From: Cloacibacillus sp. An23
GTDB lineage: Bacteria > Synergistota > Synergistia > Synergistales > Synergistaceae
Direction: 5' to 3'
DNA length: 64,000 bases
Assembly (NCBI RefSeq): GCF_002159945.1
Contig: NZ_NFJQ01000003.1
Coordinates: 1 to 64,000 of the forward strand
The position numbers and the translations under genes are program-made. The notes under the pieces are model-generated. The model had not been told where the DNA came from. It ran no database searches and was given only the letters and a program-made list of their open reading frames with translations. Shown here piece after piece: positions 1 to 64,000 of this stretch. Positions within the stretch are counted from its first letter, which is position 1; each line of letters starts with the position of its first letter.

Positions 1-129
1 GAGCTTGCCGCGCGCGCGAGGAAAATGTCCGGCCCGACAGACCCCGTAGCGACGACCGACAGAATAATCGGCGTCGTCGAATGGCGCGACGGCACCGTCA
101 TCGATGTCGTGAGACAGCTCAAAAAGTAA
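1..129 (+). CDS. citF: Citrate lyase alpha subunit, C-terminal end (partial)
   Basis: Only the last 42 codons are in the window, ending with TAA. The frame ends with a segment of the form TDRIIGVVEWRDGTVIDVVR, which matches the conserved C-terminus of citrate lyase alpha subunits (the citrate CoA-transferase component, working in cytoplasmic citrate cleavage to acetate and oxaloacetate). The assignment rests on recognition of this tail only; the rest of the gene, and any citDE partners, lie upstream of the window. The first insertion-sequence remnant begins within about 100 bases of its stop codon. Confidence 0.7.
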   Translation, partial: ELAARARKMSGPTDPVATTDRIIGVVEWRDGTVIDVVRQLKK

Positions 130-169
130 AAAAGTCCGAAAAAACGAGACAATCAGAACCACCGGCTAA

Positions 170-196
170 AAAAGTGAAGTGAAGTGAAGCGAGTCT
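170..196. repeat. Short tandem repeat of GTGAA units
   Basis: Three near-perfect GTGAA units followed by GTGAAGCGA lie between citF and the first insertion-sequence remnant. No function is assigned. Confidence 0.5.
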
Positions 197-215
197 CATA
201 ACCTAGACAAATTTA

Positions 216-273
216 AATAAGCCCTCCAAGTATGACAACGCTTAAAATTGAAGTAATACAAGGAGGGCTTATT
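216..273 (+). promoter_or_regulatory. Hairpin that can sequester the transposase RBS
   Basis: AATAAGCCCTCC at 216-227 is the exact reverse complement of GGAGGGCTTATT at 262-273. The 3' arm contains the Shine-Dalgarno AGGAGGG (261-267) of orfA, whose ATG is at 276. A read-through transcript from outside would fold and hide the RBS, while a transcript started inside would not. Such protection is known for several insertion sequences; its operation here is inferred. Confidence 0.6.
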
Positions 274-275
274 CT

Positions 276-839
276 ATGGGCAAAAGAAATACTGAAAAAC
301 GAATCTAGGCGATTGATCTTCACAAGCAGGGATTTTCCAGAAAACAGATTGCGGAACAGCTCGGTGTGAGCCTAGATTCAATTAAAACGTGGACGGCTAT
401 GTACCCAAACGACCAGAAAGGCCTGCTGGCGGACAGGCCCAATTCGAAGACTTACAGCCGAGAGCAGAAGTTGGATGCTGTGCAGGCACATATCCGAGAC
501 GGCAGGACGATAGCAGAAGTAACGGCGTCATACGGCATATCAGATCCATCTATCTTAAAACGATGGTGCCACGAATACCGCGAGACAGGCTGTGTATCAT
601 CTTCCCGCCGCGGACGGCCTGCCAGCAAATCACGGGCAGACGACCCCGCCAAGAGGATCCGTGAGCTTGAAATGCAGGTAGATATATTAAAAAAGTATTG
701 GAATTGCAAAGGAGGGGATAACACAGGAGAACAAATACAGAATCATATCAGAACTTACTGGCAAATATCCCGTAACGGCAATGTGCAGATACTTGTCCGT
801 GGCGCGTTCCTCATATTACTACTGGATCGGCAGCAATGA
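276..839 (+). pseudogene. IS3-family transposase orfA, broken by an early stop
   Basis: ATG at 276 with a good RBS opens a frame interrupted by TAG at 306-308 and then open to 839. The protein shows two helix-turn-helix segments (around QIAEQLGVSLDSIKTW and AEVTASYGISDPSILKRW) and a leucine-zipper-like stretch ending in ELEMQVDILKK, which is typical IS3-group OrfA. A homopolymer A6G at 689-695 lies where orfA meets orfB. The orfB frame is +1 relative to orfA here, so the last part of this frame (after about 695) is probably not native. The stop at codon 11 suggests the copy is dead. Confidence 0.75.
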
Positions 840-1059
840 CAGTAACGGCGATAAAGACGCGCCGCTGATAGAATCGATCAGAGATGGACAGAGTGTAAGT
901 CATGGCACATATGGATATAGAAGAATGACCATATGGCTCAGCCGGACATACGGAATTACAGTCAACAATAAACGAGTAAGGCGCATTATGAAAAAGGCCT
1001 GGCTTCAGTCTGCCGTTAGGAGGAGAAAGAAGAAGTTGGACTGCTATCATAAAAGTTGA
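691..1059 (+). pseudogene. IS3-family transposase orfB, N-terminal fragment
   Basis: The frame reads AKEGITQENKYRIISELTGK and then the HTH_21 region with HGTYGYRRMTIWLSR and a KRVRRIMKKAWLQS block, typical of the OrfB N-terminus. It stops after about 120 codons, at the left inverted repeat of the next element. The integrase core with the DDE triad is missing, so the gene cannot encode an active transposase. Confidence 0.8.
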
Positions 1060-1119
1060 GTCCTATAGTGCAAGGACGAAGGGTAAAATGACAACAATAA
1101 ACAATAAGGAGGACTCGGC

Positions 1120-1410
1120 ATGGCAAAAAAGTATACAGCAGAGGAGCGCTGTGAGGCGCTGAAACTGGCGGGAGAGATCGGTGCAGCATCAGCGGCGAGG
1201 AGGCTTGGTATCAACGTGGATACTATGTACAGCTGGCGGACTCGGGAGAAAGAACAGGCCGCCGTACTGGATGCCGCCATAGGAGGCCGGAGCGAAGCCG
1301 ATCTTGTCAAGGAGAATAAAGAGCTCATGGAGCAGCTGAGGCAGGCGCGGCAGGATGTGGAGATCCTCAAGGAGGCGCTTGGTTTTTTCGCCAAGAGCCG
1401 GAGGCCGTAA
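1120..1410 (+). CDS. IS3-family transposase OrfA
   Basis: A 96-residue protein with an N-terminal helix-turn-helix (EEALKLAGEIG-like helix, then SAARRLGINVDTMYSWR) and a C-terminal leucine-zipper stretch (LVKENKELMEQLRQARQDVEILKEAL), the usual IS3 OrfA layout that binds the element's ends. AGGAGG at 1107-1112 lies 7 bases before the ATG and can pair with the left terminal repeat (GAGTCCT 1058-1064 with AGGACTC 1110-1116). The sequence GGT TTT TTC at 1381-1389 lets ribosomes slip back one base into orfB, giving the OrfAB fusion transposase; slippage is inferred from the heptamer and the frame arrangement. Confidence 0.85.
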   Translation: MAKKYTAEERCEALKLAGEIGAASAARRLGINVDTMYSWRTREKEQAAVLDAAIGGRSEADLVKENKELMEQLRQARQDVEILKEALGFFAKSRRP

Positions 1411-1469
1411 CCCCAAACCGGAAACACTGCTTCATCCGGACACATCTGGGCCGGTGGCCTACGGCAGTA

Positions 1470-2306
1470 ATGTGCCGGGCGCTTGGCGTCAGCGAACAGG
1501 GATACTACCGCTCCCTCCGGCGGCCGGAAAAGGGCCGGCATGATAGGCGGCTCTTACAGCAGATATATGAGTGCCTTCGCGAGGATGAAGAGAACGGCGA
1601 CAACTACGGCGTCAGGCGTATCACCGCCTGGCTCAGGCTGCACCGAGGCTATACCGGCGGCAGCCTGAGGATATACGGCATTTGCCATGAGCACGGCCTG
1701 GTCCTACGTCCCAAACGCAGCTCCAAGGGGGTCACGAAAGCCGACAGGCAGGCTGAAAAGTCTGAAAACCTCATCAAACGCGATTTCACGGCCTCAAAAC
1801 TGAACACAAAGCTTCTGACAGACATCACAGAGATCCCGTGCCGCGGCGGAAAACTCTACCTCGCAGCGGTATTGGACTGCTTCGACGGCAGCATACAAGG
1901 CCTTCACATGGACGACAACATGAGGGCCGGGCTATGCGAACAAGCCCTGGAAAACGTCTGCCGCAGCAACGACGTGGCAGGGGCACTCATCCATTCCGAC
2001 CGTGGCAGCCAATTCACCGGCCATACATTCCGCGCAGCCCTTACGCGTCACAAACTCATCCAGAGCATGAGCGGCGTCGGCCGCTGCTATGACAACGCCA
2101 GAATGGAGAGCTTCTTCGCCACGCTGAAAAAAGAGAAACTTTATCGAATTGATACAGCCATGATGGAACGTGAAGAAGTGAAGAGCGTGGTATTCCGCTA
2201 TATCCATTACTACAACCTGCGCCGCATTTCATCCATCACCGGAGGCCTGCCCCCGCTGGTGTTCAGAGAGCGGTTTATGCGCTCGACCTGCCAGGAAGCA
2301 GCGTAG
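1470..2306 (+). CDS. IS3-family transposase OrfB (DDE integrase core)
   Basis: A 278-residue rve-type integrase. The DDE catalytic residues can be placed: D in LLTDITEIP, D in LIHSDRGSQFTG and E in YDNARMESFFATLKKEK. The N-terminal HTH_21 region contains NYGVRRITAWLR. The frame is open upstream to the slippery site at 1383-1389 and reads a continuous OrfB N-terminus there, so the functional product is probably an OrfA-OrfB fusion spanning 1120-2306. No stop or frameshift is seen in the core, so the element may still be mobile. Confidence 0.88.
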   Translation: MCRALGVSEQGYYRSLRRPEKGRHDRRLLQQIYECLREDEENGDNYGVRRITAWLRLHRGYTGGSLRIYGICHEHGLVLRPKRSSKGVTKADRQAEKSENLIKRDFTASKLNTKLLTDITEIPCRGGKLYLAAVLDCFDGSIQGLHMDDNMRAGLCEQALENVCRSNDVAGALIHSDRGSQFTGHTFRAALTRHKLIQSMSGVGRCYDNARMESFFATLKKEKLYRIDTAMMEREEVKSVVFRYIHYYNLRRISSITGGLPPLVFRERFMRSTCQEAA

Positions 2307-2348
2307 CTATGAACAACAGCAAAAATCCCTTGCATATGTGGACTCAAC

Positions 2349-3051
2349 TGTTATTGACAACTCCAAAGTCCGTTCAGGCGGCAGAGTCGTGAGCATGGCG
2401 GTGTTGGTGATATGCGGAGTCAATGAAGAGGGGCGCAGGGAAATACTTGCTGTAGAACCAATGGCGGAAGAGTCGGAAGCGTCGTACACCGAAGTATTCA
2501 GGAAGCTGAAAGAACGCGGTATTGGTACGCCCAAGCTGGTCGTCTCAGACGCGCACAGCGGGCTGGTTTCGGCGATACGCCGGGAATTTCCCGGGGCGTC
2601 GTGGCAGAGATGCAAAGTACATTTCATGAGAAACATACTGGCTCACGTGCCGCAAAAAGGCAAAGAAACGTTTGCTGCGGAACTCAAAGAAATATGGCAG
2701 GCGCCCGACGGCGGGGAAGCGAGAAAAAGGGCTGAAGAATTTATCGCAAAGTATGAGAAGAAATATCCCAACGCGATAAAGTGTCTGGAGGACGGGCTTG
2801 AAGATTCCTTGTCCTACTACGCCTTTCCACAGACAGAGGCAAAGAAAATATCGTCGACAAATATGCTGGAACGGCTGAACAGGGAGATACGTAGGAGAAC
2901 GAGAGTCGTAGGGATATTCCCGAACGAGGGTTCGTACACGAGACTCGTTACGATGCACCTGATAGAGTATTCGGAAGACTGGTCGGTAAACAGAAACGGA
3001 TATTTCGGTCCAGGTTCGATACAAGCCATGTTGACGCAAGCCGGTGTATGA
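2349..3051 (+). pseudogene. IS256-family (mutator type) transposase, 5'-truncated
   Basis: The frame encodes the C-terminal part of an IS256/mutator transposase: SGGRVVSMAVLVICGVNEEG, VSDAHSGLVSAIRREFPGAS, the CKVHFMRNIL block, and TNMLERLNREIRRRTRVVGIFP near the end. The acidic residues in the second and last blocks fit the second and third members of the family's DDE triad. The N-terminal roughly 170 residues, with the DNA-binding part, are missing because the IS3 right end abuts the frame at 2346-2348. An in-frame ATG at 2338 lies inside the IS3 end and is probably fortuitous. Confidence 0.85.
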
Positions 3052-3112
3052 ACGCGAGGCATATTTGTACTGAAAACAGATGTTTTTGCGAACATAGCTT
3101 GACACTAGGGGA

Positions 3113-3562
3113 GTGCCTCGTCCGTCGCCGATAAATATTCTTGGGCTTAACATAGTTTTTGAGTCGCGTATGCAGTATTACTATCTCGGTCTTGTGTTCG
3201 TTGCCGTCGTCGCGGCTTTTTTCTACCGCATTACGACGTTAAGGCTGGGCGATAATCTGATCGGCGTGCGCGGGAACGAAGAGCTTGCGGAATCGCTTGG
3301 CATTGACACTATGAAAAACAAGGTTTTTGCATTCACTGTCGGCGGCATGCTTGCTGGATTTGCCGGTTCTTTCTATGCGCACTACATTTTGTTTATAAGC
3401 CCGGTTACTTTTACTATCACAGAGTCTATCAACATTCTGGTTATGGTAATTTTTGGCGGAATGAGCACGATGCTCGGGCCGATTCTTGGTGCGATGGCTC
3501 TGACTGTGTTGCCGGAATTTTTGCGGACGGCAGGAGCGTTGAGGCACGTTATAGCGGATTAA
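3113..3562 (+). pseudogene. LivM-type branched-chain amino acid ABC permease, fragment
   Basis: About 150 residues of a LivM-like inner-membrane permease: three to four hydrophobic helices, and the family motifs GDNLIGVRGNEELAESLGI and MVIFGGMSTMLGPILGA. Both ends are missing. The N-terminal half is replaced by the IS256 fragment, and the C-terminal last helix (normally after LPEFLR) is replaced by a short unrelated tail followed by a dispersed repeat. No LivH, LivF, LivG or binding protein is nearby. It is very likely a dead remnant of a high-affinity amino acid transporter. Confidence 0.8.
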
Positions 3563-3594
3563 CTAAAACAGCAAACATTTATGTATGTCATTTC
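3563..3594 (+). repeat. Dispersed repeat, copy 1
   Basis: CTAAAACAGCAAACATTTATGT followed by ATGTCATTTC is nearly identical, in opposite orientation, to 20005-20031. The copies differ by one substitution in the core and an extra ATGT here, and similarity continues weakly into CAATC beyond. Both copies lie just after the end of a coding frame. This looks like a short interspersed repeat of the genome. Confidence 0.6.
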
Positions 3595-3810
3595 GGCAAT
3601 CTTTTGGCTGGAGTCTCCATCCATAACACCGCAGCTGGATAGAACGGAATAGACGTGAAAGGCTGTTGAGTACTGAATGGAGGCTCCGCCTCACTGCGGG
3701 GCGATGTGCTTAAAAGAAGTGAATCGGGGATGTCTGTGAAGGGGCAGCTTGGAGAACTGGCGCAGAAATAAACGGCTTCCAATAAAAATTTGACAGATTT
3801 TTTCTAGCAT

Positions 3811-3851
3811 AAGAAGCGGGGCGTTTTCACTAAGAAAACGCCCCGCTTCTT
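3811..3851 (-). terminator. Strong hairpin downstream of the ATP-grasp pair
   Basis: An 18-bp perfect stem, 3811-3828 with 3834-3851, and a 5-base loop. It lies 20 bases past the stop of the minus-strand gene ending at 3872. No clean T-run follows on the minus strand, so it may act as an RNA-stabilising or weak terminator structure. Confidence 0.6.
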
Positions 3852-3871
3852 ACTGTCTTATCCTATTTAGC

Positions 3872-5623
3872 CTATTTCACGTTTGCGCTTTTCTCCACTA
3901 TAACCCCTCTGTTCTTCTCGCCGTCCATGTAGGCGGCGAAGTCGCCTTTGTAGACTCTTATGGTGTCGTTGCCCCAGGGGGTCCAGGGAGTGCGTTCGAA
4001 CCATTTTAGGTTGAAGATGTTGCGGTCTTCGCCGGCGAAGACGGGCATGTAGAGTACGCCGTCCACCTCGAGGTCGGAGAAGAAGTGCGTGCCGTAGGAG
4101 AGTTCGGGCATGTAGCCGAGGCGCGGGATGCCGAGTTCGACCATGCCGCGGCAGTTGGTGAGCTCGCTGTACTGCACCGGGACGCCGAGTTCGGGGTTGC
4201 TTGAGCCGATGCGTCCGGGCGCTACGAGTATGTACGGCTCGCCGCCGGAGGCCTCGTTCAGCTCGCCTATGAGCCGCGCGGTGCCGTAGAAGTCGCGGCG
4301 CTCGAAGTAGAGGTTGTAGTCCACGTAGACGATTTTGTGTATGTCTGGGATCGCTCCGTGCGTGACCATGCGGTCGGCCTGGAGGATTATGCTTTTTTCG
4401 TCTATTTCGGGCATTCCCTCCATGTCGGAGGCGTTCGTCCAGAAGGGGCGCGACTGTATGAGGCAGAAGGAGTCTTCGGTCGGCTCGTAGGCGAATTCCA
4501 TGTCGGCGGGGACGCCCATCTGCGCCTCGAGGAATTTCAGTATTTTTTTCGCGCGGCGGTAGAATATCGGGTATTTGCGCGGGAAGTTCTCGAAGGTGAA
4601 GCATATTTTGCTCCCGGGGCCGAGCTGCGCCATGTTCTTCATTATCGAGGTGAAGGCGCCTTCGCCGTCTTCGCGGCTGAAGAGCTGCGCGTAGGCGGAG
4701 AAGTCGGGGTGGTATTTGAGTAGCTGCTGCCATTCGTCGTTTATGTCGAGCGTCGTGAGGCTGTTCGGGTGCTGCGCGTCTATGACGTGGAAGTGTTCCT
4801 GCGCGATGCCCGATATTTTTTCGGGGGAGAAGCCCTCGGGGCGCAGTATCGGGTTGGTCAGCGAGACGGTGCGCGCGTAGCCGCGTTTCGTGCTCATGGT
4901 GCCGAGGCCGAATACCATGCGAACGAGGCCGTCGTCCTGACGCACGCGCGTCGTCCAGCGGCGGAAGTTCTGCGAGTAGCCGACGCCGCCCATGGTGGGG
5001 TAGTAGTATCGTCCTCGCCAGCGTCCCGCCATGCGGATGATTATTATCCCCATGTCGTCGCCGCCGAGCTTGTGGCGCTTTCTGTAGTCTTCTGCGGCGG
5101 GGAAGAATGTGCGCGAGTATATGCGGCGCACCTCGTCCTCGACGCCGCGCGCGCGCTCCTCGAGCGTGCCGGTGTTGTTGCCTAGGAAGGTGCTGAGGTA
5201 CTTGCCCGCGAAGGAGTGCTTCACGTCGTCCTCGAGACGGCTGGAGCTCCTTATGACCACAGGGTCGTGCATGTCGGCGAGGAAGTTCCGTATATAGAGC
5301 GAAGCTTCCTCTGGCAGCGGCGTGCGCATGAAGGCGCACTCGATTTCGGACGGCTCGCCGCATTTGAGCAGGCTGTCGAGCGACGGCACGTTTTCGAGAA
5401 ATTTATGAAATATTTCTATGCTAAGGTATATCGAGCGCGGCACTTTGACTCGGTTCATGTCCGGGTCGTCGCTGCCCCGCAGCCTGCGCAGCGCGAAGAG
5501 CAGCGACCGCCCCTTGCCTCCGATCGTCCCCTTGCCGCATATCATCGGCGCGAATTCGGGATCGTCGTGGGGCTGCCACGCGAAATATTCTTCCTTTGCC
5601 TTTTCGGCAGAGGTCATCGGCAT
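3872..5623 (-). CDS. Stand-alone PEP synthase/PPDK-type ATP-grasp protein (copy 2)
   Basis: A 583-residue cytoplasmic protein built on the pyruvate phosphate dikinase/PEP synthase N-terminal nucleotide-binding fold. Visible motifs are IGGKGRSLLFA near residue 35, VVIRSSSRLEDDVKHSFAG near 120, FGLGT near 240 and FCLIQSRPF near 390. The phosphohistidine swivel domain (a TSH-type motif) and the C-terminal PEP/pyruvate TIM barrel are absent, so a full PEP synthase cycle is not possible with this protein alone. The C-terminal 200 residues contain YILVAPGRIGSSNPELGVPV, also present in the upstream paralogue. Its start overlaps the paralogue's stop by 10 bases, implying one transcript. Substrate unknown. 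Confidence 0.8.
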   Translation of the reverse strand: MPMTSAEKAKEEYFAWQPHDDPEFAPMICGKGTIGGKGRSLLFALRRLRGSDDPDMNRVKVPRSIYLSIEIFHKFLENVPSLDSLLKCGEPSEIECAFMRTPLPEEASLYIRNFLADMHDPVVIRSSSRLEDDVKHSFAGKYLSTFLGNNTGTLEERARGVEDEVRRIYSRTFFPAAEDYRKRHKLGGDDMGIIIIRMAGRWRGRYYYPTMGGVGYSQNFRRWTTRVRQDDGLVRMVFGLGTMSTKRGYARTVSLTNPILRPEGFSPEKISGIAQEHFHVIDAQHPNSLTTLDINDEWQQLLKYHPDFSAYAQLFSREDGEGAFTSIMKNMAQLGPGSKICFTFENFPRKYPIFYRRAKKILKFLEAQMGVPADMEFAYEPTEDSFCLIQSRPFWTNASDMEGMPEIDEKSIILQADRMVTHGAIPDIHKIVYVDYNLYFERRDFYGTARLIGELNEASGGEPYILVAPGRIGSSNPELGVPVQYSELTNCRGMVELGIPRLGYMPELSYGTHFFSDLEVDGVLYMPVFAGEDRNIFNLKWFERTPWTPWGNDTIRVYKGDFAAYMDGEKNRGVIVEKSANVK

Positions 5624-7395
5624 TCACCTTCCCCGTCGGTTCTGTCTATAACAATTCCCGTTTCGGTGTCTCCGTCGAGGAGCACGTCGAAAAGACCCTC
5701 GTAGTGCCTTACGGCGGGGTGGGACGTCTTTTTCCATTTATGGCTCTCGAACCATTCCCTGTTGTAAACGTTGTTCTTCGCGCCGTCGAATACCGGCAGG
5801 TAGAGTATATTGTCGCAGTCGAGGTCGAGGAAGAAGTGCGTGCCGTAGGAGAGCTCGGGGGCCATGCCCTTCTGCGGTATGCCGAGCTCTACGAGGCAGC
5901 CTGAGTTGGACAGTTCGTCGTAGCGCACCGGGACGCCGAGCATCGGGTTCGAGCTTCCCCAGCGTCCGGGGCCGACGAGGATGTAGCGCTCTCCGTCCAG
6001 CTCGTCGTTCTCCTCGCCGACGGCGCGGGCCACGTCGGAGAAGTCGGCCTTTTTGCCGTATATCTCCGGGTCTACGTAGATTATGTGTTTCACGCCCTCG
6101 AGCCTGCCGTTGGCGACCATGCGGTCTCCGCGCAGAATCGTGCGCTCGAGCGGCACGTCGGGTATCTGTACGCGCCCCTTGTCGTCGTAGACGGAGAGCG
6201 GGCGCATCTGGACGAGCGTGAAGCGGTCGTCCGAGGCCTCGTAGGCGAATTCCATGTCCACGGGGAGCTGCAGCTCCTTTTCGAAGAGCGGCAGCAGCTT
6301 CCGTATGCGCGCGAAGAGCTTCGGACAGCGGCTCGGCAGCTCCGAGAATGTGAAGACGGGGCGCGGCGCGTTCATGTTGCTGGTGTCTGTGTGTATCCAG
6401 TGGAATGAGTTGTCGTCGAACCACTGGAGGTAGGTCTGCGCCATGCGGTGCTTTTTGATGATGTCTTTCACCGTGTAGGCGACGTGTTCGGAGGCGAAGC
6501 CCTGCTTCTCGAGGTCCACGTAGTCGTAGTGTTCCTGCGAGTGCGTAACTATCTCGTGCGGCTTCGTCCCCTCCGGGCGCAGATTCGGGTTCGTCAGGTA
6601 GAAGGTGCGCGCGTAGGCCCTGTCCACCGTGCGCGTGCCGAGGCCGAAGCATATGCGCACGACGCCGTCGTCCTTCTTTATGCGCGGCGACGGGCGGCGG
6701 AAGACCTTCGAGAAGGCCGTGCCGGCAAGCTCGGGATAGAACATCTTGCCGTACTGCCGTCCCGCGATGGGCTGGATCAGCACAGCCATCCGCTCTCCGC
6801 CCCATTTGATGCCGTGCTTGCGCTTATATTCGCGCGCGGCGGGGTTGTAGGTGGAGGCGTAGACCTCTTTTATAGCGGCTTCGAGCTGGCCGCGGCGCTG
6901 CTCGCGCGAGCCGGAGTTGGACGAGAAGCATGTCGCGTACTTGCCGGCGAAGGAGAGCTTCACGTCGTCTTCGAGCGTCGAGGACGAGCGCACGCAGAGC
7001 GGAGCCTGTATCAGGTCGAGAATTTTTTCGAGAGGCTCGTCGAGCGAGTGCGGCAGCTTCGCCTCGGCGCAGGCCTTGTAGATGATGGGGCCGTCCGTGT
7101 GCGCGCGCAGGTTTTCGAGCTTTTCCCAGAAGTTGTTGATCTCCATGAACTCGTTGAAAACCGAGGTCGTTATAACGAAGGAATAGTCCGGCAGATGCAC
7201 GTCGTCCGACAGCCCGTTTTTCTCGAGGACGAAATTAGCGAAGGAAAGGCCCTTCGCCTTTCCGCCGATGCGTCCGTCGCCTATGAGCCAGCCGCGCTCC
7301 TCATAATAGGGGTAGGGGTCGAAGCTCTTGTAATACTCGCCGTAATCCATAAAAACACCCTCCTGCCTCCGGGCCTTCGCCGCGGGCCGAATCAA
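5614..7395 (-). CDS. Stand-alone PEP synthase/PPDK-type ATP-grasp protein (copy 1)
   Basis: A 593-residue paralogue of the following gene. Motifs: IGGKAKGLSFA, CVRSSSTLEDDVKLSFAGK, FGLGTRTVDRAYAR, FTLVQMRPLSVYDD and, near the C-terminus, YILVGPGRWGSSNPMLGVPV with LSYGTHFFLDL. It also lacks the swivel phosphohistidine and PEP-binding domains. The stated start is the first ATG of the conserved frame in this translation; an ATG about 15 codons in (MDYGEYYKSF, with GGAGG just upstream) is a better supported start and would give 578 residues. It is transcribed divergently from ppk1 across a 190-base gap. An ATP-dependent phosphotransfer or phosphate-sensing role is only inference. Confidence 0.8.
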   Translation of the reverse strand: MIRPAAKARRQEGVFMDYGEYYKSFDPYPYYEERGWLIGDGRIGGKAKGLSFANFVLEKNGLSDDVHLPDYSFVITTSVFNEFMEINNFWEKLENLRAHTDGPIIYKACAEAKLPHSLDEPLEKILDLIQAPLCVRSSSTLEDDVKLSFAGKYATCFSSNSGSREQRRGQLEAAIKEVYASTYNPAAREYKRKHGIKWGGERMAVLIQPIAGRQYGKMFYPELAGTAFSKVFRRPSPRIKKDDGVVRICFGLGTRTVDRAYARTFYLTNPNLRPEGTKPHEIVTHSQEHYDYVDLEKQGFASEHVAYTVKDIIKKHRMAQTYLQWFDDNSFHWIHTDTSNMNAPRPVFTFSELPSRCPKLFARIRKLLPLFEKELQLPVDMEFAYEASDDRFTLVQMRPLSVYDDKGRVQIPDVPLERTILRGDRMVANGRLEGVKHIIYVDPEIYGKKADFSDVARAVGEENDELDGERYILVGPGRWGSSNPMLGVPVRYDELSNSGCLVELGIPQKGMAPELSYGTHFFLDLDCDNILYLPVFDGAKNNVYNREWFESHKWKKTSHPAVRHYEGLFDVLLDGDTETGIVIDRTDGEGECR

Positions 7396-7589
7396 AACAT
7401 ATTTTTTTAATTATATAACTTTTTTAGGCGCTTTGGAGCGGCCTGCCGCGCATGAAGCCCGCCGGGCGCGGCGCGATTTTGTTACAAAACTGTAACAAAC
7501 GTTTATGCAAAAATTGCACAACTCCGCCCGTTAGCTGTTAGTATTTATGCGGGATATAGTAACCTGACGAACTTACGGGGGAGAACGAT
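7396..7589. promoter_or_regulatory. Divergent promoter region with GTTAC palindrome
   Basis: This 190-base gap separates the ATP-grasp pair from ppk1. GTTACA-AAAC-TGTAAC at 7481-7496 is a perfect inverted repeat. The same GTTAC-N6-GTAAC arrangement recurs at 17987-18002 in front of the PiT transporter gene. An AT-rich stretch at 7397-7430 may hold the minus-strand promoter. The regulator is unknown. Confidence 0.5.
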
Positions 7590-9671
7590 ATGATAATGAA
7601 CAACAGAGAGCTGAGCTGGCTCGTTTTCAACGACCGCGTGCTCCAGGAGGCGCAGGACAAGAGCGTGCCGCTCATGCAGAGGCTCCGGTTCCTAGGCATA
7701 TTTTCAAACAATCAGGACGAATTCATAAAGGTGCGCGTCGCGAAGCTCATCCGCCTCGGACAGCTCCGCGGCCTCAAGCCCTCGCAGCAGGCGAAGCGCC
7801 GCGAGGCCGTCGAAGTGCTGCCGCAGCTCTACGCGCGCATGGCTGAGTCGCAGGAGAAATTCGACGCCACATACAACAGCATCCTCGCCGAAATGGCGCA
7901 GGCCGGCATCAACGTCGTCAACGAAACGAAGCTCACCGAGGAACAGCAGAAATTCTGCCTCGACTATTACTCCTCGGTCGTCAGCGAGCGCATGGTGCCG
8001 TTCCTCGTGCGCAAGACGACGAAGATGCCCTTCCTCAGCGACGGCGCGATATACCTCGGCGTCAAAATGACGGGCGAAACGCCGAAAAGCACGCGCTACG
8101 CTATAGTGCAGATACCGGTCAGCAGCGCGTGCCCGCGCTTCGTGGAGCTGCCGCCTTCGGCCCCCGGCCGCCGCGACATAATCTACCTCGACGACATCAT
8201 ACGCCTCTGCCTGCACGAGATATTCTTCATGTTCAAGTACGATTCCATCAGCGCGCACACGCTGAGAGTCGTGCGCGACGCGCAGATAGACATGGACGAC
8301 GACATCTCGAAGAGCCTGATGGAAAAGATGGAGGAGGGCATAGTCAACCGCAACTACGGCGACCCCGTGCGCATAATTTACGACAAGGAGATGCCGGAGG
8401 ACCTTCTCTCGCTCATCGTCACCAAACTGACGGCTAAGAAGGGGCACGGCCCTTCGCTCGACCCTGGCCGCCGCTACCACCTCAAGCGCGACCTCATGAA
8501 ATTCCCGCGCGTCCGCCCCGACCTCGAGGAAAAGCTTCCCGCGCCGCTGCGCCACCCGCTCATCAAGCCGTTCGCGAGCATCCTCGAAGTCGTATCCGGC
8601 CGCGACATAATGCTGCACTTCCCGTACCATACATTCAACCACGTCATAGACTTCCTGCGCGAAGCCGCGATAGACCCGAAGGTCGAGAGCATCTTCATCA
8701 CGCTCTACCGCACCGCGGAGCACTCCAAGGTCATCAACGCGCTCATAGGCGCGGCGAAAAACGGCAAAAACGTCACCGTCGTCATGGAGCTGCTCGCGCG
8801 CTTCGACGAGGGGCAGAACATAGAATACGCCGACATCCTCCAGCGCGCCGGCGTGCGCGTCATTGACGGCGTGGCGGGGCTCAAAGTCCACTGCAAGCTC
8901 ATACTCGTCGAGCGCCGCGAGCGCGGGGGCACGCGCGGCTACGCCTACGTCGGCACAGGCAACTTCAACGAATCGACGGCGAAGATATACTCCGACTTCG
9001 GCCTGCTCACCTGCCGCCGCGAAATAGTCGCCGACGCGCGCGGCGTATTCGACTTCATATCCTCGCACAGGCCGCTCGAATGCCGCGAGCTGCTCGTCGC
9101 GCCCTACAACATGCGCTCCTCCTTCGAAAAACTAATAGAAGACGAAATAAAGAACGCGAAAAAAGGCAAAGAAGCCTACATCAAGGCGAAATTCAACAGC
9201 CTCACCGACGAGGATATGATAAACTTGCTTTACAAGGCCAGCCGCGCCGGGGTAAAAATAAGCCTCATCGTGCGCGGCGCCTGCTGCCTCCAGCCGGGAG
9301 TGCCGGGCCAGAGCGAGAATATCCGCGTGATCAGCATCATCGACATCTACCTCGAGCATGCCCGCATGGCGATATTCTGCGCGGGAGGCCGCGAAAAGAT
9401 ATACATAATGAGCGCGGACTGGATGACGAGGAACCTCAGCCGCCGCATAGAGGTCGGCACGCCCGTCTACGACGAGGAGATACGCGGACAGCTCAGAAAA
9501 GTCTTCGAGCTCCAGTGGAACGACAACGTAAAAGCCAGAGACATGGAAGTATTCGGGGCCAACAACTACTCTTCGGGAAACGGCGGAAGCGAAAAATGCC
9601 GCTCGCAGCTCGCGCTCCACGAATTCTACAAAAAAGCGGCGGAGGAAGAAAAGGAAGAGAGCGCGAAATGA
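7590..9671 (+). CDS. ppk1: Polyphosphate kinase 1
   Basis: A 693-residue enzyme that reversibly polymerises the gamma-phosphate of ATP into polyphosphate. It shows the N domain start NRELSWLVFNDRVLQEA, the FPYHTFNHVIDFLREAA segment, LKVHCKLILVER with the histidine that is phosphorylated in E. coli Ppk (His435 equivalent), GTGNFNESTAKIYSDFGLLT, and IIDIYLEHARMAIF with the third conserved histidine. The second conserved histidine (E. coli His454, normally directly before xGTGN) is a tyrosine here (YAYVGTGN). GGGGAGA precedes the ATG. The stop overlaps the next gene in ATGA, so ppk1 and ppx are translationally coupled. Confidence 0.93.
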   Translation: MIMNNRELSWLVFNDRVLQEAQDKSVPLMQRLRFLGIFSNNQDEFIKVRVAKLIRLGQLRGLKPSQQAKRREAVEVLPQLYARMAESQEKFDATYNSILAEMAQAGINVVNETKLTEEQQKFCLDYYSSVVSERMVPFLVRKTTKMPFLSDGAIYLGVKMTGETPKSTRYAIVQIPVSSACPRFVELPPSAPGRRDIIYLDDIIRLCLHEIFFMFKYDSISAHTLRVVRDAQIDMDDDISKSLMEKMEEGIVNRNYGDPVRIIYDKEMPEDLLSLIVTKLTAKKGHGPSLDPGRRYHLKRDLMKFPRVRPDLEEKLPAPLRHPLIKPFASILEVVSGRDIMLHFPYHTFNHVIDFLREAAIDPKVESIFITLYRTAEHSKVINALIGAAKNGKNVTVVMELLARFDEGQNIEYADILQRAGVRVIDGVAGLKVHCKLILVERRERGGTRGYAYVGTGNFNESTAKIYSDFGLLTCRREIVADARGVFDFISSHRPLECRELLVAPYNMRSSFEKLIEDEIKNAKKGKEAYIKAKFNSLTDEDMINLLYKASRAGVKISLIVRGACCLQPGVPGQSENIRVISIIDIYLEHARMAIFCAGGREKIYIMSADWMTRNLSRRIEVGTPVYDEEIRGQLRKVFELQWNDNVKARDMEVFGANNYSSGNGGSEKCRSQLALHEFYKKAAEEEKEESAK

Positions 9672-10570
9672 AAAACATGAACACCATCGCGGCGGTAGAC
9701 ATCGGAAGCAACGCCGTAAGATTCCTAATAAGCAATATCGAAGAAGATTCCGACAAAAAATGCCGTAAGGTAGCCTTCCTGCGCGTTCCCGTGCGCCTCG
9801 GCGAAGATGCCTTCACCAGCGGCGCCATAAGCCCCGAGCGCCGCTTCAAGCTCTGCGAGGCGATGCAGTCCTTCGAGCATCTGATGAAAGCCTTCGGCGT
9901 GCGTGCGTACCGCGCCTGCGCCACCAGCGCCATGCGCGAGGCCTCAAACGGAGCGGAGGTTATAGCCGAAATAAAAGAAAAAAGCGGCATCGACGTCGAG
10001 ATAATCTCCGGCGAAAAGGAAGCCGAGATAATCTACGCGGCGGCCCAGCCGTTCATAGCTTCGTCCGGAGGCGGCGGAGAAAAGAACGCGCTCCACGTGG
10101 ACGTCGGCGGCGGCAGCACCGAGGTCGTCGTCTACGCCGAGGGCCGCGTCGCCGAATCGCACTCCTTCCCGCTCGGCACCGTCCGCCTGCTCAACAAGGC
10201 CGTCTCCGGCGAGGAAAAGGACGCCTTCAAGGCCGAATTGCGCGAGATAGGCGGCAAATACTCGATACAGCGCATAATAGCCTCGGGCGGCAACATCAAT
10301 AAGGCGCAGAAGCTGCTCAACAAGCGCGAGGGCGAGCCGGTAAGCTACATCGAGCTCAAGATGCTCTACGACATGCTCAAAAAAATGACCTTCGAAGAGC
10401 GCATCAAAAACTTCAAGCTCAATCCCTACCGCGCCGACGTCATCATCCCGGCGCTCAAAATATTCCTGACGATAAGCAAGCTCTGCGGCGCGCCGAACCT
10501 CATAGTCCCGCAGGTCGGCCTCGTAGACGGCATAATAGCCAAGCTTTACGCCGAAAGAGCCTGCCGCTGA
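9668..10570 (+). CDS. ppx: Exopolyphosphatase / pppGpp phosphohydrolase family
   Basis: A 300-residue ASKHA-fold hydrolase. Motifs: AAVDIGSNAVRFLI (phosphate 1), VGGGSTEVVVY (phosphate 2) and IIASGGNIN. It lacks the C-terminal HD-type extension of long Ppx/GppA proteins and is the short form. It removes terminal phosphate from polyphosphate or pppGpp in the cytoplasm, and its 4-base overlap with ppk1 supports the polyphosphate role. A terminator follows immediately. Confidence 0.88.
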   Translation: MKNMNTIAAVDIGSNAVRFLISNIEEDSDKKCRKVAFLRVPVRLGEDAFTSGAISPERRFKLCEAMQSFEHLMKAFGVRAYRACATSAMREASNGAEVIAEIKEKSGIDVEIISGEKEAEIIYAAAQPFIASSGGGGEKNALHVDVGGGSTEVVVYAEGRVAESHSFPLGTVRLLNKAVSGEEKDAFKAELREIGGKYSIQRIIASGGNINKAQKLLNKREGEPVSYIELKMLYDMLKKMTFEERIKNFKLNPYRADVIIPALKIFLTISKLCGAPNLIVPQVGLVDGIIAKLYAERACR

Positions 10571-10597
10571 TCCCAACCCGCTAAAACCGCACAACGC

Positions 10598-10630
10598 AAG
10601 CCGCCGCGCCCAAAACGCGGCGGCTTTTTC
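10598..10630 (+). terminator. Rho-independent terminator of ppk1-ppx
   Basis: AAGCCGCCGCG (10598-10608) pairs with CGCGGCGGCTT (10616-10626), followed by TTTC. It lies 28 bases after the ppx stop. Confidence 0.85.
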
Positions 10631-10655
10631 GTTGTTTCTCTCTGTTGAGCCCGCT

Positions 10656-11096
10656 TTACAGCTCCGAGGTGCAGTGCGGGCATCGCGTCGCCTGTTCGGG
10701 GATTTCCGTGCAGCAGTAGGGGCAGAGGCGAGGGGCGGGCTTCGGCGGTTCGGGGGTGGGTTTGCGCAGTCTGTTGGCGAATTTCACGACGAGGAATATC
10801 GCCCACGCCTGTATGAGAAAGTTTATGACCGTGTTGACGAACACCCCGTAGGCTATTACCGGCAGGTTCTGCGCCTTCGCCTCCGCCAGCGTCGCGGCGG
10901 GCGTTCCGGAGAGGTTGATGAAGAGGTTTGAGAAGTCTATGCCGCCTGCGAGCAGCCCTATCGGCGGCATCAGTATATCGTTTACGAGCGACGTCACGAT
11001 TTTTCCGAAGGCCGCGCCTATTATGACGCCGACCGCCATGTCCATAACGTTGCCGCGTACCGCGAATTCCTTAAATTCTTTGATCCATCCCGTCAT
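10656..11096 (-). CDS. mscL: Large-conductance mechanosensitive channel with C-terminal zinc ribbon
   Basis: A 146-residue inner-membrane channel that opens under membrane tension. The N-terminus reads [20 protein letters not shown] followed by TM1, and TM2 is [20 protein letters not shown], matching MscL closely. After a proline-rich linker the C-terminus carries [18 protein letters not shown], a two-CxxC zinc ribbon that classic MscL lacks. It is a single gene on the minus strand, convergent with ppx. Confidence 0.92.
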
Positions 11097-11827
11097 GTCG
11101 CGCCTGTCTCCCGTCTTTTGGTTTATGTTCGGTTCCCGACGTTATTATAAGGTAAAAAGCCGCGGCGGTCACACGGCGTGCCGCTTTTGCTCCGCGTCCG
11201 ACGTACGGTGAGACGGAGCGGGCTTCGCCGCGGCGTTTCTCGGCTGACGCGGCGTCCGGCGTCCTCGGATACCGCTGCGCAGCGCCGGTTTTAAGTTAAA
11301 CGGCGCCGCATGACGGCCCATCGATGCGAAGCATGGGAATGAGCAAATCCATGCCGCCGGCTGTCTTTTATTTTCGCAGCGAGTATATAGGCCGCCGGGC
11401 GCGCGGCGCGGAAACGCGGAGCTCCCGGCTTGCGTCGGGAGCTCCGCGTTTCCTTAGGGTCGTATTGGCAGCAACGTTTCACAGATTTTCGCGTCGGGCT
11501 GCTTTTTTCCGCTTCGCGCAGCGCTTTGCAGGGCGCCGGCTTCGCCGGCAGCGCGGCGTTTCGCTTGTCTGCGCGCCCGACGCCGCGCTTCGCGCGGCGG
11601 GAGGGTCGGTCTCACGTCCTTTCTTTCGGATTTATCGGCGTTACTCGGTTCCTTCTATGGCTAACCCGAAGGCTTGGCCTTTCGGGGAGTTTCTTGCGCG
11701 CCCCGGCGGGTATAAAAATTACCTTCACTCGCCCGCCCTTTCTGGGTAAGAGTATAACGTGCGGGTGTGAAGGTATTGTGATAGTTTTATGAGGTTTATG
11801 TGGGTGAAATGTGTGTTTTTTGTGGCG
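11097..11827. other. Gene-free 730-base stretch with strong hairpins
   Basis: No convincing coding frame is seen. The stretch holds a perfect 18-bp stem (GGAAACGCGGAGCTCCCG at 11410-11427 with 11436-11453), an imperfect stem around ACCTTCAC (11721) and GTGAAGGT (11767), and several short GGCTTCGCC-type palindromes. It could hold a structured RNA or decayed repeats; nothing was recognised. Confidence 0.4.
11410..11453. terminator. Perfect 18-bp hairpin
   Basis: GGAAACGCGGAGCTCCCG and its exact reverse complement are separated by 8 bases (GCTTGCGT). The run TCC TTA follows on plus, with no T-run, so it is a terminator-like or structural element of uncertain role. Confidence 0.4.
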
Positions 11828-12328
11828 CTACTGTCCGTCGTGTATCTCCTCGTAGTAGGTTCCCATGAGCTTTTTCCAGTCTACGTTGTCGTCGAGGAGG
11901 TTGGGGCACGTCGCGTCCGGGTAGAACCACTTGCGCCCGAGGCCCATGAGTATCTGCCACCAGTCGTGTACGTCGGGCGTGAGCAGCTCTCCCTCTGGGC
12001 CGATGCGGCGCAGCTCGCGGTAGACGAGCGCCACCATCTGGCTTTCGTCCATCGCAGCCGTGGTCTTGGCGTAGAACTCTATCATGTAGAAGTATGAACA
12101 CGCGCCGAGCTGGTAGAGCAGCTCCGTCCATTTCGGCGAGATTTTCGTCGTTTTCGCCAGAGTCATCTGTTTTTTGCTTCCGGCGCTCTTGTGGTTCACG
12201 ACAAAGAGTATTTTGTCCGGGTCTATGTGGTGTAGCTCGTCGTATTTCTTTATCAGGGCCTCCGCTATGGGCCTGATTTTGTTTGAGCATATTTCGTAGT
12301 CGAATTCCGCCTCTGTTCTCGCGGGCAT
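11828..12328 (-). CDS. Putative metallopeptidase-like protein with degenerate active site
   Basis: A 166-residue cytoplasmic protein that resembles the putative phage-type metallopeptidase family (PhageMetallopep), judged from the layout: an N-terminal helix with IRPIAEALIKKYDELHHID, a short strand ILFVVNHK, and then ALVYRELRRIGPEGELLTPDVHDWW. In active members this last block has an HExxH zinc site; here the positions read YRELR, so at most the glutamate and the downstream DVHDW remain. Catalysis is therefore doubtful. It is a lone minus-strand gene between gene-poor stretches. Family assignment is moderate; the function is unknown. Confidence 0.5.
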   Translation of the reverse strand: MPARTEAEFDYEICSNKIRPIAEALIKKYDELHHIDPDKILFVVNHKSAGSKKQMTLAKTTKISPKWTELLYQLGACSYFYMIEFYAKTTAAMDESQMVALVYRELRRIGPEGELLTPDVHDWWQILMGLGRKWFYPDATCPNLLDDNVDWKKLMGTYYEEIHDGQ

Positions 12329-12677
12329 TTTGTTTTATTCCTCCGTTTTCCGTGGGCTTCCGCAGTCTTTTCCTGCCGCTTTTCATTATACCATTACGGC
12401 GCGCCGGGCCGCGAGGAGGCATGGAAAGAGCATAAAAAGAGCGTTATTCTTTTGATTTTAACTGACCTTTAGCGCGCGCGGACTGACGGCGGAGGAGCCG
12501 TTAAGTCCCACGCGCGCTGACGGCCTGCGGTGCCGGATACACGCCGGGACGACGCGCATGGTCGGGCGCGGCGCTTTTGCCAGTGCGGCTGACGCCAGTT
12601 ATAAAACGAGGGACGCACCGTTTTTCTTCGGCGCGTCCCTGTCGTTTTCGGTTTTGTTGATTTTTTCCGGCCTGCGG
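12329..12677. other. Intergenic region, no gene seen
   Basis: It contains the ftsZ terminator hairpin (12610-12639) and a GC-rich stretch. No other feature is supported. Confidence 0.5.
12606..12640 (-). terminator. Terminator of ftsZ
   Basis: GGGACGCACCG (12610-12620) pairs with CGGCGCGTCCC (12629-12639) with one mismatch. On the minus strand TCGTTTTATAA follows. Confidence 0.65.
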
Positions 12678-14009
12678 TTATTTTTTCAGCGAGCGGCCTT
12701 TTCTTTCGAAGGCGGGGCGTTCGTAGGCGTCGTAGGCGCTGCGGCGTCTGCCGGCGTAGGGCTCTTCGCTTTCGCTCTCTTCCTCTGCCGGGGCTTCTTC
12801 GAGCAGCCACGCGGGGGTGCGGACTTCGGCGTGCGGCGTGAGGTGTTCGCGCTGGGCCGGCGCTGCTTCAGGCTCCGGCGCTTCTGCGGCGCGCGCTCTC
12901 TCTTCGTGTCCGCCGCGTTCGGGAGCGGCGTTCTTTGCAGCCGCGCACTTAACGGCCCCGACTTCGTCGAAGCCGGCCGCGACGATTGTGACTTCGACTT
13001 CTTCTTCTATCGACGGGTCTTCGGCGCAGCCCCAGATGAAGTGCGCGTCGGGCGATTTCACGTCCTCGATGATGTCGGCCGCGAGCCCGACCTCGTAGAG
13101 CGCGAGCTCTTTTCTGTGCGTGATGTTCATAAGCACGCCCTTCGCCCCCTGCATGGAGCATTCCATGAGCGGGCTTTCGAGAGCCATGCGCACGGCCTTT
13201 TCCACGCAGTCCTCGCCGCTGGCGGCCCCGACGCCCATGACGGTGCGTCCCGCGCCGCGCATGACTGTGTTGAGGTCGGCGAAGTCCACGTTGACGAGGC
13301 CGGGGCGCGTAACGAGGTCTGTGACTCCCTGCACGGCCTGGCGCAGAACTTCATCGGCGAGCGAGAAGGATTCGGTCAGCGGCGTGTTTTTCTGCGCTAT
13401 CTCGAGCAGCCTGTCGTTCGGCACGACGATGAGCGCGTCCACCTCGGGGAAGAGCTTTTCTATGCCCTCTTCGGCGTAGCGCCGGCGCCGCTTGCCTTCG
13501 AACGTGAACGGCTTCGTCACGACGGCGACTGTCAATATCCCCATTTCGCGCGCGGCGCGCGCTATGACCGGCATGGCCCCGGTCCCTGTGCCTCCGCCCA
13601 TTCCCGCGGTAAGGTACACCATGTCGGCGCCTTTCATGTAGCGACGTATCTCGTCGAGCGATTCCTTCGCGGCGCGCTCGCCGACCTCCGGCATAGCTCC
13701 GGCGCCGAGCCCCTTCGTAACGCTTTCGCCGAGGACTATCTTCGACTCGCAGAGCGAGCTTCCGAGCGAGCGCACGTCGGTGTTGACGGCGAGGGTGTCC
13801 ACGTCCTTCAGGCCGTGGGATATTATATGGTTGAGGGCGTTTCCGCCGCCCCCGCCCACCGCTATGACTTTTATGGCCTTGCGGAATATTTCCTGAGGCG
13901 CGGCCTCTTTCGTTTCCGCCATGTCTTCGTCCGACCGCCCGGAACGGGCTGGGCGGCCGATGTACTGTTCGTAATATGCAAATTCCTCTGCCGGCACGGA
14001 GCGACACAC
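12678..14009 (-). CDS. ftsZ: Cell division GTPase FtsZ
   Basis: A tubulin-like GTPase that forms the division ring. Motifs: [18 protein letters not shown], the tubulin signature [16 protein letters not shown], and [11 protein letters not shown] (T7 loop). A long acidic and arginine-rich linker follows from about residue 330. RTPAWLLEE may be the membrane-adaptor peptide, although a further 45 residues follow it. The longest frame starts with GTG at 14009; GTG at 13997 has better spacing from AGAAGG, and the conserved domain begins near the ATG at 13922, so the N-terminus is uncertain. No other dcw genes are adjacent. Confidence 0.92.
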
Positions 14010-14074
14010 CTTCTTTGACTGTTGATGTATAATATTCCGTATGTTTTATTATAGCATCGAGAGGTGTTAATTTT

Positions 14075-15184
14075 ATGGCTTCCGGCGGAGGATACGCCAA
14101 TTTTTTCAGCGGCAACGTGCCGTTTATGATTTTCTTCGCGTTCTTCGCGCTTCTCGCGTGGGACATAACCTCGCCTATGGCTACGTCCATCATCTGGGCC
14201 GGGATGCTGTCGTTCGTGGCGTCGCCGCTGAACAGGAGGATTATGAAACTGCTGGGGAACGGACGCTATCCGAGCGCCGCCGCCGGGATAACTCTGACGG
14301 CGCTGCTGCTGCTCTGCTTCGTGCCGGTGCTTTGCGCGCTGTCCACGCTCGGCAGCGAGGTCGCGAGCCTCGGCAGGATATTCGCGCAGCTCTTCGTCAA
14401 GATACAGCACGTCGCTCACAACGGCGCTGCTATAGAATTCCCGGATTGGATGCCGAAGTGGATAGCCGATAACATCAGAAGCTTTATGGCGGACTCCGAC
14501 TCGCTGCGCAGCGCCGCGCAGAACGTCGTGCAGTGGGCGACGCGCTTCCTCAGCTCCATATCGGCGCGGCTTATCGAGCAGGGCTCGTCGTTCCTGCTGA
14601 ACTCGGTCATCACTCTTATGGTCTCTTTCTTCTTTATACGCGACGGCGAAAAGATAGTAAATTACGTCATGAGCGTAACGCCTCTTGAAGACGGCGAGAA
14701 GCAGCGTTTTTTCAGCCAAATTTCGGGGATTCTTAACTCCATAATATACGGTATAATTCTCACCGTCGCCGTCCAGGCCGTGCTCGGCGCGGTCGGCTGG
14801 TGGTTCGCCGGGCTCGGGAACCCCGTTTTCTTCGGGATGCTGATGTTCTTCTTCGGGATGTTCCCCGCGGGGACGGCGGTCGTCTGGGTGCCCGGGGCGA
14901 TATATCTCGCCTTCACCGGCGACCTTAAGCACGCGGCTATCCTTTTTGTGTGGGGGGCCGCGATAGTCGGAACGATAGACAACCTGCTGCGCCCCTACCT
15001 GATAAGCGCGGGCGGCAGGGGCGGCGTCGAGATATCGACGCTCGTCATAATACTGGGGCTCTTCGGCGGCGTGATGAAGTGGGGATTTCTCGGCGTGTTC
15101 GTGGGGCCGTTGCTGCTGGTGCTCTTCATATCGGTCTGCGGCCTTTACAGAAAGCGCTGGCTCGAAAGTGTTGGAGGAAGATGA
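14075..15184 (+). CDS. AI-2E family transporter (PerM-like)
   Basis: A 369-residue inner-membrane protein with about seven or eight helices. It has the family's layout: N-terminal helix pairs, a soluble central region with helices (residues 100-165), and a C-terminal hydrophobic half with GTIDNLLRPYLISAG and IILGLFGGVMKWGFLGVFVGP. The family includes the autoinducer-2 exporter TqsA and Na+/H+ antiporter-like proteins, so the substrate cannot be called. It is divergent from ftsZ, and mntP follows 6 bases later, suggesting cotranscription. Confidence 0.85.
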   Translation: MASGGGYANFFSGNVPFMIFFAFFALLAWDITSPMATSIIWAGMLSFVASPLNRRIMKLLGNGRYPSAAAGITLTALLLLCFVPVLCALSTLGSEVASLGRIFAQLFVKIQHVAHNGAAIEFPDWMPKWIADNIRSFMADSDSLRSAAQNVVQWATRFLSSISARLIEQGSSFLLNSVITLMVSFFFIRDGEKIVNYVMSVTPLEDGEKQRFFSQISGILNSIIYGIILTVAVQAVLGAVGWWFAGLGNPVFFGMLMFFFGMFPAGTAVVWVPGAIYLAFTGDLKHAAILFVWGAAIVGTIDNLLRPYLISAGGRGGVEISTLVIILGLFGGVMKWGFLGVFVGPLLLVLFISVCGLYRKRWLESVGGR

Positions 15185-15190
15185 TATTCG

Positions 15191-15745
15191 ATGCTCGCAG
15201 AATTCATAGCAACCGCGGCCACCGGGGCTTCGCTCGCGATGGACGCCTTTTCCGTCTCGATCTGCATAGGCCTCTGCCATGACCGCATAAGCGCGAAGAA
15301 CGTGCTCACCGTCGGCGGGGCCTTCGGCCTGTTCCAGTTCTTCATGCCGCTCGCGGGCGGCGTGATAGCTGGACGCCTTTCCGGATTTTTCAACTCATGG
15401 ACGCCGTGGCTCGCCGCGGCGCTCATCGTCTGGGTCGCCGTGAATATGATACGCGAGGCCGGCAAGGAGGGCGAGGACTGCTCCATGACGATAACGCTCA
15501 AAAGCATGACCGTCCTCTCGTTCGCGACCTCGCTCGACGCGCTCGCCGTCGGCTTCTCGATAGAGAGCACAGGCGGCTCCGCTATGTCGCTCGCCGTGCT
15601 CGCCGGGATAATCACCTTCGCGCTCTCCGCGACGGGGACGCTCGTCGGCAAAAAGCTCGGCTCGCGCTTCGGCAGAAAGGCCGAATACGCCGGCGGCGCG
15701 GTGCTGCTCGCGATAGCTGCGCGCATAATCTGGCAGTCGCTGTAA
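15191..15745 (+). CDS. mntP: Manganese efflux pump MntP
   Basis: A 184-residue, six-helix membrane protein in two repeats. The conserved acidic residues appear in SLAMDAFSVSICIG and SFATSLDALAVGFSIES, as expected for MntP, which exports Mn2+. GGAGGAAG upstream serves as RBS and overlaps the end of the preceding gene. In many bacteria mntP is preceded by a yybP-ykoY manganese riboswitch; none fits in the 6-base gap here, so control would have to act on the upstream gene's promoter. Confidence 0.9.
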   Translation: MLAEFIATAATGASLAMDAFSVSICIGLCHDRISAKNVLTVGGAFGLFQFFMPLAGGVIAGRLSGFFNSWTPWLAAALIVWVAVNMIREAGKEGEDCSMTITLKSMTVLSFATSLDALAVGFSIESTGGSAMSLAVLAGIITFALSATGTLVGKKLGSRFGRKAEYAGGAVLLAIAARIIWQSL

Positions 15746-15785
15746 AAGAGGCGCGAACTCGGCCGCGCGCCGCTGACGAATCAAA

Positions 15786-15812
15786 CTCCGCGTATCCGCG
15801 CGGAGATTTTTT
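15786..15812 (+). terminator. Terminator of the mntP transcript
   Basis: CTCCGCG (15786-15792) pairs with CGCGGAG (15799-15805), followed by ATTTTTT. Confidence 0.8.
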
Positions 15813-16047
15813 ATGCGCGAAGGCCGCGCTTATCCAGGCCGCGGTGCAAATGACGGCGATAACGCGGCGAATTTAGAGGACGACATAACGCGGCCTTCCT
15901 GCGGATATTCCGCTAATGACGGAGAAAACTGCGTCCGCCCCTCGCCTTCACGCCTCCCCTTATAACGTTCGGTACGGAAATCCCTCGTGCCGCCGCGTTT
16001 CATCGGACGCGGGAAAATTCGTAAAACTCCGGCGCGCCGCCTGCTTA
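15813..16047. other. Intergenic region, no gene seen
   Basis: GC-rich spacer between the convergent mntP and ogt genes. No coding frame or further signal could be supported. Confidence 0.4.
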
Positions 16048-16554
16048 TTAGCCCTCTTCCTGAGCGCCCGGCTGCTCCTCCACCGTCATCGCGGCCTCGA
16101 AGCGCAGCAGGAACGCCTTCACGTCCAGCCCCCCGCCGAAGCCGACAAGCCTCCCGTTGGAGCCTATGACCCTGTGGCACGGGATGATTATCGCTATCGG
16201 GTTACGGTTGTTGGCGAGCCCAACGGCGCGGAAAGCCTTAGGCGAACCGACGGCGCGCGCTATATCCGCGTATGTCGCCGTCCTTCCGTAGGGTATCTTG
16301 AGCAGCGCGTCCCAGCAGCGCAGCTGAAACGGCGTCCCCATCGGCGCGAGCGGAATATCGAAGCCGCGCCGGCTCCCGTCGAAATATTCCTCAAGCTGCC
16401 TCTTCGCCTCAAGCAGCGTCTGCGTCTCGCGAAAATTCAAATCCTCCGGCGCGGGACGTCCCTTCAGGAAACTCAGCCCGGTCAACCGCCCCCCCTCCTC
16501 GGAGAGCAGAAGGTTCCCGACCCCCTCAAAACACAATTTCATGAAATTTCTCAC
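16048..16554 (-). CDS. ogt: Methylated-DNA-[protein]-cysteine S-methyltransferase
   Basis: A 168-residue DNA repair protein that transfers a methyl group from O6-methylguanine to its own cysteine. The active-site motif IIPCHRVIGSNG, the YGRTATYADIA segment, and the arginine-finger region KAFRAVGLANNRNP are present. The N-terminal ribonuclease-like domain is short and poorly conserved, as is usual. It is a monocistronic minus-strand gene. Confidence 0.92.
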   Translation of the reverse strand: MRNFMKLCFEGVGNLLLSEEGGRLTGLSFLKGRPAPEDLNFRETQTLLEAKRQLEEYFDGSRRGFDIPLAPMGTPFQLRCWDALLKIPYGRTATYADIARAVGSPKAFRAVGLANNRNPIAIIIPCHRVIGSNGRLVGFGGGLDVKAFLLRFEAAMTVEEQPGAQEEG

Positions 16555-16913
16555 GCCGTCACCCGCATTTGTAAAATAATGTCAAATATTTATTTCTCTT
16601 TATTATATCAGCAGGCGCGCAAGTATGTAATACTCCGCTATTTTGGCAATAGCTGATTGACTTCTCTGGAAGATTTGTTAGACTATAGTAGTTTTCTTCG
16701 GACGAAAAATTTTTTCGTTATTATATGCGGCTTTCTCCTTTGAAACTGGCGCGGCAGCGTTAGAAATCAAACCAAAAGGAGAATTGTTATAAAAAAACCA
16801 TTATTATCAGTCATCTGATAAGTTGTGGAAAGACACACGGAGACGGTCTGCGCCCGAGGAGGCGCCGGACGGAACGGCGGAAAGCACTGACAGAATAAAA
16901 GAGGTTGTTTGGA
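16555..16913. promoter_or_regulatory. Upstream region with candidate promoter and palindrome
   Basis: TTGACT at 16657 with TAGACT at 16679 (16-base spacer) is a candidate promoter for the downstream hydrolase gene. TTATCAG-TCAT-CTGATAA at 16804-16821 is a perfect 7-bp inverted repeat that could be an operator or RNA hairpin. AAAGGAG at 16779-16785 looks like an RBS but leads only to TTG TTA TAA, so no gene follows it. Confidence 0.4.
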
Positions 16914-17852
16914 ATGGGCGGTAAAAAAACAGAGATACTTCGGTTTGAGAGCGGCGACGGGCATGCGATCAACATCCCCGTCGCCGTCGTTGTCGGCGAG
17001 ACGGGAGGCCCTGACGCGGTAATAACGTCCGGCATCCACGGCGGCGAATACGGCTCGATATTCGCCGCGCTGAAACTCTTCCGCGAGCTTTCGCCTGCGG
17101 ACGTAAAAGGCAGCGTCAAATTCATCACGGTCTGCGACATGTCGGTGATCGAAGGGCGGCGCACTCACCTCTCGGCGGACGGCGAGAACCTCAACCGCAG
17201 CTTCCCCGGACGCGCGGGCGGCGGATACGCCCAGGCGCTCGCGGCGAAAATAATAGACGAGATAAAAGGTGCGGATTATCACATGGACCTGCATTGCTGT
17301 CAGCCTCTCTGTTCCTCTGTGCCGCTTTGTACCTACCACCGCGGACGCAGCGGCGCGCTCAACGACGGTTCGCACGAGATCGCCTACTATTACGGCCTGC
17401 CGAACATCGTAATAACGGAGAGCGAGGGACGCTGGCAGGACAAAGGCACATGCTACGCGAGCGTCTACGAGAACATCGGGATACCGTCGGCCCTCGTGCA
17501 GACCGGCACGCCGTGCGCCAACGACGACGAGAACACTCTGCGCCACATCGCGGGCATGAAGAACGTCCTCCGCCGCTTCGGAACGCTGAAGGGCGCGACG
17601 GCCGCGGTAGGCCGCCCGCAGATATACGAAAACATGGAATGGGTCTACGCGAAGAACTCCGGGCTGTACCGCCGCGTCGCGTCCGCCGGCGACAAAGTGC
17701 GCCGCGGTCAGATGATAGGTTACGTCATGGACTGCTTCGGCACGCCGGTGGAAAAAATACTCTCTCCGATAAACGGGCGCGTCCTCTTCCAGACGGAGAA
17801 TTCCTCCGTCGCAAAGCATGGCTTCGTCGCCAGCGTCGGCGTGACGCGGTAG
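16914..17852 (+). CDS. Succinylglutamate desuccinylase/aspartoacylase family zinc hydrolase
   Basis: A 312-residue M14-type carboxypeptidase-fold protein. The zinc ligands are H and E in SGIHGGEYGS and H in YHMDLHCCQP; an NRSFPG segment (substrate-binding arginine) lies between. The C-terminal 90 residues form a barrel-sandwich-like region (GDKVRRGQMIGYVMDCFG), common in this family. It probably deacylates an N-acyl amino acid; the exact substrate is not readable. ATG at 16914 was chosen because AGAGG lies 9 bases upstream. It is monocistronic, with a terminator directly after it. Confidence 0.82.
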   Translation: MGGKKTEILRFESGDGHAINIPVAVVVGETGGPDAVITSGIHGGEYGSIFAALKLFRELSPADVKGSVKFITVCDMSVIEGRRTHLSADGENLNRSFPGRAGGGYAQALAAKIIDEIKGADYHMDLHCCQPLCSSVPLCTYHRGRSGALNDGSHEIAYYYGLPNIVITESEGRWQDKGTCYASVYENIGIPSALVQTGTPCANDDENTLRHIAGMKNVLRRFGTLKGATAAVGRPQIYENMEWVYAKNSGLYRRVASAGDKVRRGQMIGYVMDCFGTPVEKILSPINGRVLFQTENSSVAKHGFVASVGVTR

Positions 17853-17877
17853 ATGGAGGGGCGGGATGTGAAAGATA

Positions 17878-17912
17878 CGCGCCGCGCTGACTGTATGGGC
17901 GGCGCGGTTTTT
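17878..17912 (+). terminator. Terminator after the aspartoacylase-family gene
   Basis: CGCGCCGC (17878-17885) pairs with GCGGCGCG (17899-17906), followed by GTTTTTTG. Confidence 0.8.
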
Positions 17913-17959
17913 TGTGCCGGAGGAGCGCCTCTTTTGCCCGGCGCAACGGTTGATTTACA

Positions 17960-17988
17960 TTGACGGAACGAATGTTTAATGTTATTGT
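17960..17988 (+). promoter_or_regulatory. Promoter of the PiT transporter operon
   Basis: TTGACG (17960-17965), a 17-base spacer and TATTGT (17983-17988) form a good sigma-70 promoter about 100 bases before the start codon. Confidence 0.65.
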
Positions 17989-18002
17989 TACAGTGCCGTA
18001 AC
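17987..18002. promoter_or_regulatory. GTTAC-N6-GTAAC palindrome over the transcription start
   Basis: GTTAC-AGTGCC-GTAAC directly follows and touches the -10 box, the position expected of a repressor operator. It shares half-sites and spacing with the ppk1 upstream palindrome at 7481-7496. Confidence 0.5.
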
Positions 18003-18087
18003 CTGTGCCGCGCGTGACGGCGGCGGCGTTTTTTTAATCGAACGCGGCGACGGCGCTAAAAAATATAAACGGAAGCGAGCGTGTCGG

Positions 18088-19140
18088 ATGGACGTATCGT
18101 TCTTGTACTTTGTGAAGGAAATGGGCTCAAGCGCGATTTTGACTCTCACAGTGCTTCTCACTCTCGGAGTCATCTTCGTCAACGGATGGACCGACGCACC
18201 CAACGCCATAGCCACATGTATAACGACGCGCTGCATGGAAGCGCGTTCCGCGATAATCACCAGCGCCATATTCAATTTTCTCGGCGTACTTGTAATGACG
18301 CATATAAACAGCTCCGTAGCCTCCACCATAAGCAATATGGTGGATTTCGGAGGAGATACCGGCGCCGCGCTGACTGCACTCTGCGCGGCGCTGTTTTCTA
18401 TCGTCGTGTACAGCGTCGGCGCGTCGTATTTCGGCATACCGACGAGCGAGAGCCACAGCCTTATAGCGGGGCTGACCGGCGCGGCCTTCGCGATACAAAA
18501 CGGCTTCGACGCGGTCAACATGGCCGAATGGGTCAAGGTCCTTTACGGCCTCGTACTGAGCCTTGCGCTCGGCTTTATCAGCGGCTGGTGCATGTGCCGC
18601 CTTATTACGATAATCTGCGCCGGCATGGACAGGCGCAAGACGAACGTATTTTTCAAATACGCGCAGATATTCGGCGCGGCGGCGATGAGCTTCATGCACG
18701 GCGCGCAGGACGGGCAGAAATTCATCGGCGTCCTCTTCCTCGGCATGGCGTTCTGCGGCGGCGAGACTAGCGTGGCCGGCGTTGCGATCCCGGTCTGGCT
18801 TATGCTGCTGTGCAGCACGGTTATGGGGCTCGGGACGAGCGTCGGCGGCGAGAAGATAATCCGTTCCGTCGGCATGGATATGGTGCGGCTGGAAAAATAT
18901 CAGGGCTTCTCGGCTGACCTCGCGGCGGCCGCGTGCCTGCTGATTTCCAGCGTCTTCGGCATCCCCGTATCTACCACGCACACCAAGACGAGCGCGATAA
19001 TGGGCGTCGGCGCGGTCATGCGCCTGTCTGCGATAAACTTCGGCGTCGTCAAGGATATGATGCTGACGTGGATATTCACCTTCCCGGGATGCGGCCTCAT
19101 CAGCTACGCGATGGCGAAGCTCTTCATGGCTTTCTTATAA
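18088..19140 (+). CDS. pit: PiT-family inorganic phosphate transporter
   Basis: A 350-residue membrane protein with about ten helices and the two inverted signature regions of the family. The first is NGWTDAPNAIATCITTRCM and the second includes FMHGAQDGQKFIGV, with STTHTKTSAIMGVG near the C-terminus. It imports metal-phosphate with protons or sodium. It is followed after 26 bases by a DUF47 gene, the usual partner. Substrate assignment to phosphate is by family and partner. Confidence 0.9.
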   Translation: MDVSFLYFVKEMGSSAILTLTVLLTLGVIFVNGWTDAPNAIATCITTRCMEARSAIITSAIFNFLGVLVMTHINSSVASTISNMVDFGGDTGAALTALCAALFSIVVYSVGASYFGIPTSESHSLIAGLTGAAFAIQNGFDAVNMAEWVKVLYGLVLSLALGFISGWCMCRLITIICAGMDRRKTNVFFKYAQIFGAAAMSFMHGAQDGQKFIGVLFLGMAFCGGETSVAGVAIPVWLMLLCSTVMGLGTSVGGEKIIRSVGMDMVRLEKYQGFSADLAAAACLLISSVFGIPVSTTHTKTSAIMGVGAVMRLSAINFGVVKDMMLTWIFTFPGCGLISYAMAKLFMAFL

Positions 19141-19166
19141 TCCGTTAAAAGGAGAGACTGGACGAT

Positions 19167-19790
19167 ATGGGCAGAAAGCACGATTCATTCTATTTTGAGA
19201 ACTTCACGACATGCGCGGATTTCGCGTGCCGCGCCGCTCACATGCTGCACGACGCGCTGAGCGATTTCGACCCGGACGACCTCGTCGCGCGGCTTGACGA
19301 GATACACAAGGAAGAACACGGGGCGGACGAGAAAAAGCACGAGCTGATGAACGTCCTCGCCCACGCCTTCATCACGCCTATAGAACGCGAGGATATAATC
19401 CAGCTCAGCCAGAATATAGACGAAATAACGGACAAGATAGAGGACGTGCTGCTGCGCGTCTACTGCAACAACATCCGCTCGATACGCCCGGACGCGCTCG
19501 AGCTTGTGGACGTCGTGATACGGAGCTGCGAGGAGACTAAGCACATGCTCGCGGAATTCGCGAACTTCCGCCACTCGAAGACGCTCCACACCCACATCGT
19601 GAACATCAACAACATGGAGGAGGAGGCCGACCGCCTCTTCATCGCGAGCCTGCGCGCGCTGCACACGACATGCGACGACCCCGTTGCGATAATTTCGTGG
19701 CGCGAGATTTACGTCTACCTGGAAAAATGCGTTGACGCCTGCGAGCACGTAGCCGATACGGTCGAAGGCGTCGTTATGAAAAATTCGTAG
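19167..19790 (+). CDS. DUF47 / PhoU-like Pit accessory protein
   Basis: A 207-residue all-helical protein with the DUF47 (TIGR00153-type) pattern, including HAFITPIEREDIIQLSQNID, EITDKIEDVLLRVY and a C-terminal EKCVDACEHVADTVEGVVMKNS. Such proteins are encoded next to PiT transporters and are thought to modulate them. AGGAG lies upstream of the ATG. A terminator closes the two-gene operon. Confidence 0.88.
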   Translation: MGRKHDSFYFENFTTCADFACRAAHMLHDALSDFDPDDLVARLDEIHKEEHGADEKKHELMNVLAHAFITPIEREDIIQLSQNIDEITDKIEDVLLRVYCNNIRSIRPDALELVDVVIRSCEETKHMLAEFANFRHSKTLHTHIVNINNMEEEADRLFIASLRALHTTCDDPVAIISWREIYVYLEKCVDACEHVADTVEGVVMKNS

Positions 19791-19826
19791 GATTTATTCA
19801 TAGGATTTACAGGAATGGGAAAAACC

Positions 19827-19853
19827 CCCGCCGCAGGCGCGGCGGGATTTTTT
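19827..19853 (+). terminator. Terminator of the PiT operon
   Basis: CCCGCCGC (19827-19834), an AGGC loop, GCGGCGGG (19839-19846) and ATTTTTT. Confidence 0.85.
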
Positions 19854-20004
19854 ATACTTTTCAGGCGCGGCGCAGCCTGTTGCGCGGCAAAGCGCGGCAA
19901 GCCTGTTGGGCCTTGTGCGCGGAGCATTGGAGGCGGCGTCGGGACCCAAAGGCCGCGGTTTCAGCCGCCGCGCTCGCATGTAGATTTTGACCGGCGGATT
20001 GTCT

Positions 20005-20031
20005 GAATGACATAAATGTTTGTTGTTTTAG
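20005..20031 (-). repeat. Dispersed repeat, copy 2
   Basis: On the minus strand it reads CTAAAACAACAAACATTTAT followed by GTCATTC, nearly identical to 3563-3594. It lies about 30 bases beyond the end of the AraC-type gene. Confidence 0.6.
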
Positions 20032-20060
20032 CCGCACCGCGCGGCTTCCGCCGTACGCGC

Positions 20061-21047
20061 TTATGAGGACGGGCCGTTGTTTTTTTTCTTTGCGCGCATG
20101 TATTCTCTCGGCGGGCTTCCGAAATAGCTGCGGAAGGCTTTGTAGAAGTTGCTGCTGCTTCCGTAGCCGAGCATTCGCGCGATTTCTTCTACCGGGAGAT
20201 CCGTACTTTCGAGCAAACTTGCCGCGCGCGTCATTCTCCGCTCCGTTGATATTTCCGAAAAAGTCCGCCCCGTCTCGCGTTTCAGCAGCCCCGATACGTA
20301 ATTCGGATTGTACGAAAAATGTACCGCGACGGCTTTGAGCGACGCGCCGTCGGGATGCCCGGCTATGTAGCGTATTATTTTATCCGCCGTCCTTTCTCCG
20401 CCGGGCGCGCCGGGCGAGCGGCGATATTCGCGCGCGACGAGTATCATCAGGGCGAGCGTCAGCGACTTCAGCATTTCCTGCGTGTCCTCGCACGGGTACG
20501 CGTATTCCTCCGCCATCATCTCGAGAAGCGCCCGTACATGGCGCGTGTCGCCGAAGCGCAGATGTATGAAATCGCTCGCGTATTCGTCGGTCTCGGGCGT
20601 CAGAAAAAAGCGGAAGAGATTCGTGTCGGAGGAGAGCAGCGGCAGGAACGTCCTGAAAAATCTGTCTTTGCGTATCAGCACGCCGATAATGACGCTCTCC
20701 TCGCCGTCGGCGCGCAGCGCGTAGCCGGCATGCGGCTGCCCGATGTAGCACTCGTTCTCACGCACCGTGATCCGGTTGTCGCTGCGGCTGCTCAGCGCGC
20801 CGTAGTCGCCGCGGTAGGCGAAATCGAAAAAGAAAAAGTCCTGGCGGTGGAAGTCCACGTGAGCCCGCGGCCCCATGTGTACGCATATCATTATGTCCTC
20901 GTCCGGCGCTCCGGGCCATTCGTAGGTCTTTTCCCCCGGGCTTCCGGGCGGCGCGTCTATGTAGTATTTCCAGTCGCGTTTATCGAACTGTTCGCAGAGC
21001 TTTTTCAGAGCGCCCTCAAGTAAACCACCGCCGTCCATGCGCCTCAC
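20061..21047 (-). CDS. AraC-family transcriptional regulator
   Basis: A 328-residue regulator. The C-terminal 100 residues carry the two AraC helix-turn-helix units (LKAVAVHFSYNPNYVSGLLK and VEEIARMLGYGSSSNFYKAFRSYFG, followed by SPPREY). The N-terminal part has a cupin-like effector domain with a histidine in AHVDFHRQDFFFFDFAYRG. It is divergent from the rhodanese/acetyltransferase/MerR operon with 135 bases between, so it may control that operon. Ligand unknown. Confidence 0.85.
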   Translation of the reverse strand: MRRMDGGGLLEGALKKLCEQFDKRDWKYYIDAPPGSPGEKTYEWPGAPDEDIMICVHMGPRAHVDFHRQDFFFFDFAYRGDYGALSSRSDNRITVRENECYIGQPHAGYALRADGEESVIIGVLIRKDRFFRTFLPLLSSDTNLFRFFLTPETDEYASDFIHLRFGDTRHVRALLEMMAEEYAYPCEDTQEMLKSLTLALMILVAREYRRSPGAPGGERTADKIIRYIAGHPDGASLKAVAVHFSYNPNYVSGLLKRETGRTFSEISTERRMTRAASLLESTDLPVEEIARMLGYGSSSNFYKAFRSYFGSPPREYMRAKKKNNGPSS

Positions 21048-21182
21048 CTCCCGTAAAAAAATGAGAATTTGCCATATTATATATTAATATCTGGCGCTGA
21101 TAACAGGCCGGGCCGGGCGCATAATCTTTCAAAAGGTATGCGCCCGGCATACAAAAAAGATAAAACGACGGAGGCTGAAGAT

Positions 21183-21641
21183 ATGAGAGAAATTTTTGAC
21201 CGCGGCAGGACTGCGCGGACGGCGGGCGCGATAGCGGCGCTTCTGATGCTGGCGGCGCTGTTCGCGGCGTCCTGCGCCTGCGCCGCCGCGCCGGAACGGA
21301 GAGGCGCGGCGCTGACGCCGGAGGCCGCGTTGGAATACATGAAGAGCGCGGAGAATATCCTGATCGTGGACGTGGCGTCGAAAGCCAACTATGAGCGGAA
21401 ACATTTCGACGGCGCGGTGAATATTCCGATAGAGGATTTGAGCGGCGCGGAGGAAGACGAGCTTTACAAGAAGCTCCCGGCGGGCCGCCCCGTGCTCATG
21501 CACTGCCGCCTCGGCATGATAGTGCCAGGAGCCTGCGAACGGCTGGCGGCTCTGCGCCCCGACATAACGGAGCTCTCGTATATAGACGGCGCGCCGCTCT
21601 TCGACGAATATAACGAATGGCTTGCGGAGCGCGGAAAATAG
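21183..21641 (+). CDS. Exported rhodanese-like protein
   Basis: A 152-residue protein. It starts with a charged N-terminus and a hydrophobic stretch (AGAIAALLMLAALFAASCACA), a signal peptide that may be a lipobox-type one because a cysteine follows AAS. The rest is a rhodanese domain with ILIVDVASKANYERKHFDGA and the active-site loop LMHCRLGMIVPG containing the catalytic cysteine. It would transfer sulfane sulfur, or act as a binding domain, outside the cytoplasm. ATG at 21183 is chosen because GGAGG lies 8 bases upstream. It is the first of three co-directional genes. Confidence 0.82.
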   Translation: MREIFDRGRTARTAGAIAALLMLAALFAASCACAAAPERRGAALTPEAALEYMKSAENILIVDVASKANYERKHFDGAVNIPIEDLSGAEEDELYKKLPAGRPVLMHCRLGMIVPGACERLAALRPDITELSYIDGAPLFDEYNEWLAERGK

Positions 21642-21689
21642 CCGGCGCGCCTCCGGCTTGCTGATCCGATTGAAATTGGAGGAAAGACT

Positions 21690-22283
21690 ATGACTGAACT
21701 TGAAAAACTGGACGCGGGACTTGAATACGATTTTTACGACGAGGCGGTAAACGCGAGGAAGCTGCACGCGGCTGAGAAATGCGTCCGGCTCAATTCGATA
21801 AACCCGTCCGAGACGGAAGAGATAGAAAAGGCGGCGCGGGATCTGTTCGGCTCCGCCGGGCGCGGTTTGACGGTGCTTCCTGGATTCTGCTGCGACAACG
21901 GCAAAAATATCCGCGTCGGCGACGATTTCCTTGCGAACTACAACGTCACGATACTCGACATAGCGCCGGTAAAGATAGGCGCGCACGTGATGATAGGGCC
22001 GAACACGCTTATCACGACGGTGAACCATCCGCTTTCGCCCGCGAAACGCCGCCGCCACATCGGAATAGCGAAGCCCGTGACGATAGGCGACGATGTGTGG
22101 ATAGGCGGCGGCTGCACGATACTGCCGGGCGTCACGATAGGGAACAACGTAGTGATAGCCGCCGGGGCCGTGGTCACGAAGGACGTGCCCTCCAACTGCG
22201 TCGCCGGCGGAGTCCCTGCGCGCGTGGTAAAAGAGATACCCGACGACGTGGACGGGCGCCGCTCCTGTGGCGGAGAACGATAG
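21690..22283 (+). CDS. Maltose/galactoside O-acetyltransferase family protein
   Basis: A 197-residue hexapeptide-repeat acetyltransferase of the LacA/Maa type that moves an acetyl group from acetyl-CoA to a sugar hydroxyl. The catalytic histidine is in TTVNHPLSPAKR. The hexapeptide repeats run through IGDDVWIGGGCTILPGVTIG and NNVVIAAGAVVTKDVPS, and the AGGVPARVVKEI tail is typical. The start has GGAGG upstream. Its 3' end overlaps the MerR gene by 17 bases. Confidence 0.9.
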   Translation: MTELEKLDAGLEYDFYDEAVNARKLHAAEKCVRLNSINPSETEEIEKAARDLFGSAGRGLTVLPGFCCDNGKNIRVGDDFLANYNVTILDIAPVKIGAHVMIGPNTLITTVNHPLSPAKRRRHIGIAKPVTIGDDVWIGGGCTILPGVTIGNNVVIAAGAVVTKDVPSNCVAGGVPARVVKEIPDDVDGRRSCGGER

Positions 22284-22656
22284 CCCGCGCGGCGCGGCGA
22301 TAAGCGAGGCCGCGAGAAGGACCGGGCTCTCCGCCGACACGCTGAGATATTACGAGAGTATAGGCCTGCTGCCGCCTGTGGCGAGAGACAAGGGAGGGCG
22401 GCGTCTTTACGGGGACGATATGATCAGACGCGCCTCCTTTATAAAAGAGTGCCGCGGCTACGGGCTTTCGCTGAGCCGTATACTCGGCTGCCTGCCGCCG
22501 CGCCAGGACGGAGCTGCCGAAGCGGAGGCTGAGGCGGCGTTGCTATCCGAGGCGCGCGCCTCGACGGAAGCCATGATAGAGCTGCTTCGTATCCGCCTTG
22601 CAAGGATTGACGGCAGGCTGCGGCAGCTCGCCCGAGAACGCGGAGGGCGCGGATAG
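22267..22656 (+). CDS. MerR-family transcriptional regulator
   Basis: A 129-residue regulator. The winged HTH is clear: AISEAARRTGLSADTLRYYESIGLL and RRLYGDDMIRRASFIKECRG, followed by a coiled-coil dimerisation helix (EARASTEAMIELLRIRLARI). No effector cysteines are seen, so it is not of the metal-sensing kind. The start is GTG at 22267, inside the previous gene, so translation is coupled. It may regulate the rhodanese/acetyltransferase genes. Confidence 0.85.
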   Translation: MAENDSPRGAAISEAARRTGLSADTLRYYESIGLLPPVARDKGGRRLYGDDMIRRASFIKECRGYGLSLSRILGCLPPRQDGAAEAEAEAALLSEARASTEAMIELLRIRLARIDGRLRQLARERGGRG

Positions 22657-22815
22657 CTTTTATGCCTGCTTAGCCGCCGAAGAAACACATCCGGCTCTGC
22701 CGTCGTTCCTTCGCGCTTGACGCAGTGCGCTGTTCCGTATGAGCGGACATAAAAATCGCCTTTGAGCACGGCGTCAGAGCGCGGCATGACGGCGGGGCCG
22801 TCTTCCCTCACTATA

Positions 22816-24084
22816 TTACGCAGAGCCGCCGCGCCGGACAAACTCCCGTCTGTACCTGACGACGAAGAACAGCGCAACGGCCAGCGGGAATAGCATGTAG
22901 CGGCCGGAGCAGGCGAAGACGGAGAACGAGAGCGCGCCTGAGAGCAGGCCGCATATTTTGCCGCTTTTCGTATCGAGCACGCGCGCGGCGGCGAACATGC
23001 CTATCGTGTAGACGAGCAGGAAGGTCGCGCTCGGCAGCCCCATCAGCGGCTTCAGGTCGAGCGCGAGGGCCCAGCTCACGAAAAGCAGCGAGAGGTTCAC
23101 CGGCACGAAGAAGCGCAGCGCGCGGTAGGGCGTCTTGTATACGGGGTGGAGCTCGCCGAAGCGCGCGGGGAAGTAGCCCTCGCGCGCCTGAGCGTAGAAG
23201 AGGCGCGAGAAGCCCGCCGTGTAGGTGTGGACGGGGCAGTAGCATATCACGAAGCCCAGCATCCCGACGGCCGCGGCGGCTCCCTCGCCCCACCGCGCGC
23301 GTATCAGCGTTATCATCGCAGCGTTAGCCCCGCTCCGGTACACGCCGCTGCCGACTATGACGAAGGCGACGGCGAGATAGACGGCGTTCACCGCGGCGAA
23401 AGCCGCGCCGAGGCTCAGCGGGAGGTCGCGTCTCGGGTCGCGGAACTCCTCGGCGAGGTGGCCTATCATCTCCCAGCCGAGAAAGGCGAAGAAAAGCAGC
23501 GACATTATGTGAGCCGCCGCGCCCCAGCCGTCCGGCGCGAATGGGACGAAATTCTCCGCGCGCACCGAGCCGAGCGACGAGACGACGGCGAACATGAGCA
23601 CCGCGAGTATCGCGCCGACGACCGCGAGCTGCGTCCTGCCGGAAATCTCTATCCCGCGCATGTTCAGCGCGATCGCGAAAAGTATCATGACTCCCGCCGC
23701 AGCGTGGGCCGCGCCCGCCCCCCAGCCGAAGACGCCACATAGATAGTGCGCGCCTATGAGCGCCGTCGCCGGCATCCCTACGGGCATCGCCGTGAATATC
23801 AGGAAGCCCGTCAGCCGCCCCATGCCGGAGCCGAACGCCTGCTGAGCGTAGGCCGCGATGCCGCCCGAGTTCGGGAAGCGCGAGGACATCTGCGCTATCG
23901 CGGCGAGCATCGGCAGAGTGAAAAGCCCCATCAGCCCCCACGCCGCGAGCGACGCGGGGCCCGCCGCCTCGGCGGCGACCGCCGGCAGCGCGAGAATACC
24001 CGCGCCGATGACCGCGCCTATCGTCATCGCCGTGCCCTGTAGCCACGTTATTTCCCTTTTGAGCTTTTCACGTCCGTTTTCCAT
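22816..24084 (-). CDS. APC-superfamily amino acid permease, YjeH-like
   Basis: A 422-residue inner-membrane protein with about 11-12 helices. TM1 has the APC glycine motif MTIGAVIGAGILALPAVAA. The segment SSRFPNSGGIAAYAQQAFGS and the FTAMPVGMPATALIGA stretch resemble E. coli YjeH, an exporter of methionine and branched-chain amino acids. Export of an amino acid is therefore the best guess; import is not excluded. It is convergent with the MerR gene and has its own promoter region. Confidence 0.78.
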   Translation of the reverse strand: MENGREKLKREITWLQGTAMTIGAVIGAGILALPAVAAEAAGPASLAAWGLMGLFTLPMLAAIAQMSSRFPNSGGIAAYAQQAFGSGMGRLTGFLIFTAMPVGMPATALIGAHYLCGVFGWGAGAAHAAAGVMILFAIALNMRGIEISGRTQLAVVGAILAVLMFAVVSSLGSVRAENFVPFAPDGWGAAAHIMSLLFFAFLGWEMIGHLAEEFRDPRRDLPLSLGAAFAAVNAVYLAVAFVIVGSGVYRSGANAAMITLIRARWGEGAAAAVGMLGFVICYCPVHTYTAGFSRLFYAQAREGYFPARFGELHPVYKTPYRALRFFVPVNLSLLFVSWALALDLKPLMGLPSATFLLVYTIGMFAAARVLDTKSGKICGLLSGALSFSVFACSGRYMLFPLAVALFFVVRYRREFVRRGGSA

Positions 24085-24262
24085 ATCAGTTCACGGGAAT
24101 AGTATATAACAGCGCCCGCGCGGTTCAAAGCGCGGGCACGGAGAAAAGAGGCGCGCGCCGGTATGCAGCGTTGGTTTTACCGCGCTTGACTTCGGGTATG
24201 ACGCGGCACGACGGAATAAACGTATTTTCAAATTACTGCATAAAGCCCGGAAAAATAAGCGA

Positions 24263-24281
24263 GCGGCCCGCATGGGGCCGC
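24263..24281 (-). terminator. Terminator of the redox operon
   Basis: GCGGCCC (24263-24269) pairs with GGGCCGC (24275-24281). On the minus strand it is followed by TCGCTTATTTTT. Confidence 0.55.
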
Positions 24282-24307
24282 CTGTGAAAAATCTATACGC
24301 GCCGGCG

Positions 24308-24991
24308 TTATTCCGCCGCTTTGTTGACGCAGGCTATCGCGTTGAGGCTGCGCGGATAGCCGATGTAGGGCAGGCACTGCGAGACTACTTTTATCAGAAA
24401 CGCTTTGTCGTTGCCAATGTTCATGTTGCCCTTCGCGTGCGCGGTGAGCTGCGGCTCGCATCCTCCCTGCGCCATGAGGAAGCAGAAGGTTATCATCTCG
24501 CGCTGGGCGAGCGTCAGCCCGGTGCGCGTGTAATAGTCGCCGAAGCAGTTCGCGGCGAGCCAGCGGTTGACGTGGCCGTTCTTCCATACCTCGCGCATCT
24601 GCGCGCCGAATATCTCGGCCTGCGCCTCTACGCCTTTTTCGAGACGGTCGCCGAAAGTCGTCGTAGCCTTGCCGCTCGCTGGCAGCTCTATGCCGCGGTC
24701 CGTGAATATCTCGTTCGTCGCGCGCAGGAAGGGCCACATGCGCCCCATGCCGAGGTAGTCCACCGACTGATATACGGTCTCCTTCACGGCCTCGGGGCGC
24801 AGCCCGTCGTCGAGCGCCCTCGGCAGTATCTCTTTATAGGCGTCGAGCCCCTGGCATCCTATGAGCGCCGCGAGCACGGCGAGCCAGCGCGTAGGCGCGT
24901 CGAGAGTCTGCCCCTCTTCGTTCGGGACTTCTTCAAAGGCGAAATGTTCGAATCTTTCCATAAACTCTGGGTCTGTCTCACGGTAATCCAT
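24308..24991 (-). CDS. Carboxymuconolactone decarboxylase (CMD) family protein
   Basis: A 227-residue protein with two CMD-like helical repeats: WLAVLAALIGCQGLDAYKEILPRAL and LAQREMITFCFLMAQGGCEPQLTAHAKG. The CxxC thioredoxin-like pair of AhpD is not present, so it is closer to gamma-CMD-like proteins. It follows an aldo/keto reductase and a flavodoxin-like gene on the same strand and is probably cotranscribed with them. The reaction is unknown. Confidence 0.75.
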   Translation of the reverse strand: MDYRETDPEFMERFEHFAFEEVPNEEGQTLDAPTRWLAVLAALIGCQGLDAYKEILPRALDDGLRPEAVKETVYQSVDYLGMGRMWPFLRATNEIFTDRGIELPASGKATTTFGDRLEKGVEAQAEIFGAQMREVWKNGHVNRWLAANCFGDYYTRTGLTLAQREMITFCFLMAQGGCEPQLTAHAKGNMNIGNDKAFLIKVVSQCLPYIGYPRSLNAIACVNKAAE

Positions 24992-25007
24992 AATTTTCGT
25001 CCTCCTT

Positions 25008-26045
25008 TTAGAGTTTCTGGTCTCCGGCGGACCAGACGTGCTTTTCGCCCGAGGCCGCCGGGGTGTTCTGCGCCATTACGCCGGCGAGCTTGTGCGGCGT
25101 GTAGAGCTCTTCGAGATAGCGCGTCTCGTCAGCGTCGAGCGTCAGCTCCGCGGCGCGCGCCATCGCCTCTATCTGCTCTTTCTTCGTCGCGCCGGCGACG
25201 GGAGCGGCGACCTTGGTCAGAAGCCACGCGAGCGAAATTTCCGTCATCGACGCGCCGCGCTTGTCCGCGAGCTCCGCTACACGCTCGATTATACGCGCGT
25301 CCTGCGCCGCCGCCGCGTCGTACTTGAATTTAGCGTATTCGTCCTCGCGCAGCCGCTTCGTGCTCTCTCCCGGGCGGCGCGAGAGCCGTCCGCTCGCGAG
25401 CGGGCTGTAGGGCGTCATCGCGATGTTTTCCTCGGCGCAGAACGGGGCCATCTCGCGCTCCTCCTCGCGGAAAACGAGGTTGTAGTGGTTCTGTACGGAG
25501 ACGAACTGCGCGAAACCCTCGCGCTCCGCGAGCCCGTTGGCCTTCGCAAGCTGCCACGCGAAGCAGTTGGCTATGCCTATGCAGCGCGCCTTGCCCGCGC
25601 GCACCGCGTCGTTCAGCCCTTCCATAATTTCGGCCAGCGGCGTGCGGTAGTCCCACATGTGGTAGATGTACAGGTCCACGTGGTCCATGCCGAGGTTTTG
25701 CAGGCTCTTGTCGAGCGAGCGGCGGATATGCTCGCGCCCGGAGACGCCGGAGGCTATATCCTCGTCGGTACGCGGCAGGAACTTCGTCGCGACCACGACG
25801 TCCTCGCGCTTTGCGAAATCGCGCAGCGCGCGCCCGAGATACTGCTCGCTCGTGCCGCTCTGGTAGGCTATCGCGGTGTCGAAGAAATTCACGCCGAGGT
25901 CGAGCGCGCGGCGGATTACCTCGCGCGAATGTTCCTCGTCTATCGTCCAGCTGTGCTGCCCGCGCGAAGCGTCGCCGAAGCCCATGCAGCCGAGGCAGAT
26001 GCGCGATACGTTAAGGTCTGATTTTCCGAGTTTTATATATTTCAT
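25008..26045 (-). CDS. Aldo/keto reductase
   Basis: A 345-residue NADPH-dependent oxidoreductase. The catalytic tetrad can be placed: D in NFFDTAIAYQSG, Y in the same block, K in VVATKFLPR and H in DLYIYHMWDYR. The cofactor end has the AKR pattern VAGATKKEQIEAMARA. ATG at 26045 (MKYIKLGKSDL) was preferred to an upstream ATG because GAGGG lies 7 bases before it. It is the middle gene of a three-gene redox operon. Substrate unknown. Confidence 0.85.
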   Translation of the reverse strand: MKYIKLGKSDLNVSRICLGCMGFGDASRGQHSWTIDEEHSREVIRRALDLGVNFFDTAIAYQSGTSEQYLGRALRDFAKREDVVVATKFLPRTDEDIASGVSGREHIRRSLDKSLQNLGMDHVDLYIYHMWDYRTPLAEIMEGLNDAVRAGKARCIGIANCFAWQLAKANGLAEREGFAQFVSVQNHYNLVFREEEREMAPFCAEENIAMTPYSPLASGRLSRRPGESTKRLREDEYAKFKYDAAAAQDARIIERVAELADKRGASMTEISLAWLLTKVAAPVAGATKKEQIEAMARAAELTLDADETRYLEELYTPHKLAGVMAQNTPAASGEKHVWSAGDQKL

Positions 26046-26071
26046 CGATTTTCCCTCTGTCGAAGTAAATG

Positions 26072-26611
26072 TCATATAGATTTGCCGAGTTCGTAAGCGC
26101 GGCGCATGAAGGGCGAGCGCGAGGTCATTGAAACCGTGCCGCAGCCCGTCGCAAGAATCATGCCGCGGTCCTTGAAGCGCAGGTAGCGGCAGAGCTTTTT
26201 GTAATGCGCCGCTATTTCGTCCATCATGTCCGCGTTATCGTCCCACGCCGCCGTTATCAGCGCCGTGTGCAGCCCCTTCGCGGCGAGCGCGCCGTTGAAG
26301 GCGTAGAAGCGGTCTATCACCGCCTTGAGCTGCGCAGAAAAGCCGAAATAATAGAGCGGCGTGACGAAAACCGTCATATCGCTCGAAAGTATCAGCCTCC
26401 GCAGCTCCGTCATGCCGTCGTCCAGCGCGCACGGCCCGCTCATGCCGCAGTAATTGCAGCCCGCGCACGGCGAGATTCCCGCGTGGCCCGCGTCGAATAC
26501 GCCGGTTTTATGCCCCTTCTCCCGCGCGCCGTCCGCGAACCGCTCCGCGAGCAGATTCGACGAACTTTCGCCGCGCGCGTGCGGGCTGCTCTCTATTATT
26601 AAAATATCCAA
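26072..26611 (-). CDS. Flavodoxin-like NAD(P)H-dependent FMN reductase family protein
   Basis: A 179-residue protein. The N-terminus ILIIESSPHARGESSSNLLA is the FMN phosphate-binding loop, and FVTPLYYFGFSAQLKAVIDRFYAF is the second flavin contact. A cysteine set CAGCNYCGMSGPC lies between, as in iron-sulfur flavoprotein relatives, though spacing is not the full ISF pattern. It is first in the operon with the aldo/keto reductase and CMD genes, so all three probably reduce the same class of small molecule. Confidence 0.82.
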   Translation of the reverse strand: MDILIIESSPHARGESSSNLLAERFADGAREKGHKTGVFDAGHAGISPCAGCNYCGMSGPCALDDGMTELRRLILSSDMTVFVTPLYYFGFSAQLKAVIDRFYAFNGALAAKGLHTALITAAWDDNADMMDEIAAHYKKLCRYLRFKDRGMILATGCGTVSMTSRSPFMRRAYELGKSI

Positions 26612-26815
26612 CCATCCCGCCTCCCGTGTCGGTTCCCTCTATTCAGGCGGTTTTCGCGCCGGCCCGCGCGTATCTGCCGTATCGCGCTTTCTCGCCGCCT
26701 TTTACTTTCTTCCGCGGATATTATCGTCCGCCGCAAATCGCGCGGCAAATACTTTCGGTTTATGATTTCACGATGCTTTAAGGGCATAGAGCCGGCGGCG
26801 CGAAGGCACAAAAAG

Positions 26816-26842
26816 CGCGCGCCGGAGCGTATCCGGCGCGCG
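26816..26842 (-). terminator. Terminator of the antiporter gene
   Basis: An 11-bp perfect stem (26816-26826 with 26832-26842), followed on the minus strand by CTTTTTGTG. Confidence 0.8.
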
Positions 26843-26872
26843 TCTCTGCGTTTGATGTGGTTTCTGCGGGCT

Positions 26873-28183
26873 TTAGTATATCAGCAGCGCGCCTATCATC
26901 GCGGCTACGAATATCGGGATGTTGTAGTGCAGGAAGGTCGGAACGCAAGTATCCCAGATATGGCTGTGCTGTCCGTCGGCGTTGAGGCCCGAGGTCGGCC
27001 CGAGCGTCGAGTCAGACGCTGGAGAGCCCGCGTCGCCGAGCGCCGCAGCCGCGGCGATGAGGCAGACCGTCGCGCCGGCGGAGAAGCCGAGCTGCGCCGA
27101 GAGCGGGCAGTAAATAGCGGCTATTACTGGAATGGTGCCGAAAGAGGTGCCTATCCCGAGCGTCACGAGAAGGCCGACCGTCAGCATGAAGAACGCGCCC
27201 CAGAAGCGGCTGCCGCCGACGAGGCCGACGACGCTGGAGACGAGCGCGTCCACCGAGCGCGTTTCGCGCAGCACGTTGCCGTAGCCGGCGGCTATCAGCA
27301 TGACGAAGGCGATGAGCCCCATGATCCGCAGACCGTCCATAAACGCGCCGTCCACGTCCTTCCATTTAAGAGTCCTCGTGGCGATCATGACGGATAGCGC
27401 CGCCAGCGCTCCTAGCGGCAGCGAGGCGGAGGCGAGCTGCACGCCGAAGGCGGCGAGGACGGCGATGAAGGCGAGCGCGTGCTTCGTCTCAAACTTTTCC
27501 TCGCAGGATTCGTCATGAGAGGCGCCCATCACGGGAAGATTTTCATAGGAGCGCGGCTTCGCGTAGCTCAGGTGCAGCGCGGCCAGCAGCCCGGCCGCCA
27601 TGCCGAGGCCGATTATCCACGTAAAGCGGAAGACGGAGCAGGCCGCGACCTCCATGCCGTTGCGCCCCATCTCGCTCGAGATTATGCCCTGAAATATGAG
27701 GCCGAAGCCGACGGGCAGAGTGATGTACGGCGCTTTGAGGCCGAAGGTCAGCGCGCATGCTGCCGCGCGGCGGTCTATCCGAAGCTCGTTGAAGAGCGGA
27801 AGGAGCGGCGGTATCAGTATCGGGATGAACGCGATGTGGACCGGTATGAGGTTCTGGGACATGCAGGATATCGCCGTAATAAGATAGAGCAGCACGAACC
27901 TGCGCCCCTTCACCAGCCGCGAGATTTTTTTACAGGCGATGTCGGCGAGTCCGGTGCGCCCTATCGCGGCGGCGAAGGTTCCGAGCAGAAAATAGGAGAG
28001 CGCCGTCTCCGAGTTGCCGCCCATGCCGGCGATGAGCGTGGACATAGTGTCGTTGATTCCCATTCCCGCGCTTAGCCCGGCGGTCAGCGCGGCGGCGAGC
28101 AGAGCGAGCACGATGCTCAGGTTGCAAAGACACAGAACCGACATCACCACGACGGAAATAACGACAGGATTAGTCAGAACCAT
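26873..28183 (-). CDS. Na+/H+ antiporter family (NhaC-like) membrane protein
   Basis: A 436-residue, roughly 12-helix membrane protein. The family features are an early AGMGGNSETALSYFLLG segment, SCMSQNLIPVHIAFIPILIPP, and the C-terminal GTSFGTIPVIAAIY with ALGDAGSPASDSTLGPTSGLN. Related proteins are annotated as Na+/H+ antiporters or as transporters of small organic acids or amino acids; the substrate is not certain. It is monocistronic with an AT-rich upstream region. Confidence 0.75.
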   Translation of the reverse strand: MVLTNPVVISVVVMSVLCLCNLSIVLALLAAALTAGLSAGMGINDTMSTLIAGMGGNSETALSYFLLGTFAAAIGRTGLADIACKKISRLVKGRRFVLLYLITAISCMSQNLIPVHIAFIPILIPPLLPLFNELRIDRRAAACALTFGLKAPYITLPVGFGLIFQGIISSEMGRNGMEVAACSVFRFTWIIGLGMAAGLLAALHLSYAKPRSYENLPVMGASHDESCEEKFETKHALAFIAVLAAFGVQLASASLPLGALAALSVMIATRTLKWKDVDGAFMDGLRIMGLIAFVMLIAAGYGNVLRETRSVDALVSSVVGLVGGSRFWGAFFMLTVGLLVTLGIGTSFGTIPVIAAIYCPLSAQLGFSAGATVCLIAAAAALGDAGSPASDSTLGPTSGLNADGQHSHIWDTCVPTFLHYNIPIFVAAMIGALLIY

Positions 28184-28645
28184 TACGTATGACCCCCTAA
28201 CGGATATTTATTATTTATATTGAAGCAGTATGGATAATATAGCACTGTTTTATGAAAAGCATATAAAAAACACATAAATGCTCTTTTTATGATTTTTTTG
28301 TTTTCATAAGGTCGTCGTATATAAATATTTTGAGCGTAAACGGTTATATTTTTAAGATGTATATATTTTGTTTAAATCTGCGAAACGGTGCGGTAAGATA
28401 TAAAATGTTCCGCACCGGGCGTCCGGCCGCCTGCGCCGTATAGACGCAATGCACGGTATCGCGCTTCGCTTTGTCCGGCCCCGGCGGATTAAAATCACGT
28501 TGAATTTTGGAAAGTACGGTATGCAGCGGCGCATTAGGCTGCGGACGGCGAAGCGTGCCGCTTTTCTGCTGCAGCCGTACGGCCCGCGGCGCCGGCTCAC
28601 ATGGCAGATTGCGCCCGGAGGCTGCGCGTTTTACGCCGGCAAAAA
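28184..28645. other. Intergenic region, AT-rich then GC-rich, no gene seen
   Basis: 28200-28380 is strongly AT-rich and probably carries the antiporter promoter on the minus strand (several TATAAT-like boxes). 28380-28645 is GC-rich and shows no frame with convincing codon use. Confidence 0.4.
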
Positions 28646-28670
28646 ACGGGAGAGGCTGCGCCTCTCCCGT
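28646..28670 (-). terminator. Terminator of the hydrogenase operon
   Basis: ACGGGAGAGG (28646-28655), a CTGCG loop and CCTCTCCCGT (28661-28670), followed on the minus strand by TTTTTT. Confidence 0.85.
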
Positions 28671-28702
28671 CCGTTTTGCGTAGTTTTCCGCTTCGCGCGG
28701 AT

Positions 28703-30448
28703 TTAGAACTCTCTCGGCTGGGCTTTGTAGTGCGTGTGGAGAAGGTGGTGCGCCTTCTCTCCGAGCGGCTTGCCGAGCCAGTTTTCGTAGAGCGCGATGA
28801 TGTCGGGGTTCTTGTGCGACTGCCGCAGCGTCTTGAGCTCGTCTACGCTGTAGAGGGCCGCCGTGCGCGCCGCGCGGATTTCCGCGTTGACGGGCTGCGG
28901 CTGGCCGCCGCCTCCGATGCATCCGCCGGGGCAGGCCATGACTTCGATGAAGTGGTAATCCGCTTCGCCGGCGCGTACTTTGTCCATAAGTATCTTGGCG
29001 TTTTTGAGCGTGTGGGCGACGGCTATCTTGACCGTCACGGTTTTGCCGCCGACGGGCACGTCGAGCGAGGCTTCTTTGATGCCTTCCATGCCGCGCACGG
29101 GCTGGAAGATTATGCCGGGGATGTCGTCGCCGTCGTTGAGTACGGCGTAGACGGTGCGCAGAGCCGCTTCCATGACGCCGCCCGTGACTCCGAATATCGC
29201 GCCGGCTCCCGTCGAGGTGCCGAGCGGGCTGTCGTAGTCTTCTTCTGGCAGGTTCTTGAAGTCGATTCCCGCGTTTTTGATCATGCGCGCAAGCTCGCGA
29301 GTCGTGAGCACTGTGTCGACGTCGGGTATGCCCGGGTTGCTCTGGAGCTGCGGGCGGACGCATTCGGCCTTTTTCGCGGTGCAAGGCATGATGGATACGC
29401 TGTAGATGTCCTCGACCGGGATGTTCTGCGTCTCGGGCCAGTAGGTTTTGGCGAGCGCGCCGAACATTCCCTGCGGCGACTTCGCGGTGGAGAGGTGCGG
29501 CAGGAGGTCTGGGTATTTGATTTCGATGAAGTTGATCCAGCCCGGCGAGCAGGAGGTTATCATCGGCAGGACGCCGCCGTTCGTCACGCGGTCGAGGAAT
29601 TCGTGTCCCTCTTCCATTATCGTGAGGTCGGCTGAGAAGTCCGTGTCGAATACCTTGTCGAAGCCGAGGCGGCGCAGAGCCGCGACCATCTTGCCTGTGA
29701 CGACCTCGCCCGCGGGCAGGCCGAGGGCTTCGCCGAGCGCGACGCGCACGGCGGGGGCGGTCTGGACTATCGTGTATTTCTTCGGGTCGGCGAGGGCCGC
29801 GAAGACTTTTTCCGTGTCGTCGCGCTCGCATATCGCGGCGGTCGGGCATACCGCGGCGCACTGTCCGCAGTAGGTGCAGGCGACCTGGTCGAGGCCGAGG
29901 TTGAATGCCGGGCCGACGATGGTCTTAAATCCGCGGTTGATGTATCCGTAGACGTCGAGCCCCTGGCGTTCGTGGCAGGCTCTTATGCAGCGCCCGCAGA
30001 GTATGCACTTGTTGGGGTCGCGCACGAGGCTAGGGTTGTTTTCGTCCTTCTGGGACGAGCGCTTTTCGCCGGTGTAGGGCACTTCGCGCACTCCGAGGTC
30101 CGCCGCGGTCTGCTGAAGCTCGCAGTCCTGGTTCTTCTGGCAGAAGAGGCAGTCCTGCGGATGGTTCGCGAGCAGCAGCTCGACGACCGCCTTGCGCGTC
30201 TCGCGCACCTTGGGCGTGTTGGTGTGTACGACCATGCCGTCGGCGACGGGATAGACGCAGGCCGCGCCGAGGCCGCGCCCGCCGACTATCTCGACGACGC
30301 AAACGCGGCACGCGCCCTCTTTGGCGAGCTCGGGATGATAGCAGAGCTGAGGGATGCGTATTCCGGCTTTGGCAGCGGCCTCGATTACGGTGAAATCCGA
30401 TGGCACTTCTACTGTTTTGCCGTCTATTGTAACCTTAACGAGTTCCAT
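28703..30448 (-). CDS. hydA: [FeFe]-hydrogenase catalytic subunit
   Basis: A 581-residue subunit. In order: an N-terminal [2Fe-2S] domain (LCYHPELAKEGACRVCVVE), the His/Cys [4Fe-4S] site (HPQDCLFCQKNQDC), two [4Fe-4S] motifs (CILCGRCIRACHE and CTYCGQCAAVCPT), and the H-cluster domain with TSCSPGWINF, MPCTAKKAECVRP and EVMACPGGCIGGGGQP. It makes or consumes H2 in the cytoplasm. It is encoded last in an operon with NuoE-like and NuoF-like subunits, the arrangement of trimeric electron-bifurcating enzymes that couple NADH and ferredoxin oxidation; bifurcation is inferred. Confidence 0.95.
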   Translation of the reverse strand: MELVKVTIDGKTVEVPSDFTVIEAAAKAGIRIPQLCYHPELAKEGACRVCVVEIVGGRGLGAACVYPVADGMVVHTNTPKVRETRKAVVELLLANHPQDCLFCQKNQDCELQQTAADLGVREVPYTGEKRSSQKDENNPSLVRDPNKCILCGRCIRACHERQGLDVYGYINRGFKTIVGPAFNLGLDQVACTYCGQCAAVCPTAAICERDDTEKVFAALADPKKYTIVQTAPAVRVALGEALGLPAGEVVTGKMVAALRRLGFDKVFDTDFSADLTIMEEGHEFLDRVTNGGVLPMITSCSPGWINFIEIKYPDLLPHLSTAKSPQGMFGALAKTYWPETQNIPVEDIYSVSIMPCTAKKAECVRPQLQSNPGIPDVDTVLTTRELARMIKNAGIDFKNLPEEDYDSPLGTSTGAGAIFGVTGGVMEAALRTVYAVLNDGDDIPGIIFQPVRGMEGIKEASLDVPVGGKTVTVKIAVAHTLKNAKILMDKVRAGEADYHFIEVMACPGGCIGGGGQPQPVNAEIRAARTAALYSVDELKTLRQSHKNPDIIALYENWLGKPLGEKAHHLLHTHYKAQPREF

Positions 30449-30479
30449 GTGTGTTTTACTCCCCTTCCGTTAGCCGAAA

Positions 30480-32270
30480 TTAGCCGCGCACGATCGCCTT
30501 GAACGGGCACTTCGTGATGCACGCGCCGCACTTGATGCACTTCGCCTGGTCGATGACGAATTTCTTCTTCGGTTCGCCGCTGATGGCGTCGACCGGGCAG
30601 TTCTTCGCGCAGAGGCTGCATCCCTTGCAGGCGTCCGTTATCCTGTAGCTCAGCAGGTGGTGGCACTGGCCCGCGGGGCATCTCTTTTCCTTGATGTGCG
30701 CCTCGTATTCGTCGCGGAAGTAGCGCAGCGTGGAAAGTATCGGGTTCGGCGCGGTCTGTCCGAGCGCGCAGAGGGCTCCGGCCTTGATGGAGGCGGCGAG
30801 CTTTTCAAGCTTTTCGATGTCGCCTTCCTCGCCTTTGCCGTTCGTTATTTTTTCGAGGATTTCGAGCATGCGCTTCGTACCCTCGCGGCACGGCGTGCAT
30901 TTACCGCAGGATTCCGACTGTGTGAAGTTGAGGAAGAATTTCGCGACGTCAACCATGCAGGTGTCCTCGTCCATGACGACGAGTCCGCCCGAGCCCATCA
31001 TGGCTCCGGCCGCGATGAGCGAGTCGTAGTCTATCGGGGTGTCGAGGAGCTGCTCCGGCATACATCCGCCGGAGGGGCCGCCTATCTGCACGGCCTTGAA
31101 CTTCTTGCCGCCGATGATGCCTCCGCCGATGTCGAAGATTATCTCGCGCATCGTGATGCCCATCGGGACTTCGGCGAGGCCCGTGTTGTTTATCTTGCCG
31201 GTGAGCGCGAAGACCTTCGTGCCCTTGGATTTCTCAGTCCCGAGCTTCGCGTATTCTTCCGCTCCGACGCGGAAGATGTAGGGGACGTTGGCGAAGGTCT
31301 CGACGTTGTTGATGTTCGACGGTTTGCCCCAGAGACCCTTGACCGCCGGGAAAGGAGGACGCGGGCGCGGCATTCCGCGGCGTCCTTCGATAGAGGCCAT
31401 GAGCGCCGTTTCTTCGCCGCAGACGAAGGCTCCGGCGCCTTCCTTGATGTGGATGTGGCAGCTGAAGTTCGAGCCGAGTATGTTCTCTCCGAGCAGTCCG
31501 GCCTCCTCGGCCTGGGCGATGGCCGTCTTCAGGCGCTTTATCGCGAGCGGGTATTCGGCACGGCAGTAGATGTAGCCTTCGTCGGCCCCTATCGCGTATG
31601 CTCCGATGAGCATTCCTTCGAGTATCGCGTGCGGGTCGCCTTCAAGCAGCGAGCGGTCCATGAACGCGCCCGGGTCGCCTTCGTCGGCGTTGCAGATGAT
31701 GTATTTTTTCGGGCCGGGCGATTTCTGGCAGAAGCCCCACTTGAGCCCGGTCGGGAATCCGCCGCCGCCGCGTCCGCGCAGGCCGGTCTTTTTCATTTCT
31801 TCGACGACCTGCTCCGGCGTCATGGTCAGAAGAACCTTCGCGAGCCCTTCGTAGCCGTCCGCGCCTATGTATTCCTCAAGCGAATCTGGGTTGATGTGTC
31901 CGCAGTTCTTGAGGACGAGGCGGTGCTGCTTTTTATAGAAATCTATGTCTGCGTAATCGGGGACGCGCTGCGCCGTGAGCGGCTCTTTGAATAGCAGGCG
32001 GTTGACGATGCGTCCCTTGATAAGATGTTCTTCGACTATTTCCGGCACGTCCTCTTCGTGGACGTGAGTGTAGAAAGTCCCTTCCGGGTAGATGATGACG
32101 AGCGGCCCCTGCTCGCAGAAGCCCTGGCAGCCGGTCTCGACTATCTTTACTTCCTTCTCGAGCCCGGACTTTTTAAGTTCTTCGTCGAGCTTGGCGATGA
32201 CCTTCCTTGAGCCGGAGGCTACGCAGCCCGTTCCGGTGCATACCAGTACGTGCGCCCTTACGAGAGCCAT
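30480..32270 (-). CDS. hydB: Hydrogenase NADH-binding subunit (NuoF-like)
   Basis: A 596-residue subunit. The N-terminal thioredoxin-like [2Fe-2S] domain shows CTGTGCVASGSRKV and TGCQGFCEQGP. The FMN/NADH core has GRGGGGFPTGLKWGF and YIICNADEGDPGAFMDR. ESCGKCTPCREGTKR binds a [4Fe-4S], and the C-terminus has two ferredoxin motifs (CKGCSLCAKNCPVDA and CIKCGACITKCPFKA). This is the full HydB layout of bifurcating hydrogenases. It precedes hydA by 31 bases. Confidence 0.95.
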   Translation of the reverse strand: MALVRAHVLVCTGTGCVASGSRKVIAKLDEELKKSGLEKEVKIVETGCQGFCEQGPLVIIYPEGTFYTHVHEEDVPEIVEEHLIKGRIVNRLLFKEPLTAQRVPDYADIDFYKKQHRLVLKNCGHINPDSLEEYIGADGYEGLAKVLLTMTPEQVVEEMKKTGLRGRGGGGFPTGLKWGFCQKSPGPKKYIICNADEGDPGAFMDRSLLEGDPHAILEGMLIGAYAIGADEGYIYCRAEYPLAIKRLKTAIAQAEEAGLLGENILGSNFSCHIHIKEGAGAFVCGEETALMASIEGRRGMPRPRPPFPAVKGLWGKPSNINNVETFANVPYIFRVGAEEYAKLGTEKSKGTKVFALTGKINNTGLAEVPMGITMREIIFDIGGGIIGGKKFKAVQIGGPSGGCMPEQLLDTPIDYDSLIAAGAMMGSGGLVVMDEDTCMVDVAKFFLNFTQSESCGKCTPCREGTKRMLEILEKITNGKGEEGDIEKLEKLAASIKAGALCALGQTAPNPILSTLRYFRDEYEAHIKEKRCPAGQCHHLLSYRITDACKGCSLCAKNCPVDAISGEPKKKFVIDQAKCIKCGACITKCPFKAIVRG

Positions 32271-32294
32271 TATAAGTCTCCTCCCTTCGGCCTG

Positions 32295-32675
32295 TTACGC
32301 CTGCTTGTTCGGGATCTTGGCGACGACAAGATCCTCGACGACCACGCCGTTGATGAGATGGTCGGCGATTATGCGCGGAACGTCCGTCGGCTTGACCGGG
32401 CCGTAGGTGACCCTGTCTTCGCCGGGGCGCACCACGTCGAGGAGCGGCTCCTTCTGGCACATGCCTATGCAGCCCGTCTGGAGGACGGCGACGTCGTGAA
32501 TGTTGCGCTTCGCGAGCTCTTCGAGGACCGCCTTCATCACCTCGCGCGCTCCGGCCGCGATGCCGCACGTGCCCATGCCTATGATTATCTGCTTTTCGTT
32601 GAGTTTTCTGGCCTCGGTGTGCTCCTTGGCCTGCGCCTTTATCCTGCGGAGATCTTCAAGACTCTTGATTGCCAT
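32295..32675 (-). CDS. Thioredoxin-like [2Fe-2S] ferredoxin of the hydrogenase operon
   Basis: A 126-residue protein whose four-cysteine pattern (GMGTCGIAAGAREV and LQTGCIGMCQKEPLLDV) repeats the N-terminal domain of HydB. It is encoded between the NuoE-like and NuoF-like genes. Similar small ferredoxins appear in hydrogenase and NADP-reducing operons (HndB type). ATG at 32675 was chosen because AGGAACTGA lies upstream and the conserved region starts there. It probably adds an electron-carrier subunit to the complex. Confidence 0.88.
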   Translation of the reverse strand: MAIKSLEDLRRIKAQAKEHTEARKLNEKQIIIGMGTCGIAAGAREVMKAVLEELAKRNIHDVAVLQTGCIGMCQKEPLLDVVRPGEDRVTYGPVKPTDVPRIIADHLINGVVVEDLVVAKIPNKQA

Positions 32676-32695
32676 GTTCAGTTCCTCCCGTCGGC

Positions 32696-33178
32696 CTACG
32701 CGTACTTGTCGAGGATCGGCCCGACCGATTCCGGCGTGAGCCTTCCGTGAGTGTCGTCGTTGATCATGAAAACCGGAGCCAGTCCGCACGCGCCTATGCA
32801 TGCGACCGTCTCAAGCGTGAACTTGAGATCCGGGGTAGTGGTCTGCCCTTCCTTAAGGCCGAGCTTGTCCTGCACTGCCTTGAGGACCGCCTTCGCCCCG
32901 CGCACGTGGCAAGCGGTGCCCTGGCACGACCGGATGATGTTTCTTCCGCGCGGCTCGAGATGGAACTGTGCATAAAAAGTTACAACGCCGTAAATCTGGC
33001 TGATCGGCACGTCAAGCTTGTTGCTGATTTCAATCAGCACGTCCTTCGGCAGATAGCCGAAAATTTCCTGCGCCTGCTGAAGCACAGGAATGACGCTTCC
33101 CTGAGTGCCGCGGTATTTGTCGAGGAGCGCACTAAGCCGCTCCCACTGCTCCGACGCTTTCTCCACCATAAAACGCAC
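32696..33178 (-). CDS. hydC: Hydrogenase NuoE-like [2Fe-2S] subunit
   Basis: A 160-residue thioredoxin-fold subunit with the four ligands in IRSCQGTACHVRGA and CIGACGLAPVFMIND. The helical N-terminus includes LQQAQEIFGYLPKDVLIEIS and IYGVVTFYAQFHLEPRG, as in NuoE. It is first gene of the four-gene hyd operon, with an AGGGTGCG-type RBS. It pairs with HydB in electron transfer. Confidence 0.93.
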   Translation of the reverse strand: MRFMVEKASEQWERLSALLDKYRGTQGSVIPVLQQAQEIFGYLPKDVLIEISNKLDVPISQIYGVVTFYAQFHLEPRGRNIIRSCQGTACHVRGAKAVLKAVQDKLGLKEGQTTTPDLKFTLETVACIGACGLAPVFMINDDTHGRLTPESVGPILDKYA

Positions 33179-33221
33179 CCTCCTTGTCGTTTTCCGCGGG
33201 CCCTCCCGCCCGAAGAAAAAA

Positions 33222-33242
33222 TGTAACCCCTCAGCGGTTACA
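33222..33242. promoter_or_regulatory. Perfect palindrome upstream of hyd operon
   Basis: TGTAACC-CCTCAGC-GGTTACA, a 7-7-7 inverted repeat, lies 44 bases before the hydC start. It could be an operator for a redox or metabolite regulator, or an RNA hairpin in the leader. Confidence 0.5.
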
Positions 33243-33349
33243 GTTATGACTTTTCATTGCCGTCCGGCGCGGCCTTTCCTACGGGACGTACCGCCCGGCT
33301 GAAAGCGCCGCGTTCGCGGCACTTGAGAAAAAGTACACAAAGCAAAATT

Positions 33350-33379
33350 ATTATATATCTTGATATAGAGTTGCCGCAA
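33350..33379 (-). promoter_or_regulatory. Candidate promoter of the hyd operon
   Basis: On the minus strand TTGCGG (33379-33374), an 18-base spacer and TATAAT (33355-33350). Transcription would begin near 33343, giving a leader of about 165 bases that contains the palindrome. Confidence 0.5.
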
Positions 33380-33839
33380 CAATTTTTTTGTTCGGCGCGA
33401 GCGTAAAAACCGGTTTTGTTCATTTTTGTTTTTAGATATGGAACAAAGCGCGAAAGAAAAATAAAACGCGCGCGCCGAAAATTCCCAAAACCGAGCGAAA
33501 AAGAGAAATTTTCGAAATTTCCGAAAGACGGGCGAAAACAGGGGGTGGACGCGCCTGCCGCGAGCCGGACCGCGTGCCCGGCGGGTTTGCGTTTGCGCGC
33601 AGCGGGCCGGATGCGTTTTCAGTGAAGCCGGGACGGCGCGGCGGCCCGCGCCGCGAGCACGCCGTGCGGTGGAAACGCGCCGCTTGCGGGAAACACTTCT
33701 GCGTGCCGCAAGCGGCCGGGGCGAGGCGTGCGTTTATGAAGAAGCGCGGGAAAATCCGCGTCGTATGTTTTTTACGCTGTCCCTCACGTGGAGCGAAAAC
33801 TGCGGCGGCGCGGCCGCGTAACGCGCGCATACGAAAAAA

Positions 33840-33859
33840 GGCCGCGCAAGCGCGCGGCC
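33840..33859 (-). terminator. Terminator of the purine salvage pair
   Basis: GGCCGCGC, an AAGC loop and GCGCGGCC, followed on the minus strand by TTTTTT. Confidence 0.8.
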
Positions 33860-33882
33860 CCGTGCGTTCTGTGAAAGCTCCG

Positions 33883-34431
33883 CTAGTCCTTGAAGACCGG
33901 CAGCCTGTCGAGATAGATCAGGTCCTTCCCGTCGTAGCCGCCCTCCTCGAGAAGCACGGCTACCTTGCTGACGACTGTGCAGCCGGTCTTCGCGAGCACG
34001 GCCTCGAGCGAATGCAGCGAACCGCCCGTCGAGACCACGTCGTCAACGACGCAGACGCGTTTGCCGTCGAGCTTCGCCGCGTCGGTCTCGTCGATGACGA
34101 TTATCTGTTTCTCCGAAGTCGTTATAGATTTCGTCTCCTCTACGATAGGATGCTCCATATAAGCCTTCACTGACTTGCGCGCGACGACGTAGTCAACGCC
34201 CATACGCACGGCCAGCGCGTGCGTCAGCGGGATGCCCTTCGCCTCGGGGCAGACGAGCATGTCTATCTGTCCCAGCGCCCTGATCTTTTCGAGAAGCGCG
34301 TCCGCCGTCCTCTCGATGAGCTGCGTGTCCCCGAGCATGACGAACGACGCGATAGTGAGATGCGGCGCGACGCGCACCTTCTTCAGCTCGCGCGTGAGGC
34401 CGCAGATGTTAAGAGTATAGTGTTCAGACAT
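33883..34431 (-). CDS. Adenine/xanthine-type phosphoribosyltransferase
   Basis: A 182-residue type I PRTase. The PRPP-binding motif is VCVVDDVVSTGGSLHSL, the pyrophosphate loop lies in VCPEAKGIPLTHALAVR, and VVARKSVKAYM follows, a pattern seen in adenine and xanthine PRTases (Apt/Xpt). It joins a purine base to PRPP to give the nucleotide. It is encoded 15 bases after a purine-permease-like gene, which supports purine salvage. The base preference cannot be read. Confidence 0.85.
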   Translation of the reverse strand: MSEHYTLNICGLTRELKKVRVAPHLTIASFVMLGDTQLIERTADALLEKIRALGQIDMLVCPEAKGIPLTHALAVRMGVDYVVARKSVKAYMEHPIVEETKSITTSEKQIIVIDETDAAKLDGKRVCVVDDVVSTGGSLHSLEAVLAKTGCTVVSKVAVLLEEGGYDGKDLIYLDRLPVFKD

Positions 34432-34446
34432 TTTACGATTCCTCCG

Positions 34447-35559
34447 TTAAAGTCCCAGCAGTATTTTGATCGCGACGCCGGCCAGCAGCCCGTAGAACGG
34501 ATTCCAGCGCGCCGTCGCGATTACCGTAGCGCCTATCACCATGCCCCACGGCGAAAAGCCGAAAGGCCCCTGCGCCGCCGGAGCGCTCGCGATAGCCGCC
34601 TGAATGTTCGAGATGAACGTCACGAAAACGCCGAGCACGAAAAGGAAACCCGCGATGGACGAGCTGTGCAGGTAGCGCCCCATGACCGGAAGCAGCTTGA
34701 GGAACAGGATGGCCGCCATCATCAGCATCATCAGCACGGAAGCGCCGACCGGATGCGGAGCCGTCGCCGTACCGGATATTATAGCCTCGACCGGGCCGCC
34801 GCCGAAAAACGAGGAAACCATGTCCGCGAGCGAGGAATATATCGCGAGATGGTCGATGTTCGCGTCAACGCCCGCGATGCTGCCCGTCACCTTGCCGAAG
34901 CTGATGTTCGCGCCGATGTTGAGGCACATGAGGCCGAGGCCGCCAGCGATTATCTTCGGATGCTTCCATATCTTCCACTCGATATTGCCGGTCGTCAGCT
35001 TCTCGTTCGACATGTCGAAGTTGATATGCTGCTGCTCGACCTTGCCCATCTTTTTGAGGATGTTGAACGCGGCGGTCGCCACTATGACGGATATTATCAC
35101 CGTCTTCGCGAGGTCGAGCGTGATGAACCACACGGCGAGCGCGGAAATCATCGATACGCCGCCCGAGAGCCTCTCCGACTCGAAAAGGTCTACAGAAAGA
35201 TAGGCCAGCATGACGCCGACGCCCGCCATCATCGAGGTGACTATCGTCGGGCCGACGATATCCACTATCTTTTCGTTGAGGCCGAGCAGCGACGGAACAA
35301 GGACGAACACGCCGCCCCAGAACACCGTGCTGAGACGCTCGCGCCGCGACTGCGCGATCTTCCCAGTGACCGCTATCGTCTCGGCCTGGAACGAGACCGT
35401 AGCCACCGAGTCGAAAGCGAACGACCCCGCCGCGCCGACAAGAAACGCAAGCGCCGTCGGGAACGCGGCGAAGCCCAGCGAAAGAGCGAGAAGCCCCTGC
35501 GGAACGCCGTTGAGCACAACCGCAATCGCAGCAAGCAGGTCTGTCATATACGCATCCAT
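34447..35559 (-). CDS. NCS2-like purine permease
   Basis: A 370-residue membrane protein with about 11-12 helices. AFDSVATVSFQAETIAVTG, FFGGGPVEAIISGTATAPHPVG and the C-terminal FLFVLGVFVTFISNIQ are compatible with the nucleobase transporter (NCS2/AzgA-like) fold. It is shorter than most members (about 430-460). The neighbouring phosphoribosyltransferase supports a purine or xanthine substrate. Family assignment is moderate. Confidence 0.65.
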   Translation of the reverse strand: MDAYMTDLLAAIAVVLNGVPQGLLALSLGFAAFPTALAFLVGAAGSFAFDSVATVSFQAETIAVTGKIAQSRRERLSTVFWGGVFVLVPSLLGLNEKIVDIVGPTIVTSMMAGVGVMLAYLSVDLFESERLSGGVSMISALAVWFITLDLAKTVIISVIVATAAFNILKKMGKVEQQHINFDMSNEKLTTGNIEWKIWKHPKIIAGGLGLMCLNIGANISFGKVTGSIAGVDANIDHLAIYSSLADMVSSFFGGGPVEAIISGTATAPHPVGASVLMMLMMAAILFLKLLPVMGRYLHSSSIAGFLFVLGVFVTFISNIQAAIASAPAAQGPFGFSPWGMVIGATVIATARWNPFYGLLAGVAIKILLGL

Positions 35560-35807
35560 TAAAAGTTTCCTCCCACAAAAATTAATTCAACAACCTATCG
35601 AAAGTACTCCACACGGATGGTTTTGTCAAGAATGTAAATGAACATATATGTGTAATGAATAATTTATGTTAACATACAGCTCTAAAAAAAGAAAACATTT
35701 CAATTATATTTATTATAATAAAGATAGGATATATTTTTTATTTATTACGCAACAATAATTATATAAAATGCTATATAATAAAAGTATTTAATTAATATAT
35801 TGCATAA

Positions 35808-35838
35808 AAGGTTGTTAGATAAAATATGTAACAACCTT
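35808..35838. promoter_or_regulatory. Perfect 10-bp inverted repeat upstream of marR-type gene
   Basis: AAGGTTGTTA (35808-35817), 11 bases, TAACAACCTT (35829-35838). It lies 24 bases before the -35 box and is a plausible binding site for the MarR protein or another regulator. Confidence 0.55.
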
Positions 35839-35862
35839 AATAAAATCTCAATATTAACTGGA

Positions 35863-35891
35863 TTGACACGCAATAAATCGCGTGCTATATT
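35863..35891 (+). promoter_or_regulatory. Near-consensus promoter of the acquired operon
   Basis: TTGACA (35863-35868), a 17-base spacer and TATATT (35886-35891). It should drive the MarR gene and, given the short gaps, the genes behind it. Confidence 0.8.
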
Positions 35892-35924
35892 TTTGTTAGC
35901 CAGGAAACAAAAAATAAAAATAGG

Positions 35925-36383
35925 ATGAAAATTATGCAAAATTTATATCAAGAAACCGAGGCCATCATTGTTCGCATACTTAACTGCTATACCAACTTGC
36001 AGCGGTCGAAGCATGAATACTGTCCAGGAGTCAGCTTATATCCGTCAGAAATACACGCGATAGAGTGTATCGCAACAATTAAGAAAATAAACTTGACAGA
36101 ACTTGCGAACCAACTTGGTCTGACAAAAGGCGCTACTTCAAAGCTTGTTGCCAAGCTTGAAAAAGAAGGCCTATTACGTAGGTATAGATATGTCGACAAC
36201 CAAAAAGAAATATATTTCCATTTAACTGATACCGGTATACAGGCCTACAACGGACATAAGCTGTATCACGCGGATATGGCACGTGTTATGGAAGATTATT
36301 GCAGTAATGTCCCGGACGAAATTGGATATGAAATCGTAAAATTTTTGAATATATATTTGGAGCAAATGCAAAAACTATCATAA
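35925..36383 (+). CDS. MarR-family transcriptional regulator
   Basis: A 152-residue winged-helix regulator. LTELANQLGLTKGATSKLVAKL is the recognition HTH and EKEGLLRRYRYVDNQKEIYFHLT the wing. No RBS fits the first ATG well; the ATG at 35934 has AGG nine bases upstream and may be the true start. It lies 33 bases before the next gene on the same strand, so it is probably the local regulator of the catabolic operon, perhaps binding the palindrome at 35808-35838. Confidence 0.88.
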   Translation: MKIMQNLYQETEAIIVRILNCYTNLQRSKHEYCPGVSLYPSEIHAIECIATIKKINLTELANQLGLTKGATSKLVAKLEKEGLLRRYRYVDNQKEIYFHLTDTGIQAYNGHKLYHADMARVMEDYCSNVPDEIGYEIVKFLNIYLEQMQKLS

Positions 36384-36416
36384 ATTCATGAAAATTAGGA
36401 TTAAGGAGGAATTTCT

Positions 36417-37145
36417 ATGAGTAAAGTTATTTCGTCTGCGTCTCATCATGCTATGTTATTTGCTTTTATTGCGAAGAGGACGATCGACAAGTTCGGAAAG
36501 GACGGCGAAAAAGCGGTTACGGACGGAGTGCGCCATTACGGTGAGCAGAGGGGGCACCGCATGGCGCTGCGCACGCTGGCTGACGGAAATCAGCTGGATG
36601 TAGAAAATTACCTGATCTATGGAGAATGGAGCGCCGCCCCCGGAGAGATGGATCTTCGTTTCCCGCAGTATTCTCCGGAAGTACGCATGGAAAATCATAA
36701 ATGTCCGTGGTACACGGAATGGGAGAAGCGCGGGTTGCTGAAATATGGAGCGTATTACTGCAGAGACGTCGATGCATCTCTTGCAAGAGGATATAACGGC
36801 ATGGAACTCAAGCTCTTAGCGAACAGGACTCTAGGCGACGAACTCTGCGATTTTGTGTTTGCTGGATGCTCCATTCCTGATGAAAGAATGGCGGAATTTG
36901 CTGCAAAGAGAGAGAAAATCGGCGATAAAGCGAGAATGCCGTGGGAATATCATATTGGTCATTTGTACAGCGCTATGCGCGAAGTCATCATAAAAGCTTT
37001 TGGCGATGAAGGCGATATGGCTGTCCATGAAGCCATGGATGATTATAAAAATGAATACGGACAGGAATCATATGACCTTGTGTTGCAGTATGCCGATATC
37101 GATTATAACGCAATGCCCCAATACGAGGGTATAGATAAGAAGTAG
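36417..37145 (+). CDS. L-2-amino-thiazoline-4-carboxylate hydrolase family protein
   Basis: A 242-residue protein of the ATC_hydrolase family (helical, cysteine- and histidine-containing). It has the N-terminal AKRTIDKFGKDGEKAVTDGVRHYGEQRGHRMALR segment, NHKCPWYTEWEKRG in the middle, and FVFAGCSIPDERMAEFAAK. In Pseudomonas the named enzyme opens a thiazoline ring to S- or N-carbamoyl-cysteine. Many relatives have unknown roles, and several sit next to fumarate-reductase-like flavoproteins, as here. AAGGAGG precedes the ATG. Use as a thiazoline hydrolase is inferred only. Confidence 0.72.
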   Translation: MSKVISSASHHAMLFAFIAKRTIDKFGKDGEKAVTDGVRHYGEQRGHRMALRTLADGNQLDVENYLIYGEWSAAPGEMDLRFPQYSPEVRMENHKCPWYTEWEKRGLLKYGAYYCRDVDASLARGYNGMELKLLANRTLGDELCDFVFAGCSIPDERMAEFAAKREKIGDKARMPWEYHIGHLYSAMREVIIKAFGDEGDMAVHEAMDDYKNEYGQESYDLVLQYADIDYNAMPQYEGIDKK

Positions 37146-37163
37146 TCAATAGGAGGTGTGTAC

Positions 37164-38972
37164 ATGCGTCACGGATTTGAACGAGTTATTGAAACGGATG
37201 TACTTGCCATAGGCGGCTCCGGCGCAGGAATAACAGCTGCGATTTATGCTTCACGGAATGGCGCCCAAACGGCTCTAGTTTCTAAAGGCAAAATCGGGGT
37301 CAGCGGCAATGCAATTATGGCAGGCGGAGGATTTGGCGTAGATGGAGAAAGCGGGAAAAATATTCTTCATTTGGACTATGCCGATCCGTCTTTTACCAAA
37401 GAACGGTTGTTTGACTGCATTGTGAAAGAGTCTTTTTATTTATCGGATCAAAATATGGTTCGTGAGTATGTAGACGACGGACCTGTTGTAATGAAAGATT
37501 ATCTGGAGTGGGCTAAACGGTCCGGACAAGATTTTTTCTGCTGTCCGCCGGCTAACTGGATCGCTTCAGGTTTGAGCTTTACTAAGGCATTATCGCAAGG
37601 GCTGAAAGAAACGCCGGATATCGTGTGTCTTGAAGACGTAATGATCGCCGAGGTACTTACGGATGGGCAAAAAGTATGCGGCGCGGTTGGCGTAGATATT
37701 TACAGCGGTGAAATCATATTATTTAAGGCAAAAGCGGTCATAATAGGAACGGGAGGATATATGCCGTTTTCAATGAATAACACCGTAACTGATATGACCG
37801 GCGATGGCCCCGGGATGGCGTATCGCGCTGGGGCTCGTCTAACAGATATGGAGTTTATTCTTTCATTTCCGACAGCTGTTGTCCCCAAAGAAATGCGTGG
37901 ATCGATATATCCGTATGTATTTGAGTATAACATGCGGAGTTTAAAGTACACTATAAGAGATAAAAATGGGAACCCCCTTCCGATACCGGAGCAAGTTATC
38001 AAGCTTTCACGCGGCGGAAAGTTAAGCAAACTGGTAACTTCATACTATTTCGGTTATGCTGCGGATAGCGGACTTGCCGGTCCTAACGGAGGCTTTTTCT
38101 ACGACTATTCCGATAACAGTAAAGAAGTAAAAGACGAAAACTTTAAAATCTTCTACGACCGCTTCGACCGTTGGCACAAGCACGGTTACTATAAAGGCGA
38201 AAGCTTAGCCGAAGTTGAACGCATGATTTATAACAATGAGCCGCTCGAAGTCGGAATCGGCGCTGAATATTGCATGGGCGGCGTGGAAGTAGATGAACGC
38301 ATGCGTACGTGCGTAGACGGCCTGTATGTGGCTGGAGAGGCCAGCAGCGGAGTATTTGGCGCATGTCGTGTCGGCGATGGCATGGTTGAAATGATGTGCC
38401 AGGGAATGCGTGCCGGTATTGATGCTGCCGCTTATGCTCAGGCTGTCACATCGACGACGCAGGCCGAGAAGTTGATCGAACCTGTGTTGGATAAAATCCT
38501 TGGCGTCTTTGAACACAAAGGCGGAATTAACCCTATTGCCTTGTATTCTGAGATACAAAGCTCATGTGATCGCGGATTTGGACTTATTCGCAGCGAAAAC
38601 GGGCTCCAGCGTTCTCTCATCGAGATGAATCAGTTAGGTGATGCGTGGAACTGTGTGACGCTTAACAGTAAAAGCCGGTGTTACAACATGGAATGGCTCA
38701 TGGCGCTGCAGGCTGAGAACTTAATTACATGCTGCAAGGCTGGCATAGTCGCTGCGCTGTCAAGAAAGGAAAGCCGAGGGTGTCATATACGCAAGGATTA
38801 TCCTGAGGTTGATCACGACAACTACTTGATCAAATATGTGCATCATAACGAGGGCGGTGTTATGAAGACAGAGACACGAAAACCTGTTGTGCAAACGATG
38901 CCGCTGCCTCATGGGAAAAAAGAAAATGTAATCGAATATTTCCTTGATCCAACATTGAATTATAAACGTTAG
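37164..38972 (+). CDS. FAD-dependent fumarate-reductase/succinate-dehydrogenase-like flavoprotein
   Basis: A 602-residue flavoprotein. VLAIGGSGAGITAAIYASRNGAQ is the FAD dinucleotide-binding site; SGNAIMAGGGFG, the AVIIGTGGYMPF strand, TGDGPGMAYRAGARLTDMEF and CVDGLYVAGEASSGVFGACRVG follow the FrdA/SdhA/NadB order. There is no signal peptide. AGGAGG lies 7 bases before the ATG at 37164. The next gene encodes a [2Fe-2S] protein like the N-terminal half of FrdB, so the two may form a cytoplasmic reductase. The substrate is unknown, and it is not clear that it is fumarate. Confidence 0.85.
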   Translation: MRHGFERVIETDVLAIGGSGAGITAAIYASRNGAQTALVSKGKIGVSGNAIMAGGGFGVDGESGKNILHLDYADPSFTKERLFDCIVKESFYLSDQNMVREYVDDGPVVMKDYLEWAKRSGQDFFCCPPANWIASGLSFTKALSQGLKETPDIVCLEDVMIAEVLTDGQKVCGAVGVDIYSGEIILFKAKAVIIGTGGYMPFSMNNTVTDMTGDGPGMAYRAGARLTDMEFILSFPTAVVPKEMRGSIYPYVFEYNMRSLKYTIRDKNGNPLPIPEQVIKLSRGGKLSKLVTSYYFGYAADSGLAGPNGGFFYDYSDNSKEVKDENFKIFYDRFDRWHKHGYYKGESLAEVERMIYNNEPLEVGIGAEYCMGGVEVDERMRTCVDGLYVAGEASSGVFGACRVGDGMVEMMCQGMRAGIDAAAYAQAVTSTTQAEKLIEPVLDKILGVFEHKGGINPIALYSEIQSSCDRGFGLIRSENGLQRSLIEMNQLGDAWNCVTLNSKSRCYNMEWLMALQAENLITCCKAGIVAALSRKESRGCHIRKDYPEVDHDNYLIKYVHHNEGGVMKTETRKPVVQTMPLPHGKKENVIEYFLDPTLNYKR

Positions 38973-38987
38973 AAAGGAGGAGCATTC

Positions 38988-39296
38988 ATGAAAGTTCTTA
39001 TAGACAGATATGATCCTGACACGCAGATAAAAAAGACGGATGAATTTGTTGTCGGAGATGATGTCTGTGACGGGATGACGGTGATGGGGCTGCTGAATTA
39101 CATTGCACTCCATATTGACCACACGCTGGCCTATTATCGTCATAGTGTATGTGATCATGGAATATGCGGCAGATGTGTATTAGAAGTAAACGGCAAAGTA
39201 CGGCTGGCTTGTATTACGCCCGTTAGCGGCTGCGGGCAGATACATCTTGCGCCGGTTTCAAGCCGTACTTTGGTTCGTGATTTAGTCACAAAATAA
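38988..39296 (+). CDS. FrdB/SdhB-like [2Fe-2S] protein, N-terminal domain only
   Basis: A 102-residue protein with the plant-type [2Fe-2S] fold of SdhB: SVCDHGICGRCVLEVNGKVRLAC supplies the four cysteines. The C-terminal domain of SdhB, with the [3Fe-4S] and [4Fe-4S] clusters and quinone contact, is absent, and no membrane anchor gene is nearby. It lies 15 bases after the flavoprotein gene with a strong AAAGGAGG. It probably passes electrons to or from that flavoprotein and an unknown soluble carrier. Confidence 0.85.
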   Translation: MKVLIDRYDPDTQIKKTDEFVVGDDVCDGMTVMGLLNYIALHIDHTLAYYRHSVCDHGICGRCVLEVNGKVRLACITPVSGCGQIHLAPVSSRTLVRDLVTK

Positions 39297-39329
39297 TTTC
39301 AAGGAACACATTAAAAGGAGGACAATCGA

Positions 39330-40586
39330 ATGGCTAATGCACAGCAGAGGAATGTCGATGAATTTCAGCTTCCAAAGGGCGGCCTGATTAAAAAGCTTAT
39401 GTATATAATGGCTTTTATCGGGCCGGCATCTATGCTTTGTTCCACTTCAATGGGGCCTGGTACGGCATCTTCATGTATACAGGCCGGCTCAATGTTCGGT
39501 TATGACTTGTTATGGGCTATCGTATTGAGCGGGATTATGTGCGGCGGAGTTGCATACATTGGGGCTAAGGCGACGGCGCTTTCCGGGAAGGATGTATTTG
39601 AATTAATTCGGGAAAGAATCGGCAATGTTGCATGTTCGATTCTTTTTGTCGTCGTGCTGATCACATGGTATATGGTAATTTACAGCCAGGGCTCAATTAT
39701 GCGCCATCTCAATGACATAATGTTTGGTGAACAGGCTGCTGCTGTGGCATACGTTGTAACCATTTTGCTTATTGCATATTTGTACTACGCCAGCACAAAT
39801 AACCGCATTATCAAGATGGCTTCGATAATGTGTACTGTGATGGCGATTATATTTTTTATTAATGTGTTTTATGTACGTCCAAATATCGGTCAACTGATAG
39901 GCGGTATGGTGCCGAAACGCTTCTCCCTTGACGAGGCGATTATCATTGCCGGAGTTATCGGAGGATCCGCGCCGGGAACTTCTGCACTTTGGTATTCGTA
40001 TTCTGTGAAAAACCAGCAATGGGACAAGCCTTCGGCGCTGGGGTTCATTAAATGGGACCAGATTGTATTTGCAGCAATGTTTACAATCTTCAGCCTCGGT
40101 ATTTTCCTTTCCGGCGCTGCGGTACTGTTCCCTGCGGGCATAAAGGCCATGTCAGCGGTGGAGGCGGCGAAAGCTCTTGAGCCTCTGGCCGGAGTTTTGG
40201 GGACATATATTTTTATAGCGGGACTCTGGGGTGCTGTGTTTACCACTATAGGAGGCATGAGCACGTTAGGTTCATACTGCTTGAATTCGCTGTTCCATAT
40301 CAGCAAAGACAACTCGGATGTAAAAGTCCGCCGGTTGATCTTGATAGGTATCGTGATAAGCTTGTTCGGAGGCATGTCCGGTGGAAACGCAATGAGTCTG
40401 CTGGTAAACTTTTTGGGGCTGCTCAACATTGGCGGATTAGTGATAATAACTATCCTTACTTATCTTACCAGCAATTCGAAATTTTCCGGACAGTATAAAA
40501 ATAAATGGTATACGACCCTTATGGGACTTATCATTTTGGGATTCAACGCCTATTCGACTTGGACATATATTGCAAGATTCCTATAG
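39330..40586 (+). CDS. Nramp-family transporter with altered substrate motifs
   Basis: A 418-residue membrane protein with 11 or so helices and the LeuT-type Nramp fold (IMAFIGPASMLCSTSMGPGT in TM1; IIIAGVIGGSAPGTSALWYSYS in TM6). Metal-transporting Nramps have DPGN in TM1 and MPH in TM6; here these read MGPGT and SAPGT, so the aspartate, asparagine, methionine and histidine ligands are lost. It is therefore unlikely to carry divalent metals and, given the neighbours, may import an organic substrate. AAAGGAGG precedes the ATG. Confidence 0.75.
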   Translation: MANAQQRNVDEFQLPKGGLIKKLMYIMAFIGPASMLCSTSMGPGTASSCIQAGSMFGYDLLWAIVLSGIMCGGVAYIGAKATALSGKDVFELIRERIGNVACSILFVVVLITWYMVIYSQGSIMRHLNDIMFGEQAAAVAYVVTILLIAYLYYASTNNRIIKMASIMCTVMAIIFFINVFYVRPNIGQLIGGMVPKRFSLDEAIIIAGVIGGSAPGTSALWYSYSVKNQQWDKPSALGFIKWDQIVFAAMFTIFSLGIFLSGAAVLFPAGIKAMSAVEAAKALEPLAGVLGTYIFIAGLWGAVFTTIGGMSTLGSYCLNSLFHISKDNSDVKVRRLILIGIVISLFGGMSGGNAMSLLVNFLGLLNIGGLVIITILTYLTSNSKFSGQYKNKWYTTLMGLIILGFNAYSTWTYIARFL

Positions 40587-40668
40587 GTTCGGTTGCACAC
40601 TTTTAACTGACGCGTCCTTGGCGGCGAATGCCGTCAAGGACGTCTACGAAACGGAAGGGTGATACATT

Positions 40669-41412
40669 ATGGAATTAGAAAATCGTGTAGCAGTTGTCAC
40701 CGGAGCGAGTTCCGGCATCGGAGAAGTAATAGCTAAGTTTTACCTGAAAGAGGGAGCGTACGTATATGGCTGCGGGTTAGAGGAACAGGCCGCAATTGTT
40801 AATGAAAGGTTCCATTACCACAGAGCAAATATATGCGATCTGGCACAGGCAGACCTTGTAGCCAAGGGATGTATTGAAAAGTTTGGCCGGATGGATATTT
40901 TGGTTAATTGCGCCGGAGTGACTGGAATCGGCACAATAGACGATACATCCGTCGCAGAATTTCGTCGCCAATTCGAGATAAACGTCTTCGGCGTATATAC
41001 GATGACGAAGGCTGCGATAGATTTGATTCGCCAATCAGAGCATGCCGTTATTATCAATATTGTGTCCGAACTTGGGGTAAAATGTATACCGGCACGCGTC
41101 GCTTATTGCCCGTCTAAAGCCGCTGTCGAAATGCTCACGAGATGTCTTGCCGTTGACTGTGGGCCGCGTGTGCGTGTGAACGGTATCCTCCCCGGGCTGA
41201 CCGAAACTCCGATGACGAAAATGCGTTACGAAAACGCACTTGATCCGGAGGCAGAGAGACAGAAAACACGTAACCGGTATATCCTCAAGCGTATGTGTAC
41301 GCCGGAAGATGTTGCAAACGGCGCCGTTTTCCTCGCCTCAGACCGCGCGTCTTTTATTACAGGAGATATGCTCGCTGTCTGCGGCGGAGGACAGTTTATT
41401 ACTATGCAGTGA
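40669..41412 (+). CDS. Short-chain dehydrogenase/reductase
   Basis: A 247-residue NAD(P)-dependent SDR. TGASSGIGEVIAKFY is the cofactor loop, LVNCAGVTGIG the NAG motif, the serine in IINIVSELG and Y/K in VAYCPSKAAVEML the catalytic residues, and VRVNGILPGLTETPM the typical later strand. It lies 82 bases after the transporter gene and 9 bases before the amidohydrolase gene. It probably oxidises or reduces an alcohol/ketone in the same pathway. Confidence 0.9.
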   Translation: MELENRVAVVTGASSGIGEVIAKFYLKEGAYVYGCGLEEQAAIVNERFHYHRANICDLAQADLVAKGCIEKFGRMDILVNCAGVTGIGTIDDTSVAEFRRQFEINVFGVYTMTKAAIDLIRQSEHAVIINIVSELGVKCIPARVAYCPSKAAVEMLTRCLAVDCGPRVRVNGILPGLTETPMTKMRYENALDPEAERQKTRNRYILKRMCTPEDVANGAVFLASDRASFITGDMLAVCGGGQFITMQ

Positions 41413-41421
41413 GGCGCGGTC

Positions 41422-42588
41422 ATGGATGCGTTGAACGAAGCTAAGAGCTGCGAAGCTTCATTAATACAGCTGCGGCGCGATATACATAGGCATCCTGAAC
41501 TCGGGTGGAAGGAACAACGAACACAGGATGTTATCTGCAAAGAGCTTGACGATATCGGATTGCCGTACGAGAAAGTCTGCGGTACCGGCGTTATCGCAAA
41601 ACTTGAGGGGGATTTGCCTGGGCAAGTAATCGGAATTCGCGCAGATATGGACGCCCTGCCGATATCTGAAAAAAATAACTGCGAATACGTCTCAGAAAAT
41701 CCAGGCGTTATGCATGCATGCGGACATGACTGCCATGTGGCGATGCTTCTTACTGCGGCTAGAATTTTAACCCGTCATAAAGATATTATACACGGCAGTA
41801 TAAAATTCATATTCCAACCGGCAGAAGAAATAATCGAAGGCGCACATGAGATGTACAGGCTGAAACAAATGGCTGATATAAAACGCATTTTTGGAGCACA
41901 TGTCTGGAATGCGTTAGATGTTGGGACTTTTTCTGCGGAATCAGGGGCGCGATTTGCAAGTGCGGATAATTTCTATATTACGGTCCGCGGGACAAGCGCG
42001 CATGGCGCGCAGCCGCATAATTCGGCCGACGCGATAGTATCCGCCTGCAGTATAGTTGGAGCGCTGCAGACGATAACGAGCCGTAATGTTGATCCGCTTG
42101 AACCTGCCGTTGTTACCGTCGGAACGATTGAAGGCGGCTCATCGCCGAACATAATTGCAAATCAGGTAAAACTTTCTGGAACGGCTAGGTCGTTCAGTCC
42201 GCGAGTGCGCGATTTCGTAGAAAAACGTATAGGCGAAATTTCAAGCGATGTCGCCAAGGCGTACGGGACGGAATGTGAATATGAATACCGCCGCTGCACT
42301 CCTGCGACGATAAATGATATTGCATCTACTGAGATAGTACGGGACGCCGTCATATCGCTCTTCGGCGATGCGAAGCTTGTCCACCTGGAGAAAACGACTG
42401 GAGGCGAAGATTTTGCCTGGTATCTAGAAGACATTCCGGGGGCATATTTATTTATTGGATCCCGGAATGAAAAGGCTGGCAAATATTCCCCGCATCACCA
42501 CGAATGCTTTGACATTGATGAACAAGCGCTGGTAAACGGTACGGCGGTGTTGGTGCAGATCGGTTTAACTGCCGGACGTGAAGGCTGA
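41422..42588 (+). CDS. M20-family amidohydrolase
   Basis: A 388-residue dinuclear zinc hydrolase of the M20D type (aminoacylase, IAA-amino acid hydrolase group). Metal and catalytic residues are in IRADMDALP, MHACGHDCHVAMLL, FQPAEEIIEGAHEM, AHGAQPHNSADA and TTGGEDFAWYL. It removes an N-acyl or N-carbamoyl group from an amino acid. With the ATC-hydrolase-like gene in the same operon, a carbamoyl-cysteine type substrate is a possibility but not shown. Confidence 0.9.
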   Translation: MDALNEAKSCEASLIQLRRDIHRHPELGWKEQRTQDVICKELDDIGLPYEKVCGTGVIAKLEGDLPGQVIGIRADMDALPISEKNNCEYVSENPGVMHACGHDCHVAMLLTAARILTRHKDIIHGSIKFIFQPAEEIIEGAHEMYRLKQMADIKRIFGAHVWNALDVGTFSAESGARFASADNFYITVRGTSAHGAQPHNSADAIVSACSIVGALQTITSRNVDPLEPAVVTVGTIEGGSSPNIIANQVKLSGTARSFSPRVRDFVEKRIGEISSDVAKAYGTECEYEYRRCTPATINDIASTEIVRDAVISLFGDAKLVHLEKTTGGEDFAWYLEDIPGAYLFIGSRNEKAGKYSPHHHECFDIDEQALVNGTAVLVQIGLTAGREG

Positions 42589-42601
42589 AAGGAGAATGAC
42601 A

Positions 42602-43447
42602 ATGAGCGACAAAATCAACTTTGCGGCCGAGTTTAATAAATCTAAAGAAGAACTGCTGGCTATGGACGAGGTCGAGTTCCGCGCCAGATTTAGAGAACGT
42701 TGTCATCATACATTAGAAATACAGTTATATTCGGCCGCATACCGTGGGAAACCTCTTAACCCCAAACAAACCAAAACGACAGAGCTTTTCATGGAAGTGT
42801 GGCAAGAGCGCGGAATGCCGGAGACACTGCCGGAATATGTGTTTGCGTCTAGGTTGTTGTCTTTTGCACAGAAATTGGTACGCGGTGAAACGCTTGACCT
42901 CTCGCCATATGAAGTTTCGCCGCTTTCGCCAAGCGAACTTTCCGGGTTTGAACGTACTGTGTACGAACGCCGTTCGGTACGGGAATGGAGCGCACGTAAA
43001 GTTCCTGACGATATTATCGAAAAGGTTTTGAAAGCCGGTCTTTGGGCGGCACATGCTTGTAATCTTCAGTCCATTCGGTATCTGGTAATGCGTGAAGAAC
43101 ATTGTCCCGGTTTGTTTAGAGGCAGTGATATCCCAGGCGGTCCGCTGCACGTTGTAGTGCTGCAGGATATGCGAGTCTATAAAGCCAATCCGGTGATGCC
43201 GGAGAGCAATCAATTATTGGACGCCGGCGCCGCCGGACAGAATTTGGTGTTGGCGGCTCATGCGTATGGGCTCGGCGCTTGCTGGCTGACCTTTACAAGC
43301 GAAGAAATGAAACAGAGAATTCGTGACTATGTCAACTTGCCCGAATATATGCGCATGACGACTTATGTAGATATGGGCTATCCGGATCAGTCTCCATATC
43401 CGCCGCAGCGAATCTCTGTAGATGAAGCGGTGTACTATTGGAAGTAA
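42602..43447 (+). CDS. Nitroreductase-family flavoprotein with N-terminal extension
   Basis: A 281-residue protein. The C-terminal 180 residues are a nitroreductase fold: YERRSVREWSARKVPDDIIEK, AGLWAAHACNLQSIRYLVMR and AAGQNLVLAAHAYGLGACWL. The N-terminal 100 residues are helical and not recognised. ATG at 42602 was chosen over one at 42596 because GGAG lies 8 bases upstream. Last gene of the AT-rich operon, 13 bases after the amidohydrolase. It would use FMN and NAD(P)H for a two-electron reduction of an unknown substrate. Confidence 0.85.
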   Translation: MSDKINFAAEFNKSKEELLAMDEVEFRARFRERCHHTLEIQLYSAAYRGKPLNPKQTKTTELFMEVWQERGMPETLPEYVFASRLLSFAQKLVRGETLDLSPYEVSPLSPSELSGFERTVYERRSVREWSARKVPDDIIEKVLKAGLWAAHACNLQSIRYLVMREEHCPGLFRGSDIPGGPLHVVVLQDMRVYKANPVMPESNQLLDAGAAGQNLVLAAHAYGLGACWLTFTSEEMKQRIRDYVNLPEYMRMTTYVDMGYPDQSPYPPQRISVDEAVYYWK

Positions 43448-43595
43448 AGCATAGCTGCGGTTTACGGCCGCGATATTCAAGATCTATGTCAAAATAGGGC
43501 TTAAATAAAATAAATGCATGTTTATATACCAAAGCCTTGTAGGTGTATGAATTGATAAAAGCAACATCTTTGCATAAACATATTTGATTTTAAGC

Positions 43596-43601
43596 TATAA
43601 T
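43596..43601 (+). promoter_or_regulatory. Possible -10 box of cyuA
   Basis: A perfect TATAAT lies 67 bases before the cyuA start, in AT-rich DNA. The only -35-like sequence (TTGCAT at 43570) is 20 bases away, so the assignment is weak. Confidence 0.35.
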
Positions 43602-43667
43602 CTGACTGTGTTGAACCATCGGCGGTAAACGCAGGACGAACCGAAAATCTGTCAAGGGGGAAAGATT

Positions 43668-44984
43668 ATGCCCACATTGAAGGAATTTTTGCGCAGCGAA
43701 GTAAAACCGGCGCTCGGATGTACCGAGCCGGGGGCTGTGGCGCTCGCGGTTGCGCGCGCTTGCGCCGAGCTTCCGGACAGGGAGAACGTCGCGGCGGTGC
43801 GCGTCACCGTCAGCGCGAATATTTATAAAAACGGGATGGCGGTCGGCATTCCCGGCGCTGGAGGAGCGCGCGGCAACGCGATAGCCGCGGCGCTCGGCGC
43901 GATATGCGGCGACTCTTCGCGCGGCCTCGAGGTGCTCGCGGGGACGGCGCCGGAGGATGTGGCGAAGGCTGAGGCGTGGGTGAAGGAGAAGCGCGCGACT
44001 ATCTACTGCGACCAGGACAGAGGCGGAGTCTACGTCCTCGCCTCGGTCTTTACGCCTGAACACAAGGCGATGTGCCTGATAGAGGGCAGCCATTCAAATA
44101 TAGTCAAGGTTACGGCCGACGGGGAGACTGTGTTTGAAAAGGAGCGCGTCTCCGGCTCTTCGTCGGGCTTCGCCGACGACGGTTTCCCGACGAAGTTCGC
44201 CGACGTGCTCAAGATGGCGGACGAGATGGACGCGGAGGATGAAGATTTCATCTGGGAGGGCGTCGAGATGAACGACCGCATAGCGGCCGCGGGCATCAAG
44301 CCGGCAGGCGGAGGCAGCCTCCAGAGCAGTAATTTCGCGCTCGTCCTGCGCGACGACGAAAAGGTCGGCGATTTCGTGCCGGTGTCGCTCGAGATACGCA
44401 CGACGGCTTCGGCGGCGGCCGAGGCGCGCATGTCGGGCGTGCAGCTTCCGGTCATGAGCAGCGCCGGCAGCGGCAACCACGGTATCACGGCTATAATCCC
44501 CATAGCGGTGCTGGGCCGCCGCACGGGCAAGAGCCGCACGGAGATAGCGAAGGCGATAGCCGTCAGCCACCTCGCGACGAGCTTCGTGAAGCGCAACCTC
44601 GGGCGTCTCTCGCCGGTCTGCGGCTGCTCCGTCGCGGCGGGCGCGGGCGCGGCGGCCGGCATGACCTATCTCATGGGCGGGAATTACGACCAGATATGCG
44701 CGGCTATGAGCCTGCTGCTTTCCGATATAGCGGGGATGCTCTGCGACGGAGCCAAGGAGAGCTGCGCGCTCAAGGTCGGCTCCGCGTCGTCGGAGGCCTA
44801 CTGCGCGATGGAGTGGGCGATGAGCGGGCAGCATCTGGCCGTACCGCAGGGTGTTTTCGGCGCGTCCATCGAGGAGACTGTGGCGAACGTGGGCCGCGTC
44901 TCGCGCGAGGGCATGAAGACGGTGGACCGCGTCATGATAGATATTCTCGACGAACGCCACAGGCCGAACGAGGAAAATTTTTAG
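43668..44984 (+). CDS. cyuA: L-cysteine desulfidase (CyuA/UPF0597 family)
   Basis: A 438-residue cytoplasmic enzyme that breaks L-cysteine into pyruvate, H2S and ammonia using an Fe-S cluster. The family cysteines are in KPALGCTEPGAVALA, RLSPVCGCSVAAGAG and GMLCDGAKESCALK. AGGGGGAAAG precedes the ATG. Codon use returns to the GC-rich type of the chromosome, so the boundary of the AT-rich block lies between the nitroreductase gene and this one. Position next to the ATC-hydrolase-family operon suggests it could use cysteine released there. Confidence 0.88.
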   Translation: MPTLKEFLRSEVKPALGCTEPGAVALAVARACAELPDRENVAAVRVTVSANIYKNGMAVGIPGAGGARGNAIAAALGAICGDSSRGLEVLAGTAPEDVAKAEAWVKEKRATIYCDQDRGGVYVLASVFTPEHKAMCLIEGSHSNIVKVTADGETVFEKERVSGSSSGFADDGFPTKFADVLKMADEMDAEDEDFIWEGVEMNDRIAAAGIKPAGGGSLQSSNFALVLRDDEKVGDFVPVSLEIRTTASAAAEARMSGVQLPVMSSAGSGNHGITAIIPIAVLGRRTGKSRTEIAKAIAVSHLATSFVKRNLGRLSPVCGCSVAAGAGAAAGMTYLMGGNYDQICAAMSLLLSDIAGMLCDGAKESCALKVGSASSEAYCAMEWAMSGQHLAVPQGVFGASIEETVANVGRVSREGMKTVDRVMIDILDERHRPNEENF

Positions 44985-45010
44985 ACGCCGGGCTTCGCCA
45001 GTAAATCTTC

Positions 45011-45046
45011 CCGCGCGGCGGAAGGCGTTCCCCGCGCGGTTTTTTA
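45011..45046 (+). terminator. Terminator of cyuA
   Basis: CCGCGCGG at 45011-45018 pairs with CCGCGCGG at 45032-45039, followed by TTTTTT. Confidence 0.8.
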
Positions 45047-45204
45047 TTGCCCGCAGCTTCCATGCCCGCGAGGCATTTTGTTTTATTAAAACGAAGTATT
45101 TGTCATAACCTTCCTTCAGGACTACATTTAACCGTGAAAATTACATGCGGCGGAGAGATTTTTTATCGCGCCGCCGTAAAAGGTCTTGGAAGGATGTGTC
45201 TGCT

Positions 45205-46062
45205 ATGACTGTTATAGAGAATAAAACTTTCGACGAGGAACGCGCGCTTTACGGCAGCAGGGACGTGACGGTGAAGAACTGCCGTTTCGACGGCCCGGCG
45301 GACGGCGAGAGCGCGCTCAAGGAAAGCTCCGGCGTGCGCGTCGAGGGCTGTTTCTGCAATCTGCGTTATCCGTTCTGGCACGACCGCGGCCTTACGATAC
45401 GCGGCTGCGAGCTGACGGAGCTCTGCCGCGCAGCAATATGGTATTCGGAGGACGTGGATATATCGGATACGAAGCTGCACGGTATCAAGGCGCTCCGCGA
45501 ATGCGGAAATGTGACCGTGCGCGGATGCGACATAGTCTCGCCGGAGTTCGGCTGGTCCGTGCGCGACGTCACGATGGAAAACTGCACGGCCGAGAGCGAA
45601 TACTTTATGATGCGCAGCCGAGACCTGCGCTTCACCGGAGTGACATTCAAAGGCAAATATTCGTTTCAGTACATTGAAAACGCCGTTTTCGAACGCTGCT
45701 CATTCGACACGAAAGACGCGTTCTGGCATTCGCGCGGCGTTGTGGTCAGAGACAGCGTAATTAAAGGCGAATACCTCGGCTGGTACTCTGAAGGGCTGAC
45801 GCTCGTAAACTGCAAAATCTCCGGGACGCAGCCCCTCTGCTACTGCAAAGGGCTGAAGCTGATAAACTGCGAGATGGAAAACGCCGGCCTCTGCTTTGAA
45901 AAATCCGAAGTCGAAGCCGTCGTCACAACGCCAGTGACAAGCGTCAAAAACCCGCGCTCCGGCGTGATAGCCGTCCCGGCCGTCGGCGAGATAATCATGG
46001 ACGACCCGGAGGCCCGCGGCGCGGTCGTCGCCGGCGGCGCTGTGAGCTGCGCGGCGCTGTGA
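45205..46062 (+). CDS. DUF3737-family right-handed beta-helix protein
   Basis: A 285-residue protein with repeated turns of the kind VTVKNCRFDG, VRVEGCFCNL, LTIRGCELTEL, VTVRGCDIVSP, AVFERCSFDT and LTLVNCKISG, each about 20 residues, which predicts a right-handed parallel beta-helix. This is the DUF3737 pattern, often annotated as hydrogenase or carbohydrate-related without proof. No signal peptide is seen. ATG at 45205 has GGAAGG about ten bases upstream. Function unknown. Confidence 0.78.
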   Translation: MTVIENKTFDEERALYGSRDVTVKNCRFDGPADGESALKESSGVRVEGCFCNLRYPFWHDRGLTIRGCELTELCRAAIWYSEDVDISDTKLHGIKALRECGNVTVRGCDIVSPEFGWSVRDVTMENCTAESEYFMMRSRDLRFTGVTFKGKYSFQYIENAVFERCSFDTKDAFWHSRGVVVRDSVIKGEYLGWYSEGLTLVNCKISGTQPLCYCKGLKLINCEMENAGLCFEKSEVEAVVTTPVTSVKNPRSGVIAVPAVGEIIMDDPEARGAVVAGGAVSCAAL

Positions 46063-46108
46063 TAAAGGCCCGGCTTTCCGCGGAAACGGCGCGCGTAAGA
46101 AGCAAATG

Positions 46109-46136
46109 GCGGCGTCCCCTACGGGACGCCGCTTTT
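46109..46136 (+). terminator. Terminator of the DUF3737 gene
   Basis: GCGGCGTCCC (46109-46118) pairs with GGGACGCCGC (46123-46132), followed by TTTTC. Confidence 0.8.
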
Positions 46137-46167
46137 CGTATGGAGAAACCGCCGGCTTGCACGCGGC

Positions 46168-46197
46168 TTCACATAATAACGGGACCGTTGATATAAT
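46168..46197 (+). promoter_or_regulatory. Candidate promoter of the XRE regulator
   Basis: TTCACA (46168-46173), an 18-base spacer and TATAAT (46192-46197). It would give a leader of about 160 bases. Confidence 0.5.
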
Positions 46198-46361
46198 ATT
46201 TTCGGTAAGCACATGCGCAACATTATGCCGAAGCATGATTCTATGCGGATATGGCAAAAGAGCTTCGGTATACAGCTTAAAAAACACAAGCCGGCGTGAG
46301 GACGCGCCTTTTGCGGCGCACCCGCGCGGGCCGGCGGGCCACAGCGGAAAGGCGGGAGGCA

Positions 46362-47075
46362 ATGACTCAGGTAAGCGAAGCTCTCGGACAGAAAATCAGA
46401 GAGATAAGGAAGAACAGGCGCTGCACGCTCGAGGAGCTGGGGCGGGCCGTACATAAGAGCAAGGCGACGCTCTCCAAGTACGAGACGGGGGACATAGTCA
46501 TAGACGTGGAGACTCTATGCGAGATAGCGCGCGCGCTGCGCGTGTCTGTGTTCAGCCTTATGAATCTGCCGGTCGGGGAAAGCCGCGCCGAGCCGCCGGA
46601 GGCCGCGGCGCCCGGCGGCCTGTTCGCCTCGCCGCTGGTCTATCTCTATTATTACGGAGGCGAAGAGAAGGCCGTCCACAGGAGCGTCATCGAGCGCTGC
46701 GAGGACGGCGGCGCGAAGCTTTACCACGAGGTCGCCTCCTTCGAGGATTACTGCCTCTGCTCGAAAGTCTACAAAGGCACGGTGCAGGAGTATTCGTTCT
46801 ACACGCGTCTCCCTTTCGAGAACGAATTCTGCCGTCTCGACAGAATAACGATGATCTTCCCGTCGATGCTCAACGGTCAGAATTTCCTGCTCGGGCATCT
46901 GCTCATGATGAACCTTTCCAATCAGCCGGTCGGGGTGAAGGCGCTTGCGGCGAACCACGTCATGGCGGAGGACAGGCGTTTCCGCTCCATGCTGCAGGTA
47001 TCGCGCGAGGAGCTGCGCCGCGTCCGCCGTACGAACTACTTCACTATAGACAGGGTCTCCGAGGCGGAGGCGTAG
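46362..47075 (+). CDS. XRE-family regulator with C-terminal sensor region
   Basis: A 237-residue protein. The HTH is LGQKIREIRKNRRCTLEELGRAVHKSKATLSKYETG, followed by ETLCEIARALRVSVFSLMNLP. The remaining 160 residues are not recognised; they contain YYYGGEEKAVHRSVIERCEDG and several cysteines (DYCLCSKVY), and may bind a ligand. Related two-part XRE proteins are common beside transport or membrane genes. ATG at 46362 is near GGGAGG with a short spacer. Confidence 0.8.
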   Translation: MTQVSEALGQKIREIRKNRRCTLEELGRAVHKSKATLSKYETGDIVIDVETLCEIARALRVSVFSLMNLPVGESRAEPPEAAAPGGLFASPLVYLYYYGGEEKAVHRSVIERCEDGGAKLYHEVASFEDYCLCSKVYKGTVQEYSFYTRLPFENEFCRLDRITMIFPSMLNGQNFLLGHLLMMNLSNQPVGVKALAANHVMAEDRRFRSMLQVSREELRRVRRTNYFTIDRVSEAEA

Positions 47076-47096
47076 CGCTCCTCCTCCGCCACGTAC

Positions 47097-47134
47097 AGCC
47101 GCCGCACGCCGCCGCGCGTGACGGCGGCTTTTTT
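47097..47134 (+). terminator. Terminator of the XRE gene
   Basis: AGCCGCCG (47097-47104) pairs with CGGCGGCT (47122-47129), followed by TTTTTT. The loop has its own GC palindromes. Confidence 0.7.
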
Positions 47135-47474
47135 ATCGCGCGCCGCCGCGACAAGTTTCCGTGCCCGATGAAGCGCGGAACGGCCGCGCGTTTTATATAA
47201 ATAGACCTTTTCGTGCCGCCGCGCCTCCGCTCGCGTGCAAGCGCGCATAAAAATCGCGCATACGGCGATTTTGTATATTGTTAAGAAACAAATCGCCCGT
47301 CCGTTTTATTTATATGAAAATTATCCAATTTGCTGCAAAGCCGCGCCGCGTCTATATTTCTCAACAGCTTCGCCGCAAAGGGAAAGCCGCGGCGCCGCGG
47401 CGGAGCGGGAAGAACCGCGCGTCCCGGCGCGCCTCGCCGCCGGAAGCTGGACCGGGGCGCGAAGGGGGGATGTT
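47135..47474. other. Upstream region of the autotransporter operon
   Basis: About 340 bases without a gene. AAAATCG/CGATTTT around 47250-47273 forms a hairpin and an AT-rich stretch (47270-47340) may hold the promoter. Nothing further is supported. Confidence 0.4.
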
Positions 47475-47948
47475 ATGGCGGAACCAGGAATAAGACGCGG
47501 CCTCCTATTGTGGACGGCCGTCTGCCTTATGTTCGCCGCTTCGGCTGCGTCGGGCGAGGTTGCGGTGGCGGATGTGGCGCGGGTGATAGAGTCGAGCCGC
47601 CCCGGCATAGCCGGGCGGGCTGTCCTCGACGAGCTGAGGGGCCGGCTTGCGGACGAGCTTGTGCGTTACGCGGAAAAGCTCGGCGAAACGCCCGAAGCCG
47701 AGGCGGAGCTGTCGCGCAGATACGCCGAGGCGCAGGCGGCATACAGCGCCGAAGTGCGGCGGATTTCGGAGATACTGACGGACGTTCTGCGCGGCGCCGC
47801 GCAGAAATGGCTGAAGAACAACAAGCGCGGCGTCACGGTAATCATACCTGCGGACTCGGCGCTGGCCGCTTCGGGCGGCGCGGACGTCAGCGACGAGCTT
47901 CTGCGGCAGATGGACAAAATAATGGTGGATTTCACGCAAAAGCGATGA
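47475..47948 (+). CDS. OmpH/Skp-like periplasmic protein
   Basis: A 157-residue protein. It begins with a signal peptide (GLLLWTAVCLMFAASAASG), then VAVADVARVIESSRPGIAGRAVLDELRGRLADELVRYAEKLG, the Skp/OmpH pattern with a long helical arm. Skp-like chaperones hold unfolded outer-membrane proteins in the periplasm. It lies 22 bases before a YadA-type autotransporter gene, which suggests a dedicated chaperone. ATG at 47475 follows GGGGGG by 5 bases. Confidence 0.78.
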   Translation: MAEPGIRRGLLLWTAVCLMFAASAASGEVAVADVARVIESSRPGIAGRAVLDELRGRLADELVRYAEKLGETPEAEAELSRRYAEAQAAYSAEVRRISEILTDVLRGAAQKWLKNNKRGVTVIIPADSALAASGGADVSDELLRQMDKIMVDFTQKR

Positions 47949-47970
47949 CGACAAACGACAGGAGTGATAT

Positions 47971-49548
47971 ATGATGTGCGGAGATGATAAGAAAAACGGC
48001 CCGCCAGTGCCGGAGGCCGGGGAAGTGCGGCTTTCTTACGTGCTTTTCCTGGCCATACTGATACTGATGCTCGTCCTCTGCGCCCTGCTTATGGGCTCGG
48101 CGGAAGCGAGCGGCGCGGAACGCGGGCAGACGGCGGGGCCCGGTTCGCCGGTCAAGGTGATAGTGGGTCGGGGGCCTTTCTCCATCACGGTCACGGATGA
48201 TAACAAGGTCACGGCCGCTGGCGCTGCAAATACCAGCGTAGATAATGCCAGCAACAACGCCGGCGATATAAAAAGCGCCGCCGCGCCAGGCGCAGATCGC
48301 GGCTCCCTCTCGGTCGAATACGACGACGATGAGAAATATTCGGTCACGCTGGGCAAAAAACGATCGAACGGCACGGTGGGTCAACCGGTCCGCCTGAAGA
48401 ACGTCAAAAGAGGCGTCTCTGCGCTGGACGCCGTGAACTACTCGCAGCTTGAAGGGGTCGGGACGGCGCTCTCAAACAGAATCGCGAGGGCGATGCTGCG
48501 CTCCGTGAACTACGACGACAAGGATAAGAGGGATTCCGTGACCTTAGGGGACGGCAGCGTTCCCGTCAAACTCCGCAACGTCGCCGGCGGCGAAGTCAAG
48601 CAAGGCGGGCTCGAGGCCGTGAACGGCGGCCAGCTCTGGAAACTAGGCGAATCGGTCGGGAAGGCGCTCGGCGGCTTCTTTAGTACGAGCAATTACGTAG
48701 ACGGGGTCGCCTTCGGAGGCTTCGACATAAACGGAGAGAAATTCGCTAGCGTTGAGGAAGCCCTTCAAAAAATCGCCTCTTCCCCCGCTCCAGCCCCCTC
48801 TTCGGAGCCGAAGAAAAGCGAATGGACGCTTTCCGTCAACGGCGAAGAGACTAAAATAACCGACGGAAGCCGCATCGCGATAGCCGAAGGCTCCAACATA
48901 AATATAAGCAAAGACGGCAAAAGCGGCGAATACCGCATAAACGTCAGCGACGCGCCGTCCTTCGGAAGCCTCCGCGCCGGCGGCGTGCGCATAGACGGAA
49001 ACGGCATAGAGATGGGCGGCAGGCGCGTGACAGGCCTCGCGGACGGGCGGATCGTCCGCGGCGGAAGCGACGCCGTGACGGGCGGACAGCTGTGGGAAAC
49101 ATATCGCAGAATAGACGAAATAGACAAGCGCGCGAAAATGATAGGCGCGCACGCGGCGGCCCTCTCCGCGCTCCACCCCGTGCCCTACGACCCGTACGCT
49201 CCGACGACCCTCAGCGCCGGCATAGGCGCGTACCGCGGCGAATACTCGGCGGCCGTCGGCGCGTTCCACTACGTCCGCGAAAACCTGCTCGTCAACGCCG
49301 GCCTCTCGCTCAACAGCGGCGGAGACCTCATGGCCCGCGCCGGCGTAAGCGTAGCCGTGGGCCGCGGCGGGACGCGCGTACAGCCGCCCTCCGCGGACGC
49401 TGAAAGCATGCGGCGTGAGCTCGCCGAGCTGAAACGCGCCGTCGCGCAGCTTAAAAAGGAAAACGAACGCGGCAAACAAAAAATACGCAGACTGGAAAAA
49501 CTGGAAAAGACATCGGACGCGCGGCAAACGACGCGCCGGGACGGCTGA
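47971..49548 (+). CDS. Trimeric autotransporter adhesin (YadA-like)
   Basis: A 525-residue surface protein. A 40-residue N-terminal cytoplasmic and hydrophobic stretch (VLFLAILILMLVLCALLMGSAEA) serves as signal or anchor. Neck/YadA-head-type motifs VSALDAVNYSQLEGV, GGLEAVNGGQLWKLGE and GGSDAVTGGQLWETYR are visible, followed by the four-strand YadA anchor (TTLSAGIGAYRGEYSAAVGA to LMARAGVSVAVG). Unlike the classic architecture the protein continues about 65 residues with MRRELAELKRAVAQLKKE, a clear coiled coil, after the barrel. It is likely trimeric and outer-membrane bound. Confidence 0.85.
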   Translation: MMCGDDKKNGPPVPEAGEVRLSYVLFLAILILMLVLCALLMGSAEASGAERGQTAGPGSPVKVIVGRGPFSITVTDDNKVTAAGAANTSVDNASNNAGDIKSAAAPGADRGSLSVEYDDDEKYSVTLGKKRSNGTVGQPVRLKNVKRGVSALDAVNYSQLEGVGTALSNRIARAMLRSVNYDDKDKRDSVTLGDGSVPVKLRNVAGGEVKQGGLEAVNGGQLWKLGESVGKALGGFFSTSNYVDGVAFGGFDINGEKFASVEEALQKIASSPAPAPSSEPKKSEWTLSVNGEETKITDGSRIAIAEGSNINISKDGKSGEYRINVSDAPSFGSLRAGGVRIDGNGIEMGGRRVTGLADGRIVRGGSDAVTGGQLWETYRRIDEIDKRAKMIGAHAAALSALHPVPYDPYAPTTLSAGIGAYRGEYSAAVGAFHYVRENLLVNAGLSLNSGGDLMARAGVSVAVGRGGTRVQPPSADAESMRRELAELKRAVAQLKKENERGKQKIRRLEKLEKTSDARQTTRRDG

Positions 49549-49585
49549 CCTTCCTTCCTCCTTGCAGCGCTCCCTCCCGTGTGAC

Positions 49586-49610
49586 GGGCGGCCTTCGGGC
49601 CGCCCTTTTT
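49586..49610 (+). terminator. Terminator of the autotransporter gene
   Basis: GGGCGGCC, a TTCG loop and GGCCGCCC, followed by TTTTT. Confidence 0.88.
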
Positions 49611-49723
49611 ACCTTACGCCCGCGGCGGGGCGGCGCTATTTAGTGTATAATTCGGAGAAGGAGGCCGAAGGGCGAAGCTCCCGGCCCCGCTTGAAAACCG
49701 GAAGAAAGGGAAGTGTCATAAAA

Positions 49724-50173
49724 ATGAAACGCAACATTAAAAACGCCGCCGCAGCGCTCGCGATATGCGCCGTCTTCGCGATGGCCGCGCCCTCTGCGCG
49801 CGCACTCGACTTCGGAGACATACTCAAAAAAGGCGCGATAGGCGTAGCCGGAGGCTGGCTCGTCACCGCCATATCGCCGCAGATGAACGACTTCATCAAC
49901 ACAATAACCTTCAACAAAGGCGTCGCCTACGACGGATTCACCAAAGTCGTCCCAATAGTATCCATAGGAGACGGCGCGCGCATCGGCGCGGCGCAGGTCG
50001 GCGCCAACACGCAGGACGCGATAGACCGCACGCAGGCCGTCGCGCAGCTCGAAGGCGAATTCAGCAGCGTCCGCGCCACCGCCCTCATCCCCATAGACTC
50101 GCTCAACCCGCTCAAACAATTCCGCCGCGTCAAAGGCGTCGGCGTAACAGCGATAATCAACGTCAAGCTGTAG
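49724..50173 (+). CDS. Small exported protein of unknown function
   Basis: A 149-residue protein not recognised. It has a clear signal peptide (MKRNIKNAAAALAICAVFAM, then APSARA before the likely cleavage) and a mature part with a glycine-rich hydrophobic patch (KKGAIGVAGGWLVTAI), polar middle (QDAIDRTQAVAQLEGEFSS) and beta-like end (GVGVTAIINVKL). It lies after the adhesin terminator and 10 bases before ilvA. An envelope location is likely; the role is unknown. Confidence 0.7.
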   Translation: MKRNIKNAAAALAICAVFAMAAPSARALDFGDILKKGAIGVAGGWLVTAISPQMNDFINTITFNKGVAYDGFTKVVPIVSIGDGARIGAAQVGANTQDAIDRTQAVAQLEGEFSSVRATALIPIDSLNPLKQFRRVKGVGVTAIINVKL

Positions 50174-50183
50174 GTGGGATAAA

Positions 50184-51437
50184 ATGTCCGACTACCGCCC
50201 GCAGCTACACGACATACAGAAAGCCAAGCAGCGCATCAGCGGCGTTGTGGTAAACACGCCGCTCACCCTCAACGTCCCGCTCTCCGAGCGCTACGGGGCC
50301 AATATCTGGCTCAAGCGCGAAGACATGCAGATAGTGCGCTCCTACAAAATACGCGGCGCGTACAACAAAATAGCGGGCCTCTCGCCCGAAGAGCTCGCGC
50401 GCGGCGTCGTCTGCGCGTCGGCGGGCAACCACGCGCAGGGCGTCGCTCTCGCATGCAGCAAACTCGGCATCATCGGCACGATATTCATGCCGAAACCCAC
50501 GCCGAACCAGAAAATACATCAGGTCAAAATGTTCGGCAAGGACAACGTCAATATAGTCCTCACGGGCGACACCTACGACGACTCATGCGCCGAGGCGCTC
50601 GCCTGGTGCCGCGAGCACGACGGGACCTTCATCCACCCGTTCAACGACCCTCAGATAATCGAAGGCCAGGCGACCCTCGGCCTCGACATCCTCAGCGAAG
50701 CCTGCTGCGACTTCCACTACATCCTGCTGCCCATCGGAGGCGGCGGCCTCATGTCCGGCGTCGGCAGCGTATTCAAAAACCTCAGCCCCGACACGTGCGT
50801 CGTCGGCGTCGAAGCCGCGGGAGCCGCCTCGATGCGCGCCGCCTTCGACAAAGGCGAGCCCGTCGCGCTGCCGCAGATAGACAACTTCGCCGACGGCATA
50901 GCCGTGCGCAAAGTCGGCGACATAACATACGACATCTGCCGCGAAGTCGTGGACAAACTCGTAGCCGTCCCAGAAGGCCAGATATGCACCACCATACTGC
51001 GCCTCTACAACGAAAGCGCCATAGTCGTCGAGCCGGCCGGCGCCGTCTCCGTCTCGGCGCTCGAAAACATAAAGGACGAAATACGCGGCAAAAACGTCGT
51101 CTGCGTCATAAGCGGCAGCAACAACGACATAACGCGCATGGAAGAGATAAAAGAGCGCTCGCAGCTCCACGAGGGACTCCAGCACTACTTCATAGTCCGC
51201 TTCCCCCAGCGCGCCGGAGCCCTGCGCGAATTCCTGGAGCACGTACTCGGCCCGGACGACGACATCACATTCTTCGAATATTCTAAGAAAAACTCGCGCG
51301 AACGCGGCCCAGCCGTAGTCGGCATCGAACTCCAGCGCGCCGAAGACTACGCCCCGCTCGTCAAGCGCATGAACGAACGCAACATAGTCTACGAATACCT
51401 CAACGACAAACCGGACCTGTTCCAGTTCCTGGTGTAA
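50184..51437 (+). CDS. ilvA: Threonine ammonia-lyase
   Basis: A 417-residue PLP enzyme that turns threonine into 2-oxobutanoate and ammonia. The Schiff-base lysine is in VRSYKIRGAYNKIAG. ASAGNHAQGVALACSKLG is the phosphate-binding region, LPIGGGGLMSGVG the glycine-rich loop, and a single ACT-like domain (HYFIVRFPQRAGALREFLEH) ends the protein. It is the short biosynthetic/catabolic (TIGR01127-like) type. It lies 10 bases after the small exported protein gene and is followed by a long hairpin terminator. Confidence 0.92.
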   Translation: MSDYRPQLHDIQKAKQRISGVVVNTPLTLNVPLSERYGANIWLKREDMQIVRSYKIRGAYNKIAGLSPEELARGVVCASAGNHAQGVALACSKLGIIGTIFMPKPTPNQKIHQVKMFGKDNVNIVLTGDTYDDSCAEALAWCREHDGTFIHPFNDPQIIEGQATLGLDILSEACCDFHYILLPIGGGGLMSGVGSVFKNLSPDTCVVGVEAAGAASMRAAFDKGEPVALPQIDNFADGIAVRKVGDITYDICREVVDKLVAVPEGQICTTILRLYNESAIVVEPAGAVSVSALENIKDEIRGKNVVCVISGSNNDITRMEEIKERSQLHEGLQHYFIVRFPQRAGALREFLEHVLGPDDDITFFEYSKKNSRERGPAVVGIELQRAEDYAPLVKRMNERNIVYEYLNDKPDLFQFLV

Positions 51438-51486
51438 ATATGGACGCCGGACGACGCGGAGAAGATAAACCTACGACCGGCATCAT

Positions 51487-51532
51487 CATGTTATAAAAGC
51501 GGCGGGCCTTGAATCGCCGTTTTTATAACATG
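51487..51532 (+). terminator. Terminator of ilvA
   Basis: An 18-bp stem (51487-51504 with 51515-51532) with one mismatch, ending in TTTTTATAAC. Confidence 0.75.
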
Positions 51533-51579
51533 GGCGGCGGACATCGTGTATGAAAGAAGGATAACCGGGCTGCCTATTT

Positions 51580-52038
51580 TTAGCCGCCGTCCGAGTTTTC
51601 CATGCCTGTTATCTCCCTCATGACAAGCAGAGTATATGTCCTGCCGACGGTTTTATATAAATAATCCATGAAAGAGCTCAGTTCGTCTTTATTTGCTATA
51701 TGCACTTCAAGCATATAATCGTATTCGCCTGAGACCATATAGATATTGAATACTTCGTCCCTTTCGATAAGAAAATGAGGCACGTCTCCAATGAATTTAT
51801 CGTCCTTTAATAAAATGAAGGCGTGTATGGCATATCCGAACTTTCCCCAGTCGATTTTTGCGTTGTAAGCGATTATGCCTTTCTTTTCCTCCATCTTTTT
51901 CGTGCGGTCGTAAACTGATGAAGCCGAGAGCGCTATTTTTTCGCCGAGCTTTTTATATGATATTCTGCAATCCCTATGCAGTTCATATGCGATTTGAAAA
52001 TCTACATCGTCCATCTCAAGTCTGGTCGGTTTGATCAT
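51580..52038 (-). CDS. Lrp/AsnC-family transcriptional regulator
   Basis: A 152-residue regulator. DDVDFQIAYELHRDCRISYK with LGEKIALSASSVYDRTKKMEEK is the HTH. The C-terminal RAM domain has YDYMLEVHIANKDELSSF and VGRTYTLLVMREITGM. It lies downstream of, and on the same strand as, the saccharopine-dehydrogenase-family gene, separated by a terminator hairpin. It likely responds to an amino acid and may control the neighbouring catabolic pair. Confidence 0.9.
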   Translation of the reverse strand: MIKPTRLEMDDVDFQIAYELHRDCRISYKKLGEKIALSASSVYDRTKKMEEKKGIIAYNAKIDWGKFGYAIHAFILLKDDKFIGDVPHFLIERDEVFNIYMVSGEYDYMLEVHIANKDELSSFMDYLYKTVGRTYTLLVMREITGMENSDGG

Positions 52039-52193
52039 ACATATCAGCCCCTTTTCGCTATAGTATTCATTGCCATGTTGCTGCAGTTAACGGCATAAAA
52101 ATAAGGCATACCTATGTGTATGTTGTATATATTCTCCATAATTATAAACAAAAAATTTTTCTGCAACAATCGATTTACCATAGCAAAATAGCA

Positions 52194-52229
52194 AAGGGCG
52201 TCTAAAAAATAATTTTTTCAGACGCCCTT
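52194..52229 (-). terminator. Hairpin after the saccharopine-dehydrogenase-like gene
   Basis: AAGGGCGTCT (52194-52203) pairs with AGACGCCCTT (52220-52229), with an internal A6/T6 extension. The minus-strand T-run is poor. Confidence 0.6.
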
Positions 52230-52273
52230 CCGGCGTAGGCGGCTTTACGTACGGTACCGGCCCAGCCGTCTGT

Positions 52274-53422
52274 CTAAATCTCTTCGACTAATACGCTGTG
52301 CTTGAATACTATGCCGTGTTCGGCGAGCTGCGGCATGAGGTAGCTATAGAATTTGTCGTCCGCCGCGAGCGATTCCGGCGCATGGAATCCGGGCTCTGAA
52401 ATGATGCCGTAGGCGATCGCCCTCGCCGTAGCCGCGCACGGATATCCGGTCGTGCGCGCCATTGAATGCAGCATCTGCTCTTCGTCGAATTTGTCAACTA
52501 GGTCCCAGGTGTTTGTAACATACTTTCCGTCTTTGGGGCCTTTTGCGACGACGCGCATGACGGTTAAGTCGCGGTCGCCTTTTTCAGGTCTCAGCGTCCA
52601 TAGCGGACGGAAAAGCTCCGTTGTAACGTTGAACGGGATCACATCTTTTCCGTCGACGACGACCGGCTCTTTGCTGAAACATCCTGCCGCCTTAAGTATA
52701 TTGATAGTATCTACGTATCCAGGCCAGCGCATCGTCTTTTCTGCTACGAATTTTCCTTTGACGTTTTCAGAAGCTGAACGAAGCCCGTCGGTGAAGAACG
52801 CTTCAAGTCTGCCTACGCCGGGGATATCTATTTCTTCAAGGCCGCTGAGCGCAGGTGTTTCGGTGATTTTGTTGTCCTTCACGTATCTGGCGGGCCAGCA
52901 GTATTCGTTCATCGTATCTTCAAGGCAGAAAACGGTTCTGTAATTGAACGGGGGGTCAAGCTTATCCGGGATTCCCCCGACATATATGCATCCAAAATCA
53001 AGCTCGTCCACCATCGTCCCGCCTCTTGCCACAAGATAGTTCGACATGCCGGGGGCTATCCCCATATCGAAGACGGCTACGGAACCGCTTTTCTTTGCTA
53101 TCTCGTCCATCCCGCTGCTATGCAGATAACCGCTTGGACTTACGTAGTTTTTTCCCATTTCGAGTATCTGCTTCTGTGAGGCCTCCTCGAGATGGCTCGG
53201 AAGGAGCCCGCATATTACATCGGCGTCTTTTGCCGCTTCAGCGAGGGCGGCGGCATCGTCGGCGGATTTCTGGATCTTTTTGATGTCGTTTCTGTCTCCG
53301 AGCGAAGCCAGTGCTTTTTCAAACGGATCCATTACCGTGACCTCGAAATCCTTCGCGAGGTCTATGGCGACGGTTTTCCCTATGAGGCCGCATCCTAATA
53401 CCAATGCTTTTTTCATTGTCAT
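52274..53422 (-). CDS. Saccharopine dehydrogenase-family oxidoreductase
   Basis: A 382-residue NAD(P) enzyme. The N-terminal KALVLGCGLIGKTVAIDLAK is the nucleotide fold, GIAPGMSNYLVARG the catalytic-domain segment, and TMRWPGYVDTINILKAAG a later conserved block, as in lysine 6-dehydrogenase or saccharopine reductase relatives. It probably oxidises an amino acid (lysine-type) in fermentation. It follows an AGCS amino acid symporter by 20 bases, so uptake and oxidation are linked. The exact substrate is not readable. Confidence 0.82.
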   Translation of the reverse strand: MTMKKALVLGCGLIGKTVAIDLAKDFEVTVMDPFEKALASLGDRNDIKKIQKSADDAAALAEAAKDADVICGLLPSHLEEASQKQILEMGKNYVSPSGYLHSSGMDEIAKKSGSVAVFDMGIAPGMSNYLVARGGTMVDELDFGCIYVGGIPDKLDPPFNYRTVFCLEDTMNEYCWPARYVKDNKITETPALSGLEEIDIPGVGRLEAFFTDGLRSASENVKGKFVAEKTMRWPGYVDTINILKAAGCFSKEPVVVDGKDVIPFNVTTELFRPLWTLRPEKGDRDLTVMRVVAKGPKDGKYVTNTWDLVDKFDEEQMLHSMARTTGYPCAATARAIAYGIISEPGFHAPESLAADDKFYSYLMPQLAEHGIVFKHSVLVEEI

Positions 53423-53442
53423 CTGCTCCTTTTATTATTGGA

Positions 53443-54867
53443 TTATTTATCTACGTCAACTTTGCTGTATTCCTCCAGTCCCCACAGCTTACGCGGGCCT
53501 TCATAGTCCTTCAATATAGATATAAACTTTTTGGACAGGAGGAGTATCACGACAAGGTTCACGTAGGTCGGTACCGACGACGATATATCGACGATAAGCC
53601 AAGCGTAAGATACGTCAGTATGCATGACGTCGACCATGTAAGCCATAATCAGGCCGAAGAACGGCGTTGAGATCCGAAGCATACGCAGCGCGGTCTTTCT
53701 GACACGGGCGTTATTTTTGAATGCGTATTCCAGAATGGAGTGGAAGTAAGAAAACCAGCCGGTAACGGTAGTCCATGAGAACAGGAACAGTGAAAACGCT
53801 ATGAAATAACCGGCGAACGTTTTACCTAGACCGTGGGCGAAAGCATTTATAGTAAGCGTAGAGCCGGAAAGGCCTGAGCTCCATTCGCCAGTGATGACTA
53901 TTACGAGCCCGGTTGTAGAACAGACGAGCATGGTGCTCATGAATACTTCCATAATGCCCCACATCCCCTGTTCCACGGGATGGTTCTGCTCGGCCGTGGC
54001 ATGCACCATAGGGCTTGTGCCCCAACCTGCTTCATTGCTGAAGAGGCCGCGTGAAATGCCGGTTCTTGCTATGAGCATAAACGAAGCTCCGGCGAAGCCT
54101 CCCACCGCGGCAACCGGCTGGAAAGCGGACTCCACGATCAGTGCTATCGCAGACGGAAGACTCGTTATATTAGTAATGATGATGTAAAAGCCAAACACCA
54201 TGTACATAATTGACATGAACGGCATCATAAACGACGCGAAATTAACGACGCGATGCATGCCGCCCCAGATGACGACGCCGCACATGAAGCAGAAGAAAGT
54301 CGACAAATACATCACCCTGACTCCGGTGATTTCATGAAGAGCCTCGCCTACCGTATATGCTTCGGGAGCCAAGATAAGCTGCAGGAACAAGCTGCCGCCG
54401 AATAACACTGCGAATATTTTCCAGCACTTGATTTTTTTGCCAAGCCCCTGTTCTATGTAAAATAGCGGGCCGCCTACTTTCTTGCCGTCTTCTTGTTTTC
54501 TGTAATATACGGCCAACGTCACCTCGGCCATTTTAGTCATCATACCGACGAGAGCCGTCATCCACATCCAGAACAGCGCGCCGGGGCCGCCGAGTGCGAT
54601 CGCGCTGGCTACTCCGCCTATATTGCCAGCGCCTATACATCCAGCGATGCCGACCGCTGCCGCCTGATACGGAGAGATTTTGTTCTTATCGCTGGGCAGC
54701 ATCTCTCCAGAACCTTTGCCGAGAAAGCAGAAGCGGAATGAATCCGCGAAATGACGCAACTGCCAGAATTTTGTTATGATGGTGAAATACAAACCGGTAC
54801 CCAACAGGCCTATAAGAAGCGTTGGCCCCCACAAAACGCCGACAACCTGGTTTAGGAACTGTTCCAT
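53443..54867 (-). CDS. Sodium:alanine/glycine symporter (AGCS family)
   Basis: A 474-residue, 11-helix transporter. GPTLLIGLLGTGLYFTIITKF, GCIGAGNIGGVASAIALGGPG, SRGLFSNEAGWGTSPMVHAT and YMVDVMHTDVSYAWLIVD fit the AGCS pattern. It imports alanine, glycine or a related amino acid with Na+. It is first in a two-gene operon with the saccharopine-dehydrogenase-family enzyme. AGGGAGGG lies upstream of the start. Confidence 0.92.
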   Translation of the reverse strand: MEQFLNQVVGVLWGPTLLIGLLGTGLYFTIITKFWQLRHFADSFRFCFLGKGSGEMLPSDKNKISPYQAAAVGIAGCIGAGNIGGVASAIALGGPGALFWMWMTALVGMMTKMAEVTLAVYYRKQEDGKKVGGPLFYIEQGLGKKIKCWKIFAVLFGGSLFLQLILAPEAYTVGEALHEITGVRVMYLSTFFCFMCGVVIWGGMHRVVNFASFMMPFMSIMYMVFGFYIIITNITSLPSAIALIVESAFQPVAAVGGFAGASFMLIARTGISRGLFSNEAGWGTSPMVHATAEQNHPVEQGMWGIMEVFMSTMLVCSTTGLVIVITGEWSSGLSGSTLTINAFAHGLGKTFAGYFIAFSLFLFSWTTVTGWFSYFHSILEYAFKNNARVRKTALRMLRISTPFFGLIMAYMVDVMHTDVSYAWLIVDISSSVPTYVNLVVILLLSKKFISILKDYEGPRKLWGLEEYSKVDVDK

Positions 54868-55352
54868 GCAAGGAATCCCTCCCTGGTTTTTTATGATAAT
54901 TTGTCCGGTACCGAATGATATTATTTTATTCCATTTAATTTAATATTATCAACAAATAATATATTATAATGCAATAAATATTCGGATAATTTCTTATTTT
55001 AGGGTGCATAATACAAATACTATCCAGCACCGCACATATTTGAGGTGTGGAAAAAGCTAATATAAAGGAATGTTTTGGATGCGGCGGGCAAATATATTTT
55101 TTTAGAAAAACGACGTAGCCTGTGGGTTTCTCTGCTTGTGGCGATGCTAATTTTTGATGCAGCAGCCGTCAGAGTATTCCTGCGGGCACATGGTACAAGC
55201 AGACGGCGGCGTGTATGGTTAGCTGCGCTATGTTTGACGTGATATGCCGTCTTTTATGCCATGTAAAACTAATTTATATACTTACAGTAAGTTTGCGGCG
55301 TCAGTAGATGCTGGCATCGCAGTTGGACGCTCTTTAACGCCTCTGTATATTT
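54868..55352. other. Intergenic region with promoter-like AT-rich DNA
   Basis: 54890-54990 is AT-rich and probably holds the symporter promoter on the minus strand. The rest has one short candidate membrane-peptide frame (55075-55242), listed separately. Confidence 0.4.
55075..55242 (+). CDS. Possible small membrane protein (very short)
   Basis: A 55-codon TTG-started frame with AAAGGA six bases upstream. It encodes one hydrophobic segment (SLWVSLLVAMLIFDAAAV) followed by a basic tail (GTSRRRRVW). It may be chance; no homology is claimed. Confidence 0.2.
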   Translation: MDAAGKYIFLEKRRSLWVSLLVAMLIFDAAAVRVFLRAHGTSRRRRVWLAALCLT

Positions 55353-56093
55353 TTATCGGTGCGAGCGTCCCGCGCACCTTTCGCAGAAGTCTCTGAACAG
55401 CGCCGCCATGTCGGGGCCTTTTTCGTCGTAGCGGACGGCTCCGGTCATGCGTTCTGGGTGCCACTGGACGGCGAATATCGGGAGCGTTTCGTGCTCGAGG
55501 GCTTCTATCACGCGGCCGTTTTCGGAGAAGGCCGAGGCTTTCAGCCCTTCGCCGGGTTGTCCTGCGGCCTGATGGTGGTAGCTGTTAGCGGTGAAGGAGG
55601 GAGGGAAGAGGCAGCGCAGCCACGAGCCCTCTGCAATTTCGACGGCGTGCGTTCCTGGGTCTGGATGGCTTATGCCGAGACATTTTTCGATGTCGCGCAC
55701 GAGCGTGCCGCCGAAATATACGTTTATCATCTGAAGGCCGCGGCATACTCCGAGTATCGGCTTGCGAGCGGCGGCGAATATCTCGCAGAGCGCAAGTTCC
55801 GCGCCGTCGCGCCATTCGTCGGGCCGTCCGCAGAGGCCGCCGTCCTCCATGCCGTAGCGCGCGGACTCTATGTCCTCGCCGCCGGTGAGGAACAGCCCGT
55901 CCGCCGCGTCCGCGAGACGCGCGAGGTATTCTTCGCCGCAGCCGCATACGATTGCGGGGACGCCGCCGTTTTCCTCTATCGCCGTGCAGTAGTTCTCAAA
56001 AAGGTGAAATTGCATCAGATTGCGCTCCATGTTTTTCTCGAGGCCCGCAGTGACCAGTATCAGCGGCCTGCGTCCGCCGTGTCCGTTGTTCAT
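55353..56093 (-). CDS. Class I glutamine amidotransferase (gamma-glutamyl-GABA hydrolase family)
   Basis: A 246-residue PuuD-like hydrolase. The nucleophile cysteine is in LGVCRGLQMINVYFGG, the histidine and glutamate in FAVQWHPERMT, and GLFLTGGEDIESARYG is the early glycine-rich loop. It hydrolyses a gamma-glutamyl amide. It is a lone gene on the minus strand. Confidence 0.88.
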   Translation of the reverse strand: MNNGHGGRRPLILVTAGLEKNMERNLMQFHLFENYCTAIEENGGVPAIVCGCGEEYLARLADAADGLFLTGGEDIESARYGMEDGGLCGRPDEWRDGAELALCEIFAAARKPILGVCRGLQMINVYFGGTLVRDIEKCLGISHPDPGTHAVEIAEGSWLRCLFPPSFTANSYHHQAAGQPGEGLKASAFSENGRVIEALEHETLPIFAVQWHPERMTGAVRYDEKGPDMAALFRDFCERCAGRSHR

Positions 56094-56680
56094 GTGCCCG
56101 CCCTCTCCCCTCAGTCGGTCTTCGGAAGCCGCGTGTTTCAGCGCGCTTCGTAATTTCCAGCTATTATCCCATATATGCGTCGAACGGCGCGCGCTGCGCG
56201 TTTCTTTCGAGCGGCGTGTACGGCGCAGGAGCTGGGCTTAATGTCCGTCTTTGCCGGGGGCCGCGCCGTTTTTCGCGCCCGCTCCGGCTTTTTCACATAT
56301 ATTATCCCGTTCGCCGCGCGGCGGCGGCATTTATATGCCCGCGCACAAGCGTATTTTTCCTGAAATCGTTGCTAAATGCGCGGCTTGTGGCTATCATAAC
56401 AATGTGGCCCGCTTTCGGGCCGGAAAGGGGAGTGCGCCAGATGACGTGATCGTTTCGGTTCGGCTCGTGTACCGGGTCTGTCGTCAACCGCGGCGCGCTC
56501 TCGCAGTTTTTTCCCCGTTCTCTTTAAGCGAAGGACTTTTCGTTCGTTTTCTCCTGCGTTCGCTCGGACGGGCGCCTGAGCGCGGGTCTGCCGCACGGCG
56601 GCTGGCGCAGCTTCGGCCCGCGCGTTTTATCCGTAGTTTTCGATTTTATAATCCAAATATAAAACGGAGGTAAAAGGACA
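56094..56680. other. 587-base gene-free region before the selenium-type operon
   Basis: No gene is supported. A GC hairpin (GGCCCGCTTTCGGGCC near 56404-56419) and an AT-rich stretch (56636-56662) just before the RBS are seen. The long leader could hold an RNA regulator; none was recognised. Confidence 0.4.
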
Positions 56681-57763
56681 ATGGATCGTATGCTCATGTC
56701 AAAGAACGGCCCCGCGATAGCGGGTCTGATTCTGGGCGTAATCGCCGCGTTTCTCGTGAATTTCGGGAATCCGGGCAACATGGGGTTCTGCGTCGCCTGC
56801 TTCACGCGCGACATCGCGGGGGCCTTCGGGCTGCATCGCGCCGCGATAGTCCAGTATCTGCGCCCGGAGATAGCGGGCTTCATCCTCGGGGCTTTCGTCT
56901 CGGCGCTCGCCTTCTCGGAGTATAGGCCGCGCGGCGGCTCGTCGCCGATGGTGCGTTTCGCGCTCGGCTTCTTCGCGATGATAGGCGCTCTCGTTTTCCT
57001 CGGCTGCCCGTGGCGCGCCTATCTGCGTCTTGCGGGCGGCGACTGGAACGCCGTCGCCGGTATCGCCGGGCTCATCTGCGGTATAGGCATCGGCGTCTGG
57101 TTCCTCTACGGCGGATTCAGCCTCGGCCCGTCGCGCCCGACGCCTAAGGCGGCCGGGCTCGTGATGCCGCTGTTCGCGCTCGTCGTGCTGATTCTGCTCG
57201 TGGCGCGTCCGCTCTTCGGCGCCAAGGGCACCGGCCCGATATTCTTCTCGGAGAGCGGCCCGGGGGCGGCCCACGCGCCGATTCTGATTTCGCTCGCGGC
57301 GGGGCTCATCGTCGGCTGGCTCGCGCAGCGCACGCGCTTCTGCACCATCGGCGCGGTGCGCGACCTTATAATGATAAGGGACTGCCACCTGTTCAAGGGC
57401 ATCGCGGCTTTCATAATCGCCGCGTTCATCACGAACTTCGCGCTCGGCCAGTTCAAGCCGGGATTTGAGGGACAGCCGGTCGCCCACACTATGCAGCTCT
57501 GGAACTTCCTCGGCATGGTGCTCGCGGGGCTCGCCTTCACGCTCGCGGGCGGCTGCCCCGGACGTATGCTGATTATGTCCGGCGAGGGCGATTCCGACGC
57601 CGGCAGCTTCGTGATGGGGATGCTTCTCGGCGCGGCTTTCGCGCACAACTTCTCGCTCGCCAGCTCCACGTCGGGAATAGGCGCTTTCGGCGCGCCGGCT
57701 ACGATTATCGGCCTCGTTTTCTGCCTGATAGTCGGTTTCGCGTTCAAGAATAGAATGGCCTAG
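56681..57763 (+). CDS. yedE: YedE-family putative selenium transporter
   Basis: A 360-residue membrane protein of two similar halves with about ten helices. NFGNPGNMGFCVACFTRDIAG and QRTRFCTIGAVRDLIMIRD are the two conserved cysteine-containing repeats of the YeeE/YedE family, with GCPWRAYLRLAGGDW and AGGCPGRMLIMSGEGD as further marks. In genomes that label molybdenum hydroxylases with selenium, this gene and a TusA-like gene are adjacent, as here. Transport of selenium is predicted from that pattern. AACGGAGG precedes the ATG region. Confidence 0.85.
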   Translation: MDRMLMSKNGPAIAGLILGVIAAFLVNFGNPGNMGFCVACFTRDIAGAFGLHRAAIVQYLRPEIAGFILGAFVSALAFSEYRPRGGSSPMVRFALGFFAMIGALVFLGCPWRAYLRLAGGDWNAVAGIAGLICGIGIGVWFLYGGFSLGPSRPTPKAAGLVMPLFALVVLILLVARPLFGAKGTGPIFFSESGPGAAHAPILISLAAGLIVGWLAQRTRFCTIGAVRDLIMIRDCHLFKGIAAFIIAAFITNFALGQFKPGFEGQPVAHTMQLWNFLGMVLAGLAFTLAGGCPGRMLIMSGEGDSDAGSFVMGMLLGAAFAHNFSLASSTSGIGAFGAPATIIGLVFCLIVGFAFKNRMA

Positions 57764-57770
57764 GAGGCGC

Positions 57771-57992
57771 ATGAAAATGGAAAAAATAACTGTGGACGCG
57801 CGCGGCCTCTCCTGCCCGCAGCCCGTCATAGAGACCAAGAGGGTGCTCGACAAGCACAGCTCCGGCACGGTTGAGATACTCGTGGACACCGTGACCTCGC
57901 GCGAGAACGTCCTGCGCTACGTCACGAACGCCGGCTGGAAAGGCGGATGGCGCGAACAGGACGGCGGCTACGCCGTGACTGCGACGAAGTAA
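57771..57992 (+). CDS. TusA/YedF-like sulfurtransferase
   Basis: A 73-residue protein with the TusA fold motif VDARGLSCPQPVIETKRVL (Cys-Pro-x-Pro) and a short beta-end. It is 7 bases after yedE. Proteins of this kind carry persulfide or selenide sulfur for cofactor assembly. The YedF C-terminal extension is missing. An alternative start is the second methionine (57777). Confidence 0.88.
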   Translation: MKMEKITVDARGLSCPQPVIETKRVLDKHSSGTVEILVDTVTSRENVLRYVTNAGWKGGWREQDGGYAVTATK

Positions 57993-58012
57993 CACCGCGC
58001 ATTTTAATCTAC

Positions 58013-58052
58013 AAAACGCCGGAAGTGCGCTAAATGCGCATCCGGCGTTTTT
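58013..58052 (+). terminator. Terminator of yedE-tusA
   Basis: AACGCCGGA and TCCGGCGTTTTT enclose a second short stem (TGCGC/GCGCA), ending in a T-run. Confidence 0.85.
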
Positions 58053-58176
58053 GTAAGAGTAAACCGTATGCTGACATACAAAATAGTGTCGTTGTATTTA
58101 CGTATGATATGTTGAGATATGCACCCTGTTATGCCATAATGATTAAATGATTTTTAATGTAGCGGGGTTCTCTTCT

Positions 58177-60138
58177 ATGATTTATAACTATAATAAACTA
58201 TGGCAACTATTGATAAATAATGGAATGACGAAAACTCAAATGCGCCAGTCGGTAGGTATCAGCGCAAATCTACTTGCGAAGATGGGAAGAAATGAACCTG
58301 TTTCGCTGAATAGTTTGGCAAAGATATGTACCACGTTGAACTGTGGACTTAATGATATTATAGAAATTATTGAAGATAATCAGACCATAATTCCAGAAAC
58401 CATACGGGATAGCGTATCAGATGCCACTGTAAGAAATTGGGAAAAACTTAAAACAACATTGATTGGGCGGCTGACCACACGTGCAAATAAAAGAAAATCG
58501 CAAAAACGTTTCATTCCATTAGAATATAACTGCAATAAGGACAATATCCCTTTTGTCCAAGGTATTTTGGAGTATATAGACGCTAATAACCTTGATATTA
58601 TGTCATCCATGTATTCTTTAGGGATTAGCCTGTTAAATAACGCAAAGATTTATAATAAACAACATGTAAAAAGTACTTTAAAAGAATATGAATATGTTGA
58701 TGTTGTGGATGAATTGACGAGACTTAAAATACCGGATGATGAATTCGATATTCTAGGATTGATTTATCAATCATATTTGCAAGAAGGCCAAAAAAATATT
58801 ATCGGTTCATATTATACGCCACAAAGAATAACACACAATCTGACATCGAGATTTGATTTTTCTAATGGCGAGCTTTTTCTTGACCCATGTTGTGGGAGTG
58901 GAGCCTTTCTGTTAAGCGTTAAAGTGAAAAATCCTAACCAGATATATGGAATAGACAACGATAAGATAGCTGTCTTGATTTCTAAAATTAATATATTGTT
59001 GAAATATAAAGATATTGAATTTATCCCACATATTTACTGTCTTGATTTTTTAATGGGTAATTCGATCACTCAGCGGCATCCAGTATTTGAAAAGAGATTT
59101 GATTATATTGCTACAAATCCACCATGGGGCGCGATGCGCGATAACTACAAATATATAGAGACCATAACGTCCAAAGAAACATTTTCATACTTTTTTGTAA
59201 GAGCATATGCACAATTAAAGAAAGGGGGCATAATAAGGTTTCTTTTTCCGCAAGCAATTTTAAATGTAAAAATCCACAAGGATATAAGGAAGTTTATTCT
59301 TAATACAGCAAAACTCGCAAGCATAACGATATACGATGATATGTTTTCAAGTGTGACAACAAAGTATGTCGATATTGAGTGTGGTAGCAATGCTAATAAT
59401 GAAATATTTTATATGTATACAAACACCGAGAAAAGAGCTATTGCAATTAAAACTGTTTATGAAACAGAGAATTTAATATTTAACCTTCTGTCTTACGAAG
59501 ACATTTCTATTATTCAGTGTGTCAAAAATAAAGGCAAATTTTCTCTCACTAATAGTACTTGGGCATTAGGTATTGTTACAGGAGATAATAAGGGCAAGCT
59601 TTCCTCAAAATGTTTTTGTGGCATGGAGAAAATATACACTGGGAAAGAAATACAACCATATTTTTTAAGTCCAGCAAAAAACTATATTTTGTATGATAGA
59701 GCCAACTTACAACAAGTTGCTAAAGAAGAAATATATCGTGCGCCAGAAAAATTAGTATACAAGTTTATATCAAACAAGCTTGTTTTTGCGTATGATGATA
59801 GCGCAAGTCTTTTTTTGAACAGCGCTAACATCTTGATTCCTGCCATCCCTTCTATGGGCATAAAGACTGTAATGGCCTTTTTAAACTCGACATTATATCA
59901 ATTTTTATATATTAAGCTTTTTGGTGAAGTAAAAATACTAAAAGGAAATTTAAATGAATTGCCATTTCCTGAGATAACCCAAGAGGAAAATGACAACTTA
60001 ACATTATTGGTAGATGAAGTTTTAAGTGGTAATAGATTTAAACGAGAAGTTATTGATAATTATATTTTTTCAATATATGGTTTATCTGGCAAACAAATAA
60101 CTTATATACGGAGTGTAATAAATGGAAAATTTAATTAA
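58177..60138 (+). CDS. HTH-fused adenine-specific DNA methyltransferase
   Basis: A 653-residue protein in strongly AT-rich DNA. The N-terminal 70 residues are an XRE-type HTH (YNYNKLWQLLINNGMTKTQM and SLNSLAKICTTLNCGLNDII). The N6-adenine methylase core follows, with ELFLDPCCGSGAFLLSV (SAM) and DYIATNPPWGAMRD (catalytic NPPW). The last 200 residues resemble a target-recognition region (FAYDDSASLFLNSANILIPA). Start ATG 58177 is preferred because the HTH begins there and GGGG precedes it. It overlaps the nuclease gene by 17 bases. The HTH may autoregulate the system. Confidence 0.85.
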   Translation: MIYNYNKLWQLLINNGMTKTQMRQSVGISANLLAKMGRNEPVSLNSLAKICTTLNCGLNDIIEIIEDNQTIIPETIRDSVSDATVRNWEKLKTTLIGRLTTRANKRKSQKRFIPLEYNCNKDNIPFVQGILEYIDANNLDIMSSMYSLGISLLNNAKIYNKQHVKSTLKEYEYVDVVDELTRLKIPDDEFDILGLIYQSYLQEGQKNIIGSYYTPQRITHNLTSRFDFSNGELFLDPCCGSGAFLLSVKVKNPNQIYGIDNDKIAVLISKINILLKYKDIEFIPHIYCLDFLMGNSITQRHPVFEKRFDYIATNPPWGAMRDNYKYIETITSKETFSYFFVRAYAQLKKGGIIRFLFPQAILNVKIHKDIRKFILNTAKLASITIYDDMFSSVTTKYVDIECGSNANNEIFYMYTNTEKRAIAIKTVYETENLIFNLLSYEDISIIQCVKNKGKFSLTNSTWALGIVTGDNKGKLSSKCFCGMEKIYTGKEIQPYFLSPAKNYILYDRANLQQVAKEEIYRAPEKLVYKFISNKLVFAYDDSASLFLNSANILIPAIPSMGIKTVMAFLNSTLYQFLYIKLFGEVKILKGNLNELPFPEITQEENDNLTLLVDEVLSGNRFKREVIDNYIFSIYGLSGKQITYIRSVINGKFN

Positions 60139-60844
60139 GGAATTAAGGACTCAAATTGCTGCAATGAACAAAACACATGTGGGCAAATATAACCTAAGCG
60201 ATAGTGTGTTGGATAATTTATATTCTGTCTATCCTTTTAACAAATTTGAATACATCATAAGCCATTTGATTGGTACTGACACAATTTCACTTCAACAATA
60301 CCTTAATCTCCGTAATGAATACTTAGAACGAAATAAGTACTTATATGTTTTTGAAATTACCGCACCGCGCACTTTTGGGGAGACATGGGCACAACGACAC
60401 CTTAATGAAATTGTGCCCGAACTGCGACGCCCATCAACGTCTTATGACCCTAATTACTCAGGACAATATGATTTTTTGTATGATGGGATTAGAATTGAGG
60501 TAAAAGCATCAAGAGCCGTTCGGCGAAAGAGTGGGGATTCCTTAATAATTAAAGCGTTATCAAGTGATTCAAAATATGGTTTTGATATGAATTTCCAACA
60601 GATAAAACCATCTTGCTGTGATGTGTTTGTCTGGATAGCAGTATGGCGTGATGTAATACGTTATTGGGTACTTTCCAGTAATGAAGTTGCAACTAATAAA
60701 TACTATTCAACCGGCCAACACAGAGGAAATCATGATGAAGGACAGCTGTGGTTGAAAGAAACGAATATTAATGATTTCAATACTTATGAAGTTGGCGTTC
60801 GTGATATCTTATCTAAGATTGTCGAGAAGGGCAGGCATAATTAG
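60122..60844 (+). CDS. Type II restriction endonuclease, PD-(D/E)xK type
   Basis: A 240-residue protein downstream of, and overlapping, the methyltransferase. The candidate active site is YDFLYDGIRIEVKASRAVR (D, then E-x-K). The rest has basic and aromatic residues typical of restriction enzymes. Cleavage at the sequence methylated by the partner is inferred from gene order. The target sequence is not readable. Confidence 0.8.
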   Translation: MENLIKELRTQIAAMNKTHVGKYNLSDSVLDNLYSVYPFNKFEYIISHLIGTDTISLQQYLNLRNEYLERNKYLYVFEITAPRTFGETWAQRHLNEIVPELRRPSTSYDPNYSGQYDFLYDGIRIEVKASRAVRRKSGDSLIIKALSSDSKYGFDMNFQQIKPSCCDVFVWIAVWRDVIRYWVLSSNEVATNKYYSTGQHRGNHDEGQLWLKETNINDFNTYEVGVRDILSKIVEKGRHN

Positions 60845-60881
60845 CATCTCTTTGTGCCACATATCACTGTATTAAGTCATA

Positions 60882-60925
60882 CAAAACTCCCGAAGCACCA
60901 CGTTCTCTGCGCTTCGGGAGTTTTG
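60882..60925. terminator. Bidirectional terminator between nuclease and xdhC
   Basis: CAAAACTCCCGAAGC and GCTTCGGGAGTTTTG are exact reverse complements (15 bp), with T/A runs on both sides. Confidence 0.85.
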
Positions 60926-60945
60926 CCCCGGTATCTCGCGCGCGC

Positions 60946-61749
60946 TTAACGCGCCGCGGTTTCGCCCCGCAGCCTTTTTATGTCCGCGCCGTATTTTACG
61001 GCGATTATCTCGGACATTATGGAGACGGCTATTTCGTTGGGCGTTTCGGCTTTTATGGGGAGGCCGATCGGCTGGTAGATGCGGTCGAGGTGCGCGGCTG
61101 AGACGCCTTCCGCCAGCAGCTTGGCGCGCACGGCGGCTATTTTGCTGCGCGAGCCTATCATGCCGTAGTATGCGCCGGGCTTGCCCTCGGTGACGCGGAC
61201 GGCTTCGGCGTCGAGCGCGTGTCCGCGCGTCATTATCACGACGTAGCTGCGGCTGTGGAGCGCGAGGCCGTTTCCAAAAATTTTGTCTATCGGGCAGACG
61301 ATGTTCCGCGCCCACGGTATGCGTTCGTCGTTGGCAAATTCCGGGCGTTCGTCCCATACCGTGACGCGGAAGCCCGCGAAGGCCCCGAGCTCGGCGGTCG
61401 CGCGCCCGACGTGGCCCGCACCGAATATCACGAGCTCGTCGCCGAGGCCTATGACCTCGATGAACACGTCGGCCTCGCCGCCGCAGACCATGCCGTCCTT
61501 CGCGGTGAGGCTTTTGTGCCAGAGCGTGGATGTCTCGCCGCTTTTCATAAGCGCGAGCGCCTTCTGTATCGCCTCGTATTCGATGAGGCCGCCGCCTATC
61601 GTGCCCTCTATCGAGCCGTCGGGGCGCACCCACATCGACGCGCCGCGGCTGCGCGGCGTGGAGCCGGTTTCGCGCACGACGGTGCAGAGCGCGCCGACCG
61701 CGCCCTTTTGTATCTCTGCATTGATTTTGTTGAGAAATTCCGCGTCCAT
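60946..61749 (-). CDS. xdhC: XdhC-family protein
   Basis: A 267-residue protein. VVRETGSTPRSRGASMWV, EGTIGGGLIEYEAI and the Rossmann segment LVIFGAGHVGRATAELGAFAGF are the XdhC pattern; MIGSRSKIAAVRAKLLAEG is the later conserved block. XdhC inserts or sulfurates the molybdenum cofactor of xanthine-dehydrogenase-type enzymes. It follows a molybdopterin-binding gene by 21 bases on the minus strand. Confidence 0.92.
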   Translation of the reverse strand: MDAEFLNKINAEIQKGAVGALCTVVRETGSTPRSRGASMWVRPDGSIEGTIGGGLIEYEAIQKALALMKSGETSTLWHKSLTAKDGMVCGGEADVFIEVIGLGDELVIFGAGHVGRATAELGAFAGFRVTVWDERPEFANDERIPWARNIVCPIDKIFGNGLALHSRSYVVIMTRGHALDAEAVRVTEGKPGAYYGMIGSRSKIAAVRAKLLAEGVSAAHLDRIYQPIGLPIKAETPNEIAVSIMSEIIAVKYGADIKRLRGETAAR

Positions 61750-61770
61750 TTTACTCGCCTCCGTTTCCGT

Positions 61771-62817
61771 TTAACTTCCCGCCGCGAAGGAGCAGGCCGG
61801 ATAGTGGCATACCTCGCAGTGCTCGCAGAGGCCGCCGACTCCCCAACGGCGCACAAGGTCGCCCGGCTCTATTCCGGCGAATATGAAGGGCAGCAGCTTG
61901 TCGAGCGCGGTGCGGTCGTCGAAGGCGACGCATGCCGGCGCGCCTATGACGGCTACGTCGCGGCCGTCTTTGGGCGACTTCGCCCAGCCGAGCATGAGCA
62001 TCGCGCCGGGAAGCGCGGGCGTGCCCTGGAATGAGATTTTGCGGCACTGCGAGCGTATCGCGCCGGGGGTCTTGTCGTCGGCGTCCACGCTCATTCCGCC
62101 GGTGCAGATCACCGCGTCCGCGTCTTCTTCGAGGAAGGCCCCTATCGCCTCGCTTATCTGCTCGAGCGAGTCGGTGCAGAATCTCTGTCCCATGAGCGAG
62201 CCGCCGAGCCTTCCGAGCTTTTCGAGAAGCTTGGGGCGGAAAGCGTCTTCGACGCGCTTGTCCACGATTTCCTTGCCTGTCGTGACGAGGCCGACGCGGA
62301 GCGGGCGGAAGGGAAGTATTTTGAACGGCTGGCTGCCGCGCACCGCCGCGACGGCGCGCTCTACGCGGTAGTCCTCGAGCACGAGCGGGCGGATGCGGAA
62401 GCCCGCTACGACCTGCCCTTCGAGCACGGGGCGGTGCGGCGCGAGCGCGGAGAGCACCCAGTCCGGGTCCTGGTTGACGCGGTTGACCGTCTCGGCGAGA
62501 TACCAGAGAAGCCCCGATTTTTCGGCGACGAGGTTGCATCTGCCTTCGGCGGGCGGCGTGACGCGGAGGTTCTCCCCGCAGAGCGCCTCGCCCAGCTGCA
62601 TCGCCGCGTCGTCCTCGTGTACGTCGCCGGGCGACAGCTCCATAACGGAGAGGTTTTCGCGTCCCATGTCGCGCAGCGTCTCGAGGTCGGCCTCCGTTAT
62701 GACCTGGCCTTTTTTGAAGCGCGCCGATTTTTTGTGATTTTTCGCGTCGATCTGCGTCAGGTCGTGCGCGAGCGGCAGCCCGACGGCCCGCTCGAGCGGA
62801 ATCTGCGTTATCTTCAT
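61771..62817 (-). CDS. Molybdopterin-binding (MoCF) domain protein with C-terminal cysteine cluster
   Basis: A 348-residue protein. The N-terminal half (ERAVGLPLAHDLTQI...) is MoeA-like and the C-terminal part is the Mog/MoaB fold: VICTGGMSVDADDKTPGAI. The last 30 residues have GLCEHCEVCHYPACSF, a tight cysteine-histidine set that may bind iron or zinc. ATG at 62817 overlaps the stop of the Fur gene by four bases (ATGA) and has AGGAGG upstream. It is between fur and xdhC, so Mo-cofactor handling is likely. Confidence 0.8.
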   Translation of the reverse strand: MKITQIPLERAVGLPLAHDLTQIDAKNHKKSARFKKGQVITEADLETLRDMGRENLSVMELSPGDVHEDDAAMQLGEALCGENLRVTPPAEGRCNLVAEKSGLLWYLAETVNRVNQDPDWVLSALAPHRPVLEGQVVAGFRIRPLVLEDYRVERAVAAVRGSQPFKILPFRPLRVGLVTTGKEIVDKRVEDAFRPKLLEKLGRLGGSLMGQRFCTDSLEQISEAIGAFLEEDADAVICTGGMSVDADDKTPGAIRSQCRKISFQGTPALPGAMLMLGWAKSPKDGRDVAVIGAPACVAFDDRTALDKLLPFIFAGIEPGDLVRRWGVGGLCEHCEVCHYPACSFAAGS

Positions 62818-63254
62818 TCGTTGTTTTCCTCCTCCTTGACTCCGTTCTGCACGGCGCACTCCGCGCACCTGCCGTAGACTACGAACTGCTTGCCCTCGAC
62901 CTCGACGCCGTCCGGCACGCCGACGCGCGGCATTCTCTGATCCGCGAGGCAGAACATCCTGCCGCATTCGAGGCAGAGGAAGTGCGGGTGGTCTCCCGGG
63001 CAGCCGTCCGATTCGTCGCCGTGCGCGCAGAAGCGCCACACGCCGTCGATGCCCTGCACCTGGTGGACGATGCCGGCCTTGCGCAGAGTTTCGAGCGTGC
63101 GGTATAGCGTCACGCGGTCAAGATGCTCTTCGATCTTCGAGAGGATTTCCGAGTGCGAAAGCGGCGAGCCGCAGGCGAGAAGGAGCTCCAGTATGATCCT
63201 TCTCTGGCGCGTCGTTCTGAGTCCGGCGTTTTTCAGCGTCTTTTCTATATTCAA
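62814..63254 (-). CDS. Fur-family metal-dependent regulator
   Basis: A 146-residue regulator. LRTTRQRRIILELLLACGSPLSHSEI and RVTLYRTLETLRKAGIVHQV are the winged HTH; CLECGRMFCL and CAECAV supply structural zinc cysteines, as in Zur or PerR. The sensing residues include HPHFLCLECG. Whether it senses iron, zinc or peroxide cannot be read. It is the first gene of the operon with the MoCF protein and xdhC. Confidence 0.85.
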   Translation of the reverse strand: MNIEKTLKNAGLRTTRQRRIILELLLACGSPLSHSEILSKIEEHLDRVTLYRTLETLRKAGIVHQVQGIDGVWRFCAHGDESDGCPGDHPHFLCLECGRMFCLADQRMPRVGVPDGVEVEGKQFVVYGRCAECAVQNGVKEEENNE

Positions 63255-63496
63255 GGCCTTTTCCTCCGATGTTGAAAATAAGCGAGCCTTCCTAATTATA
63301 TATTTATAGGCGAGATAAACGCAATTACATTGCGCAAAATATATTCTTCGCGCGCCCGGGGCATTTTGTAAGATTTTAATGTAAACTACGCCGTTTTCGT
63401 TAAGCGCGGCGGCGCGCGGCCTTTCATAAATCGGGCGAACGCGACAAACGGCGCTTCTGCGCTAAGTAAAACCGCGGTGCCTTTGCACGGCGCTTG
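63255..63496. other. Intergenic region upstream of fur and ilvN
   Basis: An AT-rich 50-base stretch (63285-63335) next to the Fur start holds its likely promoter. Otherwise nothing is seen. Confidence 0.4.
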
Positions 63497-63525
63497 TTGA
63501 CATTTGTAAAAACTGCTTTTATTAT
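63497..63525 (+). promoter_or_regulatory. ilvN: Consensus promoter of the ilv operon
   Basis: TTGACA (63497-63502), a 17-base spacer and TATTAT (63520-63525). Confidence 0.85.
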
Positions 63526-63587
63526 GTAGCTTGCTATGCCACGGGGATTCATGTTCCCGATTCCGGCACGAGGGGAAGGGCGCTGTG

Positions 63588-63671
63588 ATGCGTGTAAATA
63601 ACATATCCAACGTTATCAACGTAGTCGTCGTTATTATTAGCAGCGGGTCCCCCGAAGTGACCGGCGCTTAG
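63588..63671 (+). CDS. ilvL: Ilv leader peptide (attenuation control)
   Basis: A 27-codon frame (63588-63671, TAG) with AGGGGAAGGG upstream, too short for a normal gene call. The peptide reads MRVNNISNVINVVVVIISSG and then SPEVTGA: seven valine and four isoleucine codons of 27, with a VVVVII run. Such leaders make transcription of branched-chain amino acid genes depend on charged tRNA-Val and tRNA-Ile. The anti-terminator half lies inside its codons at 63643-63651. Confidence 0.88.
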   Translation: MRVNNISNVINVVVVIISSGSPEVTGA

Positions 63672-63722
63672 CGGCTGTGTTAATTTCGGACCGGGACCCG
63701 CGAGGGGTTCCGGTCTTTTTTA
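63643..63722 (+). terminator. Transcription attenuator of ilvN
   Basis: The terminator stem is GACCGGGACCC (63689-63699) with GGGTTCCGGTC (63705-63715), then TTTTTT. The alternative antiterminator is GCGGGTCCC (63643-63651) with GGGACCCGC (63693-63701), a perfect 9-bp match that removes the terminator's left arm. When ribosomes stall on the Val/Ile codons, the antiterminator forms and transcription continues. Confidence 0.85.
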
Positions 63723-63756
63723 TTTTTGAAGTTTTGGAAGAAAGGGCGTTTTCAGA

Positions 63757-64000
63757 GTGAAGAGTACTTTCAGCATCATATCCGAAGATAATCCGGGTGT
63801 GCTTATGCGTATCGCGAACCTCATATGCAGGCGTGGCTACAACATAGAGAGCCTGAGCGTGGGACGCACGGACGTGCCGGGCCTCTCGCGCTTCACCGTC
63901 ATCATCGAGGGCGAGGAGGGCGCTTACGAGCAGATACGCAAGCAGCTCATGAAGCTCATCGAGGTCGTCGAGGTGCGCAATCTCACAAAGGAAGGGCCCT
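63757..64000 (+). CDS. ilvN: Acetolactate synthase small subunit (partial, 3' end beyond window)
   Basis: The first 81 residues, with the ACT domain of acetolactate synthase small subunits (FSIISEDNPGVLMRIANLIC, then GYNIESLSVGRTD). It regulates the catalytic subunit by valine feedback. GTG at 63757 was chosen because AAGAAAGGGCG lies upstream and the conserved domain starts at once. It is the first gene after the attenuator, so the operon probably continues with ilvC, leu or other genes outside the window. Confidence 0.9.
   Translation, partial: MKSTFSIISEDNPGVLMRIANLICRRGYNIESLSVGRTDVPGLSRFTVIIEGEEGAYEQIRKQLMKLIEVVEVRNLTKEGP

Follow-up and report, generated by a model that had tools for sequence, protein, structure and literature searches.

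Introduction

In Pseudomonas, DL-ATC is converted to L-cysteine by a PF14196 hydrolase (ATC hydrolase), which cuts the C-S bond of a thiazoline (PMC5847659), and a carbamoyl-cysteine amidohydrolase that frees cysteine, after which cysteine is broken down to pyruvate, H2S and ammonia (PMC10821248). The scm/yxe salvage of S-(2-succino)cysteine in B. subtilis also releases cysteine at its end through an M20 deacylase, and a 2025 paper found ScmP (BSU39470) to be specific for N-acetylcysteine (PMC12757645). The conversion of thioproline to N-formylcysteine is known in bacteria (PMC9814826), thiazolidine-4-carboxylate being oxidised by the promiscuous enzymes proline dehydrogenase or ProC (PMC9814826, PMC12899673). 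In the pxpTABC system, the Nramp-family transporter PxpT/YcsG (TCDB 2.A.55) is required for the use of 5-oxoproline, a five-membered imino acid that is opened to glutamate (PMC13274462). In the E. coli cyuPA system, which ferments free cysteine, CyuA works together with a dedicated importer (PMC9040844).

Here we compared these systems with a locus in a 64,000-nucleotide stretch of Cloacibacillus sp. An23 DNA (the window). Like the Pseudomonas pathway, it combines a PF14196 protein with an amidohydrolase predicted to free cysteine, but it also contains a flavoprotein with its 2Fe-2S partner, an importer of the Nramp fold and the desulfidase CyuA; its M20 enzyme is of the N-acyl (TIGR01891) rather than the carbamoylase type. 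The closest solved relative of that M20 enzyme comes from scm/yxe; however, no acetyltransferase or monooxygenase was seen in the window operon, and neither a PF14196 protein nor an FrdA-like flavoprotein is reported for scm/yxe. The route proposed below resembles thioproline oxidation, except that a dedicated soluble FrdA-like flavoprotein would act instead of promiscuous proline enzymes. The Nramp-fold protein recalls pxpTABC, whereas the ring-opening enzymes and the product differ. Unlike the E. coli system, the window locus presumably imports a derivative and would unmask cysteine first. A search limited to open-licence papers found no published description of the gene set or pathway.

A low-GC operon inserted upstream of cyuA

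The GC content of the block is 45.6%, against 60-61% in the flanks, which bears out the AT-rich composition reported in the first-pass annotation. In pairwise alignment with a same-genus genome (L081, G001:C41), homology stops at 35647 and restarts at 43588. Because the site is empty in that genome, the block is an insertion, as the annotation had supposed in calling the operon acquired, although its borders lie at about 35649-43587 rather than 35600-43460. The window has no tRNA, and at the block borders, where the genes were scanned in part, we noticed neither a transposase or integrase nor a target duplication. G001 carries a cyuA 94% identical to that of the window beside the same permease, which is our evidence that cyuA is native. 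The features are as follows.

35649..43587 (about), no strand: inserted low-GC block, replacing ~65 bp of G001
35863..35891, +: sigma-70-like promoter TTGACA-17-TATATT (11/12 consensus; top promoter-like site of the scan)
35892..35911 (about), +: operator-like imperfect palindrome TTTGTTAGCCAGGAAACAAA, core CAGGAAACAA invariant in five species
35925..36383, +: marR, MarR-family regulator (PF01047, E=1.3e-12; 71% identity in L014)
36417..37145, +: atcH, ATC-hydrolase-family protein, proposed ring-opening hydrolase (PF14196, E=1.5e-19)
37158..38972, +: FrdA-like soluble FAD protein, proposed dehydrogenase (FAD_binding_2 + Succ_DH_flav_C)
38988..39296, +: half-FrdB, 2Fe-2S ferredoxin-like domain only, 102 aa (PF13085, E=3e-20)
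39330..40586, +: Nramp-fold transporter without metal ligands (PF01566, E=5.2e-40)
40669..41412, +: SDR oxidoreductase (PF13561, E=6e-50; 87% identity in L014)
41422..42588, +: M20 amidohydrolase, proposed N-acyl-cysteine deacylase (TIGR01891, E=1.2e-109)
42578..43447, +: nitroreductase-family flavoprotein with N-terminal extension (PF00881, E=7.7e-22)
43668..44984, +: cyuA, native L-cysteine desulfidase, proposed last step (PF03313; best solved match MmCyuA 9fsl, E=1.6e-31)

All eight co-directional open reading frames previously described are present (35925-43447), and Pfam and NCBIfam models confirmed their family calls (MarR, PF14196 ATC_hydrolase, FAD_binding_2 with Succ_DH_flav_C, Fer2_3 only, Nramp, SDR, M20 and nitroreductase). 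Strong GGAGG sites, claimed for the seven genes after marR, precede four of them; those of the SDR, M20 and nitroreductase genes are weak. The functional unit also reaches beyond the eight genes to cyuA, which the annotation had missed.

The operon has its own promoter, as claimed, and the TTGACA of this promoter is invariant across five orthologous operons. The palindrome noticed earlier is a hairpin-like element inside the promoter (35867-35884); it is present but not conserved. The element shared by the five orthologous operons, TTTGTTWRCCAGGAAACAAA, lies immediately 3' of the -10 and has a single exact site in the organism's whole genome (35895-35911), the next best having 3 mismatches. 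Judged by this pattern of conservation, TTTGTTAGCCAGGAAACAAA is probably the MarR site.

Agathobaculum massiliense (70-87% identity) and two further Bacillota (L014, L016, L031) carry all eight genes in an unchanged order. Kallipyga (L015) has seven of the eight and Neofamilia (L017) a rearranged set, the nitroreductase gene being absent from both. A close version was found in no other member of the phylum Synergistota (188 genomes), and a tree nested the window with Agathobaculum (support 100/99). The genes are thus syntenic rather than scattered in relatives, in agreement with the proposal that they form one conserved unit. A decayed operon in UC5.1-1D2 was rejected, since the frameshifts there also strike neighbouring genes of the contig and look like assembly errors.

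Linkage to cysteine desulfidase

A Cys/Glu dyad and cluster cysteines mark desulfidases, and the dyad is reported to be absent from serine dehydratases (PMC12647591). The window CyuA has the dyad (Cys18/Glu20) and the cluster residues (Cys318/Cys359/Cys366) in alignment with MmCyuA, and all are kept in 12 of 12 CyuAs. Besides the window, cyuA stands beside the cluster in L014, L015, L017, L031, L033, L037, L038 and L054; with the ortholog group counted once, this amounts to 5/12 cluster types, where 0.07 would be expected (P about 4e-9). It also adjoins PF14196 genes that have no flavoprotein (L055, L059, L074). On the other hand, cyuA is not adjacent in UC5.1-1D2 and not nearby in L032, L035, L036 and L039, which counts against the cysteine reading. 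L033 and L054 carry added genes, which we take to resemble 2-oxoacid:ferredoxin oxidoreductase and a kinase or acyl-CoA synthetase, and these fit the expected fate of pyruvate.

The M20 protein matches YxeP best among solved structures (1ysj, E=3.8e-76, 38% identity over 362 positions), presumably the same protein as ScmP. It is of the N-acyl type, the best carbamoylase model reaching only 3.3e-8, so that ATC itself is disfavoured as the main substrate. The similarity to N-acetylcysteine deacetylase points to a predicted N-acyl-cysteine deacylase, while enzymes related to it take acyl derivatives of other amino acids. Together, the cyuA linkage, this M20 relationship and the ATC-hydrolase-family protein suggest that the amino acid is cysteine, which is well supported as the end point. 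The earlier suggestion that the operon degrades an N-acylated or ring-containing amino-acid derivative is thereby supported and refined.

Altered Nramp and fumarate reductase homologues

Alignment to solved Nramps showed GPGT for DPGN and APGT for MPHN in the Nramp-fold protein, and metal uptake was ruled out by these lost ligands. The same TM1 metal ligand is lost in the Nramps of 11 of 16 pxpA loci sampled.

In the flavoprotein, Asn51 replaces the covalent-FAD histidine (FrdA His44), and the substrate residues His232, Arg287 and His355 correspond to Phe237, Leu289 and Glu370, the alignment of Leu289 being uncertain with Arg285 nearby; Arg404 (Arg390 equivalent) is the sole fumarate-reductase residue kept. 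With four sequences as input, AlphaFold gave a poor model (pLDDT 47), which was left out of the interpretation. The half-FrdB has the motif CxxxxCxxCx11C at residues 55-75 and consists of the 2Fe-2S domain only, so it is not a three-cluster iron-sulfur subunit and lacks the quinone-side half of FrdB. These losses rule out a fumarate respiration module, and a flavin reductase serving as electron sink, as previously suggested, is not supported in that form. The enzyme set is more coherent if the flavoprotein oxidises its substrate, which argues against the sink, although the protein could also work as a reductase.

AtcH scored 71.6 bits with the curated Pfam model (cut-off 28.1), and its Cys96, Cys115 and Cys144 are invariant in five orthologs. 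No solved relative was found by sequence; its structural model (pLDDT 82) weakly matched V4R/TRAPP-fold proteins, including phenol-binding MopR/PoxR domains (best E 4.7e-3). PF14196 owes its name to enzymes characterised in Pseudomonas, and its other members may act differently. Since a PF14196 gene is found with the flavoprotein in almost every cluster, including those without M20, it seems to be part of the core reaction. In two distant cases (L041, L042) the flavoprotein/half-FrdB pair stands without a PF14196 gene beside it, which counts against the route preferred below.

Discussion

We read the block as a horizontally acquired, MarR-regulated operon for use of a cysteine derivative, directly upstream of a native cysteine desulfidase gene. 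For its chemistry, we infer the following substrate, ring type, reaction order and direction of electron flow, and our confidence in the reading as a whole is a little short of even. The Nramp-fold protein would import thiazolidine- or thiazoline-4-carboxylate, five-membered cysteine heterocycles, or a related N-acyl-cysteine. The flavoprotein would oxidise thiazolidine to thiazoline, passing electrons through the half-FrdB; the PF14196 protein would hydrolyse the thiazoline C-S bond to give N-acyl-cysteine; M20 would strip the acyl group; and CyuA would split L-cysteine into pyruvate, ammonia and H2S, feeding fermentation. The SDR and nitroreductase may handle side chains or electrons, neither having a firm role. 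We tentatively propose that this is an undescribed anaerobic pathway, spread between phyla, that ferments thiazolidine or thiazoline carboxylates formed when cysteine is trapped by aldehydes or keto acids, and that the soluble FrdA-like flavoprotein and its 2Fe-2S half-FrdB are a new enzyme type, a thiazolidine dehydrogenase.

The cyuA linkage would fit equally well if the substrate were an acyclic N-acyl- or S-conjugated cysteine such as a mercapturate. The flavoprotein/2Fe-2S pair would then remove the S-substituent reductively before M20 deacylates and CyuA finishes, with the PF14196 protein as a binding protein or accessory hydrolase. YxeP, the closest relative of the M20 enzyme, does act in S-(2-succino)cysteine salvage; nevertheless, the core role suggested for PF14196 and the five-ring imino acid precedent for an Nramp-fold carrier make such a substrate rather doubtful. 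FrdA-family proteins often act as reductases, and, given an anaerobic host range, the pair might instead reduce a thiazoline or thiazole, giving a thiazolidine that opens spontaneously to cysteine and an aldehyde, which the SDR would reduce. This would preserve the electron sink of the first-pass annotation, with the nitroreductase and SDR as possible donors or acceptors of hydride. We consider it unlikely, because PF14196 and M20 would be left without a task even though the orthologous operons retain both, in the same order.

A substrate without sulfur, such as an N-acyl- or oxazoline-type serine or diaminopropionate compound, with a CyuA-like enzyme eliminating that product rather than cysteine, appears quite improbable. 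CyuA belongs to the SDH_alpha family and the specificity of PF14196 in the window is predicted from its family, but all linked CyuAs keep the dyad reported absent from serine dehydratases.

If the thiazolidine route is correct, it would give a function to the recurring set of flavoprotein, half-FrdB and PF14196 protein in scattered Bacillota and in the phylum of the window, and the findings would support a class of Nramp-fold carriers whose cargo is small ring acids, not metals. Aldehyde or keto-acid adducts in which cysteine is masked would be a hidden microbial source of H2S, and the operon would have moved between phyla and landed beside the native gene for the last step of its pathway.

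Acquisition and conservation of the operon

The first-pass annotation had described an acquired catabolic operon of eight co-directional genes at 35600-43460, and all eight open reading frames were present with agreeing family assignments: marR, a PF14196 (ATC-hydrolase family) gene, and genes for an FrdA-like flavoprotein, a half-FrdB, an Nramp-fold transporter, an SDR, an M20 protein and a nitroreductase. The GC content of this block is 45.6%, compared with 60-61% in its flanks. A permease gene lies to its left, and to its right lies the following gene:

43668-44984: cyuA, CyuA-type L-cysteine desulfidase, directly downstream of the block and outside the annotated set

In the same-genus genome G001, the permease gene and cyuA are close neighbours, and about 65-85 bp is all that separates the stretches homologous to the window's flanks. 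Between the window and G001, DNA homology stops at 35647 and restarts at 43588, and therefore ~7.94 kb in the window replaces about 65 bp in G001. The permease-cyuA neighbourhood is also tight in a more distant relative, G027. When the whole phylum, Synergistota (188 genomes), was searched, a close version of the flavoprotein was found in the window only; the nearest relatives belong to a different phylum, Bacillota, and the protein tree groups the window with Agathobaculum (support 100/99). All eight genes are found in the same order in Agathobaculum massiliense (L014; 70-87% amino-acid identity), and UC5.1-1D2 (L016) and G149 (L031) each carry all eight, while Kallipyga (L015) has seven, without the nitroreductase, and in Neofamilia (L017) the set is rearranged. 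We conclude that the operon is genuine, a catabolic unit that is conserved and was gained by horizontal transfer.

The promoter attributed to the block was confirmed as a strong sigma-70-like promoter 5' of marR. Its TTGACA and -10 box, with TTTGTTWRCCAGGAAACAAA just downstream of the latter, are common to five operons, and the host genome holds one mismatch-free copy of TTTGTTWRCCAGGAAACAAA. This shared upstream region and single genomic element fit one transcript under the block's own MarR regulator. Of the strong ribosome-binding sites claimed for the seven downstream genes, three are weak.

The genome of the window also contains a native second version (L039 5216-10349; G000:C1, about 204200-209350) with MarR, flavoprotein (33% identity), half-FrdB, Nramp-like and PF14196 genes and a GC of 0.556, like its surroundings; part of this version is also present in G001 (L003). 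Elsewhere in the window, a second, more AT-rich island (58147-60844, GC about 0.32) encodes, by eye, a large protein of adenine-methyltransferase type, XRE-like at its N-terminus, and then a restriction-enzyme-like protein; the two are probably a restriction-modification pair that was acquired. At 51580-54867, in a block where GC is about 48-50%, we recognised by eye a regulator resembling Lrp and proteins resembling saccharopine dehydrogenase and an alanine/sodium symporter.

Linkage to L-cysteine desulfidase

The unit proposed earlier is real and conserved, but was one native gene, cyuA, short. A CyuA gene adjoins the cluster in Agathobaculum, Kallipyga, Neofamilia and G149, and also, in differing arrangements, the distant cluster versions L033, L037, L038 and L054. 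With the close orthologs counted once and the expectation taken from the measured CyuA frequency, 5 of 12 cluster types are CyuA-linked against 0.07 expected (P about 4e-9). Of 38 PF14196 loci sampled independently, without regard to the flavoprotein, four have CyuA inside the fetched stretch (0.2-0.3 expected); three of the four are L055, L059 and L074. Most Bacillota copies come with a cyuA of their own, whereas that of the window is native, so the recipient established the link to CyuA anew. The Cys/Glu dyad and three cluster cysteines are kept in all 12 CyuAs compared; in the paper on the crystal structure, the dyad is reported to be essential and not to be conserved in serine dehydratases (PMC12647591).

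PF14196, CyuA and a branched-chain-type ABC transporter also occur together in L055 (3000-11659), L059 (3004-9525) and L074 (2895-14551), with dihydroxyacetone-kinase-like genes in L055 and L074. This arrangement is a second conserved neighbourhood, in a setting distinct from the flavoprotein cluster.

Protein features and a proposed route

The flavoprotein has the FrdA domains, with the covalent-FAD histidine replaced by Asn51. Among FrdA substrate residues, His232 and His355 correspond to Phe237 and Glu370, Arg390 is retained as Arg404, and no Arg aligns with Arg287, with Arg285 nearby. Its partner is the 2Fe-2S half of FrdB only (CxxxxCxxCx11C) and therefore has no quinone-side clusters. 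The M20 protein scores weakly with carbamoylase models and is 38% identical to YxeP, which we take to be ScmP. ScmP is a highly specific N-acetylcysteine deacetylase (PMC12757645). A sequence search for a solved homolog of the PF14196 protein found none; its predicted structure has a weak likeness to the V4R/TRAPP group, as proposed earlier for the family from sequence analysis (PMC5847659).

The block's Nramp-fold transporter is without metal ligands. Of 16 sampled loci of the 5-oxoprolinase gene pxpA, 11 carry an adjacent Nramp in which the TM1 metal-binding Asp is likewise lost (GPGF or GPGT):

L092-L099, L101, L102, L104: pxpA-linked Nramps without the TM1 Asp

PxpT, an Nramp protein of pxp loci, is needed for growth on 5-oxoproline (PMC13274462). 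These pxpA-linked proteins suggest that some members of the Nramp fold form a family of carriers for organic acids.

Taken as a whole, the parts fit a route from a ring-shaped cysteine derivative to pyruvate, ammonia and H2S. The derivative would be imported, the thiazolidine oxidised to a thiazoline, the thiazoline hydrolysed to N-acyl-cysteine, this deacylated to cysteine, and cysteine cleaved by CyuA to the three products. Cysteine is rather likely to be the end point, and this is the best-supported step; we infer the ring-shaped substrate and the oxidative direction of the flavoprotein step. Beside the cluster, L033 and L054 carry, by eye, what we take to be 2-oxoacid:ferredoxin-oxidoreductase-like genes with butyrate-kinase or acyl-CoA-synthetase partners, as the use of pyruvate would require. 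In bacteria and mitochondria, proline enzymes are established to convert thioproline to N-formylcysteine (PMC9814826, PMC12899673). The earlier guess of an N-acylated or ring-containing amino-acid derivative was close; the evidence adds cysteine as its core and brings specific, cheap biochemical tests within reach.
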